64,000 nt of DNA, taken from Blautia sp. Marseille-P3201T (lineage in GTDB: Bacteria; Bacillota; Clostridia; Lachnospirales; Lachnospiraceae). Shown piece by piece: positions 1 through 64,000 of the stretch. How positions within the stretch are numbered: the first letter of the stretch is position 1; each line of letters begins with the position of its first letter. Under the pieces are notes generated by a model. That model made no database searches and was not told where the DNA came from. It saw only the letters and a program-made list of their open reading frames with translations. The DNA lies in contig NZ_LT635470.1 in the NCBI RefSeq assembly GCF_900120295.1, positions 310,001 through 374,000 of the forward strand, in the 5' to 3' direction. Made by a program: the position numbers and the translations under genes.

Positions 1-1
1 T

Positions 2-475
2 ACCAGCCAGAATTTCGGCGTTGGAAAATGGAAGCGTATGGATAAGGTTTTGTGGAATTGTATTATTCTCTCTGTTATTGTTGCGGTACTTTTAGGCGGA
101 GGCGCTTATATTTTCGGACCGGAGCTTTTGCGGATTTATACAAAAGACCCGCAGGTTATTCAATGTGGAGTGGAAATTTTACTTTACACCACAGTTACTT
201 ATTTTCTCTGCGGGCTTATGGATTTATTTCCCGGAGCTTTACGTGGGATGGGACATTCGGCAGTACCGATGTTCTTATCTGTAATCGGAACAGTGGGAAC
301 CAGAATTCTTTGGATTTTCTGGGTATTTCCGGAGCATCGTTCATTGGACTGGCTGTTTATTTCCTATCCGGCGTCATGGATTGTAACCATTGTACTTCAG
401 GTTATTTGTTTTTGGTTTGTAAGAAGAAGCGTTCAAAGGAAATTGAAAATAAAGAGAGAAGAAGCTGGAGAATAA
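2..475 (+). CDS. MATE family efflux transporter (3' end only)
   Basis: This is the C-terminal part of a multidrug and toxin extrusion (MATE) transporter whose 5' end lies before the window. The frame is open from base 2 and begins with SQNFGVGKWKR, the conserved QNFGxG motif at the start of the second MATE half. About four hydrophobic helices follow, ending in a basic cytoplasmic tail (RRSVQRKLKIKREE). The family exports cationic drugs or metabolites using a sodium or proton gradient; the substrate cannot be told. The ATG at 38 is internal and not the start. A strong terminator follows at once. Confidence 0.85.
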   Translation, partial: TSQNFGVGKWKRMDKVLWNCIILSVIVAVLLGGGAYIFGPELLRIYTKDPQVIQCGVEILLYTTVTYFLCGLMDLFPGALRGMGHSAVPMFLSVIGTVGTRILWIFWVFPEHRSLDWLFISYPASWIVTIVLQVICFWFVRRSVQRKLKIKREEAGE

Positions 476-482
476 ATAAGGG

Positions 483-520
483 ATTGCATCACAATTCTAC
501 TGTGATGCAGTCTTTTTTTG
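483..520 (+). terminator. Intrinsic terminator after the MATE gene
   Basis: GCATCACA (486-493) pairs with TGTGATGC (501-508) around a 7-nt loop, and flanking bases extend the stem. It is followed by TCTTTTTTTG. It ends the MATE transcript. Confidence 0.9.
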
Positions 521-560
521 TTTTATAGGAAATTGCGTCCTATGAAAAAAATGCTCTATC
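521..560. repeat. Dispersed palindromic repeat, copy 1 (ATAGGA..TCCTAT)
   Basis: ATAGGA (525-530) and TCCTAT (538-543) form an inverted repeat around AATTGCG, followed by an A-rich run and ATGCTC. The same core recurs at 5921, 16219, 39830 and 60283, and in degenerate form at 38300, always between genes. Confidence 0.7.
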
Positions 561-585
561 AGAAATGTACAGTTATATAGATACA

Positions 586-715
586 TGTGATTGAATATGA
601 GCGAAATGTGATTAAATCAATCATCTTTATGATTTAAAATGATTGATTGTGAAAAATATATAAAAAATAACAGAAAATATTGTGAATTAGTGTGATTGAA
701 AATGAATGATTGTGA
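586..715. promoter_or_regulatory. Repeated operator sites upstream of fruK (probable FruR sites)
   Basis: TGTGATTGAATATGA (586-600) and TGTGATTGAAAATGA (691-705) differ at one base and start 105 bp apart. ATGATTGATTGTGA (639-652) and ATGAATGATTGTGA (702-715) start 63 bp apart. Both distances are whole numbers of helical turns at 10.5 bp. The promoter-proximal copies cover the -35 box and spacer. The DeoR-family gene at 4063 is the obvious candidate repressor; that link is inference. Confidence 0.65.
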
Positions 716-724
716 GCGTATAAT
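696..724 (+). promoter_or_regulatory. fruK promoter
   Basis: TTGAAA (696-701), a 17-bp spacer and a consensus TATAAT (719-724) lie 37 bp before the fruK start. The operator repeat 691-715 overlaps it, as expected for repression by occlusion. Confidence 0.8.
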
Positions 725-760
725 ACAGGTATAAAGAAAAGAGACAGGAGGCAGGAAAGG

Positions 761-1669
761 ATGGTTTACACAGTTACCTTTAATCCTTCTTTGGATTACA
801 TTATTTCTTTACAGGGATTTCAAATGGGAATGACAAACAGAACGAAGGAAGAACAGATGCTTCCCGGAGGAAAAGGAATTAATGTTTCTACGGTGCTTCA
901 AAATCTTGGGATAGAGAATACGGCGTTGGGATTTACGGCAGGATTTACCGGACAGGAAATTGAGCGCATGGTAAAAGAGATTGGATTTCAATGTGATTTT
1001 ATCAGGACAAGGACAGGATTTTCCAGAATTAATGTAAAATTGAAGGATTATGACGGAACAGAGATTAACGGAATAGGTCCGGTAATTGAAAGAGAAGAAG
1101 CAGAAGAGCTAATGGAAAAGCTCAAGCAGTTACAGGAAGGTGACGTTTTAGTTCTGGCAGGAAGTATACCGGAGAGTCTTCCGAATTCTATTTACAGAGA
1201 TATCTTGGCAGAGCTTCAGGATAGAGGAATTCTTTTCGTTGTAGATGCCACAAAAGATTTGCTTTTACATGTGTTGGAATATCGTCCGTTTTTAATTAAA
1301 CCGAATAATCATGAGCTGGGGGAAATTTTTGATGTGGAATTAAAGACAAGAAAGTCTGTAATTCCTTATGCAAAAAAACTTCAGGAAAAAGGAGCAAGAA
1401 ATGTGCTGGTATCTATGGCTGGTGAGGGGGCTGTTCTTGTGGCGGAAAACCAAGAAGTATTCATGCTTCCGGCACCAAAGGGAACATTGGTAAATGCTGT
1501 GGGAGCAGGTGACTCCATGGTAGCCGGTTTTATAGCCGGATGGCTGGAAAAACAGTCGTATTCTCATGCGTTTTGCATGGGAGTTGCAACCGGAAGCGCC
1601 AGTGCGTTTTCAAATTTTCTGGCTACGAAAGAAGAAATTCAAGCTGTTTATAAACAATTAGGAAAATAG
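761..1669 (+). CDS. fruK: 1-phosphofructokinase
   Basis: This cytoplasmic PfkB/ribokinase-family enzyme phosphorylates fructose 1-phosphate, the product of the fructose PTS, to fructose 1,6-bisphosphate. The 302-residue protein is family-typical. It has the N-terminal PGGKGINVS substrate-binding motif near residue 36 and the C-terminal signature VNAVGAGDSMVAG with the catalytic Asp. Tagatose-6-phosphate kinase (LacC) is the near alternative, but the adjacent fructose-specific PTS gene decides for FruK. The start has AGGAGG about 8 bp upstream. It is the first gene of fruK-fruA-HPr and is controlled by the repeats at 586-715. Confidence 0.93.
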   Translation: MVYTVTFNPSLDYIISLQGFQMGMTNRTKEEQMLPGGKGINVSTVLQNLGIENTALGFTAGFTGQEIERMVKEIGFQCDFIRTRTGFSRINVKLKDYDGTEINGIGPVIEREEAEELMEKLKQLQEGDVLVLAGSIPESLPNSIYRDILAELQDRGILFVVDATKDLLLHVLEYRPFLIKPNNHELGEIFDVELKTRKSVIPYAKKLQEKGARNVLVSMAGEGAVLVAENQEVFMLPAPKGTLVNAVGAGDSMVAGFIAGWLEKQSYSHAFCMGVATGSASAFSNFLATKEEIQAVYKQLGK

Positions 1670-1690
1670 TGAAAGAAGGAGGCAATATAT

Positions 1691-3607
1691 ATGCGGATAA
1701 CAGATTTACTGGATAAACGAAGTATTTCCCTGGACGCATCCCCGGCTTCCAAAAAAGAAGCTCTGGATTATGCAGTGGCATTAATGGTGAAAAGTGGAAA
1801 AATCAGCGATGAGGAAGCCTATCGGAAACAGGTATATTTAAGAGAAGAAGAAAGCACAACAGGAATTGGAGAGGGAATTGCCATTCCCCATGGAAAATGT
1901 GATGCAGTTGTAAAACCGGGACTGGCCGCTATGGTGGTAAAAAATGGTGTAGATTTTAATTCTCTGGATGGTGAACCGGTTCATCTTATATTTTTGATTG
2001 CAGCTCCAAATACGGAAGACAATATTCATGTTGACGTATTAAGTAAACTCTCTGTGCTCATGATGGATGAAGCTTTTGTAGAAAAACTAAAAGAGGCTAA
2101 AAGTGTAGAAGAATTTTTGCAGATTGTGGACGATGCAGACGATGAAAAACCGGATTTAAATGAGCAGCTGGCAGCGCAAAGTGAAGTATCGGCAGAGGAA
2201 AAAGCCTGTAAAATTCTGGCAGTTACTTCCTGTCCCACAGGTATTGCGCATACATATATGGCAGCAGAAGGTTTGGAAAAGGCAGCCAGAGCAAAGAATT
2301 GCTTTATTAAAGTAGAAACAAGAGGCTCCGGCGGTGCGAAAAATGTACTTACCGATCAGGAAATTCAGACTGCGGATTGTATTATCGTAGCAGCAGATGC
2401 AAAAGTTCCCATGGACCGTTTTCATGGAAAGAAGCTGATTGAATGTCAGGTATCGGATGGAATTAGTAAGGCAGACCGGCTCATTGAACGTGCTATGAAT
2501 GGAGATGCGCCCGTTTATCAGGCAGGCAATCCAAAAGAAGCAGCTTCTGTGAAAGCATCGGGAGGAGCAGGACACAGAATATATATGCAGCTTATGAACG
2601 GGGTATCCCACATGCTTCCTTTTGTTGTAGGCGGAGGAATTCTGATTGCCCTTGCCTTTTTAATTGACGGCTTATCTGTTGACATGAATTCACTGTCCGC
2701 AGAAGCCAGAGCAAGCTTTGGTACGATTACGCCTCTTGCAGCGACCTTAAAGGAAATCGGCGGTGTAGCGTTTGGATTTATGCTTCCTGTTCTGGCGGGC
2801 TTTATTGCCATGAGTATCGGAGACAGACCGGGGTTAGCCCTTGGTTTTGTAGGAGGAATGATTGCGGCAAACGGAAAGTCAGGCTTTTTGGGAGCTTTAG
2901 CTGCCGGCTTTCTGGCAGGATATTTAATTCTGCTTTTAAGAAAAGTATTTGAGCGCTTGCCAAAGGCCATTGAAAAAATAGCGCCGGTATTACTATATCC
3001 CTTTGTGGGAATACTGCTTATGGGATTGCTTATGGATTTTGTTATTGAACCGCCCATAGGCGCTCTGAACACGGCATTAAATACAGCATTGACTAACATG
3101 GGAGGCTCCAGTAAAATTATATTAGGTATGATTGTTGCAGGAATGATGTCCATTGACATGGGAGGTCCGTTTAATAAAGCAGCTTATGTTTTCGGAACAG
3201 CTTCCATTGCTGCCGGTAATTATGATATCATGGCTGCTGTTATGATTGGAGGTATGGTTCCTCCTTGTGCAATCGCCTTGGCAACGCTTTTATTTAAAAA
3301 CAAATTTACTCAGGAAGAAAGAAATTCCGGACCTGTAAACTTTATTATGGGCCTTGCCTTTATTACAGAAGGGGCTATTCCTTTTGCGGCGTCTGACCCG
3401 CTTCGTGTATTGCCGTCCTGCGTGGCAGGAGCAGCAACAGCAGGAGCGCTGTCAATGGTATTTGGATGTACTTTAATGGCACCCCACGGCGGAATTTTTG
3501 TTTTCCCTGTTGTAGAACATGGACTGATGTATTTGGTATCTCTTGTAATTGGAACCATAGTAGGAGCTTTGCTTCTTGGAATTTTAAAGAAAAAAGTAAC
3601 AGAATAA
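1691..3607 (+). CDS. fruA: PTS fructose transporter subunit IIABC
   Basis: This membrane permease imports fructose and phosphorylates it at C1 using phosphate from PEP via EI and HPr. The 638-residue protein is a three-domain fusion. The EIIA domain (about 1-150) has the phosphorylated His67 in AIPHGK. The EIIB domain (about 172-270) has Cys181 in TSCPTGIAHT. The EIIC domain (about 290-635) is a bundle of hydrophobic helices containing MSIDMGGPFNKAAY. GAAGGAGG lies upstream of the ATG. It sits 21 bp after fruK and 28 bp before the HPr gene. Confidence 0.95.
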   Translation: MRITDLLDKRSISLDASPASKKEALDYAVALMVKSGKISDEEAYRKQVYLREEESTTGIGEGIAIPHGKCDAVVKPGLAAMVVKNGVDFNSLDGEPVHLIFLIAAPNTEDNIHVDVLSKLSVLMMDEAFVEKLKEAKSVEEFLQIVDDADDEKPDLNEQLAAQSEVSAEEKACKILAVTSCPTGIAHTYMAAEGLEKAARAKNCFIKVETRGSGGAKNVLTDQEIQTADCIIVAADAKVPMDRFHGKKLIECQVSDGISKADRLIERAMNGDAPVYQAGNPKEAASVKASGGAGHRIYMQLMNGVSHMLPFVVGGGILIALAFLIDGLSVDMNSLSAEARASFGTITPLAATLKEIGGVAFGFMLPVLAGFIAMSIGDRPGLALGFVGGMIAANGKSGFLGALAAGFLAGYLILLLRKVFERLPKAIEKIAPVLLYPFVGILLMGLLMDFVIEPPIGALNTALNTALTNMGGSSKIILGMIVAGMMSIDMGGPFNKAAYVFGTASIAAGNYDIMAAVMIGGMVPPCAIALATLLFKNKFTQEERNSGPVNFIMGLAFITEGAIPFAASDPLRVLPSCVAGAATAGALSMVFGCTLMAPHGGIFVFPVVEHGLMYLVSLVIGTIVGALLLGILKKKVTE

Positions 3608-3635
3608 AAAAGGATATATTAAGGAGGAAAAAATC

Positions 3636-3893
3636 ATGAAAACATTTCATTATGTAATTCAGGACAAGGAAGGAATTCACGCACGCCCGGCAGGTGAGTT
3701 TGTAAAGGCAGCAAAAGGTTTTTCATCTACAGTAAAAGTTCTGAAAAATGGAAAAGCAGTAGATGCAAAGAAAATTTTCGGCCTTATGGGACTTGGTGTA
3801 AAACAGGGAGAAGAGATTGAGGTTCAGGTAGAAGGTGCAGACGAAGAAACTGCAGCAGCAGCACTGGAAACATTTTTGAAAGAAAATTTATAA
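3636..3893 (+). CDS. HPr-family phosphocarrier protein lacking Ser46
   Basis: This 85-residue HPr-family protein passes phosphate from enzyme I to the sugar-specific EIIA. His15 is present in GIHARPAGEF, so PEP-dependent phosphotransfer should work. In ordinary Firmicute HPr the second motif reads KSIMGVMSLG with the regulatory Ser46. Here it reads KKIFGLMGLG, so position 46 is Lys and Ser52 is Gly. HPr kinase therefore has no usual target, and this copy should not feed CcpA-mediated repression. It is the last gene of the fructose operon and likely serves FruA; the general HPr is presumably elsewhere. Its RBS is AAGGAGGAAAA. Confidence 0.9.
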   Translation: MKTFHYVIQDKEGIHARPAGEFVKAAKGFSSTVKVLKNGKAVDAKKIFGLMGLGVKQGEEIEVQVEGADEETAAAALETFLKENL

Positions 3894-3909
3894 TTTTGTA
3901 GAATGAACC

Positions 3910-3955
3910 AAGGGACTATGTGCAAAGAAAAATTTCGTGCATAGTCCCTTTTGCT
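3910..3955 (+). terminator. Terminator of the fructose operon
   Basis: AAGGGACTATG (3910-3920) pairs perfectly with CATAGTCCCTT (3940-3950), and a short T run follows. It separates fruK-fruA-HPr from the repressor gene. Confidence 0.85.
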
Positions 3956-3985
3956 ATCTAAGCAAACATAATATTTTCCCAATAG

Positions 3986-4014
3986 TTGCGGGAAACCGGG
4001 ATATTGTGTACAAT
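3986..4014 (+). promoter_or_regulatory. Promoter of the DeoR-family gene
   Basis: TTGCGG (3986-3991), a 17-bp spacer and TACAAT (4009-4014) lie 48 bp before the start. None of the fruK operator repeats is seen here, so autorepression is not evident. Confidence 0.6.
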
Positions 4015-4062
4015 AAAGAAAAACTTTCTGCATCCGGAGCAGAGAAAGGGAGTGAATGAAGC

Positions 4063-4812
4063 ATGCTGACAGAAAAACGACAAGAAGAAATCTTAAATCT
4101 GCTGGAGCAAAAAGGGAGTGTTACAGTACAGGAATTGAAGGAAAAATTTCAGGCATCTGAGTCTACAATCAGGAGAGACTTAAATGTACTGCATAAAAGA
4201 GGCGCGCTGTTAAAGGTTTTTGGAGGAGCAGTTCAGGCAGAAACCAGACTTAATATGAAAGAGGAAGAGGTTTCTCTTCGTATGGTTCAAAACAGAGAAG
4301 AAAAAATAAAAATTGCCAGATATGCGGCTTCTTTGATTGAACCGGAAGATTTTATTTATTTAGATGCAGGAACTACAACGGGATATATGATTTCTTACAT
4401 AACCCAGCATTCGGCTTCTTTTGTGACAAACGCAGTTTCTCATGCACTGCAGCTGGCTGAAAATGGGTTCCGTGTTACTTTGATAGGCGGGGAACTAAAG
4501 GCTTCCACAGAAGCAATTGTAGGGAATGAAGCGTATGTGAACCTGAAAAAATATCATTTTACAAAGAGTTTTTTAGGAACTAATGGAGTAAATCTCATTT
4601 CAGGATTTACAACACCGGATATTAATGAAGCTATGATTAAGGAGTGTGCCATGGAGCACAGTCAGAAAGCATATATTTTATGCGATAACAGTAAATTTCA
4701 TAAAACAGGACCAGTCAGCTTTGGAGAAATGCAGAGAGCAAAAATTATCACAAATGAACAGCCGGATGAGGCATATGCGGCATTTGGAAATATTCTGGTT
4801 GTAAAGGAGTAG
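4063..4812 (+). CDS. fruR: DeoR family transcriptional repressor (probable FruR)
   Basis: This DNA-binding repressor of sugar operons has an N-terminal DeoR helix-turn-helix (residues 1-57, with SESTIRRDLNVL as recognition helix). A DeoRC sugar-phosphate sensor domain (about 75-230) follows, with the typical DAGTTTGYM and NGVN stretches. The length of 249 is normal. Such proteins sense a phosphorylated sugar, here probably fructose 1-phosphate. In many Firmicutes fruR is the first gene of fruRKA; here it lies downstream with its own promoter. Assignment to the repeats before fruK rests on proximity. Confidence 0.88.
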   Translation: MLTEKRQEEILNLLEQKGSVTVQELKEKFQASESTIRRDLNVLHKRGALLKVFGGAVQAETRLNMKEEEVSLRMVQNREEKIKIARYAASLIEPEDFIYLDAGTTTGYMISYITQHSASFVTNAVSHALQLAENGFRVTLIGGELKASTEAIVGNEAYVNLKKYHFTKSFLGTNGVNLISGFTTPDINEAMIKECAMEHSQKAYILCDNSKFHKTGPVSFGEMQRAKIITNEQPDEAYAAFGNILVVKE

Positions 4813-4907
4813 AGACAATTTATCCGTGAAATTTTAAAATAATATAAGCTTTCTTTGCTGATTTATGCTACAATAATAATAAGTTGGTATTGGAAGGAGG
4901 GTGTCGC

Positions 4908-5837
4908 ATGATTTATAATAATGTTCGACATGAATGTAATCTTTATAATTTCTTTTTTGCTCCTCGTGGAAACCGCAGAGTTATGGAATTGGGAAGAAAA
5001 ATTACCCAGATGTATTTAAATCCTTTTGATAAAATTATTGGGATTATCGGAGCAAAAGACTCAGGTAAAAGTATGTTGATTAAGGGAATGTTTCCCGGAA
5101 TTCAGACGGTGGAGTCAGATGATGAATTTGACATTTTAAATATGCCTTTGCTTAATGCAGAGGAGGGGGGATTTTATACACCGAGAACTTTTCATGTAGA
5201 TGTGCGAAGCGCCAGAAAATATGTTTCTCTGGAAGACATTGCAAAGGCAGTACTGAATGTAACAGGGATGAATAAAAGGGTTATTGTAGAACATTTTGAA
5301 ATTTTGTATCCTGTTTTGAAAAGAAATGCAGACCTGCTTATTGGAATTGGAGAAGAAGTGATTGTTACAAGACCTTCACTTTTCGGACCTTTACCGGATA
5401 ATCTGGCAGATGTTGTTTTCAATTCATTGATTTATCGAAAAATGGCACACAGCGCAGAAGATTTATTTGGGTACTGTGTAAAGGATATAGAAAGACCAAA
5501 ATGTATTCGTTCAGATATCAAGCATGGGTTTATGCTGAATTATACAGATAAACCGCCATTTAATCTGGCAGAGATTGAAGAAAAAGTTTTGGATTTAATC
5601 CATCAGGATCTTCCAATTACACCTTATGACGAGGAACATATTAAAATAGGTGATGATATTGTACACTGTACCGGACCGTTACTTCATGTGGAAAGTACAG
5701 GAAAGATTGAGGATTTTTCACTGGTAAAGGAATTTTACTATGAACCGAAATTTCATTTATATGCAGTGGCTGGCACAGTAGGACATAAGCATGAAGAAAC
5801 AGAAAAAGATGAAGAATTAAATAACATTGAGATTTAA
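4908..5837 (+). CDS. P-loop ATP/GTP-binding protein of unknown function
   Basis: The chosen start is the ATG at 4908, preceded by GGAAGGAGG with 7-bp spacing; the upstream TTG at 4884 has no such site. The 309-residue cytoplasmic protein has a Walker A motif GAKDSGKS near residue 46 and an RVIVEHFEIL strand that may carry the Walker B acid. A C-terminal part contains GDDIVHCTGP and AVAGTVGHKH. I recall a Firmicute family named for an alanyl-tRNA synthetase second additional domain with this architecture, but I am not certain. It is a single-gene unit ended by the terminator at 5880. The role is unknown. Confidence 0.75.
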   Translation: MIYNNVRHECNLYNFFFAPRGNRRVMELGRKITQMYLNPFDKIIGIIGAKDSGKSMLIKGMFPGIQTVESDDEFDILNMPLLNAEEGGFYTPRTFHVDVRSARKYVSLEDIAKAVLNVTGMNKRVIVEHFEILYPVLKRNADLLIGIGEEVIVTRPSLFGPLPDNLADVVFNSLIYRKMAHSAEDLFGYCVKDIERPKCIRSDIKHGFMLNYTDKPPFNLAEIEEKVLDLIHQDLPITPYDEEHIKIGDDIVHCTGPLLHVESTGKIEDFSLVKEFYYEPKFHLYAVAGTVGHKHEETEKDEELNNIEI

Positions 5838-5879
5838 AGGAAAGAACGAATAGATGCAATAGTGTAAAAAATAGTACAT

Positions 5880-5925
5880 AAAAATACGGGAAACAGAGAA
5901 GATCTTTGTTTTCCGTATTTTTATT
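5880..5925 (+). terminator. Terminator after the P-loop gene
   Basis: AAAATACGG (5881-5889) pairs with CCGTATTTT (5913-5921) in a long stem running inward through AAACA/TGTTT. T-rich sequence follows and runs directly into a palindromic repeat copy. Confidence 0.8.
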
Positions 5926-5953
5926 TCATAGGAAATTGCGCCCTATGAAATAA
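5921..5953. repeat. Dispersed palindromic repeat, copy 2
   Basis: TTATTTCATAGG (5921-5932) and CCTATGAAATAA (5942-5953) form a perfect 12-bp inverted repeat around AAATTGCGC. This is the best-paired copy of the ATAGGA..TCCTAT core. Confidence 0.8.
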
Positions 5954-5971
5954 ATATTTTTAACATTATTA

Positions 5972-6026
5972 TTGACATTTAACTACTATGTGGTACTCTA
6001 TAGCTAGAAATACTACTATGTAATAC
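5972..6026 (+). promoter_or_regulatory. padR promoter with twin PadR-type operator
   Basis: TTGACA (5972-5977), a 16-bp spacer and TACTCT (5994-5999). Two near copies of a 16-bp site, AACTACTATGTGGTAC (5981-5996) and TACTACTATGTAATAC (6011-6026), lie exactly 30 bp apart around TATAGCTA. The whole arrangement recurs at 10246-10300, which points to one regulator acting at both. Confidence 0.8.
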
Positions 6027-6045
6027 AAGATAGGTGAAGAAGAAC

Positions 6046-6378
6046 GTGTATGATAAGTCACAGCTTATGAGAGGGACTCTGGAAGGGTGTATTCTAAAAA
6101 TTATAAGCATCCAGACAACTTATGGATATGAAATTGTAATGAAACTGCAGGAATTTGGATTTGAGGATATGAAGGAGGGAACAATTTATCCACTGCTAGT
6201 CCGGTTGGAGAAGAAAAAGATGATTACTTCACAGTTTCGCCCTTCTCCTTTGGGACCAAGCAGAAAGTATTACTCTCTTACTCAAGAGGGAGAAGAACTT
6301 TTAAAGGAATTTGAAATATGTTGGCGGAATGTATCGGAAACGGTAGAGGGAATTTTAAAACTGACAAGGCAGGTGTAA
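6046..6378 (+). CDS. PadR family transcriptional regulator
   Basis: This is a small winged-helix repressor of 110 residues. GTLEGCILKIIS, TYGYEIVMKLQEFGF and EGTIYPLLVRLEKKKMI are the standard PadR winged-helix segments, and a short C-terminal dimer helix follows. I chose the GTG at 6046 because AGGTGA lies 8 bp upstream; the in-frame GTG at 6034 would overlap that site. PadR proteins of this size usually control a neighbouring membrane protein. Here the matching operator stands before the membrane-protein pair at 10330, about 4.2 kb away. Its own promoter carries the same operator, so autorepression is likely. Confidence 0.88.
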   Translation: MYDKSQLMRGTLEGCILKIISIQTTYGYEIVMKLQEFGFEDMKEGTIYPLLVRLEKKKMITSQFRPSPLGPSRKYYSLTQEGEELLKEFEICWRNVSETVEGILKLTRQV

Positions 6379-6380
6379 GG

Positions 6381-6422
6381 TATGAAAGAAAATAAGCTTG
6401 GAATGTTTTTTTCTTTGGAATG
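6381..6422 (+). pseudogene. Possible gene remnant after padR
   Basis: Directly after the padR stop, an ATG opens a 13-codon frame (MKENKLGMFFSLE) that stops at TGA. The position is where a PadR partner gene normally starts. The MKENK start resembles the MKK(N/C)xW starts of the membrane proteins at 10330 and 11092 only weakly. It may be a scar of a lost partner gene or chance. Confidence 0.25.
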
Positions 6423-6427
6423 AGTTC

Positions 6428-6456
6428 TTGCTGAAAAATAGTGTTTGTTATATACT
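6428..6456 (+). promoter_or_regulatory. Promoter of the FCD/GntR regulator
   Basis: TTGCTG (6428-6433), a 17-bp spacer and TATACT (6451-6456) lie 29 bp before the chosen ATG. Confidence 0.6.
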
Positions 6457-6485
6457 GTCTTATAGAAAAAGAAAGGCAGAAAGCT

Positions 6486-7205
6486 ATGTTTAGGAAAATA
6501 GAGAAAGAAAATCCTTTTGAGGAAATTTTAGATCAGATTATTGATAATATTAAAGAAGGAACTCTGAAAAAAGGAGATGCACTTCCGGCGGAACGGAATA
6601 TGGCAGAGGCTTTGGGGGTATCCCGCCCTGTGGTGAGGGAAGTGCTGAGAACATTAGCGGTACTGGGGATTATCAAGTCTGTGCATGGAGGGGCAAATTA
6701 TGTATCTGAAAAATTGGAAAACAGCCTTATAGAACCATTATCCATTTTACTTCGTTTAAATAACAGCAGTGTTTATCATAACCAGCAGCTGCGTAGTGCA
6801 CTGGAGATAGAAGCCTCTCGTCTGGCAGCCAGGAACTGCACACCTGTAGATGCAGCTGAGTTGCAGCTGCTTCTTGCCAGACTGGATGCGGCAGAGGAGG
6901 AGAGCGTCAGAGGAGATTTAGACAGGGACTTGCATATTAAAATTGGTAAAATGGCACAAAATCCCATGTTATTTTCCGTAATGAGTGCGTCCGCCCAGCT
7001 GACAGAGAATATTATTACAGGAATTCGAAGTTATATGATGCAAAAGCAGAAATCTGTTTCTCAGATGGATGAGCAGCATAGAAAACTGGTAAATGCCATT
7101 GTAGAGCATCGCGAAGAAGATGCAGAAATCTGCATGAAAGAGCATATGAGAACCATAGAAAACTACATATTGGAAATCGACCGAAAAAAGGATAAACAGG
7201 TCTAA
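6486..7205 (+). CDS. GntR family regulator, FadR/FCD subfamily
   Basis: This metabolite-responsive repressor has an N-terminal winged helix (about 5-70: LPAERNMAEALGVSRPVVREVL) and a C-terminal FCD ligand domain (about 90-230). That domain contains LEIEASRLAARN and the metal/ligand residues of the D..LH...H type (RDLHIKIG, DEQHRKLV). Length is 239 from the ATG at 6486, which follows GAAAGG; the upstream ATG at 6441 overlaps the -10 box and is rejected. Members of this group often respond to lactate, malate or sugar acids. A matching palindrome stands before the dehydrogenase gene downstream. Confidence 0.88.
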   Translation: MFRKIEKENPFEEILDQIIDNIKEGTLKKGDALPAERNMAEALGVSRPVVREVLRTLAVLGIIKSVHGGANYVSEKLENSLIEPLSILLRLNNSSVYHNQQLRSALEIEASRLAARNCTPVDAAELQLLLARLDAAEEESVRGDLDRDLHIKIGKMAQNPMLFSVMSASAQLTENIITGIRSYMMQKQKSVSQMDEQHRKLVNAIVEHREEDAEICMKEHMRTIENYILEIDRKKDKQV

Positions 7206-7210
7206 ATGGA

Positions 7211-7246
7211 AAGCTGTTACATAAAAAATGTAGCAGCCTTTTTCTT
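7211..7246 (+). terminator. Terminator after the FCD regulator
   Basis: GCTGTTACAT (7213-7222) pairs with ATGTAGCAGC (7228-7237) with one G-U pair, followed by CTTTTTC. The CTGTYACAT arm resembles the ends of the large hairpin at 38180. Confidence 0.85.
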
Positions 7247-7282
7247 TTAATGAATTACAGACCAGAAAAATACTTTTTCACA

Positions 7283-7335
7283 TTGCATTTTATAATCACG
7301 AGTGGTATAATCCGTTTATAAATTGGTAATACCAA
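7283..7335 (+). promoter_or_regulatory. Dehydrogenase promoter with FCD-type operator
   Basis: TTGCAT (7283-7288), a 17-bp spacer and TATAAT (7306-7311). The palindrome TTGGTAATACCAA (7323-7335) lies over the expected transcription start region. It fits the TGGTnnnACCA core bound by FadR/LldR-type regulators, so the gene at 6486 is the likely repressor. Confidence 0.75.
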
Positions 7336-7365
7336 AACGAGTAAAGGAATACCGGAGGGAAAGCT

Positions 7366-8496
7366 ATGGGATATGTAAAATGGAGTTATCCAGTGCTGGA
7401 GCATTTCTGCTATGATGTGTTCAGGGCTTTTGGATTTAGCGAAGAAGAAAGCAAAGAAATTGGAGATGTATTGTTAACTGCTGATTTATTTGGTATTGAA
7501 AGTCATGGTATGCAGAGAATGGTGCGATACCACAAAGGAATTGAAAAAGGAACAATTCATCCAAAAGAAAAGCCGGAGATAGTGTTTGAAACGCCTGTTT
7601 CTGCTGTTGTTGACGGACATAATGGTATGGGACAGCTGATTGCTGTATTTGCTATGAAAAAAGCTATTGAGAAGGCAAAGACAACAGGAATAGGAATTGT
7701 AACCGTGCGGGAATCAAATCATTTTGGAATTGCGGGTTATTATGCAAAAATGGCCAGCGATCAGGGACTTATGGGAATTGCGTGCACTAATTCAGAGGCG
7801 ATTATGGTGCCAACTTTCGGAAAAAAAGCCATGTTGGGATCTAATCCGATTGCTGTTGCCATGCCTGCAGACCCTTATCCGTTTTTGTTTGACTGCTCTA
7901 CCACAGTAGTAACCAGAGGAAAATTAGAGATGTACAACAAAATGAACAAATCGCTTCCAAAGGGATGGGCCTTAGACTCCAGCGGACATGAAAGTACAGA
8001 AGCACCTGAAGTACTGGAGAATATTGTGGCAAAACGCGGTGGCGGAATTATGCCATTAGGTGGAAATCAGGAAGTAAATGGCAGCCATAAAGGATATGGC
8101 TATGGTATGCTGTGTGAATTATTCAGTTCTATTTTTTCCATGGGAGTGACTTCGGATAAATGTTGTACTTTCCCGGATAAAACTGGTATTTGCCATGGCT
8201 TTGCGGCTATTAATCCTGAGATTTTTGGAAATCCTGAGGCAATTAAAGCACATTTATCCGAATATCTGGAAGCGTTAAGGGAAAGCCCTAAGGCAGATGG
8301 TGAGAGCAAAATCTACACTCACGGAGAAAAAGAGGTTTTTGCAGAAAAAGACAGAAGAGAGAACGGAATTCCTGTCAATGATAATACAATGGTAGAACTG
8401 GCAAATCTTTGTAACTATTTGAAATTGGATTTTCACTCTTATTTTAAAGGTTATGAATTGTCGGCAAAAGATAAGTTTTTTACAGGAAACTATTAA
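7366..8496 (+). CDS. Malate/L-lactate (Ldh2-family) NAD(P)-dependent dehydrogenase
   Basis: This cytoplasmic oxidoreductase belongs to the Ldh2/YlbC/YiaK family, which has a fold unlike classical LDH and reduces or oxidises 2-oxo/2-hydroxy acids. Family marks are ESHGMQRM near residue 45, VRESNHFGIAGYYA near residue 115 with the catalytic His, and GSNPIAVAMP. The length of 376 is slightly above typical. The substrate (malate, lactate, ureidoglycolate or a sugar acid) cannot be decided from sequence. It is monocistronic with its own promoter, and the FCD operator ties it to the regulator at 6486. AAAGG and CCGGAGGG precede the ATG. Confidence 0.88.
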   Translation: MGYVKWSYPVLEHFCYDVFRAFGFSEEESKEIGDVLLTADLFGIESHGMQRMVRYHKGIEKGTIHPKEKPEIVFETPVSAVVDGHNGMGQLIAVFAMKKAIEKAKTTGIGIVTVRESNHFGIAGYYAKMASDQGLMGIACTNSEAIMVPTFGKKAMLGSNPIAVAMPADPYPFLFDCSTTVVTRGKLEMYNKMNKSLPKGWALDSSGHESTEAPEVLENIVAKRGGGIMPLGGNQEVNGSHKGYGYGMLCELFSSIFSMGVTSDKCCTFPDKTGICHGFAAINPEIFGNPEAIKAHLSEYLEALRESPKADGESKIYTHGEKEVFAEKDRRENGIPVNDNTMVELANLCNYLKLDFHSYFKGYELSAKDKFFTGNY

Positions 8497-8548
8497 AAAA
8501 TATCTCTCTTGAATTATGAGGAGCGTATAGTAATTATTGAAGATGACA

Positions 8549-8598
8549 GATTTGGGAGGAGGTAGATAAAACATTATCCATCTCCTCCCAAATTTTTG
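8549..8598. terminator. Bidirectional terminator between convergent genes
   Basis: ATTTGGGAGGAGGTAGAT pairs with ATCCATCTCCTCCCAAAT across a short loop. T runs on one side and A runs on the other let it stop both the dehydrogenase and the convergent ABC operon. Confidence 0.8.
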
Positions 8599-8600
8599 CT

Positions 8601-9416
8601 CTAACAGTGCCTTTTTAAATAATATTTTTCCAGAAGAGAAATAAAACCATATAAAAGAACAGCAATGATACATAGAATAACAATTGCCATAATCATGGTA
8701 GTGAGCTGGAATACCTGACTGGAATAAATAATTAAATAGCCCAGTCCCTGTTTACTGCCAATCATTTCTCCGATTACAATTCCAATAAGGGAAAGTCCGA
8801 TATTGACTTTCATGACGCTGAGAATTAAAGGAACAGAGGCAGGTAGAATAACTTTGATAAGAGCGTCCTTTTTATTGCCTCCCAGAGTTTGAATTAACTT
8901 TAGTTTATCGGGATCTGTTTCACAAAAACCTGTATATAGATTTAAAACAGCGCCAAAAATGGCCACAGAAATGCCGGCAATGATAATTGTTTTCATATTA
9001 CTGCCAAGCCATACAATCAAAAGAGGTGCAAGTGCAGATTTGGGCAGACTGTTTAATACTACTAAATAAGGTTCTAAAATACTGGAAAGTCTGGGGAAAA
9101 TCCAGAGAATTACAGCACAGAAAATACCAAGTAGAGTAACCAGTGCAAAACTTATTAAAGTTTCTGTGAGTGTGACAGAAACGTGCTTTGCCAGACTTCC
9201 GTCTGAAATCATTTTGAACATCATATCTAAAATTTGTGAAGGACTGGAATAGATAAAAGAGTCCAAGATACCCAGTCGGGCAGTTATTTCCCATAATCCC
9301 AGAAAAAAAATAAGCAAGAGAATACGGAAACATTGAATGAGGCGTATATTGCGTTTTTGAGCTTGTAAATAGTGCTTTTGTTCAGTAGATACAGAATGTA
9401 AATCAGGCATGAACAT
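8601..9416 (-). CDS. ABC transporter permease (SsuC/TauC type)
   Basis: This 271-residue inner-membrane permease has about six helices and the EAA loop TLGGNKKDALIKVILPAS near residue 185, which couples to the ATPase. The family imports sulfonates, nitrate, thiamine precursors or similar small anions and amines; the substrate is open. It starts inside the 3' end of the ATPase gene (overlap 9403-9416). AAGGAG sits close to two possible starts, ATG at 9416 or 9410. No substrate-binding protein gene lies in the operon, which is unusual for this importer class. Confidence 0.88.
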   Translation of the reverse strand: MFMPDLHSVSTEQKHYLQAQKRNIRLIQCFRILLLIFFLGLWEITARLGILDSFIYSSPSQILDMMFKMISDGSLAKHVSVTLTETLISFALVTLLGIFCAVILWIFPRLSSILEPYLVVLNSLPKSALAPLLIVWLGSNMKTIIIAGISVAIFGAVLNLYTGFCETDPDKLKLIQTLGGNKKDALIKVILPASVPLILSVMKVNIGLSLIGIVIGEMIGSKQGLGYLIIYSSQVFQLTTMIMAIVILCIIAVLLYGFISLLEKYYLKRHC

Positions 9417-10173
9417 TCAACTCCTTCCAGATTTCATTGAAATAAGTTTTAAATTCCGGAGCATTTCTGGATGCCATAGGTGTACGTTCTGTCATAGAAA
9501 ATTTGATGTCTATAATTTTTTGGACAAAGGCAGGACGGTTGCTGAAGATAATTACCCGGTCTGCCATGCTCACGGCTTCTGAAATGTCATGTGTTACAAG
9601 AATAGCAGTTTTTCCTTCCCGGCGGATAATAGTTCCGATATCATCTCCAACAGAAAGGCGAGTCTGATAATCCAGAGCAGAAAAGGGTTCATCTAAAAGA
9701 AGTAAATCAGGATCTAAGGCAAGCGTGCGGATAAGAGCTGCTCTTTGTCGCATTCCCCCGGACAATTGGGAAGGTTTGGAATTTCTGAATTTATATAATC
9801 CATAGTTTTCCAGAAGGTTTTCAACGTGTTTCTTTGCTTCAGGAGTAACTCTTCGTTGAATTTCCAATCCCAGCAGCATATTGCTATAAATGGTACGCCA
9901 TTCAAATAAATGATCTTTTTGTAGCATATAACCAATGTTGGTGTTAGACATGGATAGGGGAGTTCCATTTAACAGGAGTTCTCCAAAAGCCGGTTTTAAG
10001 AGACCGCAAAGCATATCTAAAAATGTGGATTTGCCACAGCCGGAAGGTCCTACAATGGCTACAAATTCTCCGGGAAATACAGAAAAAGATATATGAGAAA
10101 GAGCCGGAGTTTCACCGGCTTTCGTATGGTAGGTATAGCTTACATTTTTTACCTGAAGAAGAGGCAAATTCAT
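9403..10173 (-). CDS. ABC transporter ATP-binding protein (SsuB/TauB type)
   Basis: This 256-residue nucleotide-binding subunit of the importer has Walker A GPSGCGKST near residue 42, signature LSGGMRQRAALIRTLA near residue 140 and Walker B LLLLDEPFSALD. The H-loop lies in LVTHDISEA. It is first in a two-gene operon with the permease. GAAAGGAGC precedes the ATG. A 10-bp palindrome (10195-10218) lies just upstream and overlaps possible promoter sequence. Confidence 0.9.
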   Translation of the reverse strand: MNLPLLQVKNVSYTYHTKAGETPALSHISFSVFPGEFVAIVGPSGCGKSTFLDMLCGLLKPAFGELLLNGTPLSMSNTNIGYMLQKDHLFEWRTIYSNMLLGLEIQRRVTPEAKKHVENLLENYGLYKFRNSKPSQLSGGMRQRAALIRTLALDPDLLLLDEPFSALDYQTRLSVGDDIGTIIRREGKTAILVTHDISEAVSMADRVIIFSNRPAFVQKIIDIKFSMTERTPMASRNAPEFKTYFNEIWKELNVHA

Positions 10174-10194
10174 AGTGAAGCTCCTTTCTTGAAA

Positions 10195-10218
10195 TTTTCA
10201 TATAGTATTATATGAAAA
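10195..10218. promoter_or_regulatory. Palindrome before the ABC operon
   Basis: TTTTCATATA (10195-10204) and TATATGAAAA (10209-10218) form a perfect 10-bp inverted repeat with a 4-bp spacer, 22 bp from the ATPase start. It contains a TATAAT on the minus strand. It is a likely operator or promoter element; the protein that binds is unknown. Confidence 0.5.
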
Positions 10219-10245
10219 AAATAAGTTTTTTGACAGAGAAAAGAA

Positions 10246-10300
10246 TTGACAAAGAACTACTATGTGGTACAATATAGCTAGGAAGACTACTTGGTAGAAC
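10246..10300 (+). promoter_or_regulatory. Membrane-protein promoter with PadR-type operator
   Basis: TTGACA (10246-10251), a 16-bp spacer and TACAAT (10268-10273). AACTACTATGTGGTAC (10255-10270) is identical to the padR site, TATAGCTAG follows at the same place, and a weaker second site GACTACTTGGTAGAAC (10285-10300) lies 30 bp on. Everything is in register with 5972-6026. Confidence 0.8.
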
Positions 10301-10329
10301 AAGGTAGAAAAGAGAATGGGGTGGCGAAT

Positions 10330-11067
10330 ATGAAGAAATGTAAATGGAGTGTATTAAAAAGACAAAATGATGGAAAACAGTTAAATTTAGAGATAGAAGA
10401 CCAGCTCTATATAGATAAAGTTATTCGGTATTTAAACAGCCATAGAAATGGAATGATGGAGACAGAAATTGTAAGAAAGGATCTTATTGGTCTGGCAGCA
10501 GAGGCAAAAGAGGAAGGTAAATCTTTAGAGGTGAAGCTTGGTTCCGTAAAGGAATTTGGAGAAACACTGGCTTTTGCAGGAAAAGAAGAAAAACAAAAAG
10601 AAAGATTATATTATTTCTTTTGGCAATTGGGATGGGCGTATCTTTGCGTACCAATCTTTATGCTTGCTGTATACGGGATTTGGAAATTGATTACAATTGT
10701 ACTTGGATTTGAATTTCAATTTGAGAACATTCGATTTAATTTACCGTTTTCTTTGTGTTATCTTATTTTACCTCCTTTATTCTCAATTTATGAGGTGTTC
10801 TTCAAGTATTACTTTATATTATCCGGTAAAATTGGCAGGGTGTTGGGGGTAGTGGAAACAGGACTTCCTTTTTTGCTTCTGTTTGGAATGAGCTACCTTG
10901 TTAGGTCAAACTTTAATTTTAATCAACTGCCGGGTGGAAATATCTATGTACCAAATGCTTTTTGGATATTATTTGAAGCTTTGATTGCAGTGATATACAT
11001 ATATGGGAGATATAAGTTTTTTGAAAGTGCGGAGAAAACGGCAGAGAAATATCATTTAGAGATGTAG
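10330..11067 (+). CDS. Membrane protein with N-terminal PadR-associated helical domain
   Basis: The start is the ATG at 10330 after GGGGTGG; the TTG at 10291 lies inside the operator. The 245-residue protein has a soluble helical domain (about 1-95) ending in AEEAKEEGKSLEVKLG-type sequence. This resembles the HAAS/DUF1048 domains that accompany PadR repressors. About five hydrophobic segments follow (about 100-230). Function is unknown; such proteins are thought to act in envelope stress circuits with PadR. The next gene is a damaged paralog with the same upstream sequence. Confidence 0.65.
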   Translation: MKKCKWSVLKRQNDGKQLNLEIEDQLYIDKVIRYLNSHRNGMMETEIVRKDLIGLAAEAKEEGKSLEVKLGSVKEFGETLAFAGKEEKQKERLYYFFWQLGWAYLCVPIFMLAVYGIWKLITIVLGFEFQFENIRFNLPFSLCYLILPPLFSIYEVFFKYYFILSGKIGRVLGVVETGLPFLLLFGMSYLVRSNFNFNQLPGGNIYVPNAFWILFEALIAVIYIYGRYKFFESAEKTAEKYHLEM

Positions 11068-11091
11068 TTTTTGGAAAATGGGGTCGAGAAT

Positions 11092-11787
11092 ATGAAGAAA
11101 AACATATGGAAAGAATTAAAGAAAGAAAATAATGCTAAAGCCTTGAATTTGGAAATAGAAGACCAAAAGTATTTGGATAAGGTAAAGAGTTATGCCATAA
11201 ATCAAGGTGTGGGGATGACAGAAATGGAAATAATCCGAAAAGATTTAATCGGTATGGCAGAAGAGGCACAAAAAAAATGGAGAGCGATTAGAAAAATCTC
11301 TGGGAGATGTAAAGGAATTTACAGAAAACCTGGTTAAAGAAGGAAGACAGGAGGGAAAAAAGACCAGATTTATTACTGTATTCAGGAAATCGGAAAATCA
11401 TATTTGTTTGTGATTGCATTGGTTTTCTTTGTTTTAATGACAACGGATTTTAATCACTTTTTAGGAAACAGCAGATTTAGTTTGGCAGATTTTTTAGGAG
11501 TTTTCTTCTTGCCTTGTCTGATATCCTTATGGCAGATGCACACCATTGGGCGCTTTGCGTTGGTTAAAAAAATGGGCTGGATTTTAAGCGCAGTGGCGGC
11601 TGCTTTTATAGTTTTTCCCAATCTGCTGATTAAAATAGTATTTGAGGATGTTTTGCCTTTTGAGGAGATTATGGTTCCTAATTGGGTGTTTCTGATATTA
11701 TTGCCGCTGGCTGGGGGACTATATTGGTATGGAAAACAAAAATTTGAACATATTATAGAACAGGTAGTAAAAAAACATAGTTTATAA
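11092..11787 (+). pseudogene. Frameshifted paralog of the preceding membrane protein
   Basis: The N-terminal part from ATG 11092 aligns with the gene at 10330: both have LNLEIEDQ, the MExEI(V/I)RKDLIG stretch and an A-EEA run. The frame is lost in a run of eight A near 11270. The expected continuation (EKSLGDVKEFTENL) is in the +1 frame, and a second slip in AAAAAA near 11357 restores the original frame. That frame runs through membrane segments to 11787. Two compensating A-run indels suggest a pseudogene, phase-variable tracts or assembly error. Spacing to the upstream gene is 24 bp and the AATGGGGT leader is shared. Confidence 0.7.
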
Positions 11788-11810
11788 TAAAAAAGAATTT
11801 AAGAGGGTAC

Positions 11811-11839
11811 TTGACAAATAACATAGAATTTATTATATT
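11811..11839 (+). promoter_or_regulatory. Promoter of the D-lactate dehydrogenase gene
   Basis: Consensus TTGACA (11811-11816), a 17-bp spacer and TATATT (11834-11839). Confidence 0.8.
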
Positions 11840-11853
11840 AGAGGAGGAAAAGA

Positions 11854-11871
11854 TTGTGAATTATTTAACAG
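11854..11871. promoter_or_regulatory. Rex-like redox operator
   Basis: TTGTGAATTATTTAACAG matches the Rex consensus TTGTTAA-N4-TTAACAA at 12 of 14 fixed positions. It lies just after the expected transcription start and before the RBS of a lactate dehydrogenase gene. Rex is the NADH-sensing repressor of fermentation genes in Firmicutes. Confidence 0.65.
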
Positions 11872-11884
11872 GAGGACTGTAATT

Positions 11885-12874
11885 ATGAAAATTTTATTTT
11901 TTGACACAAAGAACTATGATAAAGACTCATTTGAAAAACAGATTGGAAATTATCCTGAAATTGAAATGGATTATTTAAAGACAGACCTTTCTCCAAAGAC
12001 AGCTCCTCTGGCAAAAGGGTATGATGCAGTATGCGCATTTGTGAGCTCTGATGTAGGTGCCGACACTATGGCAGTGCTTCATGAAGCAGGTGTAAAGTTG
12101 ATTTTAATGCGTTGTGCAGGATTTAATAATGTTGATATGGATAAAGCAAAAGAATATGGTATTCGTGTGATGCGTGTACCGGGATATTCACCGGAAGCAG
12201 TAGCAGAACATGCTATGGCGCTGGCATTAGAAGTAAACCGCCGTCTTCATAAAGCTTATGTAAAAGTAAGAGAAAATGACTTCAGTCTTGGCGGACTGAT
12301 GGGATTTAACTTCTACCAAAAAACAGCTGGTATTGTAGGAACCGGTAAAATCGGTGCTGCTATGGCAAAAATTTGTCGTGGATTTGGCATGAAAGTAATT
12401 GCCTATGATGTATACCAAAATCCGGATTTGGCCGATTTTGTAGAATATGTAACTTTAGATGAATTGCTGGCACAGAGTGATTTGATTTCTCTCCATTGCC
12501 CATTGATGGACAGCACTTATCATTTAATTAACAAAGATACTATTGCAAAAATGAAAGACGGTGTTATTCTTGTAAATACATCAAGAGGCGGTTTAGTAAA
12601 AACCAATGATTTGATTGACGGAATTCGTGCAAGAAAATTCTTTGGAGTAGGTCTTGATGTATATGAAGAAGAAACAAAGAATGTATTTGAGAACCGTTCT
12701 GATGAGATTTTAGAGCATTCTACAACAGCCAGACTGCTTTCTTTCCCAAATGTAATGATTACTTCTCATCAGGGATTTTTCACAGAAGAAGCGTTGACTG
12801 CAATTTCTCAGACAACTCTTGATAATGCAATGACTTTCTTAAAAGGCGAAGCAAGTGAAAATGAAGTAAAATAA
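11885..12874 (+). CDS. ldhA: D-lactate dehydrogenase (D-2-hydroxyacid dehydrogenase)
   Basis: This cytoplasmic enzyme reduces pyruvate to D-lactate with NADH and regenerates NAD+ in fermentation. The 329-residue protein has the split catalytic domain plus a central NAD-binding Rossmann domain (GIVGTGKIGAAMAKI near residue 145). Catalytic Arg lies in NTSRGG, Glu in DVYEEE and His in SHQGFF. LdhA-like features (MRCAGFNNVD) favour D-LDH over other 2-hydroxyacid dehydrogenases. AGGAGG precedes the ATG. The Rex-like site directly upstream supports a fermentative role. queH follows 17 bp later. Confidence 0.9.
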   Translation: MKILFFDTKNYDKDSFEKQIGNYPEIEMDYLKTDLSPKTAPLAKGYDAVCAFVSSDVGADTMAVLHEAGVKLILMRCAGFNNVDMDKAKEYGIRVMRVPGYSPEAVAEHAMALALEVNRRLHKAYVKVRENDFSLGGLMGFNFYQKTAGIVGTGKIGAAMAKICRGFGMKVIAYDVYQNPDLADFVEYVTLDELLAQSDLISLHCPLMDSTYHLINKDTIAKMKDGVILVNTSRGGLVKTNDLIDGIRARKFFGVGLDVYEEETKNVFENRSDEILEHSTTARLLSFPNVMITSHQGFFTEEALTAISQTTLDNAMTFLKGEASENEVK

Positions 12875-12891
12875 GTCGGAAAGGATGCAAA

Positions 12892-13530
12892 ATGAATAGA
12901 AATTATCAGAAAGAGCTGGAAAAAATTATTGAGAAAAGTAAAACCGAGGAAAAACTTCCAAGACTCTTTCTACATAGCTGCTGTGCACCTTGCAGCAGCT
13001 ATGTGTTAGAATATCTTTCTCAATACTTTGAAATAACCGATTTTTTCTATAATCCGAATATTTCTCCGCGGGAGGAATATGAAAAAAGAACAGAAGAAAT
13101 GAAACGTCTTATCGAAGAGATGCCTTTTGTACATAAACCTAAGTTTGTAGAAGGGGAGTACTGTCCGGAAGATTTTTTTGAAATGGCGAAAGGACTGGAA
13201 GCAGTACCGGAAGGCGGAGAGCGATGCTTTAAGTGTTTCCGCATGCGTATGGAAGAAGCTGCTCGTTTAGCAGCAGAAGGAGGGTATGATTATTTCACTA
13301 CAACCCTCACGATTAGTCCGTTAAAAAATGCACAAAAAATAAATGAAATAGGGGAGGAGCTTGCAGAAATTTATCATGTTAAGCACCTTCCCTCTGATTT
13401 TAAGAAGAAAAATGGGTATAAGCGTTCTACAGAATTGTCAAAAGAATATCAATTATATCGTCAGGATTATTGTGGATGTGTCTTTTCGAAAAAAGAAAGA
13501 GAAGAACAAAAGAAAAAATCTTGCATTTAA
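12892..13530 (+). CDS. queH: Epoxyqueuosine reductase QueH
   Basis: This enzyme does the last step of queuosine synthesis in tRNA, reducing epoxyqueuosine to queuosine. It replaces the unrelated QueG in many Clostridia. The 212-residue protein has the hallmark Cys set: CCAPC at residues 30-34 and paired Cys in RCFKCFRMRM near 110, with DYCGCVFS near the C terminus. These residues bind a 4Fe-4S cluster and a metal pair. It is 17 bp downstream of the D-LDH gene and probably cotranscribed. The argH promoter lies across its 3' end. Confidence 0.92.
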   Translation: MNRNYQKELEKIIEKSKTEEKLPRLFLHSCCAPCSSYVLEYLSQYFEITDFFYNPNISPREEYEKRTEEMKRLIEEMPFVHKPKFVEGEYCPEDFFEMAKGLEAVPEGGERCFKCFRMRMEEAARLAAEGGYDYFTTTLTISPLKNAQKINEIGEELAEIYHVKHLPSDFKKKNGYKRSTELSKEYQLYRQDYCGCVFSKKEREEQKKKSCI

Positions 13531-13549
13531 TACTATAAAGTGATAAAAT
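13521..13549 (+). promoter_or_regulatory. argH promoter
   Basis: TTGCAT (13521-13526), a 17-bp spacer and TAAAAT (13544-13549). It overlaps the queH stop and rules out a translation start at 13540. Confidence 0.7.
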
Positions 13550-13599
13550 TCTGCTCAAAGCATTTACTAGAATACAGAGAAAGAAGTGAGAACAGAATT

Positions 13600-14988
13600 A
13601 TGGCACAATTATGGGGAGGACGTTTCACGAAAGAAACAGATCAGTTGGTTTACAATTTTAATGCTTCCCTGAGCTTTGACAAAAAGCTTTACAGGCAGGA
13701 TATTCAGGGGAGTATGGCTCACGTTAAAATGCTTGCAAAACAGGGAATTTTAACAGAGCAGGAAAAGGATGAAATCCTCGAAGGACTTACGGGAATTCTT
13801 CAGGATATCGAAGAGAAAAAGCTGGAATTTTCTCCGGAATATGAAGATATTCACAGTTTTGTAGAGGCAAATCTGATACAGAGAACAGGCGAGGTTGGGA
13901 AGAAGCTCCATACAGGAAGAAGCCGCAACGATCAGGTCGCATTAGATATGAAGCTTTATGTCAGAGATGAAATCCAGGAAACAGACATGCTTTTAAAAGA
14001 GCTTCTTGAAACACTTTTGAAATTAATGGAAGATAATTTACATACTTATATGCCTGGATTTACCCACTTGCAGAAGGCTCAGCCGATTACGGCAGCACAT
14101 CATTTTGGCGCATATTTTGAAATGTTTAAAAGAGACAGAAGCCGTCTGGCAGATACGAAAAAGAGATTAAATTATTGTCCCTTAGGCAGCGGAGCCTTGG
14201 CTGGAACTACTTATCCTTTGGATAGAGAATACACGGCCAAACTGCTGGGATTTGACGGACCGACCTTAAACAGCATGGACTCTGTTGCAGACAGAGATTA
14301 TTTAATTGAATATTTATCAGACTTATCTGTGATTATGATGCACCTGAGTCGCTTCTGTGAAGAAATTATTTTGTGGAATTCCAATGAGTATCAGTTTATT
14401 GAAATTGATGACGGATACAGCACAGGAAGCAGTATTATGCCCCAGAAGAAAAACCCGGATATAGCAGAGCTGGTAAGGGGAAAGACAGGACGTGTCTATG
14501 GGGCATTAATGTCACTTCTTACTACCATGAAAGGAATTCCTCTGGCATATAACAAGGATATGCAGGAGGATAAAGAGCTTGCATTTGATGCAATGGATAC
14601 AGTAAAAGGCTGCATTGCCCTGTTTAACGGTATGCTGGAAACCATGGAATTGAAAAAAGAGAATATGGAAAAAAGTGCGAAAAATGGATTTACCAATGCC
14701 ACAGATGCTGCAGATTATCTTGTGAAAAAGGGAGTTCCTTTTAGAGACGCTCATGGTATTGTAGGTGAATTGGTGTTATTTTGTGTGAAAAACCAGATTT
14801 CTCTTGATGAAATGCCGTTAGAGGAATATCAGAAAATCAGTCCGGTATTTGAACAGGATATTTATGAAGCAATCAGTATGAAAACCTGTGTGGAAACCAG
14901 AAATACCATTGGCGCTCCGGGACCGGAGGCAATGGAAAAGGTTTTGGAAATACAGAAAAAATATCTGGAAGATAGTGAAAAGCATTGA
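13600..14988 (+). CDS. argH: Argininosuccinate lyase
   Basis: This cytoplasmic enzyme cleaves argininosuccinate to arginine and fumarate, the last step of arginine synthesis. The 462-residue protein has MAQLWGGRF at the N terminus, SRNDQVALD near residue 112 and the superfamily signature GSSIMPQKKNP near residue 280 with the catalytic Ser. The start is set at 13600 because the promoter ends at 13549 and MAQLWGGRF is the family's usual beginning. The RBS (AAGTGAGAA) is weak. No argG is next to it. Confidence 0.94.
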   Translation: MAQLWGGRFTKETDQLVYNFNASLSFDKKLYRQDIQGSMAHVKMLAKQGILTEQEKDEILEGLTGILQDIEEKKLEFSPEYEDIHSFVEANLIQRTGEVGKKLHTGRSRNDQVALDMKLYVRDEIQETDMLLKELLETLLKLMEDNLHTYMPGFTHLQKAQPITAAHHFGAYFEMFKRDRSRLADTKKRLNYCPLGSGALAGTTYPLDREYTAKLLGFDGPTLNSMDSVADRDYLIEYLSDLSVIMMHLSRFCEEIILWNSNEYQFIEIDDGYSTGSSIMPQKKNPDIAELVRGKTGRVYGALMSLLTTMKGIPLAYNKDMQEDKELAFDAMDTVKGCIALFNGMLETMELKKENMEKSAKNGFTNATDAADYLVKKGVPFRDAHGIVGELVLFCVKNQISLDEMPLEEYQKISPVFEQDIYEAISMKTCVETRNTIGAPGPEAMEKVLEIQKKYLEDSEKH

Positions 14989-15012
14989 CATTTTGACAAG
15001 ATTTGCTATAGT
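14985..15012 (+). promoter_or_regulatory. asd promoter
   Basis: TTGACA (14985-14990), a 16-bp spacer and TATAGT (15007-15012). It begins at the argH stop codon. A second TTGACA lies within the spacer. Confidence 0.75.
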
Positions 15013-15041
15013 AAATAAAACAAAACGGAGGAGATAAGCAG

Positions 15042-16127
15042 ATGAGTGAGAAATTAAGAGTCGGAATTTTAGGCGCAACAGGAATGGTAGGACAGAGATT
15101 TATTTCTTTATTGGAAAACCACCCATGGTTTGAAGTTGTAACTGTTGCAGCAAGTGCAAGAAGTGCAGGAAAAACTTATGAAGAAGCAGTAGGAACTCGC
15201 TGGAAAATGACAACTCCTATGCCGGAAGCTGTAAAGAAATTAGTGGTTATGAATGTTGCTGATGTAGAAGCAGTTGCTTCCACCGTGGATTTTGTATTTT
15301 CTGCAGTAGATATGTCAAAAGAGGAAATCAAAGCCATTGAAGAAGAGTATGCAAAGACAGAAACACCTGTAGTTTCTAATAACAGCGCTCACAGATGGAC
15401 ACCGGATGTACCGATGGTTGTTCCGGAAATCAACCCACAGCATTTTGACGTGATTGAATTCCAGAAAAAACGTCTGGGAACAACAAGAGGATTTGTTGCA
15501 GTAAAACCAAATTGCTCTATTCAGAGTTATGCTCCGGTACTGACTGCATGGAAAGAATTCGAGCCTTATGAAGTGGTTGCCACTACATATCAGGCTATTT
15601 CAGGTGCAGGAAAAACTTTTAAAGACTGGCCAGAAATGGTAGAAAATATTATTCCTTATATTGGCGGAGAAGAAGAGAAGAGCGAGATGGAACCACTTCG
15701 TCTTTGGGGTGAAATCGAGGACGGCGTGATTGTTCCGGCAAAAGAACCTGTAATTACCTGCCAGTGTGTACGTGTTCCTGTTTTAAACGGACATACAGCA
15801 GCAGTCTTTGTAAAATTCAGAAAGAAACCTACAAAAGAGCAGTTAATTGAAAAATTGACAGCATTTAAAGGAATTCCACAGGAATTAGAGTTGCCAAGTG
15901 CACCAAAACAGTTCATCCGCTATATGGAAGAAGCTGACAGACCACAGGTACAGGCTGACGTAGATTACGAAAACGGCATGGGTGTAAGTGTAGGTCGATT
16001 AAGAGAAGATAAAGTATATGATTTTAAATTTATCGGTTTATCTCACAATACAGTTCGTGGCGCAGCAGGCGGTGCAGTGCTTTGTGCAGAAACTTTAAAA
16101 GCAAAAGGATATATTACAAAAAAATAG
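15042..16127 (+). CDS. asd: Aspartate-semialdehyde dehydrogenase
   Basis: This enzyme reduces aspartyl phosphate to aspartate semialdehyde with NADPH, at the branch point to lysine, threonine, methionine and diaminopimelate. The 361-residue protein has the N-terminal nucleotide motif GILGATGMVGQR, the catalytic Cys in KPNCSIQ near residue 158 and the catalytic His in GLSHNTVRGAAGG. The form resembles the archaeal/fungal Asd branch. It has its own promoter and AGGAGG. The pathway partner aspartate kinase is at 60446 in this window. Confidence 0.95.
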   Translation: MSEKLRVGILGATGMVGQRFISLLENHPWFEVVTVAASARSAGKTYEEAVGTRWKMTTPMPEAVKKLVVMNVADVEAVASTVDFVFSAVDMSKEEIKAIEEEYAKTETPVVSNNSAHRWTPDVPMVVPEINPQHFDVIEFQKKRLGTTRGFVAVKPNCSIQSYAPVLTAWKEFEPYEVVATTYQAISGAGKTFKDWPEMVENIIPYIGGEEEKSEMEPLRLWGEIEDGVIVPAKEPVITCQCVRVPVLNGHTAAVFVKFRKKPTKEQLIEKLTAFKGIPQELELPSAPKQFIRYMEEADRPQVQADVDYENGMGVSVGRLREDKVYDFKFIGLSHNTVRGAAGGAVLCAETLKAKGYITKK

Positions 16128-16148
16128 AAAAATGATATTTTTTTAACA

Positions 16149-16190
16149 GAGGTGGCAGCCTAGGAGAAATAGGTATGTCGCCTTTTTTTC
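16149..16190 (+). terminator. asd terminator
   Basis: AGGTGGCA pairs with TGTCGCCT (two G-U pairs) and is followed by TTTTTTTC. Confidence 0.75.
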
Positions 16191-16191
16191 T

Positions 16192-16240
16192 GGCTCCCCA
16201 AGGATTACACTGCAACGGATAGGAAATTACGTCCTATTTG
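16192..16240. repeat. Dispersed palindromic repeat, copy 3
   Basis: A CTCC-CAAGGAT module (16193-16218) is joined to ATAGGAAATTACGTCCTAT (16219-16237). Here the CTCC module precedes the ATAGGA palindrome, while at 38300, 39830 and 60283 it follows it. Confidence 0.65.
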
Positions 16241-16302
16241 ACGCTTTTTAAAAGTTGTGTTAGCATAAAAGATACGGAATTTTGAAAGGAAAGAGAGCTT
16301 TC

Positions 16303-18336
16303 ATGAACAAATCACTATTTATAGCAGAAAAGCCCAGTGTTGCACAGGAGTTTGCAAAGGCATTAAAAGTAAATACTTCAAGGAAAGACGGATATCTGGA
16401 GTCAGAAAATACCATTATTACCTGGTGTGTGGGACATCTGGTGACCATGAGTTACCCGGAAGCCTATGACCCTGCACTGAAAAAGTGGAGTTTAGAAACA
16501 CTTCCGTTTCTACCGGAGGAGTTTAAATATGAAGTTATTCCTTCTGTAAAAAAACAGTTTCAAATTGTCAGCGGGCTTTTAAACCGCAAAGATGTGGAAA
16601 CGATTTATGTATGTACGGACTCCGGACGTGAAGGAGAATATATTTATCGCCTTGTGGCAATGATGGCAGGGGTAAAAGAGAAGAAGCAAAAGAGGGTCTG
16701 GATTGACTCCCAGACAGAGGAAGAAATTATTCGTGGGATAAAAGAAGCAAAAGATATCAGTGAGTACGATAATCTTTCTGCATCTGCATATCTCAGGGCA
16801 AAAGAGGATTATCTCATGGGAATTAATTTTTCCAGATTACTTTCTTTAAAATATGGAAATACTGTGTCAAATTATCTGGGGAGTCGTTATCAGGCGATTT
16901 CTGTAGGAAGGGTAATGACCTGTGTTCTGGGAATGGTAGTACGCAGAGAGAGGGAAATTCGAGAATTTGTCAAGACGCCTTTTTACAGAGTGATTGGTAA
17001 TTTTAAACAGCAGGGACATACTTTTGAAGGTGAATGGAGAGCCGTAGAAGGCAGCAGATACTTTGCATCCCCTCTTTTATATAAGGAAAACGGATTTAAA
17101 AAGAAAGAAACAGCTATGGAATTAAAGGAAATTCTCTCTGCAAATTCTCCTTTGGAAGCAGTGGTGGAAAAAATAGAAAAGAAAAAAGAAAATAAAAATC
17201 CTCCGTTATTATTTAATTTAGCAGAGCTTCAGAATGAATGTTCCAGATTGTTTAAATTAAGTCCTGATGAAACCCTGAAAATTGTGCAGGAATTATACGA
17301 GAAAAAGCTGGTTACTTATCCAAGAACAGATGCCAGAGTCCTTTCCAGCGCAGTTGCAAAAGAGATTTATAAAAATATCAGCGGTTTAAAAAACTATGAA
17401 CATGGAAGTATTTATGCGGCGGAAATTTTAGAAACAGGTGCGTATAAAAATCTCATAAAAACAAGATATGTAAATGATAAACAGATTACAGACCACTATG
17501 CCATCATTCCTACAGGACAGGGATTAAATGCTTTACGCAGTATTTCTGTGCAGGGAAGTAAGGTTTATGAAGTGATTGTAAGAAGGTTTTTAAGCATTTT
17601 TTATCCTCCGGCAGTATATCAGAAAATCAATCTGGTATCGGTGATTGAAAAAGAGAAATTATTTTCTTCTTTTAAAATATTAGTATCAGAAGGATATTTA
17701 AAAGTAACCCCTAATTCTTTTGGAAAGAAAAAGGAAGGTTCGGGAAAAGAAGAAGACCAGATTTCAGAGGATGGGGATTTTCTAAACTGGATTTTGGGTA
17801 TTCGAAAGGGAAGCATTCTTTCTATTGAAGAGTTTTCTATAAAAGAGGGGGAAACATCACCGCCAAAACGTTATACGTCAGGTTCCATGATTTTAGCAAT
17901 GGAAAATGCGGGACAGCTTATTGAAGATGAAGAGCTGCGTGCTCAGATTAAAGGAAGCGGTATTGGAACCAGCGCCACCAGAGCAGAAATTTTGAAGAAA
18001 TTAGTGACCATTAAATATTTGGAGTTGAATAAGAAAACACAGGTGATTACGCCTACACTTTTAGGTGAAATGATTTTTGATGTGGTGAATTGTTCTATTC
18101 GTTCACTTTTAAATCCGGAGCTTACTGCCAGTTGGGAGAAAGGTCTTACATATGTGGCGGAAGGAAGCATCACTTCAGAAGAATATATGTTTAAGCTGGA
18201 AAATTTTATTAAATCTCGTACAGAAGGTGTGCTGGGGCTTCGAAATCAATTGATGTTAAAGCAGTTTTTTGATGCATCTTCGGAGTTTTATAAAAAACCG
18301 GCACAAAAAAAGGTTGGAAAAACCCGTAAAGCGTAG
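16303..18336 (+). CDS. topB: DNA topoisomerase III (type IA)
   Basis: This enzyme passes single DNA strands and decatenates recombination and replication intermediates. The 677-residue protein starts with the Toprim domain (FIAEKPSVAQEFA). It has CTDSGREGEYIYR near residue 105 as the metal-binding acid region, and the catalytic Tyr in VTYPRTDARVLSS near residue 340. No C-terminal zinc fingers are seen; the end is a short basic tail. ATG 16303 is chosen over TTG 16282 because GGAAAGAGAG precedes it. It could also belong to the mobile-element TopB-like group, but nothing nearby is mobile. Confidence 0.9.
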   Translation: MNKSLFIAEKPSVAQEFAKALKVNTSRKDGYLESENTIITWCVGHLVTMSYPEAYDPALKKWSLETLPFLPEEFKYEVIPSVKKQFQIVSGLLNRKDVETIYVCTDSGREGEYIYRLVAMMAGVKEKKQKRVWIDSQTEEEIIRGIKEAKDISEYDNLSASAYLRAKEDYLMGINFSRLLSLKYGNTVSNYLGSRYQAISVGRVMTCVLGMVVRREREIREFVKTPFYRVIGNFKQQGHTFEGEWRAVEGSRYFASPLLYKENGFKKKETAMELKEILSANSPLEAVVEKIEKKKENKNPPLLFNLAELQNECSRLFKLSPDETLKIVQELYEKKLVTYPRTDARVLSSAVAKEIYKNISGLKNYEHGSIYAAEILETGAYKNLIKTRYVNDKQITDHYAIIPTGQGLNALRSISVQGSKVYEVIVRRFLSIFYPPAVYQKINLVSVIEKEKLFSSFKILVSEGYLKVTPNSFGKKKEGSGKEEDQISEDGDFLNWILGIRKGSILSIEEFSIKEGETSPPKRYTSGSMILAMENAGQLIEDEELRAQIKGSGIGTSATRAEILKKLVTIKYLELNKKTQVITPTLLGEMIFDVVNCSIRSLLNPELTASWEKGLTYVAEGSITSEEYMFKLENFIKSRTEGVLGLRNQLMLKQFFDASSEFYKKPAQKKVGKTRKA

Positions 18337-18377
18337 TAAAATAGAAAAAAATAATTTATAAGAAAGCAGGTAGAACA

Positions 18378-19046
18378 ATGGAACAGTTGACAATAAAAGA
18401 GCTATATCATGATTTAAATAAAACCCTTGCAAAAGAACTTTTAGAAGAAAAGACTTATCCGTGGGAGGTTCTTCCCTGCATTGGCGAGTATATTTTGAAA
18501 TTAGGAGAAACTTTAGATGAGGCAGAATATGAGAAAAAGGGCGATAATGTATGGATTGCCAAAACAGCGAAAGTAGCACCAACTGCTTATATCAATGGTC
18601 CTGCCATCATTGGAAAAGATGCAGAAGTTCGCCACTGTGCTTTCATCAGAGGAAACGCTCTGGTAGGAGAAGGTGCAGTAGTAGGAAATTCTACAGAATT
18701 AAAGAATGTTATCTTATTTGATAAAGTACAGGTTCCTCATTACAATTATGTGGGTGACTCTATCTTAGGATATAAGTCTCATATGGGAGCAGGTTCCATT
18801 ACATCTAATGTGAAATCGGACAAAAAACTGGTAGTAGTAAAAGGGGCAGCTACACAGATTGAGACAGGATTGAAGAAATTCGGAGCAATGCTGGGTGATG
18901 AAGTGGAAGTTGGCTGCGGCTCTGTGTTAAATCCGGGAACAGTAGTAGGAAGCAACAGCAATATTTATCCTCTTTCTTCTGTAAGAGGTGTGGTTCCTTC
19001 TGACAGTATTTATAAAAAAGGCAATGAAATCGTAGAAAAGCAGTAG
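18378..19046 (+). CDS. Left-handed beta-helix (hexapeptide repeat) protein, GlmU-like
   Basis: The 222-residue protein has a short N-terminal helical part (1-50) and then hexapeptide repeats of a left-handed beta-helix (about 55-205). Examples are VWIAKTAKVAPTAYI and the NGPAIIGKDAEVRHC turn. Such domains are seen in GlmU and other acyl or nucleotidyl transferases. It lacks the N-terminal pyrophosphorylase domain of GlmU, so the catalysed reaction is unknown. AAGCAGG precedes the ATG. It is followed after 3 bp by fliB, suggesting coexpression. Confidence 0.78.
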   Translation: MEQLTIKELYHDLNKTLAKELLEEKTYPWEVLPCIGEYILKLGETLDEAEYEKKGDNVWIAKTAKVAPTAYINGPAIIGKDAEVRHCAFIRGNALVGEGAVVGNSTELKNVILFDKVQVPHYNYVGDSILGYKSHMGAGSITSNVKSDKKLVVVKGAATQIETGLKKFGAMLGDEVEVGCGSVLNPGTVVGSNSNIYPLSSVRGVVPSDSIYKKGNEIVEKQ

Positions 19047-19049
19047 CGT

Positions 19050-20207
19050 ATGTATTATAGAAAACCACATTATTATGAAAAATTTTCCTGTACAGCGGAT
19101 CAATGCCCGGATACCTGCTGTGCAGGCTGGCAGATTGTAATTGATGAAAATTCCTTAGAGAAATACAGTAATGTCTCCGGTGACTTTGGCATTCGTCTTT
19201 TGAATTCCATTGACTGGGGAGAAGGGATTTTTGAACAATATGAGAAAAGATGCAGTTTTTTAAATTCAGAAAACCTCTGTGATATTTATAAGGAATTAGG
19301 TGCAGAGGCATTGTGTGATACTTGTCGATTGTACCCAAGGCATATCGAAGAATTTGAAAATTTAAGAGAATTTTCCCTGTCACTATCCTGTCCGATAGCC
19401 GCAAAAATGATTTTAGAATGTCAGGAACCAGTGAGGTTTCTGGAAGAACAGGATGAAAAAGAGGAATGTGAGGAGGATTTCGAAGATTTTGATTTTCTTC
19501 TGTTTGACTGTCTTTTAGAGGTGAGGGAAAAGTTGTTTTCCATTGTCCAAAACAGAGCAATTCCCATAGAAAAGAGAATGTACTGTGTCTTGAGAACGGC
19601 AAAAAATTTTCAGGATGCTCTTGATGAAGGAGAACTTTTTGAAAGGGATTTTACAGGAGAAATCGAGCTGTGTTTACAGGAAAAAACAGAGGGATTTTCA
19701 AGTGATTATTATGAAATTATTCAGGTACTCAGAAAAGATTTGTTAAGATTGGAAGTACTTCGAGAAGACTGGAAAACAAATTTAAAAGCAGCAGATAACC
19801 TTTTCCAAAAAGGTGAAACATGGTATATGGAAAAGAGAGACAGATATAAAGCTGAAATAAAAAAGTCCATAGGGCAGGAACAGTGGGATGTTTATAAAGA
19901 ACAGCTTTTGATGTTTTTCTTGTATACTTATTTCTGTGGTGCAGTCTATGACGATATGATTTATTCGAAAGGCGTTTTATCTGTGATATCCGTTTTCTGG
20001 ATAGAAGAAATTACCTTTTGGAACTGGGCGGTGGATGAAGAAACAATAGAACAAAAAAATCTATTGGAAACAGCTTATCGCTATGCAAGAGAAATCGAAC
20101 ATTCCGATGAAAATCTAAATTTACTGGAAGAAATTTTTGACTCAGATAAGTGCTATGAACCGGAAGTTTTAAAGTGTATTTTAGTCAGTGAAAGGAAAAC
20201 AGTATGA
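19050..20207 (+). CDS. fliB: Flagellin lysine-N-methylase family protein (FliB-like)
   Basis: The 385-residue protein has the FliB N-terminal Cys motif, with CTADQCPDTCCAGW near residue 13 and later CSF/CDI/CDTCRLYPRH Cys pairs near 68-97. These residues are thought to hold an iron-sulfur cluster. FliB methylates lysines in flagellin in Salmonella. No flagellar gene lies in this window, so the target here may be another protein. The family is common in non-motile Clostridia, where the role is unknown. It overlaps the next gene by 4 bp. Confidence 0.82.
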   Translation: MYYRKPHYYEKFSCTADQCPDTCCAGWQIVIDENSLEKYSNVSGDFGIRLLNSIDWGEGIFEQYEKRCSFLNSENLCDIYKELGAEALCDTCRLYPRHIEEFENLREFSLSLSCPIAAKMILECQEPVRFLEEQDEKEECEEDFEDFDFLLFDCLLEVREKLFSIVQNRAIPIEKRMYCVLRTAKNFQDALDEGELFERDFTGEIELCLQEKTEGFSSDYYEIIQVLRKDLLRLEVLREDWKTNLKAADNLFQKGETWYMEKRDRYKAEIKKSIGQEQWDVYKEQLLMFFLYTYFCGAVYDDMIYSKGVLSVISVFWIEEITFWNWAVDEETIEQKNLLETAYRYAREIEHSDENLNLLEEIFDSDKCYEPEVLKCILVSERKTV

Positions 20208-20509
20208 GTAAAGAAAAGGAAGAAAAACAGGAAAAACCATATTGGGAAGGGAAAGAGTATTCTTTTTACAGTCATAAAAAATGTGAATTTTTCCCTTGCC
20301 ATGAAACTGCAGATCCGGAAAATTTTAACTGTTTGTTTTGCTACTGTCCGCTGTATGCTCTGGGCAGCAAATGTGGAGGCAACTTTAAATATACAGAGAA
20401 AGGAATTAAGGACTGTAGTGATTGTAAGCTGCCTCATAAGAGGAAAAATTATGGCTACATTATGAGTAAATATGAGGAAATTATGGAGTTGGCGAAGAAA
20501 AACCGGTAG
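20204..20509 (+). CDS. Cysteine-rich small domain protein
   Basis: The 101-residue soluble protein has eight Cys spread as KKCEFFPCHE, NCLFCYCPLY, SKCGG and DCSDCKLPH. This matches the Pfam cysteine-rich small domain, also seen in corrinoid-related contexts. A metal or Fe-S site is likely, but no function is known. Its ATG overlaps the fliB stop (ATGA), so the two are translationally coupled. Its 3' end overlaps the convergent HAD gene by 29 bp. Confidence 0.8.
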   Translation: MSKEKEEKQEKPYWEGKEYSFYSHKKCEFFPCHETADPENFNCLFCYCPLYALGSKCGGNFKYTEKGIKDCSDCKLPHKRKNYGYIMSKYEEIMELAKKNR

Positions 20510-21152
20510 TCTGTATAAGTGAGATACAGGCTGTTAAATCTTCACATACATAGTCACAAAAAGGAGCTAAATCAGAGCTGTAGGGGGTTAAATCCGGTAT
20601 CATACAGGAAATACCTCCCGCAGCTTTTGCAGCTTTTAAACCATTGATACTGTCCTCTACAATCATACAGGAGTCAATAGAAACGTGGAGTTTTTCAGCG
20701 GCTTTTAAGAAAATGTCGGGGTTAGGTTTGCTTTCTTTGACTTCATTTCCACATACAGAAGCAGAAATTTCTTCATAGATATCTGCTAATTTCCAGTAAT
20801 ATTCAGCCTGCTCTCTGTCCGTAGAGGTAGCAATTCCCCATGGTATATTTTCACTTTTCAGAAAAGAAAGCAATTCATAAAGTCCTTTTTTAGGAGGAAC
20901 CGAATGTTCTTTTACATAAGTATTTAAGTAATCACTACGAATTTTTCTGGCTTGATGATAATCAACTGTGCCATTATACCATTCTTTAAAAAGAGCACAA
21001 TTTCGTTCTCTGGAACCTCCTCTTAACTGTTTCAAGCGTTCTTCAGTAAGAGAAAAATTCAGTAAATCAGCAGCTTTTTCCCACCCTTTTTTCATAATTC
21101 GCTCTGTGTCAAATAAAACACCGTCCATATCGAAAATGATTGCTTTAATCAT
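20481..21152 (-). CDS. HAD family phosphatase, beta-phosphoglucomutase-like
   Basis: This 223-residue cytoplasmic HAD hydrolase has motif I DMDGVLFDTE at the N terminus. The cap domain covers about 15-80, motif II is in GIATSTDR, the motif III Lys is in KESKPNPDIFL, and motif IV is VEDSINGLKAA. The DMDGV(L/I)FDTE motif groups it with sugar-phosphate phosphatases and phosphoglucomutases; the substrate is open. GGGGAATAA precedes the ATG. It is convergent with and overlaps the Cys-rich gene. Confidence 0.85.
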   Translation of the reverse strand: MIKAIIFDMDGVLFDTERIMKKGWEKAADLLNFSLTEERLKQLRGGSRERNCALFKEWYNGTVDYHQARKIRSDYLNTYVKEHSVPPKKGLYELLSFLKSENIPWGIATSTDREQAEYYWKLADIYEEISASVCGNEVKESKPNPDIFLKAAEKLHVSIDSCMIVEDSINGLKAAKAAGGISCMIPDLTPYSSDLAPFCDYVCEDLTACISLIQTTGFSSPTP

Positions 21153-21233
21153 AATTTATTCCCCTTTCATCTTTTCTTTAAGAATAGCAGAAGTCTAAAA
21201 GTGTGGCAAGAAAGAATTAAATAAGAAAAAGCA

Positions 21234-21262
21234 TTGGCAGGTGATTTTTGACATGGTAGAAT
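21234..21262 (+). promoter_or_regulatory. Promoter of the NuoE-like gene
   Basis: TTGGCA (21234-21239), a 17-bp spacer and TAGAAT (21257-21262). It lies inside the longer reading frame and so supports a start at 21298. Confidence 0.6.
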
Positions 21263-21297
21263 ATAGAGGAAAAATATCTGAATGGAGGTTTTTAGTG

Positions 21298-21759
21298 ATG
21301 AAAGAAGAAATTAAAGAAATTATAGATTATTATAGTAAACAGAGAAATCCACAGGAACAGGAAAATATAGTTGCCATGCTTAGGGAAATACAGGAAGCAG
21401 AAGGGTGTATTACTATGAATGTGCAGGAGGAGGCAGCAAAAGCATTGGGTGTAAAACAGACAGTCTTATCCTGTATTATTAAGCGTTATCCAAGTTTAAA
21501 AGAGGCTGCTTATGCTCATGAAGTGGTGTTATGCACAGGAAGATGCTGTCAAAGCAAGGATAGTATGAGAATTTTAGAAGCGGTAAAGAAACAATTTGGA
21601 ATTTCGAAAGATGGTATATCAGCAGATGGGAGTTTTCATCTGACTACGAGAAACTGTTTAAAACAATGCAGAACTTCTCCAAATATGCTTTTAGATGGTG
21701 AACTGTATACGAATTTAACGAAAGAAAAGGTATTATCATTATTAGAAAAAAGGAGATAA
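21298..21759 (+). CDS. NuoE-like 2Fe-2S thioredoxin-fold protein
   Basis: The 153-residue protein resembles the 24-kDa subunit (NuoE/HndA) of NADH dehydrogenases and electron-bifurcating hydrogenases. Four Cys ligands fit the 2Fe-2S pattern: C-x4-C in CTGRCC and C-x3-C in CLKQC. The N-terminal helical part (1-75) is also typical. No NuoF or hydrogenase partner is adjacent, which is odd for a subunit. TGGAGG lies upstream of ATG 21298. The HAD gene follows 4 bp later. Confidence 0.8.
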   Translation: MKEEIKEIIDYYSKQRNPQEQENIVAMLREIQEAEGCITMNVQEEAAKALGVKQTVLSCIIKRYPSLKEAAYAHEVVLCTGRCCQSKDSMRILEAVKKQFGISKDGISADGSFHLTTRNCLKQCRTSPNMLLDGELYTNLTKEKVLSLLEKRR

Positions 21760-21763
21760 AAAA

Positions 21764-22423
21764 TTGAAATATCAGGCATTATTATTTGATTTAGACGGCA
21801 CGTTAACTGCTTCAGGAGAAGGGATTACAAAGTGTGTGCAGTATGCTTTAAAAAAGCTGAATAAGAATGAACTGGCACAGGATTTAAAGAAGCTTGAGGT
21901 GTTTGTAGGACCTCCTTTATTAGAGCAGTTTATGGCTTATGCAGGGCTTTCAGAGGAAGAAGCGGAGGAAGCAGTGAAATATTATCGGGAACGTTATCTG
22001 CCTGTTGGAATATTTGAAAACAGACCTTATGAAGGAATTGAAGAAGTGCTGAAAAAGTTAAAAGAGAGGGGATATATCCTTGCAGTAGCGTCTTCTAAAC
22101 CGGACTCTATGGTAAAAACAGTTTTAAATCATTTTTCTTTGAGCGGCTATTTTCAGGTGATAAAGGGAAGTGATATTACAAAGCCCAAAATGACAAAAGC
22201 TGAAGTTATTGAAGAAGTCTTAGAAGAGCTGGGATTTTCTGAAAAGAGAGAGTCTGTCATCATGATCGGGGACCGTCATCATGATGTTTCAGGAGCAAAA
22301 ACGGCAGGGATTTCCTGTATAGGAGTTACTTATGGCTATGGCGATTTTCAGGAATTGCAGCAGGCAGGAGCAATAAAGATTGTTGACAGCACACAGGAAT
22401 TAGGAGAGATTTTTGGCGCTTGA
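21764..22423 (+). CDS. HAD family hydrolase, phosphoglycolate phosphatase-like
   Basis: This 219-residue cytoplasmic phosphatase has motif I DLDGTLTASGEG, a helical cap (about 16-80), VASSKPDS as motif II, the Lys in ITKPKMTKAE and motif IV MIGDRHHDVSGA. It is of the Gph/PpaX type. It starts with TTG after GGAG at 21754. It is probably translated with the NuoE-like gene; the biological substrate is not evident. Confidence 0.85.
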   Translation: MKYQALLFDLDGTLTASGEGITKCVQYALKKLNKNELAQDLKKLEVFVGPPLLEQFMAYAGLSEEEAEEAVKYYRERYLPVGIFENRPYEGIEEVLKKLKERGYILAVASSKPDSMVKTVLNHFSLSGYFQVIKGSDITKPKMTKAEVIEEVLEELGFSEKRESVIMIGDRHHDVSGAKTAGISCIGVTYGYGDFQELQQAGAIKIVDSTQELGEIFGA

Positions 22424-22429
22424 GAATAC

Positions 22430-22458
22430 TTGACAATCAAACTATAATGTGGTAAATT
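22430..22458 (+). promoter_or_regulatory. Promoter of the LysO genes
   Basis: TTGACA (22430-22435), a 17-bp spacer and TAAATT (22453-22458). The leader is only about 30 nt, too short for a lysine riboswitch. Confidence 0.7.
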
Positions 22459-22494
22459 GTCGCATTGAGAAGTAAAAAGGAAGGAAGATGAAAT

Positions 22495-22779
22495 GTGCTG
22501 ATTTTAGTCATTATGTGTATTGGAATATGCATTGGAAACAGGTTTTTGCCTCCAAAGTATAAGAAAGCGAATGAGATTTTTCAGATTATGTGTACTCTAT
22601 CATTGATTTTTTCTATGGGCGTTATGCTGGGAAAAGATGAACATTTTTTTGATAAACTCTTTACATTGGGATGGGAAAGCTTTTTGTTTTTCCTTGTGCC
22701 TTCCGTATGTTCCGTTATACTGGTGTTTATTTTGACAAATCGTTTTATGGATGATAAAAGAAAAAAAGAAAAGGATTGA
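22495..22779 (+). CDS. lysO: LysO family exporter, N-terminal part as a separate protein
   Basis: This 94-residue membrane protein has three hydrophobic helices and matches the N-terminal third of the lysine exporter LysO (DUF340). In E. coli LysO is a single protein of about 300 residues; here the C-terminal part is the next gene, 3 bp downstream. The start is GTG at 22495 after AAGGAAG; the ATG two bases earlier is out of frame and stops at once. The pair presumably forms one transporter exporting L-lysine or a related compound. Confidence 0.8.
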   Translation: MLILVIMCIGICIGNRFLPPKYKKANEIFQIMCTLSLIFSMGVMLGKDEHFFDKLFTLGWESFLFFLVPSVCSVILVFILTNRFMDDKRKKEKD

Positions 22780-22782
22780 CTT

Positions 22783-23385
22783 ATGGTAATTTTAGCAGTT
22801 TTGGCATTGGTTTTAGGTGTCCTTGTGGGTACTTTCGATGTGCAGAATTTTTTACTGGATGCACTGGTATCGAATAAGGATTTAGTTTTATATCTTTTAA
22901 TGTTTTCCGTGGGAATGAGCATTGGCCTTCACAAAGGAATTATTAGAAAGATAAAAGAATATCATGTGAAAATATTGATTATTCCGGCGGGGATTATTGT
23001 AGGAACACTTCTGGGAGGGGTGTTTCTCAGCATGATAACAAAGTATAACGTAGGAGAGAGCACTTCGGTGGTAAGCGGTTTGGGCTGGTACAGCCTCGCA
23101 GGTGTTACCATAGGAAATCTGGCAGGAGCGCAGCTTGGAAGTATTGCTTTTTTAAGCAACCTAATGCGGGAAATTTTTTCGTTTTTTACCATTCCTTTTA
23201 TTGCAAAACACTTTAATTATTATTCCTGTATTGCCCCGGCAGCGGCTACAAGTGAAGATACCACACTTCCTATGATGATGAAATACACCAATGAGGAAAC
23301 AGTGGTTTTATCGGTAATTAACGGAGTTTTATGCTCTGCGGTGGTACCGATATTAATTCCTTTATGTTATCAGTTGAAGTTTTGA
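22783..23385 (+). CDS. lysO: LysO family exporter, C-terminal part as a separate protein
   Basis: The 200-residue membrane protein has five to six helices and the core of LysO. It includes GLGWYSLAGV and the APAAATSEDTTLPMM stretch that holds the conserved transport-site acids. It starts 3 bp after the gene for the N-terminal part and has no strong RBS of its own, so coupling is likely. The break between the two genes falls between helices, and both reading frames are clean, so this is a split gene pair rather than a frameshift. Confidence 0.85.
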   Translation: MVILAVLALVLGVLVGTFDVQNFLLDALVSNKDLVLYLLMFSVGMSIGLHKGIIRKIKEYHVKILIIPAGIIVGTLLGGVFLSMITKYNVGESTSVVSGLGWYSLAGVTIGNLAGAQLGSIAFLSNLMREIFSFFTIPFIAKHFNYYSCIAPAAATSEDTTLPMMMKYTNEETVVLSVINGVLCSAVVPILIPLCYQLKF

Positions 23386-23393
23386 GAGGGATA

Positions 23394-23434
23394 AAAGGGC
23401 AGGAAAAGTGAGGAGCTTTTGCTGCCCTTTTTTA
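23394..23434 (+). terminator. Terminator after the LysO genes
   Basis: AAAGGGCAG pairs with CTGCCCTTT, with an inner AAAAG/CTTTT stem, and is followed by TTTTTT. Confidence 0.85.
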
Positions 23435-23493
23435 TATACTCTATAAAAAATTGATTATTTCTGTTTATTTTTCTGAAAACTAAAAAAAATTCT

Positions 23494-23522
23494 TTGTATT
23501 TACCGCCTTTATCCGATATAAT
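23494..23522 (+). promoter_or_regulatory. Promoter of the lipoprotein gene
   Basis: TTGTAT (23494-23499), a 17-bp spacer and TATAAT (23517-23522). Confidence 0.65.
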
Positions 23523-23570
23523 ATACCTAACAAACGGGTCGTGTAGTAAAAAGAGAAAGGGGCGGTAGGA

Positions 23571-24536
23571 ATGAAGAAATATAGTATATGTATTTTTTTA
23601 TGCGGAATGTTGCTTGCAGGATGCAATAGTGAAAAAGAACTTTCACAGATTAAAATTCCCGAAGAAAAAATAGCCAAGTTTCAAATGGGAAGTATAGGAT
23701 CAAAACCGGAAGAATATAAACACTTATCCGATCTCATTGAAGATATGGAAGAAGCTGTGCCGGAAAAAGACCAGAAGAAAGCACCCCATAGAGGAGAAGA
23801 CTATTATCCTGTCTCCTTTATCTACGAAGATGAAACAAAGGATATTTTCTATTTCTTCCCAGAAGGTGAGAAATGGTATCTGGAAACAGAGAATGGAGAC
23901 GTTTATGGAAATGCAGATTTTATTTTGGATTATGTAGATATTGATTTTAACGTTGATGTAAAAAGGGAGATAAGGATAGATAAAGATGTGTTAAAAAGAT
24001 CTTTAGAAATAGGAAAAGACTTTAAAACTTATGATACAAACTTTTTCTTTGCAAATGGCGTTGTAAATAGAATGGAGATAACAGGAGATACGGAAGAAGA
24101 TGCCATTTCTAAAGAGAGAAAAAGTAGCATAGACAGTCGAAAAGTATATGAATATGCGAAAAAATTTGGTTATGAAGTTTCAGAAAAAGAAGTGGAGGAA
24201 AGGATAAAAAAAATACTGGAAGACTTTAACGAACAGGAAGATTATCCGGAATATGAAGCTATTTGTAAAGAATACGGGATAACCATGGAAGAATGTTTGG
24301 AGAAGAGCAGAGATTATATCAAAGAAGAAATGACAAAAAATAAACTTTCACTTGAAACGTACAAGGATTTTCAAAATGGAAAAGATAAAATAAAGGATAA
24401 GACCTATGAGACACCGTATGAATATTCTCGGGCAATCTTAGACGAAGTTGTATATACGGAAATATCAGATGAAGATATCGCTTCTTATATTCAGGAGTTG
24501 GATGAAGCAGAAGCATATTATTTGGAAAATTTTTAG
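23571..24536 (+). CDS. Predicted lipoprotein of unknown function
   Basis: The 321-residue protein has a signal peptide with a hydrophobic core and the lipobox LLAGC, so it should be anchored at Cys17 on the outside of the membrane. The mature part is very acidic and lysine-rich. The C-terminal third (about 190-265) has charged amphipathic helices (KEVEERIKKILEDF) that recall SurA_N/trigger-factor-like chaperone segments, but no PPIase domain is present. It has its own promoter and terminator. I do not recognise a specific family. Confidence 0.75.
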   Translation: MKKYSICIFLCGMLLAGCNSEKELSQIKIPEEKIAKFQMGSIGSKPEEYKHLSDLIEDMEEAVPEKDQKKAPHRGEDYYPVSFIYEDETKDIFYFFPEGEKWYLETENGDVYGNADFILDYVDIDFNVDVKREIRIDKDVLKRSLEIGKDFKTYDTNFFFANGVVNRMEITGDTEEDAISKERKSSIDSRKVYEYAKKFGYEVSEKEVEERIKKILEDFNEQEDYPEYEAICKEYGITMEECLEKSRDYIKEEMTKNKLSLETYKDFQNGKDKIKDKTYETPYEYSRAILDEVVYTEISDEDIASYIQELDEAEAYYLENF

Positions 24537-24548
24537 TTACTGATTTAG

Positions 24549-24588
24549 AAAAGAAGTTCCCGCTTTAAAAGGTGGGAACTTCTTTTCG
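24549..24588. terminator. Bidirectional terminator (lipoprotein gene / carB)
   Basis: GAAGTTCCCGC (24553-24563) pairs with GGTGGGAACTTC (24571-24582). An A run lies before and a T run after, so it serves both convergent genes. Confidence 0.85.
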
Positions 24589-24599
24589 TTTATATCTGA

Positions 24600-27500
24600 T
24601 TAGTCTAATGTTTTATGATATTCCTGTAAGGATTTCAAAGACTGTGACTCTTTATTTAAAATCGCTTTTACACCGGTTGCACTTGCCAGAGCTGCTGACA
24701 TTGTGGTGATGTAAGGGATTTTCTTATTAATTGCTGTTTTTCTTAAATAGGAGTCATCGTATTTACTCTGTTTTCCGGCAGGAGTGTTGATTACTAAATC
24801 AATTTCTCCGCTTACTAAGGCATCGTAAACATTTGGGCTGCCTTCCTGAAGCTTTTTCAGAGTCTTACATTCTACACCGTTTTCGTTGAAGAATTTTGCA
24901 CATCCTTCTGTAGAAACAATGCTAAATCCAAGTTCTTTAAACTGTTTTGCAGCTTCCAATGCCTGTGCACGGTCATTTTTGTTTACACTGATTAAAGCAG
25001 TTCCGCTAAGAGGAAGTTTTGCTCCTGCAGCTTCCTGTGCTTTGTAGTAAGCTGTTCCGAAAGACTCGCTTAAACCGAGAACTTCACCGGTAGAACGCAT
25101 TTCAGGTCCTAAAAGCGGATCAACTTCTGGGAACATATTGAATGGGAATACCGCTTCTTTTACACCATAATATGGATGCGCTTTTTCTTTAAATGCAGTT
25201 ACGTCAGGACGTTCATTTGTCAGCTCGTAAGTCATAAGTTTTGTGGCAATGTTTGCCATGTTAATGTTACATACTTTAGAAACAAGCGGTACAGTACGGG
25301 ATGCACGTGGATTTGCTTCCAATACATAAACCTTATCTTCGCAGATTGCGTACTGCATATTCATAAGACCTACAACACCCATTTCGCAGGCAATAGCAGT
25401 TGTATATTTTCTGATGAGTTCTTTATTCTTTTCAGAAATTTCAACAGAAGGAATGACACAAGCGGAGTCACCGGAGTGAATACCTGCCTGTTCAATATGC
25501 TGCATAACAGTTGGAACAAATGCGTGTGTACCATCAGAGATAGCATCTGTTTCACATTCCAGAGCATTCTGTAAGAATTTATCCATGAGGATTGGACGTT
25601 CTGGTGTAACATCAATGGCAGCAGCCATGTAATCTCTTAACATATTGTCATCGTAAACAACTTCCATACCACGTCCGCCTAATACATAAGAAGGACGAAC
25701 CATCATTGGATAGCCGATGCGGTGAGCAATTTCCAGAGCTTCTTCAACATTGACAGCCATTCCAGACTCAGGCATTGGGATTTCCAGTTTATGCATCATT
25801 GCGTTAAACAGATCTCTGTCCTCTGCCATATCGATAACAGCAGGAGAAGTACCCAGAATGTGAGCGCCACGTTTTTCCAGCTCTGCTGCAATATTCAGAG
25901 GAGTCTGTCCGCCGAACTGAACGATAATACCAAGAGGTTTTTCCTTATTGTAAATAGACATAACATCTTCTACAGTCAGAGGTTCAAAGTATAATTTGTC
26001 GGAAGTATCGTAGTCTGTAGAAACTGTTTCAGGATTACAGTTTACCATGATCGTTTCAAATCCTAATTCACGCAGAGTAAAGGCTGCATGAACACAGCAA
26101 TAATCAAATTCGATACCCTGACCAATACGGTTTGGACCGCCGCCAAGTACCATAACTTTTCTTCCGTTTGATACAGGAGCTTTGTCTTCGCCGTTGTATG
26201 TAGAATAGTAGTAAGCAGCAGGTTCTTCTACACCACTTACCGGTACGGCATCCCAACGTTCACCCATGCCAAGAGCTTCTCTGCGTTTGAATAATTCCCA
26301 TTCATCTGTATCTAAAAGCATAGCAAGGTATTTATCGGAAAATCCGTCTTTCTTAGCCTGAATGAGAAGCTCGTCAGGAAGAGTTTTGCCTTTATAAGTG
26401 AGGATTTCTTCTTCCAAATCAACCAGTTCTTTCATCTGCTGTAAGAACCAGAGTTTGATATGTGTCATATCGTGAAGTTTTTCTAAGGAAGCGCCTTTAC
26501 GGATTGCTTCGTAGAGAATGAATTGTCTCTGGCTGGTTGGTTTTTCCAGTTTTGCATATAATTCGTCTAAAGTAAGTTTATGGAAGTCTTTTACAAATCC
26601 AAGACCATAGCAGCCTCTTTCCAGAGAACGGATGGCTTTCTGTAAAGCTTCTTTATATGTTTTACCGATAGACATAACTTCGCCTACGGCTTTCATCTGT
26701 GTGCCCAGCTTATCCTGAGAGCTTTTGAATTTTTCAAATGCCCAACGAGCAAATTTTACGACAACATAATCTCCGGATGGTTTGTAGTTTGCCAGAGAAC
26801 CGTCCTTCCAGTATGGAATTTCATCAAGGGTAAGTCCTGCTGCCAACAATGCAGATACATAAGCAATAGGGAAGCCAGTTGCTTTACTTGCAAGAGCAGA
26901 AGAACGGGATGTTCTTGGGTTGATTTCGATAATGATGATACGGTCTGACTTCGGATCATGAGCAAACTGTACGTTTGTACCGCCGATTACACCGATAGAT
27001 TCTACAATTGCGTGTGCCTGTTTTTCCAGACGGTCCTGCAGCTCTTTGGAAATTGTGAGCATTGGTGCAGAACAGAAGGAGTCACCGGTATGTACACCCA
27101 TTGGGTCGATATTTTCAATAAAACAAATAGAGATTTTCTTTCCTGTTTTGTCGCGAACAACTTCAACTTCAAGTTCTTCCCAACCGATTACAGACTCTTC
27201 TACAAGAATTTGGTTTACCATAGAAGCAGCAATACCTCTTGCAGCTACCTTTTTTAATTCTTCTTCATTATAGACAATACCGCCGCCTGTACCGCCCATT
27301 GTATAAGCAGGACGGATAACACATGGGTATCCTAATTCTTCGGCAATTTTCAGAGCTTCTTCTACAGAATAAGCAGGTGCGCTTTTTGCCATTTCAATAC
27401 CAAGTTTGTCCATGGCATTTTTAAATTCGATACGGTCTTCACCGCGGCTGATAGCATCTACCTGAACACCGATAACTTCTACATTGTATTTGTCCAGAAC

Positions 27501-27818
27501 ACCGGCATGATAGAGCTCTTCACAAAGGTTTAATCCGGACTGTCCGCCTAAGTTTGGAAGAAGGGCATCCGGTCTTTCTTTTGCAATGATTTCAGTCAGG
27601 CGTTCCACATTTAAAGGTTCGATGTAAGTAACATCTGCTGTGGAAGGGTCAGTCATGATTGTAGCAGGGTTGGAGTTTACCAGTACGATTTCGTAGCCAA
27701 GGTTACGTAAAGCTTTGCACGCCTGTGTACCGGAATAGTCAAATTCACACGCCTGTCCGATGATAATTGGGCCGGAACCGATAATAAGAATTTTGTGTAT
27801 ATCATTTCTCTTTGGCAT
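24600..27818 (-). CDS. carB: Carbamoyl-phosphate synthase large subunit
   Basis: This ATP-dependent enzyme makes carbamoyl phosphate for pyrimidine and arginine synthesis with ammonia delivered by CarA. The 1072-residue protein has two homologous ATP-grasp halves (about 1-550 and 550-930). Each carries the PAYTMGGTGGG or PSYVLGGRGM nucleotide motif and the ExNPR(T/A)SR metal site. A C-terminal MGS-like allosteric domain (about 935-1072) follows. The start ATG has a GGAGG in front. carA is not adjacent, unlike most bacteria; pyrBI and argH, the users of the product, are elsewhere in the window. Confidence 0.97.
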   Translation of the reverse strand: MPKRNDIHKILIIGSGPIIIGQACEFDYSGTQACKALRNLGYEIVLVNSNPATIMTDPSTADVTYIEPLNVERLTEIIAKERPDALLPNLGGQSGLNLCEELYHAGVLDKYNVEVIGVQVDAISRGEDRIEFKNAMDKLGIEMAKSAPAYSVEEALKIAEELGYPCVIRPAYTMGGTGGGIVYNEEELKKVAARGIAASMVNQILVEESVIGWEELEVEVVRDKTGKKISICFIENIDPMGVHTGDSFCSAPMLTISKELQDRLEKQAHAIVESIGVIGGTNVQFAHDPKSDRIIIIEINPRTSRSSALASKATGFPIAYVSALLAAGLTLDEIPYWKDGSLANYKPSGDYVVVKFARWAFEKFKSSQDKLGTQMKAVGEVMSIGKTYKEALQKAIRSLERGCYGLGFVKDFHKLTLDELYAKLEKPTSQRQFILYEAIRKGASLEKLHDMTHIKLWFLQQMKELVDLEEEILTYKGKTLPDELLIQAKKDGFSDKYLAMLLDTDEWELFKRREALGMGERWDAVPVSGVEEPAAYYYSTYNGEDKAPVSNGRKVMVLGGGPNRIGQGIEFDYCCVHAAFTLRELGFETIMVNCNPETVSTDYDTSDKLYFEPLTVEDVMSIYNKEKPLGIIVQFGGQTPLNIAAELEKRGAHILGTSPAVIDMAEDRDLFNAMMHKLEIPMPESGMAVNVEEALEIAHRIGYPMMVRPSYVLGGRGMEVVYDDNMLRDYMAAAIDVTPERPILMDKFLQNALECETDAISDGTHAFVPTVMQHIEQAGIHSGDSACVIPSVEISEKNKELIRKYTTAIACEMGVVGLMNMQYAICEDKVYVLEANPRASRTVPLVSKVCNINMANIATKLMTYELTNERPDVTAFKEKAHPYYGVKEAVFPFNMFPEVDPLLGPEMRSTGEVLGLSESFGTAYYKAQEAAGAKLPLSGTALISVNKNDRAQALEAAKQFKELGFSIVSTEGCAKFFNENGVECKTLKKLQEGSPNVYDALVSGEIDLVINTPAGKQSKYDDSYLRKTAINKKIPYITTMSAALASATGVKAILNKESQSLKSLQEYHKTLD

Positions 27819-27867
27819 AAAGAACCTCCATTTATATATATTTTTTATGACTTTACATACATAATAA

Positions 27868-27897
27868 AGTATATCATAAAGGGAGATTATTAAGCAA
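27868..27897 (-). promoter_or_regulatory. Possible carB promoter
   Basis: On the minus strand, TTGCTT (27892-27897), an 18-bp spacer and TATACT (27868-27873). The leader of about 45 nt shows no PyrR-type antiterminator that I can see. Confidence 0.45.
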
Positions 27898-27916
27898 GGA
27901 AATAATAAGATTTTCT

Positions 27917-27945
27917 TTACCCTAAAAAACTTTTATGCTATACTA
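27917..27945 (+). promoter_or_regulatory. Promoter of the ABC exporter operon
   Basis: TTTACC (27917-27922), a 17-bp spacer and TATACT (27940-27945). Confidence 0.55.
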
Positions 27946-27977
27946 TACTAAATTTACTGAATTTGGAGGGAAGGTTT

Positions 27978-28682
27978 ATGATAGAAGTTCGAAATTTGAC
28001 AAAATTTTATAATGTATTGGAAAAACCTGCGGTAAAGGATGTTTCTCTTTGTGCAAGACCAGGGGAAATTACCATTCTTTTAGGACCAAACGGAGCAGGA
28101 AAATCTACTACCATTAAAAGCATTGCAAATCTTTTAAACTATGAGGGGGAAATTTTAATATGCGGTCATGACAATAATACTATTGAAGCCAAGAAATGTT
28201 TCAGCTACGTGCCTGAAATCCCTATGCTGTACGATGTTCTTACCGTGGATGAAACCATAGAATTTATTGGCAGGGCATATCGTGTAAAACATTATAAAGA
28301 AATAGCGGACAGGTATCTGGAAGCATTTAAAATGACAGAAAATCGGAAAAAACTGGCAAAAGAATTAAGCAAAGGCATGCGTCAAAAATTAAGTATGATT
28401 TTAGCTTTTATCATTCAGCCAAAAGCCCTGCTTGTAGATGAACCCATGGTAGGTCTGGATCCGGCCAGCATCGAGGAAGTTCTGGAAATTTTCCGGCAAC
28501 TGCGGGCAGAAGGCACAGCAATTCTCATTAGTACGCATATTATTGATATTGTAAATGATATCTGGGACAGGGCTTATATTATGAACAGGGGAGAAATTGT
28601 AAAAGAAATAGGCAGAAAAGATGCGGGAGAAGAAACTTTAAAGGAAATCTTCTTTGAAACTACAAAGGAGGGAGATGTATGA
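27978..28682 (+). CDS. ABC transporter ATP-binding protein (exporter type)
   Basis: The 234-residue nucleotide-binding protein has Walker A GPNGAGKST near residue 35, signature LSKGMRQKLSM near residue 135, Walker B ALLVDEPMVGLDP and the H-loop ISTHI. The start at 27978 follows GGAGGGAAGG; the TTG at 27963 is rejected. The sequence is of the multidrug/bacteriocin/Na+ exporter (CcmA-like) kind. Its stop overlaps the permease start (ATGA), so the two are coupled. The substrate is unknown. Confidence 0.88.
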   Translation: MIEVRNLTKFYNVLEKPAVKDVSLCARPGEITILLGPNGAGKSTTIKSIANLLNYEGEILICGHDNNTIEAKKCFSYVPEIPMLYDVLTVDETIEFIGRAYRVKHYKEIADRYLEAFKMTENRKKLAKELSKGMRQKLSMILAFIIQPKALLVDEPMVGLDPASIEEVLEIFRQLRAEGTAILISTHIIDIVNDIWDRAYIMNRGEIVKEIGRKDAGEETLKEIFFETTKEGDV

Positions 28683-30241
28683 ATTCATTCTTCTATTTGT
28701 TTCGGACGAAAATAAAGGGGGCTGTAAGAGTCCAGTTTTCCTCCTTGGGAACGGGCATGGCGGTAATTTTTATGGTTTTAATTTATGGAGTGCTTATAGG
28801 TACTATTTTTATGTCTTCTGTGCCTTATGAACGGGAAACCATGTATTTGCAGACCGCCACGGCAATTCTGGCAGGAGTGGGTGTTACGGCTTTCTTTTCA
28901 ATGCTGTCGTTAATGAGCAAACGAAAAGCGCTTTTATATGATACCGATGCTTTTTATTTCTTTTCCGGTCCTTATACAAAGATGCAGACAAATCTCTTTA
29001 TTTTAGTACAGACTTTAAAAGGCGCATTGGGATATGGACTGATAGGGTGCTTTTTTATGGGCTTGCTTTCTGTGGGAAGATATTTTTCAATTCCGTATTT
29101 TCTTTTATGTCTGCTGGTATTTTTCTTAATCAGCTCTCTATTTTTACTGATGACAGATTATATTTATATGTGGACTTTGGTAAAGCCGAAGGTAAGGGTT
29201 TGGAATTATATTGCAGTAACATTGGTGCTGGCATCAGCAGGAGTGGTTTTCTTCCTGTCTATGCAGGCGGCAGGTTATGATTTTGAAGATGGATTTTTTA
29301 GATTTGCCGTAAGCAGGGAGTTTTATTATGTACCCTTCTTTGGCTGGGGTAAGCTTGTTTTAAGTGCTTTTTTGGAAAAAGAGCATATAGGGATGATAAT
29401 TGGTATGGCTCTTTTATTGATTGCGAATGCTGTGTTTGTTATTTTATTTTTGACTTTTCCAAAAAATATTGTGGAGCAGGCTGTGCGGGATGCAGAAGAA
29501 GTCAGTAATTATGTTCGCAGGGTAAAGGCAAATGGAGGCAATATTCTTAGCAGCGAAGGAAAGATAAAGCAGGTTCGAGGCGAATTTCCGGAAGGTGCAA
29601 GAGCAATTTTTTATAAAAATATTCTTACCATGAAAAAAACAGGCAGTTTTTTAAGAAAACAGGATTTTTTTGTTATTGTTGTATATTTTGTTTTAAGTTA
29701 TGTGATAGCGCCGGAAAACCAGTTTTATATGTTTAGTTACATGATGATTTTATGGTTGTTTAATCTTTTAAATGATGCTGAATTTTTAGGAGAATTGAAA
29801 AATTATCAGATTTATCTGATACCGGAAAAACCATTAAAAAAATTAATTTATGCAATTTTGCCTGCGTACATGAAAGTATCTATTTTGCTTGGGACTGCAA
29901 TTTTGCTTGTGGGAATTTTTAATCGTATGCCTGTTCTGACGATTTTGCAGTATCTTTTTATGCTCTTGGGATATGGCATGATTTTTATTTCCGGTACTGT
30001 ATGGGCAACAAAAGTTATGAAAACAAAAGCCAGCGCTGCAATGGAAAATCTGCTTCGTATGCTTATTATTTTACTTGCGGCAGTTCCGGCAACGGCAGCA
30101 GGATTTTTTACATGGATGTTGTTCAGAGATATGTATGTATTTCAGGCAGTTGTTACAATTGTTACCATACTTATGAATTTTATGGTATCGGTAATTATTA
30201 TTGTTGCCTGTCAGGGAATGATGAATGGGAGAGAAATATAG
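28679..30241 (+). CDS. Putative ABC exporter, membrane subunit
   Basis: The 520-residue polytopic protein has about twelve hydrophobic segments in two halves, split by a soluble region (about 260-310) containing VEQAVRDAEEVSNYVRR. This agrees with the Pfam putative ABC exporter family found next to CcmA-type ATPases in Clostridia. It is translationally coupled to the ATPase gene. The transported substrate is unknown. No regulator gene is beside it. Confidence 0.8.
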   Translation: MNSFFYLFRTKIKGAVRVQFSSLGTGMAVIFMVLIYGVLIGTIFMSSVPYERETMYLQTATAILAGVGVTAFFSMLSLMSKRKALLYDTDAFYFFSGPYTKMQTNLFILVQTLKGALGYGLIGCFFMGLLSVGRYFSIPYFLLCLLVFFLISSLFLLMTDYIYMWTLVKPKVRVWNYIAVTLVLASAGVVFFLSMQAAGYDFEDGFFRFAVSREFYYVPFFGWGKLVLSAFLEKEHIGMIIGMALLLIANAVFVILFLTFPKNIVEQAVRDAEEVSNYVRRVKANGGNILSSEGKIKQVRGEFPEGARAIFYKNILTMKKTGSFLRKQDFFVIVVYFVLSYVIAPENQFYMFSYMMILWLFNLLNDAEFLGELKNYQIYLIPEKPLKKLIYAILPAYMKVSILLGTAILLVGIFNRMPVLTILQYLFMLLGYGMIFISGTVWATKVMKTKASAAMENLLRMLIILLAAVPATAAGFFTWMLFRDMYVFQAVVTIVTILMNFMVSVIIIVACQGMMNGREI

Positions 30242-30247
30242 AAGGGA

Positions 30248-31279
30248 ATGAAAGAAATGTTGGCATCAAAAGAAGAAATTAAAATTCAGCAGGCAGTGGT
30301 ACATATTTTAGACTCTGCACTGGGAATGCCGGTATTATCCGACACATTACTGGATTGCGGTTCTGATTTTTCCGATTTTTTGAAAAGTCATATTTTTAAA
30401 ATTGACAGCAGTGATGAGATAAAAAACTGCAGTTTTACAGAGGAGTCTTCTGTTTTTCCTCTGGTAGAAGAATGGAATTCTGAAAAATTTCTGGAAGTTT
30501 CTCAAAAAATAGCAGGAGAACTTTATACAATTATGAACCAGAATATAGAAATTCCGGCTGCAGATTTACTGGTGGTAGAATATGCAATGGAAAAGCACAA
30601 TTATTTGGCGCTTTTAAAAATGAATTATAAAACTTCCTACACCCATCTGACAAACTCAGATCCGTGGGGGAATAATAACGATATTATTAAGCAAAAAGCA
30701 ATTCTTCCGGGAGAAACACAGAAACTTACGGAAGCTGCTTTAATTGACCTTATGGCGCCCCAGTATGTACGTCTGGTGGAAAAGAAGTATGATGTAAACG
30801 GTGTAAAAACAAATTATTTTTCTCAGTGTTTTTTAAAATGTAAAGGTTCTTTGTCTTCTAAGACAAAACTTGCCATTGTAAATAAAGCTGTAACAGAAGT
30901 TCAGAAAAAGTATTTTCATGACTCTGAGCAGTTTGAGGTGCAAATGGAAACCAAAAGTATTTTAAATCAGGAATTTTCTGAACAGGGTGGTTTGGAAGTG
31001 CCTGTGGTAATTGACAAAATTTTTAAGGAACACCCTCAGATGAAAGAGGAGGTTCAGGAAAAATTAGAAAAATATAATCTTACAGAGGCTACTATCGAAC
31101 CCCAAAATCCGCTGACAACAAAAAAATTTACTAAGCAGCATTTAATGACAGATACAGGGATTGAGTTGAAAATACCTATGGAAGAATACAATAATAAAGA
31201 TAAAATAGAATTTATCACAAATCCAGATGGAACGATTTCTGTTTTAATTAAAAATATCGGAAGTATTGAAAGCAAGTAA
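30248..31279 (+). CDS. Nucleoid-associated protein (NdpA/YejK family)
   Basis: The 343-residue cytoplasmic protein matches the 37-kDa nucleoid-associated family. It has an IQQAVVHILDSALGMPVLSD-type N terminus, FSQCFLKCKGSLSS in the middle, and a C-terminal domain around KKFTKQHLMTDTGIELKIP. The family binds DNA and also turns up near phage-defence genes, though nothing of that kind lies here. An alternative start, ATG 30257 (MLASKEE), is possible. It follows the ABC exporter by 6 bp and may be cotranscribed. Confidence 0.78.
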   Translation: MKEMLASKEEIKIQQAVVHILDSALGMPVLSDTLLDCGSDFSDFLKSHIFKIDSSDEIKNCSFTEESSVFPLVEEWNSEKFLEVSQKIAGELYTIMNQNIEIPAADLLVVEYAMEKHNYLALLKMNYKTSYTHLTNSDPWGNNNDIIKQKAILPGETQKLTEAALIDLMAPQYVRLVEKKYDVNGVKTNYFSQCFLKCKGSLSSKTKLAIVNKAVTEVQKKYFHDSEQFEVQMETKSILNQEFSEQGGLEVPVVIDKIFKEHPQMKEEVQEKLEKYNLTEATIEPQNPLTTKKFTKQHLMTDTGIELKIPMEEYNNKDKIEFITNPDGTISVLIKNIGSIESK

Positions 31280-31294
31280 GAACCATGTTATAAT
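31266..31294 (+). promoter_or_regulatory. Promoter of the NSS symporter gene
   Basis: TTGAAA (31266-31271), a 17-bp spacer and TATAAT (31289-31294), inside the end of the preceding gene. Confidence 0.8.
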
Positions 31295-31307
31295 TACCTG
31301 AAAAATC

Positions 31308-31347
31308 ATCTCTGTAAAGTCGTTGCACATCAACGCTTTGGTGAGAT
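31308..31347 (+). promoter_or_regulatory. 5' leader hairpin of the NSS symporter mRNA
   Basis: ATCTC/GAGAT, AAAG/CTTT and CGTTG/CAACG form a three-segment hairpin with a 3x3 internal loop. It lies within about 8 nt of the expected transcription start and has no T run. It may be an RNA stability element or a small cis-regulator; it fits no riboswitch I know. Confidence 0.45.
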
Positions 31348-31375
31348 AAAGAAAAAAGAAGAAGAGGTACATAAT

Positions 31376-32746
31376 ATGGAAAGAGAAAAATTTTCCTCAC
31401 GAATTGGTTTTATCCTGATTTCAGCAGGTTGTGCCATTGGACTTGGAAACGTATGGAGATTTCCTTACATTACGGGAAAATACGGCGGCGCAGCGTTTGT
31501 GCTGATTTATTTATTCTTTTTACTTGTTCTAGGACTTCCAATTATGGTAATGGAATTTTCCGTGGGAAGAGCAAGTCAGAAAAGTATTGCAACATCTTTT
31601 AACGTTCTTGAACCGAAAGGAACGAAGTGGCATATTTACCGCTATTTCGGTATGGCAGGCAATTATCTTTTAATGATGTTTTATACTACTATTGGCGGTT
31701 GGATGCTGGCATACTTTGTAAAGATGATGAAAGGTGATTTCGCAGGGCTGGATACCGAGGGGGTAGGAGCAGAGTTTGCAAAGCTTACCACAGATATGCC
31801 GACCATGATTTTCTGGATGGCAGTCATTGTTATTATTGGTTTTTTAGTGTGTTCTATGGGACTGCAAAGTGGTGTAGAGCGTATTAACAAGATTATGATG
31901 GTAGTGCTTTTGGGGCTGATGGTAGTACTGGCAATTAATTCCTGCCTGCTGCCCGGTGCATCAGAAGGACTGAAATTTTATTTGCTCCCTGATTTTGGGA
32001 AGTTAATAGAAGCAGGAATTTCTGAAGTGGTCTTTGCGGCTATGGGTCAGGCATTCTTTACTTTGAGTTTAGGTATTGGAGCGCTGGCTATTTTCGGAAG
32101 TTATATTGGAAAAGAGAGAAAGCTTACAGGAGAAGCAATTAATATTACGATTTTGGATACCAGTGTGGCACTTATTGCAGGTCTGATTATTTTTCCTGCC
32201 TGTTTCGCCTTTGATATTAATCCGGGAGAAGGTCCGGGACTGGTGTTTGTTACACTTCCAAATGTATTTAACGAAATGAAAGGCGGAAGACTTTGGGGCT
32301 CTTTGTTCTTCCTGTTTATGACGTTTGCTGCATTATCTACCATTATTGCAGTATTTCAGAATATTATTTCTTTTGCACAGGATTTGTGGAACTGGAGTCT
32401 GAAAAAAGCAGTTTTAGTAAATGGAGTGGCTATTTTTATTTTATCTCTGCCTTGTATTTTCGGTATGACAATCTGGAGCGATTTTACAATTTTAGGAAAG
32501 CAGATTATGGACTTTGAGGACTTTTTGGTTAGCAACAATATGCTGCCGTTGGGTTCATTAGTGTATCTGCTGTTCTGTGTGAATAAATATGGCTGGGGTT
32601 GGGAGAATTTCCTGAAAGAAGCCAACACAGGAGCAGGTGTTTCTTTCCCTAAAAAGATGAGAGTGTATCTTACTTTTGTACTTCCTATTGTAGTATTCTA
32701 TATTTTTATTCAGGGATATTGGAGCCTTTTTGCAGGATTAAAATAA
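31376..32746 (+). CDS. Sodium-dependent transporter (NSS/SNF family)
   Basis: This membrane symporter belongs to the neurotransmitter:sodium symporter family (LeuT, TnaT and MhsT relatives), which imports amino acids with Na+. The 456-residue protein has eleven to twelve helices. Helix 1 has GCAIGLGNVWRFPYITGKYGG with the sodium-site residues, and helix 6 has FFTLSLGIGALAIFGSYI. The length fits the 11-helix bacterial subgroup. The amino acid carried is not clear. GAAGAGG precedes the ATG, and the gene has its own promoter and a structured leader. Confidence 0.92.
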   Translation: MEREKFSSRIGFILISAGCAIGLGNVWRFPYITGKYGGAAFVLIYLFFLLVLGLPIMVMEFSVGRASQKSIATSFNVLEPKGTKWHIYRYFGMAGNYLLMMFYTTIGGWMLAYFVKMMKGDFAGLDTEGVGAEFAKLTTDMPTMIFWMAVIVIIGFLVCSMGLQSGVERINKIMMVVLLGLMVVLAINSCLLPGASEGLKFYLLPDFGKLIEAGISEVVFAAMGQAFFTLSLGIGALAIFGSYIGKERKLTGEAINITILDTSVALIAGLIIFPACFAFDINPGEGPGLVFVTLPNVFNEMKGGRLWGSLFFLFMTFAALSTIIAVFQNIISFAQDLWNWSLKKAVLVNGVAIFILSLPCIFGMTIWSDFTILGKQIMDFEDFLVSNNMLPLGSLVYLLFCVNKYGWGWENFLKEANTGAGVSFPKKMRVYLTFVLPIVVFYIFIQGYWSLFAGLK

Positions 32747-32773
32747 AGGAAAAGAAAGTTTCAGAAAAATTTC

Positions 32774-32802
32774 TTGAAATCGGAGAGTTTTATAGGTATA
32801 CT
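32774..32802 (+). promoter_or_regulatory. Promoter of the pyrH operon
   Basis: TTGAAA (32774-32779), a 17-bp spacer and TATACT (32797-32802). It lies in the in-frame upstream extension of pyrH and thereby fixes the true start at 32861. Confidence 0.75.
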
Positions 32803-32860
32803 TAGAGAAAAGCGGTGCTTTATGCCGTTACGGGAATTAAGAGATAAAGGAGCTTATACA

Positions 32861-33556
32861 ATGAAACGAATTTTATTGAAATTAAGTGGAGAAGCTTTAG
32901 CAGGACCGAAAAAAACAGGTTTTGATGAAGCAACCGTTATGGAAGTTGCAAAACAGGTAAAGGTACTTGTAGATGAAGGAATTCAGGTTGGTATTGTAAT
33001 CGGAGGAGGAAACTTCTGGAGAGGACGTACCAGTGAAAATATTGACAGAACAAAGGCAGACCAGATTGGTATGCTGGCAACTGTTATGAACTGTATTTAT
33101 GTTTCTGAAATTTTCCGTGCAGCAGGAATGAAGACAAGTGTACTCACACCATTTGAGTGCGGTTCTTTTACAAAGCTGTTTTCCAAAGATCGTGCTAATA
33201 AATACTTTGAGAGAGGCATGGTTGTTTTTATGGCAGGTGGAACAGGACACCCATACTTCTCAACAGATACAGCTACTGTACTTCGTGCTATTGAAATTGA
33301 AGCAGAAACAATTTTCCTTGCAAAAGCTGTAGATGGTGTTTATGACAGTGACCCGAAAACAAACCCGGATGCTAAAAAGTATGATGAAGTTCACATTCAG
33401 GAAGTAATTGATAAAAAATTGGCAGTTGTGGATATGACAGCTTCTATTATGTGTATGGAAAATAAAATGCCAATGCTGGTATTTGGTTTAAATGAAGAGA
33501 ACAGCATTGTTAATACTGCTCATGGCAAATTCACAGGTACAAAAGTGCTTGTATAG
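32861..33556 (+). CDS. pyrH: UMP kinase
   Basis: This hexameric cytoplasmic kinase converts UMP to UDP. The 231-residue protein begins MKRILLKLSGEAL and has GGGNFWRGR near residue 50 for UMP binding and DGVYDSDPKTNP near residue 165. ATG 32861 follows AAAGGAG. It heads the pyrH-frr-uppS-cdsA-dxr-rseP block, the usual order in Firmicutes where tsf lies upstream; rpsB and tsf are not here, and an NSS symporter takes their place. Confidence 0.96.
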   Translation: MKRILLKLSGEALAGPKKTGFDEATVMEVAKQVKVLVDEGIQVGIVIGGGNFWRGRTSENIDRTKADQIGMLATVMNCIYVSEIFRAAGMKTSVLTPFECGSFTKLFSKDRANKYFERGMVVFMAGGTGHPYFSTDTATVLRAIEIEAETIFLAKAVDGVYDSDPKTNPDAKKYDEVHIQEVIDKKLAVVDMTASIMCMENKMPMLVFGLNEENSIVNTAHGKFTGTKVLV

Positions 33557-33585
33557 TCGGAATTTTAAATTAGGAGGAAGAAAAT

Positions 33586-34143
33586 ATGGCAACAGATGAG
33601 AGAATTCAGGTATATGAACATAAAATGACTAAGACATTGGACAGTCTTACCAAAGAACTGGTTACCATTCGTGCAGGACGTGCAAATCCGCATATTTTAG
33701 ATAAACTTACCGTAGACTATTATGGAACACCTACACCGCTTCAGCAGGTGGCAAATATTACTGTTCCAGAAGCAAGAATGATTCAAATTCAGCCTTGGGA
33801 AGCATCCTTAATCAAAGAAATCAGTAAAGCAATTTTATCTTCTGATTTAAATTTAAACCCAAATAGTGATGGAAAGATTATTCGTCTGGTACTTCCGGAA
33901 TTGACAGAGGAACGCAGAAAAGAACTGGTAAAAGATGTTAAGAAAAAAGGTGAAGCAGCTAAAGTTGCAGTTCGTAATGTGCGCCGCGATGCCAATGATG
34001 CTTTTAAAAAGCTGGCAAAACAGGATGTATCTGAAGATGAAATTAAAGAATTAGAAGACCAGATTCAAAAAATTACAGATAAATTTGTAAAAGAAATTGA
34101 AAAAGCAGTAGAAGAAAAATCAAAAGAAATTCTGACTGTATAA
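33586..34143 (+). CDS. frr: Ribosome recycling factor
   Basis: This 185-residue cytoplasmic protein splits post-termination ribosomes together with EF-G. The two-domain L-shaped fold is visible as a long three-helix bundle with [13 protein letters not shown] near residue 30 and [15 protein letters not shown] near residue 130. AGGAGG precedes the ATG. It lies 29 bp after pyrH, as in most bacteria. Confidence 0.97.
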
Positions 34144-34156
34144 AAAAGAACATAGG

Positions 34157-34195
34157 AAGGGGCACATACAAATTCCGTATTGTGCCTCTTTTATG
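34157..34195 (+). terminator. Terminator-like hairpin between frr and uppS
   Basis: AAGGGGCACA (34157-34166) pairs with TGTGCCTCTT (34181-34190), with an inner TAC/GTA, and TTAT follows. It could attenuate the downstream lipid genes relative to pyrH-frr. Confidence 0.55.
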
Positions 34196-34211
34196 CGTAG
34201 GAGGAAGAAAT

Positions 34212-34919
34212 ATGACGGTTCCCAAGCATGTAGCAATTATCTTAGACGGAAATGGACGGTGGGCAAAGGCGAAAGGAATGCCCAGAACCTATGGACATAT
34301 TAAGGGCTGCGAAAACCTGGAGAAAATCTGTAGTATAGCAAAGGAATTAGGAGTCAAATATCTTACAGTATATGCATTTTCTACGGAAAACTGGAAACGT
34401 TCCAAAGAGGAAGTAGACGGACTTATGAAACTGTTTCGCAATTATATGAAGCGGTGTATTCAGATTTCAAAAGAAAATAAAATGTGTGTGCGTGTTATTG
34501 GTGACCCCACAATGTTTGATAAAGATTTGCAGGAGAAAATAAAGGAATTAGAAGAGTATTCCAAGCAATACGATGAGCTTCATTTTCAGATTGCTTTGAA
34601 TTACGGAAGCAGAGATGAAATAAAAAGAGCGGTAATGAAAATGGCAGAAGATGTAGAAAAGGGAGTACTTTTACCACAGCAGATTACAGAAGATGTTATT
34701 TCAGATTATTTAGATACAAAGGGACTTCCGGATCCGGATTTGTTAATTCGCACAAGCGGCGAAGAAAGGCTTTCAAACTTTTTAATGTGGCAGCTTGCGT
34801 ATACAGAATTTTATTTTACAGATGTGGCCTGGCCGGATTTTGACAAAAAAGAATTTGAAAAAGCAATTGATAAATTTAATCACAGAGACCGCAGATATGG
34901 TGGCGTGAAGGAGGAGTAA
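34212..34919 (+). CDS. uppS: Undecaprenyl diphosphate synthase
   Basis: This peripheral membrane enzyme condenses isopentenyl diphosphate units into the C55 carrier lipid for peptidoglycan. The 235-residue protein has the catalytic ILDGNGRWAKAKG near residue 9 and RTSGEERLSNFLMWQ near residue 190. The start is ATG 34212 with AGGAGGAAG in front; the frame upstream overlaps the hairpin. It ends one base before the cdsA start. Confidence 0.95.
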   Translation: MTVPKHVAIILDGNGRWAKAKGMPRTYGHIKGCENLEKICSIAKELGVKYLTVYAFSTENWKRSKEEVDGLMKLFRNYMKRCIQISKENKMCVRVIGDPTMFDKDLQEKIKELEEYSKQYDELHFQIALNYGSRDEIKRAVMKMAEDVEKGVLLPQQITEDVISDYLDTKGLPDPDLLIRTSGEERLSNFLMWQLAYTEFYFTDVAWPDFDKKEFEKAIDKFNHRDRRYGGVKEE

Positions 34920-34920
34920 A

Positions 34921-35733
34921 ATGTTTAAGACAAGACTTTTAAGCGGGATTGTCCTTGTGGCGATTGCAATCGCTTCCGTTGCTGCAGGAGGCCCTGTGTT
35001 ATTTGCAGTACTTTTGGCAATTTCTTTGATTGGAGTAGGAGAATTATATCGTGCCATGGAGGTGCACCAGAAAGGCTTTGGGGCATTGGAAATTGCAGGA
35101 TATGTAGGTACTGTTTTGTATTATCTGTCTCTTCTCTGGGTAAAGACAGATAAATTTTCTATGATGATTTTGTTGTTTACCCTGGTATTAATTATGTGCG
35201 TCTATGTATTTACTTATCCGAAATACAGAGCAGAACAAATTATGGCAGCCTTATTTGGGATTGTGTATGTAGCAGTTATGCTGTCTTATATTTATAAAAC
35301 AAGGGCTTTAGAAGGCGGTGCATGGCTGGTAGGACTGATTTTCCTGAGTTCATGGGGAAGCGATACCTGTGCATATTGTGTAGGAATGTTAATTGGAAAA
35401 CATAAAATGGCGCCGGTATTAAGCCCGAAAAAGTCCATTGAAGGTGGAATAGGAGGCGTTCTGGGAGCGGCACTTTTAGGTGCAATTTATGCACTTCTCA
35501 TTTCCGGTGTCAACCAGGCAGATGGTCACACTCCATTGATGTATGCAATTATCTGTGCAGTGGGAGCATTGATTTCTATGGTAGGAGATTTGGCGGCATC
35601 TGCCATTAAGAGAAATAAGGAAATAAAAGATTATGGAAAACTTATTCCGGGACATGGCGGTATTTTAGACCGTTTTGACAGTGTTATTTTTACAGCACCG
35701 TTTATTTATTTCCTTGCGATTGTTTTAATATAA
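34921..35733 (+). CDS. cdsA: Phosphatidate cytidylyltransferase
   Basis: This integral membrane enzyme makes CDP-diacylglycerol from phosphatidate and CTP for phospholipid synthesis. The 270-residue protein has about eight helices and the CdsA signature near the C terminus (SAIKRNKEIKDYGKLIPGHG, then DRFDS). GAAGGAGG overlaps the end of uppS. The gene is part of the conserved envelope-lipid block. Confidence 0.95.
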   Translation: MFKTRLLSGIVLVAIAIASVAAGGPVLFAVLLAISLIGVGELYRAMEVHQKGFGALEIAGYVGTVLYYLSLLWVKTDKFSMMILLFTLVLIMCVYVFTYPKYRAEQIMAALFGIVYVAVMLSYIYKTRALEGGAWLVGLIFLSSWGSDTCAYCVGMLIGKHKMAPVLSPKKSIEGGIGGVLGAALLGAIYALLISGVNQADGHTPLMYAIICAVGALISMVGDLAASAIKRNKEIKDYGKLIPGHGGILDRFDSVIFTAPFIYFLAIVLI

Positions 35734-35745
35734 AGAGGAAAGCGT

Positions 35746-36888
35746 ATGAAGAAAATTGCAATTTTAGGTTCAACAGGTTCAATAGGAACACAAACCCTTG
35801 ATATTGTCAGTAAAAATGATGATTTACAGGTAGTAGGAATTGCTGCGGGAAGAAATATTGATTTGCTGGAAAAGCAAATCCGCCAGTTTTCTCCCCGATT
35901 GGCAGCTGTGGGAGATGAAAAAAAGGCACAGGAACTGAGACTTCGTGTACAGGATACAAATTGTAAAGTGGTAGGCGGAATGGAAGGTTTAATTGAGCTG
36001 GCGGTGATGGAAGATGCAGAAATTCTGGTAACTGCCATTGTGGGAATGATAGGAATACGTCCGACTGTTGCTGCAATTTGTGCAGGAAAGCATATTGCAC
36101 TTGCTAATAAAGAAACTCTTGTTACTGCAGGGCACATTATCATGCCTTTAGCAAAAGAGCATGGTGTGAAAATTTTGCCTGTAGACAGCGAGCACAGCGC
36201 AATTTTTCAGGCATTAAACGGAGAAAATCCGAAAACTATTGAAAAATTGCTGATTACAGCTTCCGGAGGTCCGTTTAGAGGAAAGAAGACAGAAGAACTC
36301 CAGAATATGCAGGTAGAAGATGCTTTAAAACATCCTAACTGGGCTATGGGACAGAAAATTACCATTGATTCTGCTACTTTAGTAAATAAAGGGCTGGAAG
36401 TTATGGAAGCGAAATGGTTATTTGATGTAGATTTGGATAGAATACAAGTGGTAGTACAGCCTCAGAGTGTTATTCATTCTATGATTGAATTTAAAGATGG
36501 CAGTATTATGGCGCAGCTTGGTACACCGGATATGCGTCTGCCTATTCAGTATGCGCTGTATGAGGGCGAGCGTAAGTATTTAGACGGCGAGCGCCTGGAT
36601 TTTGCAAAGCTGGCATCTATTACCTTTGAAAATCCGGATATGGAAACTTTTAAAGGATTGCCTCTTGCAATGCGGGCATCGAAAATAGGAGGCTCTATGC
36701 CCACAGTTTTTAATGCTGCCAATGAAAAAGCAGTGGCATTATTTTTAAATCGCAAAATCGGATTTTTGGATATTTATAAAATTATTGAAGATGCAATGAA
36801 TGAGCATACATTAATTTTAAATCCTACGGTTGAAGAAATTTTGAATATTGAACAAGACGTATATAAGAGGATTGAAGGCAGGTGGTAA
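35746..36888 (+). CDS. dxr: 1-deoxy-D-xylulose 5-phosphate reductoisomerase
   Basis: This enzyme catalyses the committed step of the MEP isoprenoid pathway, making 2-C-methylerythritol 4-phosphate with NADPH. The 380-residue protein has the N-terminal Rossmann motif GSTGSIGTQTLDIV, the metal site in PVDSEHSAIFQ near residue 150 and the flexible-loop region MGQKITIDSATL. It supplies the precursors used by the neighbouring uppS. GAGGAAAG precedes the ATG. Confidence 0.96.
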   Translation: MKKIAILGSTGSIGTQTLDIVSKNDDLQVVGIAAGRNIDLLEKQIRQFSPRLAAVGDEKKAQELRLRVQDTNCKVVGGMEGLIELAVMEDAEILVTAIVGMIGIRPTVAAICAGKHIALANKETLVTAGHIIMPLAKEHGVKILPVDSEHSAIFQALNGENPKTIEKLLITASGGPFRGKKTEELQNMQVEDALKHPNWAMGQKITIDSATLVNKGLEVMEAKWLFDVDLDRIQVVVQPQSVIHSMIEFKDGSIMAQLGTPDMRLPIQYALYEGERKYLDGERLDFAKLASITFENPDMETFKGLPLAMRASKIGGSMPTVFNAANEKAVALFLNRKIGFLDIYKIIEDAMNEHTLILNPTVEEILNIEQDVYKRIEGRW

Positions 36889-36889
36889 A

Positions 36890-38176
36890 TTGAAAATTTT
36901 AATAGCAATTTTGATATTCTCCGTCATTATTATTTTCCATGAGCTGGGACATTTCCTTCTGGCAAAGAGAAACGGGATTAAGGTTACGGAATTTTCCCTT
37001 GGAATGGGTCCCAGACTTTTGTCTATGGAAAAGGGAGAAACCCGTTATTCTTTAAAAGTATTTCCCATAGGCGGTTCCTGCATGATGGTAGGTGAAGATG
37101 ATGACGATGACAGCGAAGGTTCTTTTAACAAGGCATCTGTGTGGGCGAGAATATCTGTTGTTGCGGCAGGACCTATATTTAACTTTATTTTGGCGTTTGT
37201 GTTTGCTATGATCATTACAAGTGTAGCAGGTTATGATCCGGCCAGGGTGCTGCAAGTGGAAGAGAATTCTCCTGCAGCTGAAGCAGGGCTTCAGGAAGGG
37301 GACATTATAACAGAATTTCAGGGGAGAAACATTGTTTTAGGAAGAGATTTGGACTCCTATATGATGCTTCATGGTCTGAAAGATGAAGATATTACCCTGA
37401 CTTATGAGAGAAATGGAGAGAAGAAAGAGATTTCTTTTGAGGCGTATAGTGAAGAGAAATATATGCTGGGATTTTCCTATGTACCCACATCGGATGGTGA
37501 GCCGGAAATTACACAGGTTGTTTTAAATGGTGCAATGATGGAAGCCGGTGTGCAGGCGGGAGATATTATCCGGGAAATCAATGGAGAAACCATTGAAACC
37601 AGTCAGGAAATACAGGAATACTGGGAGAAAAATCCGCTGGATGGCTCAGAAATTAGTCTGGGGATTGAGAGAAATGGTGAAATACAGACAATTTTATTAA
37701 CGCCACAGATGACAAAACAAGTGGATACAGGTTTTGCTTATAATTTGTACCGGGAAAAAACAAACTTTTTAGGTGTATTAAGATATAGTGCTTCTGAAGT
37801 GCGATACTGGATTTCCAATACTATAGAAAGTCTTATGATGCTGATAAAGGGGCAGTTTAGTGTAAATGACCTTTCCGGTCCGGTGGGAATTATTGATGTC
37901 ATTGGCGACTCCTACGAAGAAGCGAAAGAGGAAGGCACGGTTATGGTATGGCTGCAAATGCTGTATTGGGCAATTCTGCTTTCAGCGAACTTAGGTGTTA
38001 TGAATTTGCTCCCTATTCCGGCTTTAGATGGAGGAAGACTTGTTTTCCTGATTGTGGAAGCTGTGCGAAAGAAAAAATTAGATCCAAATGTAGAAGGAAT
38101 GATTCATTTTGCAGGATTTGTTTTATTGATGTTTTTAATGGTGTTTGTAATGTTTAACGATTTTCGAAGATTATAA
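36890..38176 (+). CDS. rseP: Site-2 metalloprotease RseP (RIP family)
   Basis: This membrane zinc protease cleaves transmembrane substrates such as anti-sigma factors and signal peptides. The TTG start at 36890 is chosen because AGGTGG precedes it and the ATG at 36848 lies inside dxr. The 428-residue protein has HELGH in helix 1, two PDZ-like regions (about 115-180 and 195-275) and the second active-site motif NLLPIPALDGGR near residue 370. It lies one base after the dxr stop and closes the block. Confidence 0.94.
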   Translation: MKILIAILIFSVIIIFHELGHFLLAKRNGIKVTEFSLGMGPRLLSMEKGETRYSLKVFPIGGSCMMVGEDDDDDSEGSFNKASVWARISVVAAGPIFNFILAFVFAMIITSVAGYDPARVLQVEENSPAAEAGLQEGDIITEFQGRNIVLGRDLDSYMMLHGLKDEDITLTYERNGEKKEISFEAYSEEKYMLGFSYVPTSDGEPEITQVVLNGAMMEAGVQAGDIIREINGETIETSQEIQEYWEKNPLDGSEISLGIERNGEIQTILLTPQMTKQVDTGFAYNLYREKTNFLGVLRYSASEVRYWISNTIESLMMLIKGQFSVNDLSGPVGIIDVIGDSYEEAKEEGTVMVWLQMLYWAILLSANLGVMNLLPIPALDGGRLVFLIVEAVRKKKLDPNVEGMIHFAGFVLLMFLMVFVMFNDFRRL

Positions 38177-38179
38177 TTG

Positions 38180-38302
38180 AACTGTCACATAAAAGAGTAA
38201 TCAGGAATATCTATACATTTTTGGCGGATTTGTTGAGTGAGTGCAGACTGAGCGTAAAATGTATAGATATTCTCAATAATTACCTGATGTGACAGTTTTC
38301 TT
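38180..38302. repeat. 118-nt imperfect palindrome (MITE-like hairpin)
   Basis: AACTGTCACAT (38180-38190) pairs with ATGTGACAGTT (38287-38297). GTAAT pairs with ATTAC, and a perfect 17-bp inner stem joins 38205-38221 with 38256-38272. A T-rich tail follows. It can terminate rseP transcription but is far larger than needed. A decayed relative lies at 59252-59325. Confidence 0.7.
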
Positions 38303-38372
38303 ATTTCATGGGAAACTGCTTCCTGCGAAATAAGAAATGCTCCGCAAGGATTGCACTGCGGCGGATGGAATT
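38300..38372. repeat. Dispersed palindromic repeat, copy 4
   Basis: CTTATTTC and GAAATAAG flank a degenerate ATGGGAA..TTCCTGC core (38300-38334). The CTCCGCAAGGATTGCACTGCGGCGGA module follows (from about 38340). The flanks stay complementary although the core has drifted. Confidence 0.65.
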
Positions 38373-38376
38373 CTTT

Positions 38377-39642
38377 TTAGACCAATTCTGCAATTCTGGT
38401 GACTCCTACGAAGATTTCCTGAATTTCGTACCAGGTAGAATAATCTATAATTCCTGTGGCTGGAAGGCCGAAAATTTGTTGAAATTTTTTGACTGCGTTT
38501 TGCGTATTTTCTCCAAAAACACCATCTACAGAAATTTTTGGAAGAGCAGGGTATGCATTAGCAATAGCATTAAGTTGTTCCTGTATTTGGCGAACCTTGC
38601 TGCCAGATGAACCAATATCTAAAGGCTGCCCCGGCCATGAGGCGGGAATTCCCGAAATTTCTTCAGCAGTGTTGATGTACATGTTGTTGCCATAGAAGTT
38701 TCGCAAGATTTCAATGGCAGAATAACCCTGATCCCCAAGGTATTTCGAACCCCACTGTGTCATCCAGTTTGGACATTGGACTCTTTGCCCATCACAATAC
38801 TGGGTTAAAATCGGCTGCCGTACACCTGGTCTTGAAAGATAATTATCAAAGAGTTCATCTACGATACGAGAGATACTTTCAAAGATGTTTCGGCCGTGCA
38901 TCCATTTATGGTCAAATGCTGTTGAAGAAGTAATTGTAAAGTCATATCCCTTATTTCTATACCATTCGGTATAAACGCGGTTTAAGGTAAAGGACATAAT
39001 TGCCAGCACATTTGCACGAATAGTATTGTCCGGCCATGTGGCATAGATTTCACTGCTGGCTACATTTTTAATATAGTCTCGATAACGAACATAATAATCC
39101 TTTGCAGTGGAGTCACTGGGAGTGCCATCATGTACAACTACATATTCGGGAATAACTACACGGCTCAGGACAATTTCTCCTGATGTATCCATAGGTTTGA
39201 TTTCATCTTCAGGGATTTTTTCGGGATATTCTCCATACAGTGTATGAGCAGGAATAACAATATCTTCAAAAGTACGTGGACCACTTTGAGGAGATAGAAC
39301 AGCTCTTTGGATTGCGGTGGCATTTGGCAGTATTTCTGCTCCGGATATATCTAAATCTTCAAAGCCTTCTTTAGAAATACGAAAAGTGTATTCTGCATAA
39401 GGTTGATATTCAGAAGGCGCCATACTGTATTCTAAAGGCGGAGCAGGAAGCTGAATTTCCGGTATCATGCCATTGGCATCTGTTTTCACTTCTTCGATAA
39501 TTGAGTCAGGATCTCCGGTATAGGAAATTTGAACAGAAGCATCTTCAACCGGCTGACTGCGAATGGAAGAGAGAACATAAAGCTGTAAATTTCCTTCGTC
39601 CGGGTGATCTGTCTGCATAGATTTTAAAGAGGTTGTATTCAT
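38377..39642 (-). CDS. sleC: SleC-like spore cortex-lytic enzyme / peptidoglycan-binding protein
   Basis: The 421-residue protein has an N-terminal carboxypeptidase-regulatory-like fold (about 10-100) and a central SleC/SpoIID-type region (about 165-325, with IRANVLAIMSFTLNRV). A C-terminal PG_binding_1 domain (about 345-410, with VDGVFGENTQNAVKKFQ) follows. In Clostridium perfringens SleC degrades cortex peptidoglycan during germination. ATG 39642 follows CCGAGG; the longer frame is rejected because it runs into repeats. The partner proteases (Csp) are not here. Its presence suggests a spore former. Confidence 0.8.
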   Translation of the reverse strand: MNTTSLKSMQTDHPDEGNLQLYVLSSIRSQPVEDASVQISYTGDPDSIIEEVKTDANGMIPEIQLPAPPLEYSMAPSEYQPYAEYTFRISKEGFEDLDISGAEILPNATAIQRAVLSPQSGPRTFEDIVIPAHTLYGEYPEKIPEDEIKPMDTSGEIVLSRVVIPEYVVVHDGTPSDSTAKDYYVRYRDYIKNVASSEIYATWPDNTIRANVLAIMSFTLNRVYTEWYRNKGYDFTITSSTAFDHKWMHGRNIFESISRIVDELFDNYLSRPGVRQPILTQYCDGQRVQCPNWMTQWGSKYLGDQGYSAIEILRNFYGNNMYINTAEEISGIPASWPGQPLDIGSSGSKVRQIQEQLNAIANAYPALPKISVDGVFGENTQNAVKKFQQIFGLPATGIIDYSTWYEIQEIFVGVTRIAELV

Positions 39643-39706
39643 AAAAATACCTCGGATTTTTCGTTGCTTTAGTATATGAATAAAAAAAGAAAAGGTGAAG
39701 ATATAG

Positions 39707-39735
39707 TTGAAATTTTTATGAATTAGAGCTAAAAT
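39707..39735 (+). promoter_or_regulatory. glpK promoter
   Basis: TTGAAA (39707-39712), a 17-bp spacer and TAAAAT (39730-39735). It lies 170 bp before glpK, leaving a long leader with a terminator-like hairpin. Confidence 0.65.
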
Positions 39736-39786
39736 GAGAACATAAGAAATGCGCTGGATAATAAAAAGACAGGGAGAAAAGGAATA

Positions 39787-39829
39787 AAGCTGTCGTAGGG
39801 AAAGAATATCTTTTCTGGGCAGCTTTTTT

Positions 39830-39830
<1 letters not shown>
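39787..39830 (+). terminator. Terminator-like structure in the glpK leader
   Basis: AAGCTGTC pairs with GGCAGCTT, with an inner GAAAGA/TCTTTTC pairing, and a T run follows. It sits between the promoter and the glpK start, so read-through or antitermination is needed. GlpP-type control is an inference from other Firmicutes. Confidence 0.5.
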
Positions 39831-41403
<1,573 letters not shown>

Positions 41404-41423
41404 TTTAGAAAGAAGATGTCATA

Positions 41424-42293
41424 ATGTTTGGAGAAAATCATGCACATATTTTCATGAATGGGATAAATTATAAAGCGGCAGTAAATCGTCATAGACAAGG
41501 GGTAGACATAGAGGTTATCCACGAACATTTTCGTGCATATAAAGAAAAGGGTATTCAGTTTATACGAGATGGCGGGGATGATTTGGGTGTGTCTGAAAAG
41601 GCGAAAGAAATCGCATCAGAGTATGGTATTATTTATCGGACTCCTATTTTTGCCATTCATAAAAAAGGGCATTATGGAGGAATTGTAGGAAAAGCTTTTA
41701 CAGATATGAAGGAATATGCCTATTTAGTAAAAGAAGTGAGAAGACGTGGCGGGGATTTTATTAAAATTATGACTACGGGGATTATGAATTTTGACACAGA
41801 TGGTTCTGTGACAGAAGAGCCTTTGAAATTTGATGAAGTAAAAGAGATGGTACATATCGCCCATGAAGAAGGATTTTGTGTAATGTCACATACAAATGGG
41901 GCAAGGGCTGTTCTGGAAGCAGCTCTTGCCGGTGTGGACAGCATTGAACATGGAAATTATATAGATGAAGAAGCTATGTGGGCAATGAGAGAAAACGGAA
42001 CTGTGTGGGTTCCTACTATAACTGTAGTGAAAAATATGATTGGCTGCGGCAGGTTCTCTGATGATGTTTTGGAAAGAATATGGGAAACAGGAAGCAGTAA
42101 TATACAAAAAGGATATGAGATAGGAGTACAGTTTGCTTTGGGCAGTGATGCAGGAGCTTATCTTGTACCTCATGGACAGGGGCTTGAAGATGAATGGGAA
42201 TGTTTTCAGGAGATTTTGGGAAAGAATAAAGAAGTAACCGAAATGCTTCTGGAAGGAGAAAGAAAAATTCAGGAGAAATTTGCAAGGAGGTAA
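41424..42293 (+). CDS. Amidohydrolase family protein
   Basis: This 289-residue metal-dependent hydrolase is of the imidazolonepropionase/dihydroorotase superfamily. The metal ligands are HAH at residues 6-8, the Lys region FIKIMTTGIM, CVMSHTNG, SIEHGNYI and the Asp in LGSDAGAYL. It begins almost at the HxH strand, so it lacks the N-terminal beta-sandwich most members have. It is followed by guanine deaminase, which hints at purine or related catabolism; the substrate is unknown. Confidence 0.78.
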   Translation: MFGENHAHIFMNGINYKAAVNRHRQGVDIEVIHEHFRAYKEKGIQFIRDGGDDLGVSEKAKEIASEYGIIYRTPIFAIHKKGHYGGIVGKAFTDMKEYAYLVKEVRRRGGDFIKIMTTGIMNFDTDGSVTEEPLKFDEVKEMVHIAHEEGFCVMSHTNGARAVLEAALAGVDSIEHGNYIDEEAMWAMRENGTVWVPTITVVKNMIGCGRFSDDVLERIWETGSSNIQKGYEIGVQFALGSDAGAYLVPHGQGLEDEWECFQEILGKNKEVTEMLLEGERKIQEKFARR

Positions 42294-42303
42294 TAGACAG
42301 TAA

Positions 42304-43593
42304 ATGCAAGAAAAGCACAGCTTTGTTTTGAAAGGGAATATTTGTTATAGTGGCAGCAATAAGAAGCTTGTTATTTGTCCAAAGAGTTATGTGGTATGTC
42401 AGGAAGGGATTTGCAGGGGTGTATTTCAGGAACTTCCAAAGGAATATGAAAGTTATTATCTAAAGGATATGAAAGATGCGTTAATTATACCGGGATTAGT
42501 GGATTTGCACACACATGCACCTCAGTACGCTTTTCGAGGTCTGGGAATGGATTTGGAATTGCTGGATTGGCTGAATACACATACGTTTCCGGAGGAAATG
42601 AAATATGCGGATGCAGACTATGCAAAGAGAGCGTATACAATGTTTGTGGATGATTTAAAGAAAAGCGCTGTTACCAGAGCTGTGATTTTTGCTACTATGC
42701 ATGTGGAAGGGACAAAAGTCCTAATGGATTTATTGGAAGAGTCTGGTCTGGATACGTATGTGGGAAAAGTGAGCATGGATAGAAATGCATTGGAAGGTTT
42801 ACAGGAAGAAAGTCCAAAAGCAGCATCAGAGGCTGTAAGACAGTGGTTACTGGAAACGGAAGGGCATTATGAGCATACCAAACCTATTTTAACTCCCCGC
42901 TTTATTCCATCCTGTTCCGATGCTTTGATGGAAGAACTTCACAATATTCAGAAAGAAACAGGATTGCCTCTACAGTCTCATTTGTCAGAAAATCCGGGAG
43001 AAATACAGTGGGTGCAGGAACTTTGCCCAAATTCTTTGAGCTACAGTGATGCTTATTATCAGGCAGGATTATTCGGAGGGGATTGTCCTACAATTATGGC
43101 GCATTGTGTTTGGCTAAAAGATGAAGAGATTTCTCTGATTAAGAAACAGGGTGTGTTTATTGCTCATTGTCCACAGTCGAATACAAATCTTTCTTCTGGA
43201 ATTGCACCTGTTCGGAAGTTTCTGGATGAAGGAATTTCAGTGGGGCTTGGCAGTGATATGGCAGCAGGATATAGCACCTCGGTTTTAAGAGCTATGGCAG
43301 ATACAATTCAATGCTCAAAACTTCGCTGGCGTCTGGTAGATACGGAACAAAAGCCTGTAACATTGGAAGAGGCGTTTTATCTGGGGACAGCAGGCGGTGG
43401 AGCATTTTTTGGAAAAGTGGGAAGCTTTTTAGATGGATATGAGTTTGATGCTGTTGTTTTTGACGACAGTGGGCTTTTACACCCTCAGGAATTAAGTGTG
43501 AAAGAACGTTTGGAAAGATTAATTTATCTGGCAGATGACAGGCAAATACAGAGCAAATTTGTAAAAGGTAATTTGATTTACGAAAAAAATTAA
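42304..43593 (+). CDS. guaD: Guanine deaminase
   Basis: This zinc enzyme converts guanine to xanthine and ammonia. The 429-residue protein has the metal motif VDLHTHAPQYAFRG near residue 67 and the guanine deaminase landmark LLDWLNTHTFPEE. QSHLSENPGE, MAHCVW and GLGSDMAAG carry the remaining ligands. AAGGAGG is 13 bp upstream, rather far. It lies 10 bp after the amidohydrolase gene. Other purine-degradation genes are not in the window. Confidence 0.92.
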   Translation: MQEKHSFVLKGNICYSGSNKKLVICPKSYVVCQEGICRGVFQELPKEYESYYLKDMKDALIIPGLVDLHTHAPQYAFRGLGMDLELLDWLNTHTFPEEMKYADADYAKRAYTMFVDDLKKSAVTRAVIFATMHVEGTKVLMDLLEESGLDTYVGKVSMDRNALEGLQEESPKAASEAVRQWLLETEGHYEHTKPILTPRFIPSCSDALMEELHNIQKETGLPLQSHLSENPGEIQWVQELCPNSLSYSDAYYQAGLFGGDCPTIMAHCVWLKDEEISLIKKQGVFIAHCPQSNTNLSSGIAPVRKFLDEGISVGLGSDMAAGYSTSVLRAMADTIQCSKLRWRLVDTEQKPVTLEEAFYLGTAGGGAFFGKVGSFLDGYEFDAVVFDDSGLLHPQELSVKERLERLIYLADDRQIQSKFVKGNLIYEKN

Positions 43594-43601
43594 AAAAACT
43601 A

Positions 43602-43630
43602 TTGACGAATGGAAAAACATTTGTTATACT
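43602..43630 (+). promoter_or_regulatory. Promoter of the first tRNA-Leu
   Basis: TTGACG (43602-43607), a 17-bp spacer and TATACT (43625-43630). The pre-tRNA leader holds a CTTGTCG..CGACAGG hairpin. Confidence 0.8.
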
Positions 43631-43662
43631 TTCACTTGTCGTTTGAGAGAAGCGACAGGTAA

Positions 43663-43746
43663 GCGGGAGTGCTGGAATTGGCAGACAGGCAAGACTAAGG
43701 ATCTTGTGTCTGTATAGACGTGTGGGTTCAAGTCCCATCTCCCGCA
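43663..43746 (+). tRNA. tRNA-Leu (anticodon AAG), copy 1
   Basis: The acceptor arms GCGGGAG and CTCCCGC pair perfectly. The anticodon stem CAAGA/TCTTG encloses loop CTAAGGA, giving anticodon AAG at 43697-43699. The long variable arm TGTCTGTATAGACG identifies a class II tRNA. CCA is not encoded. A copy identical over the whole gene lies at 45475. Confidence 0.93.
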
Positions 43747-43749
43747 TAG

Positions 43750-43795
43750 AGAAAAGCCGATATTTGTCAGGAAACTGATAGATGTCGGCTTTATT
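43750..43795 (+). terminator. Terminator of the first tRNA-Leu
   Basis: AAAGCCGA pairs with GTCGGCTTT across a branched stem. The homologous terminator at 45565 has different bases but keeps the pairing. Confidence 0.65.
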
Positions 43796-43884
43796 TGTGC
43801 TATAATAGGAAATTCCGACTTTTGTTGGAACAATGAATGAAAATAGCCCACACAAAGGTGGGCATAGGAACAAGATGACGCTCG

Positions 43885-44061
43885 TTAGAAGATATAAAAA
43901 CCTTCTACACCAGCCTCATCGGCAAATAAATCATCTTCGTTTAAAAAGTAATCCATATCCAGAAGCTCCTCCTCGCTCATATTGCGAATGTCCTTAGGAG
44001 TCATTCCTTCTGGTGGATTGTCAATGTATTTTTTGCGTAATTCCTCGATACCTGTTTTCAT
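43885..44061 (-). CDS. 58-residue acidic protein associated with the IS91 element
   Basis: This short gene lies 50 bp after the transposase gene on the same strand. It has a strong RBS (AGGAGG, 7-bp spacing) and a TATAAT just before it. The protein begins MKTGIEELRKKYIDNP and continues with MTPKDIRNMSEEELLDMDYF, then an acidic tail. It is soluble and probably helical, with no known motif. The position suggests a role in transposition or its control. The frame has no defects. Confidence 0.65.
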   Translation of the reverse strand: MKTGIEELRKKYIDNPPEGMTPKDIRNMSEEELLDMDYFLNEDDLFADEAGVEGFYIF

Positions 44062-44111
44062 GGAACCATCCTCCTTTTAGAGGATTATAGCATAGAATGT
44101 AAAAAAAGAAA

Positions 44112-45263
44112 TCATGCAGAAGAACGCTTTCCGAGAAATTTGGACATTGCTTTCTCATAAAGTTCTTCGAGGGATACGCGTTGGTGATTATAATAAAGTT
44201 CCAGGAACTCCATTTTGTGCCTGCAGCCGGGACATTCCAAAGGATCATAGCCGAAGGAAGAAAGAATGGCATTGCGCCACAGGTTGAAGCTTCGGTAAAT
44301 GCGGTGCCTGCTTTTGGGGATAGCCCGGTAGAGTTTTGCATCTGTTTTTCTGTGTCTGGCATATAAGCCGCCATAACGGATCATTTTAAAGTGCTTTTCG
44401 GGGATATGGCGGATAAGCCTTTTTATGAAATCCATGGCAGGAATAGTTTCCTGTATATATTGATCATCCTCATGGCGGTTATAATGAAAAGTCACCATTT
44501 CGCCATCATAGGAGTCAATTCTGGAGACGGCGATGACAGGTCGGCCAAGATACCGGCCAATATAGCGGATGACTGCTTTAGGGTCACAGAGGTTTGGTCT
44601 GGCATAAACATAGAAGCCCTGCTTGTGTTCATCATAACATTTGGCTTTTACTTTTTTAAAAGAAGAACCGAGGAGAGTTTCCATCTCATTGAGGAGAGCG
44701 GTGCGGAAAGCATTCCGAAGAAAGGTGTAGTTAAAATGCTTTACGGGTTTCCAGAGTCCATCATCACTAAGACCGCCTTCGGAAATAAGGCAGTGAATGT
44801 GAGGGTTCCATTTGAGATCCCTGCCAAAGGTATGCAAAACCATGAGAAAGCCGGGGGTAAAATTTTTGGATTGATTGATTTTGAAAAACATACGGGAGAC
44901 GACACTGTTGACGGAATGAAAAAGGCAGTCAAGGAGTGTGCGGTCTTTGAGAAAGAAATCCCGAAGGTTTTTGTCAATGGTAAAAACACAGTGGCGATGG
45001 CTGGACTGTATGAGTTTGAAAGCCATGCTGGTAGAGCGCTCCATGGAATATTTGATGCCGCAGGTAGGGCAAAAGCGGCTGTGACAGCGGAAAGGAACGA
45101 ATTTTAGGTTACCGCAGTGGGTGCAGGCATACATGGCACCGCCGAAGGAAGGATCACCGCAGTGGATCATTTTATCAATGTTTTCCATTTCCGTTTTTCT
45201 GGGATGGAGGGTATATTTAATTTCTTCATAATAGTCGGTAAAAATTTTTTGAAGTATATTCAT
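44112..45263 (-). CDS. tnpA: IS91 family transposase (HUH Y2)
   Basis: This rolling-circle transposase has 383 residues from ATG 45263. The N-terminal zinc-binding domain has CTHCG and CHSRFCPTCG near residues 45-70. The HUH nuclease motif is HIHCLISEGG near residue 160. The paired catalytic Tyr are in RYIGRYLGRP near residue 240, and a C-terminal zinc knuckle CPGC is near 345. The reading frame is intact, so it may be active. The longer frame upstream to 45407 crosses hairpins and is rejected. Confidence 0.88.
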   Translation of the reverse strand: MNILQKIFTDYYEEIKYTLHPRKTEMENIDKMIHCGDPSFGGAMYACTHCGNLKFVPFRCHSRFCPTCGIKYSMERSTSMAFKLIQSSHRHCVFTIDKNLRDFFLKDRTLLDCLFHSVNSVVSRMFFKINQSKNFTPGFLMVLHTFGRDLKWNPHIHCLISEGGLSDDGLWKPVKHFNYTFLRNAFRTALLNEMETLLGSSFKKVKAKCYDEHKQGFYVYARPNLCDPKAVIRYIGRYLGRPVIAVSRIDSYDGEMVTFHYNRHEDDQYIQETIPAMDFIKRLIRHIPEKHFKMIRYGGLYARHRKTDAKLYRAIPKSRHRIYRSFNLWRNAILSSFGYDPLECPGCRHKMEFLELYYNHQRVSLEELYEKAMSKFLGKRSSA

Positions 45264-45414
45264 GAGAGTATTATGACAGATAGGGAAGGAAAAAGAAAGC
45301 CCCAACCCCTCAAAGATTGAGGGGCAGGGGAGTTGAAGTGTCGAAGACACTTTTTTAAGAAAATTCTTAAAAAAAGAGAAAAAGTATAAATTAAAGAAAA
45401 TTTTCAAAAAATAC

Positions 45415-45442
45415 TTGCAAAATGAAAAATATGTGCTATACT
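45415..45442 (+). promoter_or_regulatory. Promoter of the second tRNA-Leu
   Basis: TTGCAA (45415-45420), a 16-bp spacer and TATACT (45437-45442). The leader holds a CTTGC..GGCAAG hairpin like that of copy 1. Confidence 0.75.
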
Positions 45443-45474
45443 ATATGAGTACTTGCGAGATAGGCAAGATGCAG

Positions 45475-45558
45475 GCGGGAGTGCTGGAATTGGCAGACAG
45501 GCAAGACTAAGGATCTTGTGTCTGTATAGACGTGTGGGTTCAAGTCCCATCTCCCGCA
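45475..45558 (+). tRNA. tRNA-Leu (anticodon AAG), copy 2
   Basis: It is identical in sequence to the gene at 43663, with anticodon AAG at 45509-45511 and CCA not encoded. Promoter, leader hairpin and terminator are similar in layout but diverged in sequence. Confidence 0.93.
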
Positions 45559-45562
45559 TAAA

Positions 45563-45610
45563 GGAAAAGTTGGTATTTGTCAAATAATTGATGAATATCA
45601 GCTTTTTTGC
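45563..45610 (+). terminator. Terminator of the second tRNA-Leu
   Basis: AAGTTGGTATT pairs with AATATCAGCTT (two G-U pairs) and is followed by TTTTTT. It is homologous to the terminator at 43750. Confidence 0.75.
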
Positions 45611-45649
45611 TATGTAGAAATAAGAGCAGGGAATAAAGGAGATTTATAA

Positions 45650-46486
45650 ATGTTAGAAATTGGATGTCATTTATCTTCCTCAAAAGGTTACGAGGCTATG
45701 GCAAAGGAAGCGGAAAAAATTCATGCCAATACATTTCAGTTTTTTACCAGAAATCCAAGAGGGGCAAAAGCGAAGGAAATCAAACAGGAAGATGTAGATG
45801 CTTTTCTGATAAGAGCGAAAGAGCAGGGAATTAACAGAATTTTAGCGCATGCACCATATACGCTGAATGGCTGCTCAGCAGATGAGAGTATTCGGGAGTT
45901 TGCGGTGAATACGATGAAAGATGATTTAAAAAGGATGGAGTATACTCCGGGAAACTGTTATAACTTTCATCCGGGAAGCCATGTAAAGCAGGGAGTGGAA
46001 ACAGGAATTCAGTATATTGCAGATATGTTAAATGAAATTCTTCTTCCGGAGCAGAGTACCACGGTATTGTTGGAAACAATGGCAGGAAAAGGAAGCGAAG
46101 TGGGAAGATGTTTTGAAGAGCTGAGGGAAATTATCGACAGGGTAGAATTAAAAGAAAAGCTGGGGGTTTGTCTGGATACCTGCCATGTATATGACAGCGG
46201 ATATGATATTGCAGGAAATTTAGATGGAGTTTTAACAAAATTTGATGAAGTAATCGGATTAGATAGATTAAAAGCAATTCATTTAAATGACAGTATGTAT
46301 GGACTGGGAAGCCATAAAGACCGGCATGCTAAAATCGGAGAAGGAAAACTGGGATTGGAAGCAATTGTGAGAGTTATCAATCATCCAGTTCTTAGAAATT
46401 TACCTTTTTATTTGGAAACCCCAAATGATTTAGAGGGGTATGCAAGAGAAATTGCTCTTTTAAGAAATTCTTATAAAGAATTGTAG
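45650..46486 (+). CDS. nfo: Deoxyribonuclease IV (AP endonuclease)
   Basis: This zinc-dependent endonuclease cleaves 5' of abasic sites in base excision repair. The 278-residue TIM-barrel protein has the metal ligands in NFHPGSH near residue 103, LLETMAGKG near residue 143, [12 protein letters not shown] near residue 180 and HLNDS and DRHAKIGEG further on. AAGGAG precedes the ATG. It follows the tRNA terminator and is transcribed separately from the dgt block. Confidence 0.95.
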
Positions 46487-46618
46487 AAATTTTTTGAAAA
46501 GAAAAAGAGGAAATAGAAGAATTTTCGGAAATAATATATATGAAGAGTTCTTTTGAAAGTGTGTGGCACTGCCACATAATGTTTTGCCGAAAGGCATTAG
46601 AAAGTCAGGTGACTGCCT

Positions 46619-47638
46619 ATGAATATTCGTGAACAAATGGAAAAGAGAGAATTAGAACTTTTAAGTCCTTATGCCTCCCATAGTATTCACTCTAAAGGAA
46701 GGGAGAAAGAAGAGCAGGAATGTGATATTCGGACGGTATACCAGCGAGACAGAGATCGCATTGTGCATTGTAAAGCATTTCGCCGTATGAAGGATAAGAC
46801 ACAGGTTTTTTTGTCTCCGCAAGGAGATCATTACAGAAACCGTCTGACACATACTCTGGAAGTTTCTCAAACAGCCAGAACGATAGCAAAAGCATTATCT
46901 TTAAATGAGGATTTAGTGGAAGCTATTGCTCTGGGACATGATTTGGGACATACACCTTTTGGACATGCAGGGGAGAGGGCTTTGAACAAAGTCTGTCCCT
47001 TGGGATTTGCACATTATAAACAAAGTGTCCGGGTAGTGGAGCGTCTGGAAAAAAATGGTGAAGGATTAAATCTTACCTGGGAAGTCAGAGATGGAATTTT
47101 AAATCACAGAACCAGCGGAAAACCTCATACTTTGGAGGGACAAGTAGTTCGTTACTGTGACAAGATTTCTTATATTCATCATGATATGGATGATGCGCAA
47201 CGTGCAGGTATTATTACAGAGGATGATATTCCCATTACTTTACGTATGCTTTTAGGAGCAACTACAAGGGAACGTCTGAATACATTTGTACATAATATTG
47301 TAGAAAACAGTCAGGGAAAAGACAGGATTATGATGTCGCCGGAGATCGAGGAAGGACTTCGGGATATTCGCTCATTGATGTTTCAGGATGTTTATTTAAA
47401 TCCTGCAGCTAAAAGCGAAGAAAAAAAGGCAGAACATGTAGTAGAAGAATTATATACATATTACAATAAATATCCGGAAAAGATGTCAGAAGAATATCAA
47501 AAGCTTCTGTATCAGGAGGAACCAAAGGAAAGAGTAATATGTGATTATATATCAGGTATGACAGATCAGTATTCTCTGGAAAAGTTCCGTGAGCTTTTTA
47601 TTCCAAAGGGCTGGAGCGTTCAGGGAAAAGGACAGTAG
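46619..47638 (+). CDS. dgt: dGTPase-like HD-domain triphosphohydrolase
   Basis: This 339-residue enzyme hydrolyses deoxynucleoside triphosphates to the nucleoside and triphosphate. The HD-domain ligands are in HTLEVSQTART near residue 79 and GHDLGHTPFGHAGE near residue 101, with IHHDMDDAQR near residue 190. It is of the shorter Firmicute type. AGGTGA precedes the ATG, but the spacing is long. The 132-bp gap after nfo holds only weak hairpins around GCC/GGC. It leads into dnaG 16 bp later. Confidence 0.92.
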   Translation: MNIREQMEKRELELLSPYASHSIHSKGREKEEQECDIRTVYQRDRDRIVHCKAFRRMKDKTQVFLSPQGDHYRNRLTHTLEVSQTARTIAKALSLNEDLVEAIALGHDLGHTPFGHAGERALNKVCPLGFAHYKQSVRVVERLEKNGEGLNLTWEVRDGILNHRTSGKPHTLEGQVVRYCDKISYIHHDMDDAQRAGIITEDDIPITLRMLLGATTRERLNTFVHNIVENSQGKDRIMMSPEIEEGLRDIRSLMFQDVYLNPAAKSEEKKAEHVVEELYTYYNKYPEKMSEEYQKLLYQEEPKERVICDYISGMTDQYSLEKFRELFIPKGWSVQGKGQ

Positions 47639-47653
47639 AAAAGAGGAAGTTGT

Positions 47654-49438
47654 ATGTATTATTCAGATGATTTGATTGAGGAAGTCCGCTCGAAAAATGA
47701 TATAGTGGATGTGATTTCGGATTATGTGAAATTGCAAAGAAAGGGAAGTTCTTATTTTGGACTTTGCCCATTTCATAATGAAAAATCTCCGTCTTTTTCA
47801 GTAAGTCCGGGAAAGCAGATGTATTATTGTTTTGGTTGTGGAGCAGGAGGTAATGTTTTTACCTTTGTTATGGAATATGAAAATTACAGCTTTGTAGAGG
47901 CTTTAAAATATCTGGCTGACAGAGCAGGCGTACAGCTTCCAGAAGTTGAATATTCAAAAGAGGCAAAGGCAGCTTCGGATTTTAAGTCTATGTTGCTGGA
48001 AATACAGAAAAAAGCAGCTTCTTTTTATTATTACCAGCTAAAACAGGAAAGTGGAAAGCCGGCATTGGACTATCTGAAGGGAAGACAGCTCTCTGATGAT
48101 ACAATTAAAAAATTTGGGTTAGGATGTTCTCCGAGATATTCAGGTGCATTATATAAATATTTGAAGGGACAAGGATATTCTGATGAACTGTTAAAGGAGT
48201 CCGGTCTTTTTAATATTGATGAGCGCAGAGGAATGCAGGATAAGTTTTGGAACCGTGTTATGTTTCCGATTATGGATGTAAATAATCGTGTTATAGGATT
48301 TGGTGGGAGAGTTATGGGTGATGCAAAGCCTAAATACTTAAATTCTCCTGAAACAAAAATTTTTGATAAAAGCAGAAATCTATATGGACTGAATATTGCA
48401 CGTACTTCCAGAAAACCGTATTTCATTATTTGTGAAGGGTATATGGATGTAATTGCCATGCACCAGGCAGGTTTTCACAATGCGGTGGCATCTTTGGGAA
48501 CTGCATTGACATCAGGGCATGCCAGTTTGATGAGCCGTTATACGAAGGAAGTCCTGTTGACATACGACAGTGATGAGGCAGGACAGAAAGCAGCTTTGCG
48601 TGGTATTCCTATTTTAAAGGCTGCCGGGATTTCTCCCAGAGTGGTTAATTTGGCACCATATAAAGATCCTGATGAATTTATTAAAACAGAGGGAAAAGAA
48701 GCTTTTGAAAAACGCTTAGATGAAGCAGAAAATTACTTTTTGTTTGAAGTTAAAGTGTTGGAAAAACAGTATCATCTGTCAGATCCGGAGAGTAAAACGC
48801 AGTTCTATCGAGAGATTGCAAGAAAACTTTTGGAATTTCCGGAAGAACTGGAAAGAAATAATTATATTGAAAGTATTTCAGCCAGATATCAGATAAAATT
48901 CGAAGATTTGAGAAGAATGGTTAATAATATGGCATTGTCAGGAACAGGTTCTGTGGCGAAACCCAGAGTTGAAGTCATTTCAAAGAAGAAAGAGGGAAAA
49001 GAGGATGCCGGACATACAGCTCAGAAGCTGATGCTGACATGGCTTACGTCTTATCCTTCCATGTTTAAAACCATTGATGGCTTAATAGAACCTGTAGATT
49101 TTACCACCCCTTTATATCATAAAGTTGCTGAAATGGTTTTTGAACAGCATAAGGAAGGAGAGGTAAATCCCGCCAAATTGTTAAATCAGTTTTCAGATGC
49201 GGAGGAGCAAAAGGAAATTACGTCTTTATTTCATGCTTCACTACATCTTGAAAGCGAGGAAGAGGCAAAGAAAGCAGTGCTGGAAACTGTATGTAGATTA
49301 AAGAGGGACAGCATTGCATGGCAAAGCGCAAATCTGGCGCCTACAGACCTTTTCGGACTACAAAGAATTGTAGAGGCCAGAAAACGTCTGGAAGACCTGG
49401 AAAGAGGCAGAGTGACGCTGCATATTTCTTTTAATTGA
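47654..49438 (+). CDS. dnaG: DNA primase
   Basis: This enzyme makes RNA primers for replication. The 594-residue protein has the CHC2 zinc finger (CPFHNEKSPSF then YYCFGCGAGG, residues 38-66), and the Toprim core (about 255-335) with ICEGYMDVIAMHQAG and LTYDSDEAGQKAA. The C-terminal domain (about 430-594) should bind DnaB helicase. It sits in the dgt-dnaG-rpoD order typical of Firmicutes. AAGAGGAAG precedes the ATG. Confidence 0.96.
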   Translation: MYYSDDLIEEVRSKNDIVDVISDYVKLQRKGSSYFGLCPFHNEKSPSFSVSPGKQMYYCFGCGAGGNVFTFVMEYENYSFVEALKYLADRAGVQLPEVEYSKEAKAASDFKSMLLEIQKKAASFYYYQLKQESGKPALDYLKGRQLSDDTIKKFGLGCSPRYSGALYKYLKGQGYSDELLKESGLFNIDERRGMQDKFWNRVMFPIMDVNNRVIGFGGRVMGDAKPKYLNSPETKIFDKSRNLYGLNIARTSRKPYFIICEGYMDVIAMHQAGFHNAVASLGTALTSGHASLMSRYTKEVLLTYDSDEAGQKAALRGIPILKAAGISPRVVNLAPYKDPDEFIKTEGKEAFEKRLDEAENYFLFEVKVLEKQYHLSDPESKTQFYREIARKLLEFPEELERNNYIESISARYQIKFEDLRRMVNNMALSGTGSVAKPRVEVISKKKEGKEDAGHTAQKLMLTWLTSYPSMFKTIDGLIEPVDFTTPLYHKVAEMVFEQHKEGEVNPAKLLNQFSDAEEQKEITSLFHASLHLESEEEAKKAVLETVCRLKRDSIAWQSANLAPTDLFGLQRIVEARKRLEDLERGRVTLHISFN

Positions 49439-49491
49439 GGAAATGATATATACGATTGCAAGGAAGAATAAGTGAGAGGAAGGAACAGTTT

Positions 49492-50616
49492 ATGGAAATG
49501 AACATGGCGAAATTCAGTGAAAAGCTTGGAGAGCTTATGGAGCTGGCTAAGAAGAAAAAAAATGTGTTAGAATATCAGGAAATCAGTGATTTCTTTAAAG
49601 ATTTTCCTTTAGAGCCTGAGCAGATGGATAAAGTATTTGATTTTCTGGAGGGAAATGGAATTGACATTCTGCGAATTCAGGACAATGATATGGACGATTT
49701 AATCATTAGTGATGATGATGACTTAAATCTCAGTGAAGAAGATGAAGTGGATATGGAGAATATTGACCTTTCTGTGCCTGAGGGAGTCAGCATTGAAGAT
49801 CCTGTTCGTATGTATCTGAAAGAAATTGGTAAAGTTCCGCTTTTAAGTGCAGAGGAAGAAATTACACTTGCTCAGCGTATGGAAGAAGGAGACGAAAATG
49901 CGAAAAAACGTCTTGCAGAGGCCAATCTTCGTCTGGTAGTAAGTATTGCAAAACGTTATGTCGGACGTGGTATGTTGTTTTTAGATTTAATTCAGGAAGG
50001 TAACCTTGGATTGATTAAAGCCGTTGAGAAATTTGACTACCGTAAGGGATATAAATTTTCTACTTATGCTACATGGTGGATCCGTCAGGCAATTACAAGA
50101 GCTATTGCGGACCAGGCAAGAACTATTCGTATTCCGGTACACATGGTAGAAACAATTAACAAGCTTATTCGTGTGTCTCGTCAGCTTTTACAGGAACTGG
50201 GAAGAGAGCCTCATCCGGAGGAAATTGCAGAAGAAATGAATATGTCTGTAGAACGTGTTCGTGAAATTCTCAAAATTTCTCAGGAACCTGTATCATTAGA
50301 AACTCCAATTGGTGAGGAAGAAGACAGCCATTTAGGAGATTTTATTCAGGATGATAATGTTCCTGTTCCGGCAGATGCAGCTGCATTTACATTATTAAAA
50401 GAACAGCTTGTAGAGGTTTTAGGTACATTAACAGAAAGAGAACAGAAAGTGCTTCGCCTGCGTTTTGGTTTAGATGACGGAAGAGCCAGAACTTTGGAAG
50501 AAGTAGGAAAAGAGTTTAACGTTACCAGAGAGCGTATTCGTCAGATTGAAGCAAAAGCTCTCAGAAAGCTTCGTCATCCAAGCCGCAGCCGTAAGCTGAA
50601 AGATTATCTGGATTAA
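49492..50616 (+). CDS. rpoD: RNA polymerase primary sigma factor
   Basis: This is the housekeeping sigma-70 of RNA polymerase. The 374-residue protein has region 1.1 (about 1-70), an acidic linker with [18 protein letters not shown], region 1.2 ([11 protein letters not shown]), region 2 (about 138-210: [20 protein letters not shown]), region 3, and region 4.2 ending the protein ([15 protein letters not shown]). ATG 49492 follows AGGAAGG. The many TTGACA/TATAAT promoters in the window fit this factor. Confidence 0.96.
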
Positions 50617-50627
50617 GGATGTGTGTA

Positions 50628-51332
50628 ATGAGAGAAATACAGATTTCCAGAAGATTGCAGAGTGTTGCAGCATTTGTGCAGCAGGGTAAGACATTGGCGG
50701 ATGTTGGGTGTGACCATGGATATATTCCAATCTATCTTTTGCAGAAAAAGAAAATAGAAAAAGCCATTGCTATGGATGTTAATCAAGGTCCGCTTATGCG
50801 GGCAAAGGAACACATTCAGGAATGGGGACTGGAAAATTACATAGATACCCGTCTGTCTGACGGCGTTAACGCTTTAAAACCGGATGAAGCGGAGAGCGTT
50901 GTAATTGCCGGTATGGGCGGTCCTCTTATGGAAAAAATTCTTACGGAAGGGGACAAAGTTCTTAAGACAGTAAAGGAATTGGTTTTACAACCACAGTCTG
51001 AAATCGGGCATTTCAGAAAATATCTCAGTGAAAATAATTATTGTATTACTCATGAAGAAATGATTTTGGAAGATGGGAAATACTATCCTATTATGAGAGT
51101 TATTCATGGGAAAATGGAAGAACAGACAGAGGCGGAATATCTCTATGGAAAAAAACTTCTGCAAGATAAAAATCCTGTTTTAAAAGAGTTTTTAGACAGG
51201 GAGCAGAAAAAAGCAGAAGAACTTTTGGAAAAACTGAAAAATTCTCAGACTAAATCTGCAAAAACGAGAATTTCTCAGTTGGAAAAAGAATGGAAAGATA
51301 GAAAAGAGGCTCTTGCATATTATGAAGTGTAA
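50628..51332 (+). CDS. trmK: tRNA (adenine(22)-N1)-methyltransferase
   Basis: This 234-residue SAM-dependent enzyme methylates A22 in the D-loop of certain tRNAs. The Rossmann motif I is LADVGCDHGYIP near residue 24, and the catalytic region VIAGMGGPLM lies near residue 85. The C-terminal part is a coiled coil (about 165-230). The start at 50628 has AAGG 7 bp upstream; the ATG at 50619 is too close. Its end overlaps the Nif3 gene. Confidence 0.9.
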   Translation: MREIQISRRLQSVAAFVQQGKTLADVGCDHGYIPIYLLQKKKIEKAIAMDVNQGPLMRAKEHIQEWGLENYIDTRLSDGVNALKPDEAESVVIAGMGGPLMEKILTEGDKVLKTVKELVLQPQSEIGHFRKYLSENNYCITHEEMILEDGKYYPIMRVIHGKMEEQTEAEYLYGKKLLQDKNPVLKEFLDREQKKAEELLEKLKNSQTKSAKTRISQLEKEWKDRKEALAYYEV

Positions 51333-52107
51333 AGATATTATAGCGAAAATAGAAGAAAAATATCCTGTTTCCTTTGCGGAAAGCTGGGATAATTCCGGCT
51401 TTCTGGCAGGAGATGCTTCATGGGAAGTAAGAAAAGTTTTTCTGGCATTAGATGCCACAGATGAAGTGATAGATGCAGCCATTGAATGTGAAGCTGATAT
51501 GATCATTACTCACCATCCCTTGATTTTCGCGGGAATGAAAAGAGTGACAGCAGATGACTTTATCGGAAGACGTATTATCAAAATGCTGCAGAATAATATA
51601 TGTTATTATGCGATGCATACTAATTTTGACGTATTGGGAATGGCGGAACTCAGTGCAGATTATCTTCAGCTTTCAAACAGGGAAGTGTTAGAAATTACAT
51701 ACGAAGATAATATGAACCGGGAAGGAATAGGGCGTTGTGGAAAATTAACGACTCCTATGACCTTAGAGGAATGTGGGAAATTTGTAAAAGAGCAGCTTCA
51801 TCTTCCTTTTGTACAGATTTATGGAGATGAAAATAAAGTCATCGAAAACCTTGCAGTCTGTACCGGTTCAGGAAAAAGTCTGATAAAGCAAGTGCTGAAA
51901 AAAGGCGCACAGGCCTATGTTACAGGGGATATGGATTACCATTCTTCCATAGATGCAGTGGCGCAGGGAATTTGTATTATTGACGCAGGACATTATGGTA
52001 CAGAATATATTTTCATGGATTACATGGAAAGAGAATTAAAGGAAATGCTGCCGGATTTAGAAGTGGAAAAAATGCATGTTTCTTACCCGTGCAAAATAAT
52101 TGGTTAG
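51322..52107 (+). CDS. Nif3-like dinuclear metal-center protein
   Basis: The 261-residue protein belongs to the NIF3/YqfO family (DUF34), which forms hexameric rings with a dimetal site. The ligands are in ITHHPLIFAG near residue 58, MHTNFDV near residue 98 and AGHYGTEY near residue 215. It is sometimes annotated as GTP cyclohydrolase I type 2, which is not well supported. It overlaps trmK by 11 bp, the arrangement seen across Firmicutes. The biological role is unknown. Confidence 0.88.
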   Translation: MKCKDIIAKIEEKYPVSFAESWDNSGFLAGDASWEVRKVFLALDATDEVIDAAIECEADMIITHHPLIFAGMKRVTADDFIGRRIIKMLQNNICYYAMHTNFDVLGMAELSADYLQLSNREVLEITYEDNMNREGIGRCGKLTTPMTLEECGKFVKEQLHLPFVQIYGDENKVIENLAVCTGSGKSLIKQVLKKGAQAYVTGDMDYHSSIDAVAQGICIIDAGHYGTEYIFMDYMERELKEMLPDLEVEKMHVSYPCKIIG

Positions 52108-52115
52108 ATTTATTT

Positions 52116-52147
52116 GAGGCTGTTTTATGAAACAGTCTCTTTTTTCT
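52116..52147 (+). terminator. Terminator of the dnaG-rpoD-trmK block
   Basis: GAGGCTGTTT pairs with GAAACAGTCTC and is followed by TTTTTTC. Confidence 0.85.
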
Positions 52148-52281
52148 GGATAATAGGAATAAATATATGAAAAATATATAAAATGATAGAAAAATAAAGA
52201 CTGTTGTAGTAAAATAATATGTATCTAAATCAAAAATTGAGGGGAAGCTTAACAAAGAAATGTGGTGAAAGGAGAAAAACT

Positions 52282-53949
52282 ATGAGTGACAGAATGATAC
52301 AGGTAAATATTCTTGGAGAACAAAAGGAATATCCTTATGGAACCACTTATGGTAAGATTGCACAAGAATATGAAAGTCAGTATGAATATCCTATTGTTTT
52401 ACTTATGAAAGATAATAAGCTTTGTGAGCTTCATAAAAAGCTGAAAAAAGAAGGTACTATTGAATTTATTACTACAAAGGACCAAATCGGGCATGAAACT
52501 TATCGGAGAAGCGTTTCTTTATTATTACTGAAAGCCTTATATCATGTTGCAGGATATGACAATATTCATAAAATTACCATGCATTATTCAGTAAGCAGTG
52601 GATACTACTATACCATTGATGGCAATCTTGTATTGAATGAAGAATTTCTGGATAAAGTAAAAAAATATATGTTGGAACTGGTGGAAAGGCGAGTGCCAAT
52701 TTTAAAGAGAAGCGTTGGTACAGATGAAGCAATTGAACTGTTCCATAATCATAGAATGTATGATAAAGAAAAACTGTTTCGTTTTAGAAGAGTTTCCAGA
52801 GTAAATATCTATAGCTTAGAAGAGTACGAGGATTATTTTTACGGATTTATGGTAAATCATACAGGATATTTGAAATATTTTGATTTATATCTTTATGATG
52901 AGGGACTGGTATTGCAGCTTCCCAAAAGAGAGAAACCTGATGAGGTTCCGCCGTTTGTTCCAAGACCGAAAATCTTTCAGGTACAGAAAGAGTCTGCGCA
53001 GTGGAGTGAAGCTATTCACGCAGATACAGTTGGAGATTTAAATGAAAAAATCACAAAGGAAGGGGCAAATAATCTTATTCTTATTGCGGAAGCCCTTCAG
53101 GAAGCAAAAATATCTCAGATTGCAAAACAGATTGTGGAAACAGGAAATCGTAAGTTTATTATGATTGCAGGACCTTCTTCTTCCGGAAAAACTACATTTT
53201 CTCATAGACTGTCTATTCAGCTGGCTGCCCATGGAGTGAGACCTCATCCAATTGGTGTTGATAATTATTTTGTAAATAGAGAAAATACACCTTTGGACAG
53301 TGAAGGAAATTATAATTTTGAATGTCTGGAAGCTATAGACGTAAAGAAGTTTAATGAAGATATGAATGCGCTTTTAAGAGGCGAGGAAGTGGAAATGCCA
53401 CGGTTTAATTTTAAAACGGGGCATAGGGAATATAAAGGTGATTTTCTGAAATTGGGCAAAGAAGATGTGTTAGTTATCGAAGGTATTCATTGTTTAAATG
53501 ACAAGTTGAGTAGCAGTTTGCCTTCTGAAAGTAAATTTAAAATTTATATCAGCGCACTTACTCAGTTAAATATTGATGAGCATAATCGTATTCCTACTAC
53601 AGACGGAAGACTGATACGGCGAATTGTTCGTGATGCCAGAACCAGAGGTGCTTCTGCAAAAACAACTATAGCAATGTGGAATTCTGTAAGACGTGGGGAA
53701 GAAGAAAATATTTTTCCTTATCAGGAATCTGCTGACGTGATGTTTAATTCTGCTTTGATTTATGAACTTGCAGTACTGAAACTCTATGCGGAACCATTGC
53801 TGTTTTCTATTACAAAGGAAGAACCGGAGTATGCAGAAGCAAAACGTTTGTTGAAGTTTTTAGATTATTTTCTGGGAGTGCCAAGTGAAACTATTCCGAG
53901 TAATTCTATTTTAAGAGAGTTTGTAGGTAATGGCTGTTTTGATGTATAG
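52282..53949 (+). CDS. Nucleoside (uridine-type) kinase with N-terminal TGS-like region
   Basis: The 555-residue protein joins a threonyl-tRNA-synthetase-like N terminus to a C-terminal uridine kinase/phosphoribulokinase domain. The N terminus has TGS-like sequence (1-65: YPYGTTYGKIAQEY) and a second-additional-domain-like segment to about 200. The kinase domain (about 285-500) has P-loop GPSSSGKTTF near residue 297. The family is widespread in Clostridia; it probably phosphorylates a nucleoside such as uridine. ATG 52282 follows AAAGGAG. It is a separate unit after a terminator. Confidence 0.85.
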   Translation: MSDRMIQVNILGEQKEYPYGTTYGKIAQEYESQYEYPIVLLMKDNKLCELHKKLKKEGTIEFITTKDQIGHETYRRSVSLLLLKALYHVAGYDNIHKITMHYSVSSGYYYTIDGNLVLNEEFLDKVKKYMLELVERRVPILKRSVGTDEAIELFHNHRMYDKEKLFRFRRVSRVNIYSLEEYEDYFYGFMVNHTGYLKYFDLYLYDEGLVLQLPKREKPDEVPPFVPRPKIFQVQKESAQWSEAIHADTVGDLNEKITKEGANNLILIAEALQEAKISQIAKQIVETGNRKFIMIAGPSSSGKTTFSHRLSIQLAAHGVRPHPIGVDNYFVNRENTPLDSEGNYNFECLEAIDVKKFNEDMNALLRGEEVEMPRFNFKTGHREYKGDFLKLGKEDVLVIEGIHCLNDKLSSSLPSESKFKIYISALTQLNIDEHNRIPTTDGRLIRRIVRDARTRGASAKTTIAMWNSVRRGEEENIFPYQESADVMFNSALIYELAVLKLYAEPLLFSITKEEPEYAEAKRLLKFLDYFLGVPSETIPSNSILREFVGNGCFDV

Positions 53950-53956
53950 AAACAAT

Positions 53957-53985
53957 TTGCATTTTTGTTATTTCTATGATAGAAT
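53957..53985 (+). promoter_or_regulatory. rnpB promoter
   Basis: TTGCAT (53957-53962), a 17-bp spacer and TAGAAT (53980-53985) place the start of the RNA near 53993. Confidence 0.75.
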
Positions 53986-53993
53986 ATGCCGTG

Positions 53994-54350
53994 CGTAACA
54001 AGTAGAATAAATAATCGCGGCTGACAGAACCGAAAGGGGTCAGGTGAGGAAAGTCCGGGCTTCATAGGGCAGGATGCCAGATAACGTCTGGTGGAGGTGA
54101 CTCCAAGGACAGTGCAACAGAAATGTACCGCCGGAATATTCCGGTAAGGGTGGAAGGGCAGTGTAAGAGACTACCGCCTTTCTGGTAACAGAAAGGGCAC
54201 ATGTAAACCCCATCCGAAGCAAGACCGAATAGAAAACCATGTGGCTGCCCGTCACGTTTTCAGGTAGGTCGCTTGAGCCTGCTGGCGACAACAGGACTGG
54301 ATAGATGATTATTCGCGACATAACCCGGCTTATCGTTTTGCTTGTTATGT
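53994..54350 (+). ncRNA. rnpB: RNase P RNA
   Basis: This is the catalytic RNA that matures tRNA 5' ends. The conserved core is clear: GAGGAAAGTCCGGGC near 54048, ACAGAAATGTACCGCC near 54117 and a late helix-P4 partner near 54290-54330. The terminal helix is formed by GTAACAAG at the 5' end and CTTGTTAT at the 3' end, which sets the limits. Ends are good to a few bases. Confidence 0.93.
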
Positions 54351-54359
54351 TACTGAAAA

Positions 54360-54413
54360 GGAACTGTGATTTTGCAGATGAGAATGTCTGTAAAATCATG
54401 GTTCCTTTTTGCT
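54360..54413 (+). terminator. rnpB terminator
   Basis: GGAACTGTGATTTTGCAGA pairs with TCTGTAAAATCATGGTTCC with a few G-U pairs, followed by TTTTT. Confidence 0.9.
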
Positions 54414-54474
54414 TTATTATGCTACAATAAAGACAGGAAAAGAGTTGTATTTTTAAGAAGGAGCGTGATGTAGA

Positions 54475-54744
54475 ATGAAAACAAAGAAACTCCGAATAAT
54501 AAAGATATGTCTTTCAACAGTGGCAGTTGTATTTCCTATAGTTTTATGTATCTTGCCATCTTTAAGTGGACTTCAGAAAAATTTCTGGATATGGCTGGGA
54601 TATATGATGTATCTGTTATTTACTATTTTTTTTATAAGTATGTTTCGAGGACATAAATATGATGCAAAAGATATAGACAATAAGGAAATACAGATTACTC
54701 AGGAACTTTTAAAAGAACGGAACAAATGGGGCAGTTTTTTGTAG
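54475..54744 (+). CDS. Small hypothetical membrane protein
   Basis: The 89-residue protein has a basic N terminus, two hydrophobic helices (about 11-29 and 37-57) and a charged cytoplasmic tail ending KERNKWGSFL. GAAGGAGCG precedes the ATG. I do not recognise a family. It lies alone between rnpB and a convergent ATPase gene. Confidence 0.6.
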   Translation: MKTKKLRIIKICLSTVAVVFPIVLCILPSLSGLQKNFWIWLGYMMYLLFTIFFISMFRGHKYDAKDIDNKEIQITQELLKERNKWGSFL

Positions 54745-54755
54745 AAATATAAAAT

Positions 54756-54845
54756 GCTCCGCAAGGATGCGCAGCGCGCGGAAATGAAATTATCACTTTG
54801 TGAACCGCGCGCACGCAGAGATTGCACAACAGCACAATCTTTTTT
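54756..54845. repeat. 90-nt structured repeat, copy A (with terminator)
   Basis: It starts GCTCCGCAAGGATGCGC and ends in AGATTG..CAATCTTTTTT. GCGCGCGG and CCGCGCGC form an 8-bp stem. It matches 60320-60409 at 80 of 90 positions without gaps. It is likely the 3' module of the dispersed palindromic family and terminates transcription here. Confidence 0.75.
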
Positions 54846-54859
54846 AATAAAAATATGTT

Positions 54860-56170
54860 TTATGAATTGGATGTTCCCTTTAAATAGTCAATAAATTGTT
54901 GTGCAGTTCGTCCGGAAAGGCCGCCATGCTGCAGTTCCCAGATATTTGCTTTTGCCAGTATTTCATCTTCCGGCATATTGATTTCATTTCGTTTTGCCAG
55001 AGCTAGTACAATGTTCTGGAATTCTTTTTTCTCCGGTGAGCCAAAGTAAATAGTAATGCCAAAGCGTGAAACCAGTGATAATTTTTCCTGTACGGTATCA
55101 TTCGTATGGAGATCATTATCACGTTCATTTTTATCATTGAAGCTTTCACGGATAAGATGTCTGCGGTTTGAGGTGGCATAAATTAATACGTTATTAGGTT
55201 TTTTCTCTAAACCACCTTCAATGACCGCTTTTAAATATTTGTATTCAATTTCAAAATCTTCAAAAGACAGATCATCCATATAAATGATAAATTTATAATT
55301 TCTGTTTTTAATTTGAGCAATTACATCGTTTAAATCCTGAAACTGATGTTTATATACTTCTATAATACGCAGTCCTTTTTCATAATATTGATTAAGAATT
55401 GCTTTGATACAGGTGGACTTTCCTGTTCCTGCATCTCCAAAGAGAAGACAGTTGTTGGCGGGCTTTCCTTCCAAAAAGGCTTCGGTATTATCTGTCAGCT
55501 TTTTCTTCTCTAATTCATATCCTACTAAATCATTCAGCTTTACATGGGCAACTCGGGTAATCGGAACAATCTCTGCTGACTGAGCAGGATTTTTATGTTC
55601 TAAGCGAAAGGCTTTATGAAGTCCTAGTTTTCCCACACCAAAATCTTTGTAAAAATCAACGATATGCTCCATAAATTCTTCCGGTGAGGCAGATTTTTCT
55701 AAAAGTAGGCTTAAATCAGATAAGCGACTGGAAATACGTTCATTTACATATAATCCTCGCTGATGTTCAGTCTGATAATTGCTGATTAATTGGCAGCAGG
55801 AGGATGTTCCGTAAAAACTTTCAAAAGCAGAGAAATCCAGATGAAATAAATCTTTAAAAATAGCAAAGTCATGGAGCGCCAGAGCATTTAAGGAAGGGCT
55901 GTGAGTCAGTCCTGTTATTTCACAGGAAACACTAAAGGCATTTTCATGATTGACTAAAAGCCATGTGAGATAGTGGTTCCATAAATCTCCACGAAAACCA
56001 TAGTCATTTGCCATTTCTACCAGACGGTTCATACAGCTGTAGAAAAGAGGCTTTGATTTTTCCGGGGCTTCCGGTTCTTTACAGCAAATTGACAGGGCGT
56101 CTGTCATATCTTTTAAAATATCTCCATGGGGAAAGTTTCGATATAAAATACATTCATCAATATGAAACAT
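54860..56170 (-). CDS. AAA+ ATPase, DUF815 family
   Basis: The 436-residue cytoplasmic protein has an all-helical N-terminal region (1-210) and an AAA+ domain (about 215-430). Walker A is GDAGTGKST near residue 246, Walker B IYMDDLSFED near residue 296, sensor 1 YATSNRRHL and an Arg finger around VSRFG. DUF815 proteins are widespread in Clostridia and proteobacteria and their function is not known. It lies 14 bp after pheA on the same strand. Confidence 0.82.
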   Translation of the reverse strand: MFHIDECILYRNFPHGDILKDMTDALSICCKEPEAPEKSKPLFYSCMNRLVEMANDYGFRGDLWNHYLTWLLVNHENAFSVSCEITGLTHSPSLNALALHDFAIFKDLFHLDFSAFESFYGTSSCCQLISNYQTEHQRGLYVNERISSRLSDLSLLLEKSASPEEFMEHIVDFYKDFGVGKLGLHKAFRLEHKNPAQSAEIVPITRVAHVKLNDLVGYELEKKKLTDNTEAFLEGKPANNCLLFGDAGTGKSTCIKAILNQYYEKGLRIIEVYKHQFQDLNDVIAQIKNRNYKFIIYMDDLSFEDFEIEYKYLKAVIEGGLEKKPNNVLIYATSNRRHLIRESFNDKNERDNDLHTNDTVQEKLSLVSRFGITIYFGSPEKKEFQNIVLALAKRNEINMPEDEILAKANIWELQHGGLSGRTAQQFIDYLKGTSNS

Positions 56171-56184
56171 AGTAAATCTCCTTT

Positions 56185-57318
56185 CTAATAATTGCCGTGA
56201 ATGCGGAGGTTTTGTACTTCAAAACTCAGCCCGCATAAAGCATTCTTTACAGCACTGTCACTTAAATTTCCTTCGAAGTCTACAAAGAAGCGGTATTCCC
56301 AGTTTCGGTTCGTAATAGGCCGAGACTCGATTTTTGTCATGTTTAAACCATTGTAAATAAAATGGGACAGACTGTTGTACAGGCTTCCGCTTTCATGAGG
56401 CAGTTCATAGCTGACGCTGATTTTAGAAGCATTTTTTTGATAGATTTTCTCTTTTGTAACAATAATAAAGCGAGTAGAATTTTCCGGATTGGAGAAAATT
56501 CCTTCTTTTAAAATCGAAAGTCCAAAATATTCAGCAGCATAAGGACTTGCAATAGCTGCCTGTGTTTTGTCTTTCTCTAATGAAACTTTTTTTGCAGCAG
56601 CAGCGGTATTGCCAAAATCATGGGTACACCAGTTTTCGTTACTGTCCAGAAATTCCCGACATTGCATTAAAGCCTGTGGGTGGGAATATATATGTCGGAT
56701 GTCAGAAATTTTACTGCCTGGTACACCTGCCAGAACATGTTGACACGGGATAATTTGCTCTCCTACAATAACGTGGTCGTAGGAAGTAAGCAAATCGTAA
56801 TTGTCCTGTACAATTCCTGCAGTTGAATTTTCAATAGGAAGTACTGCATACAAGGCGCGACCATGCTTGATTTCTTCCATAGCATCTTTCCATGTATCTA
56901 CATGGTAGCTTTGAATATTTTTTCCAAAGAAGCGATGCATAGCTGCATGGCTGTAAGCTCCTTCCACCCCCTGAAAAACAACGGTTACGTTTTCTTTTTT
57001 TAATTTATCCACGGAAGTGAAAAGACTTTTCTGAGATAGTCCATGTTCCTGAAGCAGCTGATATTGGCGTTTTCTGCTGATGGACATAATCTGCTGATAA
57101 AGTTCCTGAATACCACAGCTGTTAAAATTACTGTGAGTTCTTTCTGAAACAGATTTTAGTTTTTCTAATTCTCTGTTGTGGTCAAAAACAGGTTTTTTTG
57201 TTTCAATTTTAAATCGAGCTACTTGTTCTGCAATTGCCATCCTTTTTTCGAACAAAGCAGTCATCTGCTCGTCAATGGTATCTATTTCTTTTCTTAAATC
57301 CTGTAAATCCGGTATCAT
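56185..57318 (-). CDS. pheA: Bifunctional chorismate mutase / prephenate dehydratase
   Basis: This P-protein converts chorismate to prephenate and then phenylpyruvate for phenylalanine. The 377-residue protein has an AroQ chorismate mutase domain (about 1-90: LRKEIDTIDEQMTALFEKR), a dehydratase domain (about 108-285: FQGVEGAYSHAA and NSTAGIVQDN) and a C-terminal ACT domain (about 295-377) with PHESGSLYN and ESRPITNRNWEYRF for phenylalanine feedback. ATG 57318 is preferred over 57339, with AGAGG in front. The DUF815 ATPase gene follows on the same transcript. Confidence 0.93.
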   Translation of the reverse strand: MIPDLQDLRKEIDTIDEQMTALFEKRMAIAEQVARFKIETKKPVFDHNRELEKLKSVSERTHSNFNSCGIQELYQQIMSISRKRQYQLLQEHGLSQKSLFTSVDKLKKENVTVVFQGVEGAYSHAAMHRFFGKNIQSYHVDTWKDAMEEIKHGRALYAVLPIENSTAGIVQDNYDLLTSYDHVIVGEQIIPCQHVLAGVPGSKISDIRHIYSHPQALMQCREFLDSNENWCTHDFGNTAAAAKKVSLEKDKTQAAIASPYAAEYFGLSILKEGIFSNPENSTRFIIVTKEKIYQKNASKISVSYELPHESGSLYNSLSHFIYNGLNMTKIESRPITNRNWEYRFFVDFEGNLSDSAVKNALCGLSFEVQNLRIHGNY

Positions 57319-57353
57319 ATAGAAATCCTCTCTAAACATTGTTTATTAGCACT

Positions 57354-57382
57354 ATGATACACCGCCAGTTTAAACTGTGCAA
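57354..57382 (-). promoter_or_regulatory. pheA promoter
   Basis: On the minus strand TTGCAC (57377-57382), a 17-bp spacer and TATCAT (57354-57359). Confidence 0.6.
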
Positions 57383-57450
57383 GTTTTTTGTATAAAAATG
57401 ACATTTGTGCGTCATAATATAGGGAAAGCAGATATTAGGAGAAAGAGCGT

Positions 57451-57870
57451 ATGAAGGGTGATTTTTTAAAGTGTGGAATATTGGGATGGGGAATGGAAGT
57501 TTTCTGGACAGGTCTGCATTCTTTAGATTGTGAAAATTGGAAACTTACAGGTTATTCCTCTTTATGGATGTTTCCAATATATGGAATGGCGGCGTGTATT
57601 GGACCTCTTTCAAAGAAAATGAGGAAACTGCCGTTAGTATTCCGGGGTGGCATTTATATGACAGGAATTTTTATTGTGGAGTATTTTTCGGGGATAATTT
57701 TAAAGCATTATAATATGTGTCCGTGGGATTACAGTACCAGTCGTTTTCAATATAAAGGAGTTATCCGTCTGGACTATGCTCCGGTGTGGTTTTTGGTTGG
57801 AATAATCTATGAAAAATTCTTGAAATGCAGAGACAACTGTTATATGATAGTAAGTGATGATAAAGCTTGA
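57451..57870 (+). CDS. Putative ABC transporter permease, CmpB type
   Basis: The 139-residue membrane protein has four hydrophobic helices and the features of the Pfam ABC_trans_CmpB family: an N-terminal GWGMEVFWTG, SLWMFPIYGMA and CPWDYS near residue 90. The family name implies an ABC link that is not proven, and no ATPase is adjacent. It is divergent from pheA and lies 20 bp before pyrB, whose promoter is inside its 3' end. Confidence 0.75.
   Translation: MKGDFLKCGILGWGMEVFWTGLHSLDCENWKLTGYSSLWMFPIYGMAACIGPLSKKMRKLPLVFRGGIYMTGIFIVEYFSGIILKHYNMCPWDYSTSRFQYKGVIRLDYAPVWFLVGIIYEKFLKCRDNCYMIVSDDKA
57820..57848 (+). promoter_or_regulatory. pyrB promoter
   Basis: TTGAAA (57820-57825), a 17-bp spacer and TATGAT (57843-57848). 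The leader is under 40 nt, so PyrR attenuation is unlikely. Confidence 0.65.
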
Positions 57871-57890
57871 GAACACATAGGAGGTAATCT

Positions 57891-58817
57891 ATGAGACACT
57901 TAATGAGTCCGTTGGATTTGTCCGTAGAGGAATTGGCGAAGGTTTTAGACCTTGCTAACGATATTGAAAAAAATCCAGAGAAATATGCCCATAAATGCGA
58001 TGGGAAAATCTTAGCAACTTTGTTTTATGAACCAAGTACAAGAACACGTTTAAGTTTTGAGTCTGCAATGATGCGTTTAGGAGGAAAAGTTTTAGGATTT
58101 TCCAGCGCAAACTCAAGCTCTGCTGCAAAGGGCGAAAGTGTAGCAGATACAGTACGTACAGTATCTTGTTATGCAGATATCTGTGCTATGCGCCATCCAA
58201 AAGAGGGTGCGCCGTTAGTTGCATCTATGGCATCTGAAATTCCTGTTATTAATGCAGGAGATGGCGGACATCAGCATCCGACACAGACGCTTACAGATTT
58301 ACTTACCATTCGTTCCTTAAAGGGAAGACTGGACAATATTACTATTGGTCTTTGCGGAGACTTAAAATTTGGCAGAACTGTCCATTCTTTAATCGAAGCA
58401 TTAGTACGTTATGAAGGAGTAAAATTTGTTTTGATTTCTCCTGAAGAGCTTCGTATTCCTGATTATATTCGTGAGGATGTTTTAAAAGCCAGCGGCCATG
58501 AATTTATTGAAGTAGAACGTTTAGAGGAGGCAATGCCAAGTCTGGATCTTCTGTATATGACACGCGTACAGAGAGAACGTTTTTTTAATGAAGAAGATTA
58601 TGTGAGAATGAAAGATTTTTATATTTTAGACAAGGCAAAAATGGCATTGGCAAGAGAGGACATGCTGGTGCTTCATCCATTGCCAAGAGTAAATGAAATC
58701 TCCGTAGAGGTAGACGCGGATCCAAGAGCCTCTTACTTCAAACAGGTGCAGTATGGTGTTTATGTGAGAATGGCATTGATTTTAAGCTTGTTGGGAATGG
58801 GGGTAGACTTATGTTAA
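57891..58817 (+). CDS. pyrB: Aspartate carbamoyltransferase catalytic subunit
   Basis: This enzyme joins carbamoyl phosphate and aspartate, the first committed step of pyrimidine synthesis. The 308-residue protein has the carbamoyl-phosphate loop [10 protein letters not shown] near residue 52, HPTQTLTDL near residue 133 and HPLPRVNEI near residue 266. It overlaps pyrI by 7 bp. AGGAGG precedes the ATG. carB at 24600 supplies carbamoyl phosphate. Confidence 0.96.
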
Positions 58818-59248
58818 ATGTAGGCCGTTTAAGTGAAGGTGTGGTTTTAGATCATATCAAAGCAGGAAAAAGCATGACTATTTATCATGATTTGAAATTA
58901 GATAAACTGGATTGCTGTGTGGCGATTATTAAAAATGCAAAAAGTGACAAAATGGGACGTAAAGATATTATTAAAGTGGAATGTCCTATTGATACATTAA
59001 ATTTAGATATTCTGGGATTTATTGACCATAATATTACGGTAAATATTATTAAAGATGGAGAAATTGTAGAGAAGAAAGAGCTTTCTCTTCCAAAAGAAAT
59101 CCGAAATGTTATTCGCTGTAAAAATCCACGCTGTATTACTTCTATTGAACAGGAACTGGATCATGTATTTATTCTGGCAGATCCTGAGAAGGAAGTATAT
59201 CGCTGTAAATATTGCGAAGAAAAATACAGAGGAAACAGAAATAAATAA
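58811..59248 (+). CDS. pyrI: Aspartate carbamoyltransferase regulatory subunit
   Basis: This 145-residue subunit gives allosteric control by nucleotides. The N-terminal nucleotide domain (1-95) is followed by a zinc domain with CKNPRC near residue 105 and RCKYCEEKY near the end, the four Cys that bind PyrB. Its start overlaps the pyrB end. A PyrI in a Firmicute points to the clostridial rather than the bacillar pattern. Confidence 0.95.
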
Positions 59249-59251
59249 AGT

Positions 59252-59325
59252 TTGAGGTTGTTGCATTAAGTGCATATCGAGAGCATTTATACATTTTAGA
59301 TTTCTGCTTAATGTGACAGCTTCTT
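59252..59325 (+). terminator. pyrBI terminator, decayed relative of the 118-nt hairpin
   Basis: GTTGTTGCATTAAG pairs with CTTAATGTGACAGC using G-U pairs, followed by TTCTTTTT. The 3' arm and the TATACATTTTAGAT interior resemble the hairpin at 38180. Confidence 0.65.
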
Positions 59326-59361
59326 TTTCTGTAATTTAAGAAGAGAGAGGGAGGGAAGTTT

Positions 59362-60246
59362 ATGAAAGAAAACGCAAAAGGGCATTTGCTGGCATTGTTT
59401 ACTATTTGTGTATGGGGAACTACTTTTGTTGCAACTAAGGTTTTGCTGAAAGCATTTACACCTATTGAAATATTATTTATGCGTTTTTTAATTGGATATT
59501 TTTTGTTGTTGATTATAAATCATCAAGGATTGTCAGTTGGCAGCAGGAAACAGGAATTGTATTTCATTGGTGCAGGGCTTACAGGAGTTACTTTTTATTT
59601 TCTTTTAGAGAATATTGCACTGACTTATACTTATGCGTCAAATGTGGGAATTATCATTGCTACAGCCCCCTTTTTTACTGCAATTTTAGGAAGACTATTT
59701 TTAAGAGAGGAAAAGTTGAAAACGGGATTTTTTGTGGGATTTCTCACAAGTATTACAGGTATTGTTTTAATCAGTGTACATGGGAGCAGTGCTTTTTCAT
59801 TAAATCCTAAAGGTGATATTCTGGCAGTTTTAGCCGCTTTTGTCTGGGCGTGCTATTCTATTTTGGTAAAAAAAATTGGTTCTTTTGGAATTTCTACAAT
59901 TCAAAGTACCCGCCATATTTTTTTCTATGGTATTTTATTCATGATTATCCCTGTGTTTTTGATGGGATTTGAATGGAAACTGGAAAGATTTAGTAATCCT
60001 GTTTATTTAGGAAATATGTTGTTTTTAGGAGTAGGTGCTTCTGCTCTTTGTTTTGTGACATGGAATTTGGCAGTGAAGTTTTTAGGAGCTGTGCGTACAT
60101 CTGTTTATTTATATCTTTCTCCTGTGGTCACAATTGTAGCATCAGCTCTTATTTTAGGAGAGAAAATAACAGGTGTGTCCATAGTAGGAACATGTTTAGT
60201 TTTAGCAGGATTAATATTATCAGATAAAGGAAAAGGAAAAAATTAG
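59362..60246 (+). CDS. EamA/DMT family transporter
   Basis: The 294-residue membrane protein has ten predicted helices in two EamA repeats (about 8-138 and 150-290). The start is typical (TICVWGTTFVATKV), and the second repeat has AFVWACYSILVKKIG. Members export amino acids or metabolites; the substrate is unknown. AGGGAGGGAAG precedes the ATG. It is a single gene ended by the repeat at 60283. Confidence 0.87.
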   Translation: MKENAKGHLLALFTICVWGTTFVATKVLLKAFTPIEILFMRFLIGYFLLLIINHQGLSVGSRKQELYFIGAGLTGVTFYFLLENIALTYTYASNVGIIIATAPFFTAILGRLFLREEKLKTGFFVGFLTSITGIVLISVHGSSAFSLNPKGDILAVLAAFVWACYSILVKKIGSFGISTIQSTRHIFFYGILFMIIPVFLMGFEWKLERFSNPVYLGNMLFLGVGASALCFVTWNLAVKFLGAVRTSVYLYLSPVVTIVASALILGEKITGVSIVGTCLVLAGLILSDKGKGKN

Positions 60247-60282
60247 AAAAAGCTAGACATTTTATGCATGAAAGGCTATTAT

Positions 60283-60412
60283 TTATTCCATAGGAAAGTG
60301 CGTCCTATACAATAAAAACGCTCCGCAAGGATGCGCAGCTCGCGGAAATGAAATTATCACTTTGTGAACCGCTCGCGCGCGGAGATTGTGCTGTTGCACA
60401 ATCTTTTTTATG
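60283..60412. repeat. Full-length dispersed repeat (copy 6) with terminator
   Basis: TTATT..AATAA flanks ATAGGA (60290-60295) and TCCTAT (60303-60308). An AATAAAAAC linker and the 90-nt module (60320-60409) follow. In the module CTCCGC pairs with GCGGAG and inner GCGC/GCGC and GCGG/CCGC stems form. AGATTGTGC pairs with GCACAATCT before TTTTTT. This is the most complete copy. Confidence 0.8.
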
Positions 60413-60445
60413 CTATGCAAAAGAAACGCTCAGGGAGGATATGGA

Positions 60446-61765
60446 ATGAAAAAAGTTGTGAAATTCGGTGGAAGTTCTCTTGCCAGTGCAGAACAGTTTG
60501 AAAAAGTAGGAAAAATCATTCGTGCAGATGAAAGCAGAAGATATGTAGTGCCTTCTGCACCTGGAAAACGTTTTTCAGAGGATACCAAGGTGACGGATTT
60601 GCTCTATGCATGCTATGGAGCAGTAAAAGAGGAAGAAAAATTCCAGGTTATTTTAAAAGAAATCAAAAGCCGCTATCAGGAGATCATTGATGGACTGCAA
60701 ATTTCGCTGTCTTTGGAAAAAGATTTTGAAGATGTAGAAGAGAATTTTAAGAACCAGATTGGAAAAGAATATGCTGCATCCAGAGGGGAATATTTAAATG
60801 GAAAGATTATGGCTGCATATTTGGGATATGAATTTGTAGATCCTGCAGAAATTATTCGCTTTGATGGAAATGGGCAGTTTGATGCAGGAATTACAGAGCT
60901 TTTAGTTGCTAAGAAATTAAATGCCATAGAGAGAGCAGTTGTTCCGGGATTTTATGGGGCAAAGGAAAATGGAGAAATCAAGACTTTCTCCAGAGGTGGT
61001 TCTGATATTACAGGATCTATTCTTGCGGGAGCTTTAGATGTGGATCTCTATGAGAACTGGACAGACGTTTCAGGTGTGATGGTAACAGATCCCAGAATTA
61101 TTCAAAATCCAAAATCTATTGATACCATCACGTATCGTGAACTTCGTGAGCTTTCTTATATGGGTGCAACAGTGCTTCATGAGGATGCTATATTCCCTGT
61201 AAGAAAAGCAGGTATTCCTATTAATATTAAAAATACCAATGCACCGGAAGAAGAAGGAACCATGATTGTAGAGGATACCTGTAAAAAACCATTGTATACC
61301 ATTACAGGTATTGCAGGTAAGAAAGGCTTCTGCTCTTTGTTTATTGAAAAGTCTATGATGAATGCAGAGATTGGGTTTGGAAGAAAAGTTCTTCAAGTAT
61401 TAGAAGAACAGGGGATTTCTTTTGAACATATTCCATCAGGAATTGATACTATGACAGTATTTATTCATCAGGATGAATTTGCAGAAAAAGAACAGCAGGT
61501 AATTGCAGGTGTACATAGAACGGTAAATCCTGATTATATGGAATTAGAGTCAGACTTGGCGTTAATCGCCGTGGTAGGCAGAGGTATGCGTTCTAATCGT
61601 GGTACTGCTGCGAGAATTTTTGCTGCTTTGGCACATGCAAATGTAAATGTTAAGATGATTGACCAGGGCTCCAGTGAGTTAAATATTATTGTAGGCGTGA
61701 AAAATGAAGATTTTGAAGTGGCAATTAAGTCGCTGTACGATATTTTTGTGGAAACACAGGTTTAA
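60446..61765 (+). CDS. lysC: Aspartate kinase
   Basis: This enzyme phosphorylates aspartate at the head of the lysine, threonine and methionine pathways. The 439-residue protein has KFGGSSLA at the N terminus, SRGGSDITGS near residue 190 in the kinase domain and two ACT domains (about 295-435) that sense end products. The kinase has VVPSAPGKR instead of the usual VVSA(M)xG stretch, as in the clostridial subgroup. ATG 60446 follows GGGAGG. It is first in a two-gene unit with the 2-hydroxyacid dehydrogenase. asd lies at 15042. Confidence 0.93.
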   Translation: MKKVVKFGGSSLASAEQFEKVGKIIRADESRRYVVPSAPGKRFSEDTKVTDLLYACYGAVKEEEKFQVILKEIKSRYQEIIDGLQISLSLEKDFEDVEENFKNQIGKEYAASRGEYLNGKIMAAYLGYEFVDPAEIIRFDGNGQFDAGITELLVAKKLNAIERAVVPGFYGAKENGEIKTFSRGGSDITGSILAGALDVDLYENWTDVSGVMVTDPRIIQNPKSIDTITYRELRELSYMGATVLHEDAIFPVRKAGIPINIKNTNAPEEEGTMIVEDTCKKPLYTITGIAGKKGFCSLFIEKSMMNAEIGFGRKVLQVLEEQGISFEHIPSGIDTMTVFIHQDEFAEKEQQVIAGVHRTVNPDYMELESDLALIAVVGRGMRSNRGTAARIFAALAHANVNVKMIDQGSSELNIIVGVKNEDFEVAIKSLYDIFVETQV

Positions 61766-61776
61766 GAGGTGATTAG

Positions 61777-62718
61777 ATGAAACTGGTAATTATTGAGCCG
61801 TTAGGCGTAGAAAAAGAAAAACTTTTAAAAATTGCAAAAGAAAAAATTTCCAGTGACATAGAAATCGTATATTACGATACAAAGGTAACCGATGCAAAAA
61901 GTTTAATAGAGAGAGGAAAAGATGCGGATATTCTTGTAGTGGCAAATCTTCCTTTAAGTGAAGAAGTTATTGAAGAATGTGAGAAATTAAAACTTCTGTC
62001 TGTTGCTTTTACCGGTGTGGATCATATTCCTCTGGAATTATGTAAGAAAAAAGGAATTTGTGTATGTAATTGTGCCGGATATTCTACAGCGGCTGTATCA
62101 GACTTAGTATTTGGTATGTTGATTTCCTTATATCGTAATATTGCGGCCTGTGATCATGCAGTAAGACAGGAAGGAACCAAGGATGGACTGGTAGGATTTG
62201 AATTGGAAGGCAAAAAATTTGGTGTTGTGGGCGCTGGTGCAATCGGAACAAGGGTAGCGCATATTGCAAAGGCTTTTGGCTGTGAAGTTTATGCATACAG
62301 CAGAACGAAGAAAGAAATAGAGGGTGTAAACTTTGTGTCTCTTCAGGAGCTTTTATCTGTTTGCGATATTGTTTCTCTGCATGTACCTTTAAATGGAGAA
62401 ACAACACATCTGATAGATAAAGAAAAGCTGGTATGGATGAAAGAAAATGCGGTGCTGATTAATACTGCAAGAGGACCGGTGGTGGACAGTGAAGCTTTGG
62501 CAGAAGCGTTAAATGAAGGGAAAATTGCAGGAGCCTGTGTAGATGTATTCGAAAAAGAACCACCTGTTGAAGTAGATCATCCTTTATTTCATGCTAAAAA
62601 TATTCTGGTGACACCTCATGTGGCATTTGCTACAGAAGAAGCTATGGTGAAACGTGCACATATTGCATTTGAAAATGTAAGGGCATGGGAAAATGGGAAA
62701 CCGCAGAATGTAATGTGA
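61777..62718 (+). CDS. D-2-hydroxyacid dehydrogenase (NAD-dependent)
   Basis: The 313-residue protein has the two-domain fold of the family. The NAD motif is GVVGAGAIGTRVA near residue 150, the catalytic Arg is in NTARGPVVD, Glu in DVFEKEPP and His in TPHVAFAT. It may act on glyoxylate/hydroxypyruvate, phosphoglycerate or another 2-oxo acid; sequence alone does not decide. It is 11 bp after aspartate kinase and shares its transcript. It is only distantly similar to the D-LDH at 11885. Confidence 0.87.
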   Translation: MKLVIIEPLGVEKEKLLKIAKEKISSDIEIVYYDTKVTDAKSLIERGKDADILVVANLPLSEEVIEECEKLKLLSVAFTGVDHIPLELCKKKGICVCNCAGYSTAAVSDLVFGMLISLYRNIAACDHAVRQEGTKDGLVGFELEGKKFGVVGAGAIGTRVAHIAKAFGCEVYAYSRTKKEIEGVNFVSLQELLSVCDIVSLHVPLNGETTHLIDKEKLVWMKENAVLINTARGPVVDSEALAEALNEGKIAGACVDVFEKEPPVEVDHPLFHAKNILVTPHVAFATEEAMVKRAHIAFENVRAWENGKPQNVM

Positions 62719-62720
62719 AT

Positions 62721-62760
62721 AAAAACGATTTTCTCTTGACAGAGAAGATCGTTTTTATTA
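62721..62760 (+). terminator. Terminator whose loop is the next promoter's -35 box
   Basis: AAAAACGATTTTCTC (62721-62735) pairs with GAGAAGATCGTTTTT (62742-62756) with one G-U pair. The 6-nt loop is TTGACA (62736-62741). Confidence 0.85.
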
Positions 62761-62795
62761 TACTTTAAGTGTACTAGGATACACAGTACACTTAA
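62736..62795 (+). promoter_or_regulatory. Promoter and palindromic operator of the YtrA-type operon
   Basis: TTGACA (62736-62741), a 17-bp spacer and TATACT (62759-62764). TTAAGTGTACT (62765-62775) and AGTACACTTAA (62785-62795) form a perfect 11-bp inverted repeat beginning right after the -10 box. This is the position expected for autorepression by the GntR gene that follows. Confidence 0.85.
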
Positions 62796-62831
62796 TACAA
62801 GATGTCATACACTGGGAAAGGAGGAAAAACC

Positions 62832-63203
62832 TTGATTGTTATTGATTATCGAGATCGGAAACCCATATATGAACAAATTGTGGAGAAGTTTCAAATGTTG
62901 ATTATTAAAGGGGTTTTGGAGCCGGATACACAGATGCCATCTGTAAGGAGTTTGGCTACGGAACTGTCCATTAATCCTAATACAATACAAAAAGCATATT
63001 CTCTTCTGGAGCAGCAGGGGTTTATCTACCCTGTAAAAGGGAGAGGAAACTTTGTTTCCGGAAATCAAGCCTTAGTAGAGCAGAGAAAAAATGTTTTCTT
63101 ACAAAAGTTGAAAACACTGATAAAAGAAGGAAAAGAGATGGGAATTTCCGAAGAAATATGTGTAGCAAAAACGGCGGAATTCTATGAGGAGGTTGAAGCA
63201 TGA
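62832..63203 (+). CDS. GntR family regulator, YtrA subfamily
   Basis: The 123-residue repressor has a winged helix (about 10-75: PIYEQIVEKFQMLI, PSVRSLATELSINPNTIQKAY, GRGNFVSG) and only a short C-terminal dimer helix pair. This is the YtrA form that controls ABC exporters. The TTG at 62832 is chosen since AAAGGAGG lies 7 bp upstream. It overlaps the ABC ATPase gene by 4 bp. The 11-bp palindrome at 62765 is the likely operator. Confidence 0.88.
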   Translation: MIVIDYRDRKPIYEQIVEKFQMLIIKGVLEPDTQMPSVRSLATELSINPNTIQKAYSLLEQQGFIYPVKGRGNFVSGNQALVEQRKNVFLQKLKTLIKEGKEMGISEEICVAKTAEFYEEVEA

Positions 63204-64000
63204 TAAAAACAGAAAAGCTATCCAAAGCGTTTGGTTCTTTGCAGGCGGTTCATGAAGTATCATTAAAAATTTCGGATAACAGTATTTTCGGATTGGCAGG
63301 AACAAACGGAGCAGGAAAAAGTACACTTTTACGCATGATGTCAGGAGTTTTAAAGCCGGATAGCGGAGATGTATTTATAGATAATAAGCCGGTATACGAA
63401 AATCCCTCTGTAAAAGAAGAAATTTTCTTTTTACCGGATGTGGCTTACTTTTTTCAGAATGCGACCATGAAAGAGATGGTGCAGTATTATTCCATGTATT
63501 ATCGGAAATATGATAAAGAACGTTTTCATAAGCTTGCTTCTAATTTGGGCTTGGATGAAAAAAGAAAAATCAGTACTTTCTCAAAAGGAATGAAACGACA
63601 GGCGGCTTTGCTGCTGGGAATATGTTCAGGGACAAAGTATTTATTTTGTGATGAGACCTTTGATGGTTTGGATCCGGTAATGCGGCAGGCAGCAAAGAGT
63701 ATTTTAGCTTACGAAGTGTCGGAAAGAGAATTTACACCTATCATTGCGTCACACAATTTACGTGAACTGGAAGATATTTGTGATCATGTGGGATTGCTGC
63801 ACAAAGGTGGTGTTCTTCTGTCAAAAGATGTAGAAGATATGAAACTGCATATTCATAAAGTACAGTGTGTAATACCGGATGAGAAAGAGGAGGAAGAGCT
63901 TTTACAAGAACTGGAAATTATGAAGTACGAAAAGAGACTTTCTCTTCTGACAATGGTAGTAAGAGGGGAACGGGAGGAAATTATGAGAAAAATCAATGCC
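63200..64000 (+). CDS. ABC transporter ATP-binding protein (runs off the window end)
   Basis: The reading frame starts with ATG 63200, overlapping the GntR stop, and stays open through base 64000 (267 codons). Walker A is GTNGAGKST near residue 34, the signature is FSKGMKRQAALLLG near residue 132, and Walker B is YLFCDETFDGLDP, with Thr where Pro is usual after DE. ISDNSIFGLAG and the YSMYYRKYD region resemble the ATPases of YtrA-controlled exporters. A membrane subunit gene should follow outside the window. Confidence 0.88.
   Translation, partial: MIKTEKLSKAFGSLQAVHEVSLKISDNSIFGLAGTNGAGKSTLLRMMSGVLKPDSGDVFIDNKPVYENPSVKEEIFFLPDVAYFFQNATMKEMVQYYSMYYRKYDKERFHKLASNLGLDEKRKISTFSKGMKRQAALLLGICSGTKYLFCDETFDGLDPVMRQAAKSILAYEVSEREFTPIIASHNLRELEDICDHVGLLHKGGVLLSKDVEDMKLHIHKVQCVIPDEKEEEELLQELEIMKYEKRLSLLTMVVRGEREEIMRKINA

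Follow-up and report, generated by a model that had tools for sequence, protein, structure and literature searches.

What are the short palindromes that recur along this Blautia DNA, why do their two arms change together from copy to copy, and what placed them where they lie? An earlier note, made from the letters of the window (the whole stretch of 64,000 nucleotides analyzed here), had described six copies as a family of dispersed intergenic elements under selection or made by a palindrome-forming process, with covarying arms, a further module on four copies and a possible link to a REP-type (TnpA_REP) or other HUH nuclease gene.

Copies of the palindrome and pairing of its arms

All six palindromic copies were found in the window, with exact core starts at 525, 5928, 16219, 38308, 39836 and 60290 (0 to 3 nt from the positions first given). 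A search with the 19-nt core ATAGGAAATTGCGTCCTAT at up to 3 mismatches returned five window matches compared to 0.03 expected in shuffles, the copy at 38308 falling outside the 3-mismatch limit. By the same approach, 52 matches (30 forward and 22 reverse) were detected in the 2.94-Mb genome (G000), and a reversed-pattern control gave no forward and one reverse match. A covariance model built from 51 of the G000 copies, a check that the earlier note had proposed, matched 107 of 299 family genomes at E <= 0.001. The same note had held that a search returning only these few copies, or arms without covariation beyond chance, would speak against its reading; 52 copies and covariation were found.

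The covariation was confirmed beyond both shuffled and slid controls. Among the 51 G000 copies, 85.4% of cells were paired compared to 79.5 ± 0.7% in shuffles, and 64 cells had changed on both sides compared to 28.3 ± 4.6, with none of 500 shuffles reaching either value; when partners were slid, 47.5 to 53.1% of cells were paired. Within-genome shuffling of the 3' arms gave 904.4 ± 7.5 complementary positions compared to the 980 of 1120 observed, a value reached by none of 2000 shuffles. Between genomes (positions 1 to 5, one copy from each of 24 genomes), 115 of 120 positions were complementary compared to 76.8 ± 4.1, a figure that is inflated because most of these copies had been selected by covariance model R1, whose score favors paired arms. 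Picking by R1 applies to most copies outside G000, G004 and the sister species genome G008, while the G000 copies were chosen by the core alone.

The four bases that adjoin the core (N4 and N4') tended to be typical of their genome and, within an element, complementary (TTTC/GAAA and TTGT/ACAA in G000, TCTC/GAGA in G152, TCGT/ACGA in G238, CTTT/AAAG in G214 and TCGA/TCGA in G157). The copy at 60290 is not a clean case of pairing, as its 5' flank TTATTTATTCC mismatches ACAA. Chimeric arms were observed at L020, L031, L011, L007 and L008 (TTGT with GAAA, TTTC with ACAA, TTGC with ACAA), which suggests that element lineages have recombined, or undergone conversion, within the 19-nt core. The module assigned earlier to four copies proved less general: the exact CTCCGCAAGGAT occurs at 38340, 54757 and 60321 and therefore accompanies two of the six cores, the copy at 54757 being without a recognizable core; a variant lies upstream of the 16219 core and a diverged form at 39836.

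L-numbers denote loci. L012:748, L040:3437 and L005:1591 were dropped before the arm, stem-scan, T-tract and orientation counts, and L041:963 was omitted from the 51-copy alignment (A1) only. L127 and L175 were dropped from the stem scans, within-genome arm shuffles and T-tract counts, and L105 and L120 from the within-genome arm shuffles and the 24-genome pairing count. When copies of other genomes were read, L109 and L125 were skipped and L106, L138, L144, L156, L161 and L165 were unparsed. Palindrome counts per genome over the 299 genomes are limited to about 21 scored candidates each and used stricter filters.

Anatomy of the small elements and their place behind terminators

When G000 copies were set side by side, the order was found to be terminator hairpin, T-tract, one base, N4, ATAGGA-loop-TCCTAT, N4', A-tract, body, and a last hairpin with T-tract. 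The palindrome (H) is the 5' end of an element of about 125 bp that has no transposase gene, whose body begins CTCCGC-AAGGAT and which in complete copies closes with a terminal hairpin and T-tract (ter). The body was recognized in 34 of 51 G000 copies and the ter hairpin with T-tract, by pattern, in 14 of 52, so many copies are incomplete. When only the core was used to orient the 51 copies, the body lay downstream in 34, upstream only in none, and was unrecognized in 17; loop orientation was counted in G000 only, because copies of other genomes were oriented partly by the body. The copies of the window are as follows.

60286..60410, + strand: complete small element of 125 bp (N4, H hairpin, A-tract, structured body, ter), from the side-by-side anatomy, with similar bodies elsewhere in the genome
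60278..60320, + strand: H palindrome (putative ori end) and flanking target arm; core match, R1 model E = 1.3e-8
60384..60410, + strand: ter end, hairpin GATTGTGC-TGTT-GCACAATC and TTTTTTA
38304..38379, + strand: small element whose body is shortened; the orthologous site of G008 lacks it, and the terminator T-tract there is uninterrupted
39824..39866, + strand: H palindrome and a partial body, following an intrinsic terminator; core, R1 model; only a degenerate remnant in G008
5916..5958, + strand: H palindrome lacking a body, following an intrinsic terminator; core, R1 model
513..555, + strand: H palindrome and a degenerate body, following an intrinsic terminator; core, R1 model
16207..16249, + strand: degenerate H, core only with arms lost and a body fragment upstream; degenerate in G008 too
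54753..54846, + strand: small-element body and ter end following a T-tract, the H core having been lost

An RNase P class A RNA gene was noted at 53999-54348, and the coreless element at 54753-54846 lies about 400 bp downstream of it. No Rfam family reached its gathering score on the window elements or on the 12 loci tried (E up to 1); the best matches, nqrA-II (31 of 55 bits) and L20_leader (29.4 of 58.7 bits), were far under it, and identity with a known RNA family was rejected.

Most of the small elements were found in one orientation, just behind the T-tract of intrinsic terminators. In G000, 45 of 52 copies have TTTT in the 12 nt that precede N4, as do 74 of 79 from other genomes; the corresponding count for random positions is 86 of 921. 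The stem at the T-tract reached -10 kcal/mol or better for 42 of 52 and 65 of 79 copies, respectively, compared to 12 of 95 random positions and 27 of 101 other TTTTT sites; this wider scan supersedes an earlier, narrower one (42% and 48% at -8 or better, controls 4 to 5%). The copy at 60290 (L025) has no good terminator stem before it (-1.7 kcal/mol). On the reverse strand, stems of -8 kcal/mol or better were found for 30 of 52 and 56 of 79 copies, and a reading of the hairpin as a reverse-strand terminator is possible if not crisp. Because the element at L099 (1501-1784) follows a T-box leader, the terminator need not end a gene. Another element (L002/L069) lies between a terminator and a gene that was named thiS-like by eye, and its G008 copy puts a second terminator-like hairpin before that gene.

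Comparison with the sister genome and spread among relatives

Fifteen G000 places could be compared in G008, which has 17 core matches and no Y2_Tnp; one was a clean empty site and eleven were shared. The clean empty site corresponds to the copy at 38308: in G008 the terminator T-tract runs straight into the downstream DNA, whereas in G000 the element, ending in its own T-run, stands between the two. L010 and L039 are absent from G008 together with their terminator, and L023 lies in a non-homologous stretch; L005 was not counted, since the downstream half of the apparent pair matches the repeat alone. Two of the eleven shared copies (39836 and L046) persist in G008 only as remnants, and at one site (L025/L063) arms and body differ between the two genomes. 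The shared copies L014, L020, L021 and L031 carry an arm mismatch on one side, and because such mismatches are common among the shared copies, pairing is not strictly kept at each site.

Plasmid and phage collections yielded one Roseburia plasmid match and 16 unannotated 'phage' records from fecal samples, and a pattern scan of viral contigs gave no matches. The plasmid match is a relative of the small elements on the 243-kb plasmid of Roseburia sp. 831b (NZ_CP135163.1:318-446), where it overlaps an annotated hypothetical protein.

An IS91-family element in the window

The window also holds a complete IS91-family element (hereafter IS), one of four copies in G000.

43801..45357, - strand: complete IS91-family element (IS), 1557 bp, boundaries from four genomic copies
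44112..45263, - strand: IS91-family HUH-Y2 transposase, likely ATG start, open frame to 45407; Pfam, NCBIfam, motifs
43885..44061, - strand: open frame of 58 aa within the IS, unmatched in NCBIfam; comparable frames seen by eye in IS of other genera
43801..43835, unstranded: IS ori end TATAATAGGAAATTCCGAC-TTTT-GTTGGAA, adjoining the T-rich tail of the terminator after a tRNA gene
45338..45357, unstranded: IS ter end, GTGTC-GAA-GACAC hairpin and TTTTTTA

The transposase matched the Pfam profiles Y2_Tnp (9.1e-41) and Zn_Tnp_IS91 (6.3e-24) and the NCBIfam profile transpos_IS91 (4.2e-94, 315.5 bits compared to a cut-off of 125), and the motifs NPHIHC (HUH) and YIGRY (Y2) were read in its sequence along with an N-terminal zinc domain. 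A search of solved structures returned no relative of this transposase. By multi-copy comparison, done by eye in G338, G186, G088 and G000, the IS boundaries were sharp and the flanks unrelated; starts in these four genomes were CTTTATAGGAAA, CTTTCTAGGAAA or TATAATAGGAAA, and ends were the hairpin with TTTTTTA or TTTGTTC. Over ten genomes, IS begin ...TAGGAAA and end in hairpin and T-tract in nine, the end not being recognizable in G119. The ends show no visible terminal inverted repeats, and no target duplication was seen outside the T-runs that flank the IS on both sides; ori lies downstream of the transposase gene and ter upstream. The site itself is a tandem duplication of a tRNA gene and its terminator (43645-43795 and 45457-45608): the IS lies between the two tRNA copies, behind the first, and the second is close to an uninterrupted paralogous target. 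A second and better-scoring group of Y2_Tnp proteins (L188-L200, L234 and L235; E to about 1e-68) was observed in the same bacterial family, and the one end compared (G145) was unlike a terminator insertion. With the IS found, a tyrosine-recombinase site of the 13-7-13 type, which had been weighed for the palindrome on sequence looks only, was dropped.

Canonical IS91 elements target the tetranucleotide GAAC/CAAG. The present IS lack such a target; they are flanked by terminator T-tracts, usually with a single additional base, which is in most cases A or G. In ten genomes, 22 of 28 IS sites had a stem of -8 kcal/mol or better before the IS and 24 of 28 had TTTT in the 12 nt before it. The sites missing the -8 kcal/mol rule were L204, L206, L210, L224, L228 and L232, of which L204 sits on the ter end of a small element and L224 on that of another IS; those without TTTT were L207 (on a small-element ter, TTTGTTC), L210, L213 and the window copy (TTTATTTGTGC). 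L213 passed the energy rule, yet lies in coding DNA by eye. Nested insertions were found in several combinations: IS at the T-tract of a small element's ter (L034, L204, L207), small elements at the T-tract of an IS ter (L006, L042/L236) and one IS at the ter of another (L224). Because IS and small elements lie on each other's ter T-tracts, the target site is of the same design as the ter end.

Twenty-nine loci entered the IS site analysis, 28 of them with a recognized ori (none at L222); L203, L205, L212, L214-L217 and L188-L200 were left out. At L203 (G168), several ACTTT-like repeats stand between the terminator and the IS ori, a pattern that looks like repeated copying of the 5' end.

Relation of the small elements to the IS

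The small elements and the IS share the same type of target, terminator T-tracts. At the level of sequence, 11 of 81 small elements of other genomes (G212, G152, G301, G279) carry the IS ter sequence (top match of each element, 81 to 97% over 35 to 57 nt, E 2e-17 to 4e-5), and the remaining 70 gave no match to it at E 1e-3. Among the 54 G000 stretches searched, only L034 matched the IS ter, through a neighboring IS. G000 small elements share only ATAGGAAATT with the IS at the ori end, and the likeness between the ter hairpins is one of layout and does not extend to sequence. A single IS, from G119, carries a full H-type ori, TTTTTTACTTT-ATAGGAAAGTCC-GT-GGACTTTCCTAT-AAAGTGAAAA, in which the T-tract and ACTTT stand with their complements; this sole IS with an H-type palindrome is the one without a recognizable ter, and none of the four G000 IS has the outer palindrome.

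Y2_Tnp was detected in 26 of 107 genomes with at least one palindrome match and in 26 of 192 without (p = 0.025), a weak association, and no association was found at a threshold of at least five or at least ten matches (p = 0.57 and 1.0). Of the 25 palindrome-rich genomes (at least ten matches), 21 are without Y2_Tnp. We read the palindrome genomes that lack Y2_Tnp as holding relics of past activity, or as having used a transposase that was lost or unsampled. Because of this weak association and of the 21 palindrome-rich genomes without Y2_Tnp, mobilization in trans is a step that we infer. The link to an HUH nuclease raised at the outset held in one half: the REP-type enzyme did not stand, there being no Y1_Tnp in G000, whereas the 'other HUH' part was supported, with an IS91-family Y2 transposase in the window that has the end layout and target type of the small elements.

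Alternative explanations

The hairpin might instead serve the host as a functional RNA or as a transcription element, such as one part of a two-way terminator, selected at each gene. Its position directly at terminators fits this, as does a hairpin such as GCTGCGCATCCTTGCGGAGC that is followed by a T-tract on the reverse strand, with a short G+C-rich stem preceding the A-tract on the other strand. G.T mismatches also exceeded A.C mismatches (60 to 29) in the 51-copy G000 alignment, but the two were about even (43 to 37) in a larger set of arms, so there is no clear strand preference, and RNA-level selection was rejected as a reading of an excess that was gone in the larger set. Orthologues were moreover decayed or deleted in G008 (L021, L024, L046 and 39836), neighbors were arbitrary by eye and include the T-box leader at L099, Rfam gave no match for the window elements and 12 loci, and the full-length IS occupies the same type of site; we consider a host element improbable. 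Selection on the structure had been one of the two options of the earlier note, and with several orthologous G008 copies decayed, selection on the hairpin at each site was not supported. Palindromic, dispersed and terminator-associated repeats could also be REP/BIME moved by TnpA_REP (RAYT), whose enzyme is Y1, not Y2, or retroelements moved by the reverse transcriptase of group IIC introns, which prefer sites behind terminators. Both Y1_Tnp and the GIIM domain are absent from G000. Over the 299 genomes neither was associated with at least one palindrome match (Y1 in 68 of 107 palindrome genomes compared to 106 of 192 without, Fisher p = 0.18; p = 0.21 for GIIM), and 7 of the 25 palindrome-rich genomes have neither. 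The REP/RAYT and group II intron links were both rejected, and a REP or group IIC origin is very improbable.

Two further proposals concern the arms and can stand together with the transposon reading. The T-tract is host DNA and the A-tract is part of the element, and yet the two covary (490 of 560 positions complementary compared to 457.5 ± 3.7 in within-genome shuffles, 0 of 2000 reaching the value), which must come from base-paired target choice, from later correction by template switching, or from co-transfer of a few T's. Replication template switching after insertion could perfect palindromes and so make the covariation with no selection on the hairpin, a process described in print in portions of PMC8794818 and PMC8604942. 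In what the latter source sets out, switching also inverts the spacer, yet the body lay downstream in 34 and upstream only in none of the 51 G000 copies, and orthologous pairs of G000 and G008 show mostly one-sided decay, a double change within the core being seen once (L017 and its partner in G008); we hold this origin of the arms to be rather unlikely. Alternatively, the target may be chosen by pairing, the internal A-tract and its neighbor acting as a DNA guide that anneals to the target T-tract. Position 5 covaries as well (83 of 112 compared to 70.9 ± 3.3, again 0 of 2000 within-genome shuffles), matched examples are TTAATTATTGC/GCAATAATTAA (L027) and TTTTCTTATTTC/GAAATAAGAAA (38308), and IS608 recognizes a tetranucleotide target by base pairing, as described in part of PMC5934647. 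Against a guide, several copies mismatch (L142, L148, L157), and IS without the outer palindrome still choose terminators, so pairing is unnecessary for targeting. Target choice by such a guide is a tentative proposal.

Proposed mechanism and significance

Taken together, we consider it likely that the palindromes form the ori end of small, non-autonomous IS91-type transposons (HUH-Y2, rolling-circle), with a target that mimics their own ter and with mobilization presumed to occur in trans. The Y2 transposase would nick the ori end and displace one strand up to the ter hairpin, and the displaced strand would be joined to a target resembling its own ter, namely a terminator hairpin with TTTTTT. 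The small elements would be mobilized in trans by such IS. On this proposal, a host terminator would be accepted as a target because it is hairpin and T-tract, like ter, and since a new copy ends in another such site, arrays would grow at one place. N4 and N4' are placed inside the element because IS copies at different sites of one genome start with the same four bases. They would form an element-borne ori hairpin that stays paired during activity, the copies decaying afterwards; as N4 lies inside the element, its covariation with N4' among genomes would reflect the ori hairpin in active lineages. It is conceivable, if doubtful, that a Lachnospiraceae lineage of the IS91 type recognizes terminators as a structural copy of ter and that its derivatives add an A-tract DNA guide pairing with the T-tract, hence the covariation.

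These findings tie widespread intergenic repeats of Lachnospiraceae to a transposase family and would give IS91-type transposition a target with a clear logic, in which the target resembles the element's own end; the target-site logic of rolling-circle transposition would become directly testable. Such insertion sites rarely break genes, and terminators or hairpins added at 3' ends and in leaders could alter read-through. The family is also a likely counter-example to the inference, made in repeat surveys, that covariation means RNA.

Comparison with known systems

Rolling-circle IS with small non-autonomous derivatives are a known kind. Neither terminator-targeting IS91 elements nor this repeat family was found in the open-access literature, as judged by titles and the starts of abstracts; nor did these mention terminators as the target, a target that resembles ter, or palindromic derivatives throughout the family. 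Group IIC introns are alike in their preference for terminator sites and differ in that G000 has no GIIM domain. We know of no terminator targeting by Helitrons. Helitrons, which are related to IS91, are alike in their rolling-circle layout and in the hairpin of the ter end, the 3' hairpin being the terminator of transposition (sections of PMC4778049), and in having many copies without a transposase gene (a section of PMC4683698); by contrast to the present elements, they are eukaryotic and prefer AT dinucleotides for insertion (sections of PMC4778049). REP/BIME are likewise dispersed palindromes linked to an HUH enzyme (excerpts of PMC2817692 and PMC5714925), but Y1_Tnp is absent from G000. 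BOX, RUP and other Firmicutes repeats are similarly small and interspersed, a likeness by the description in an excerpt of PMC3049150 and not by comparison of sequences. IS91/ISCR is a further counterpart. According to passages of PMC5714925 and PMC6218425, IS91 lacks inverted and direct repeats and moves a single strand, beginning at ori and stopping at ter, as a single-stranded circle that the transposase inserts. The transposase family, HUH and Y2 motifs, distinct ori and ter and lack of visible inverted repeats are the same here. By contrast to IS91/ISCR, the present elements lie behind a terminator hairpin and T-tract and are accompanied by many small derivatives.
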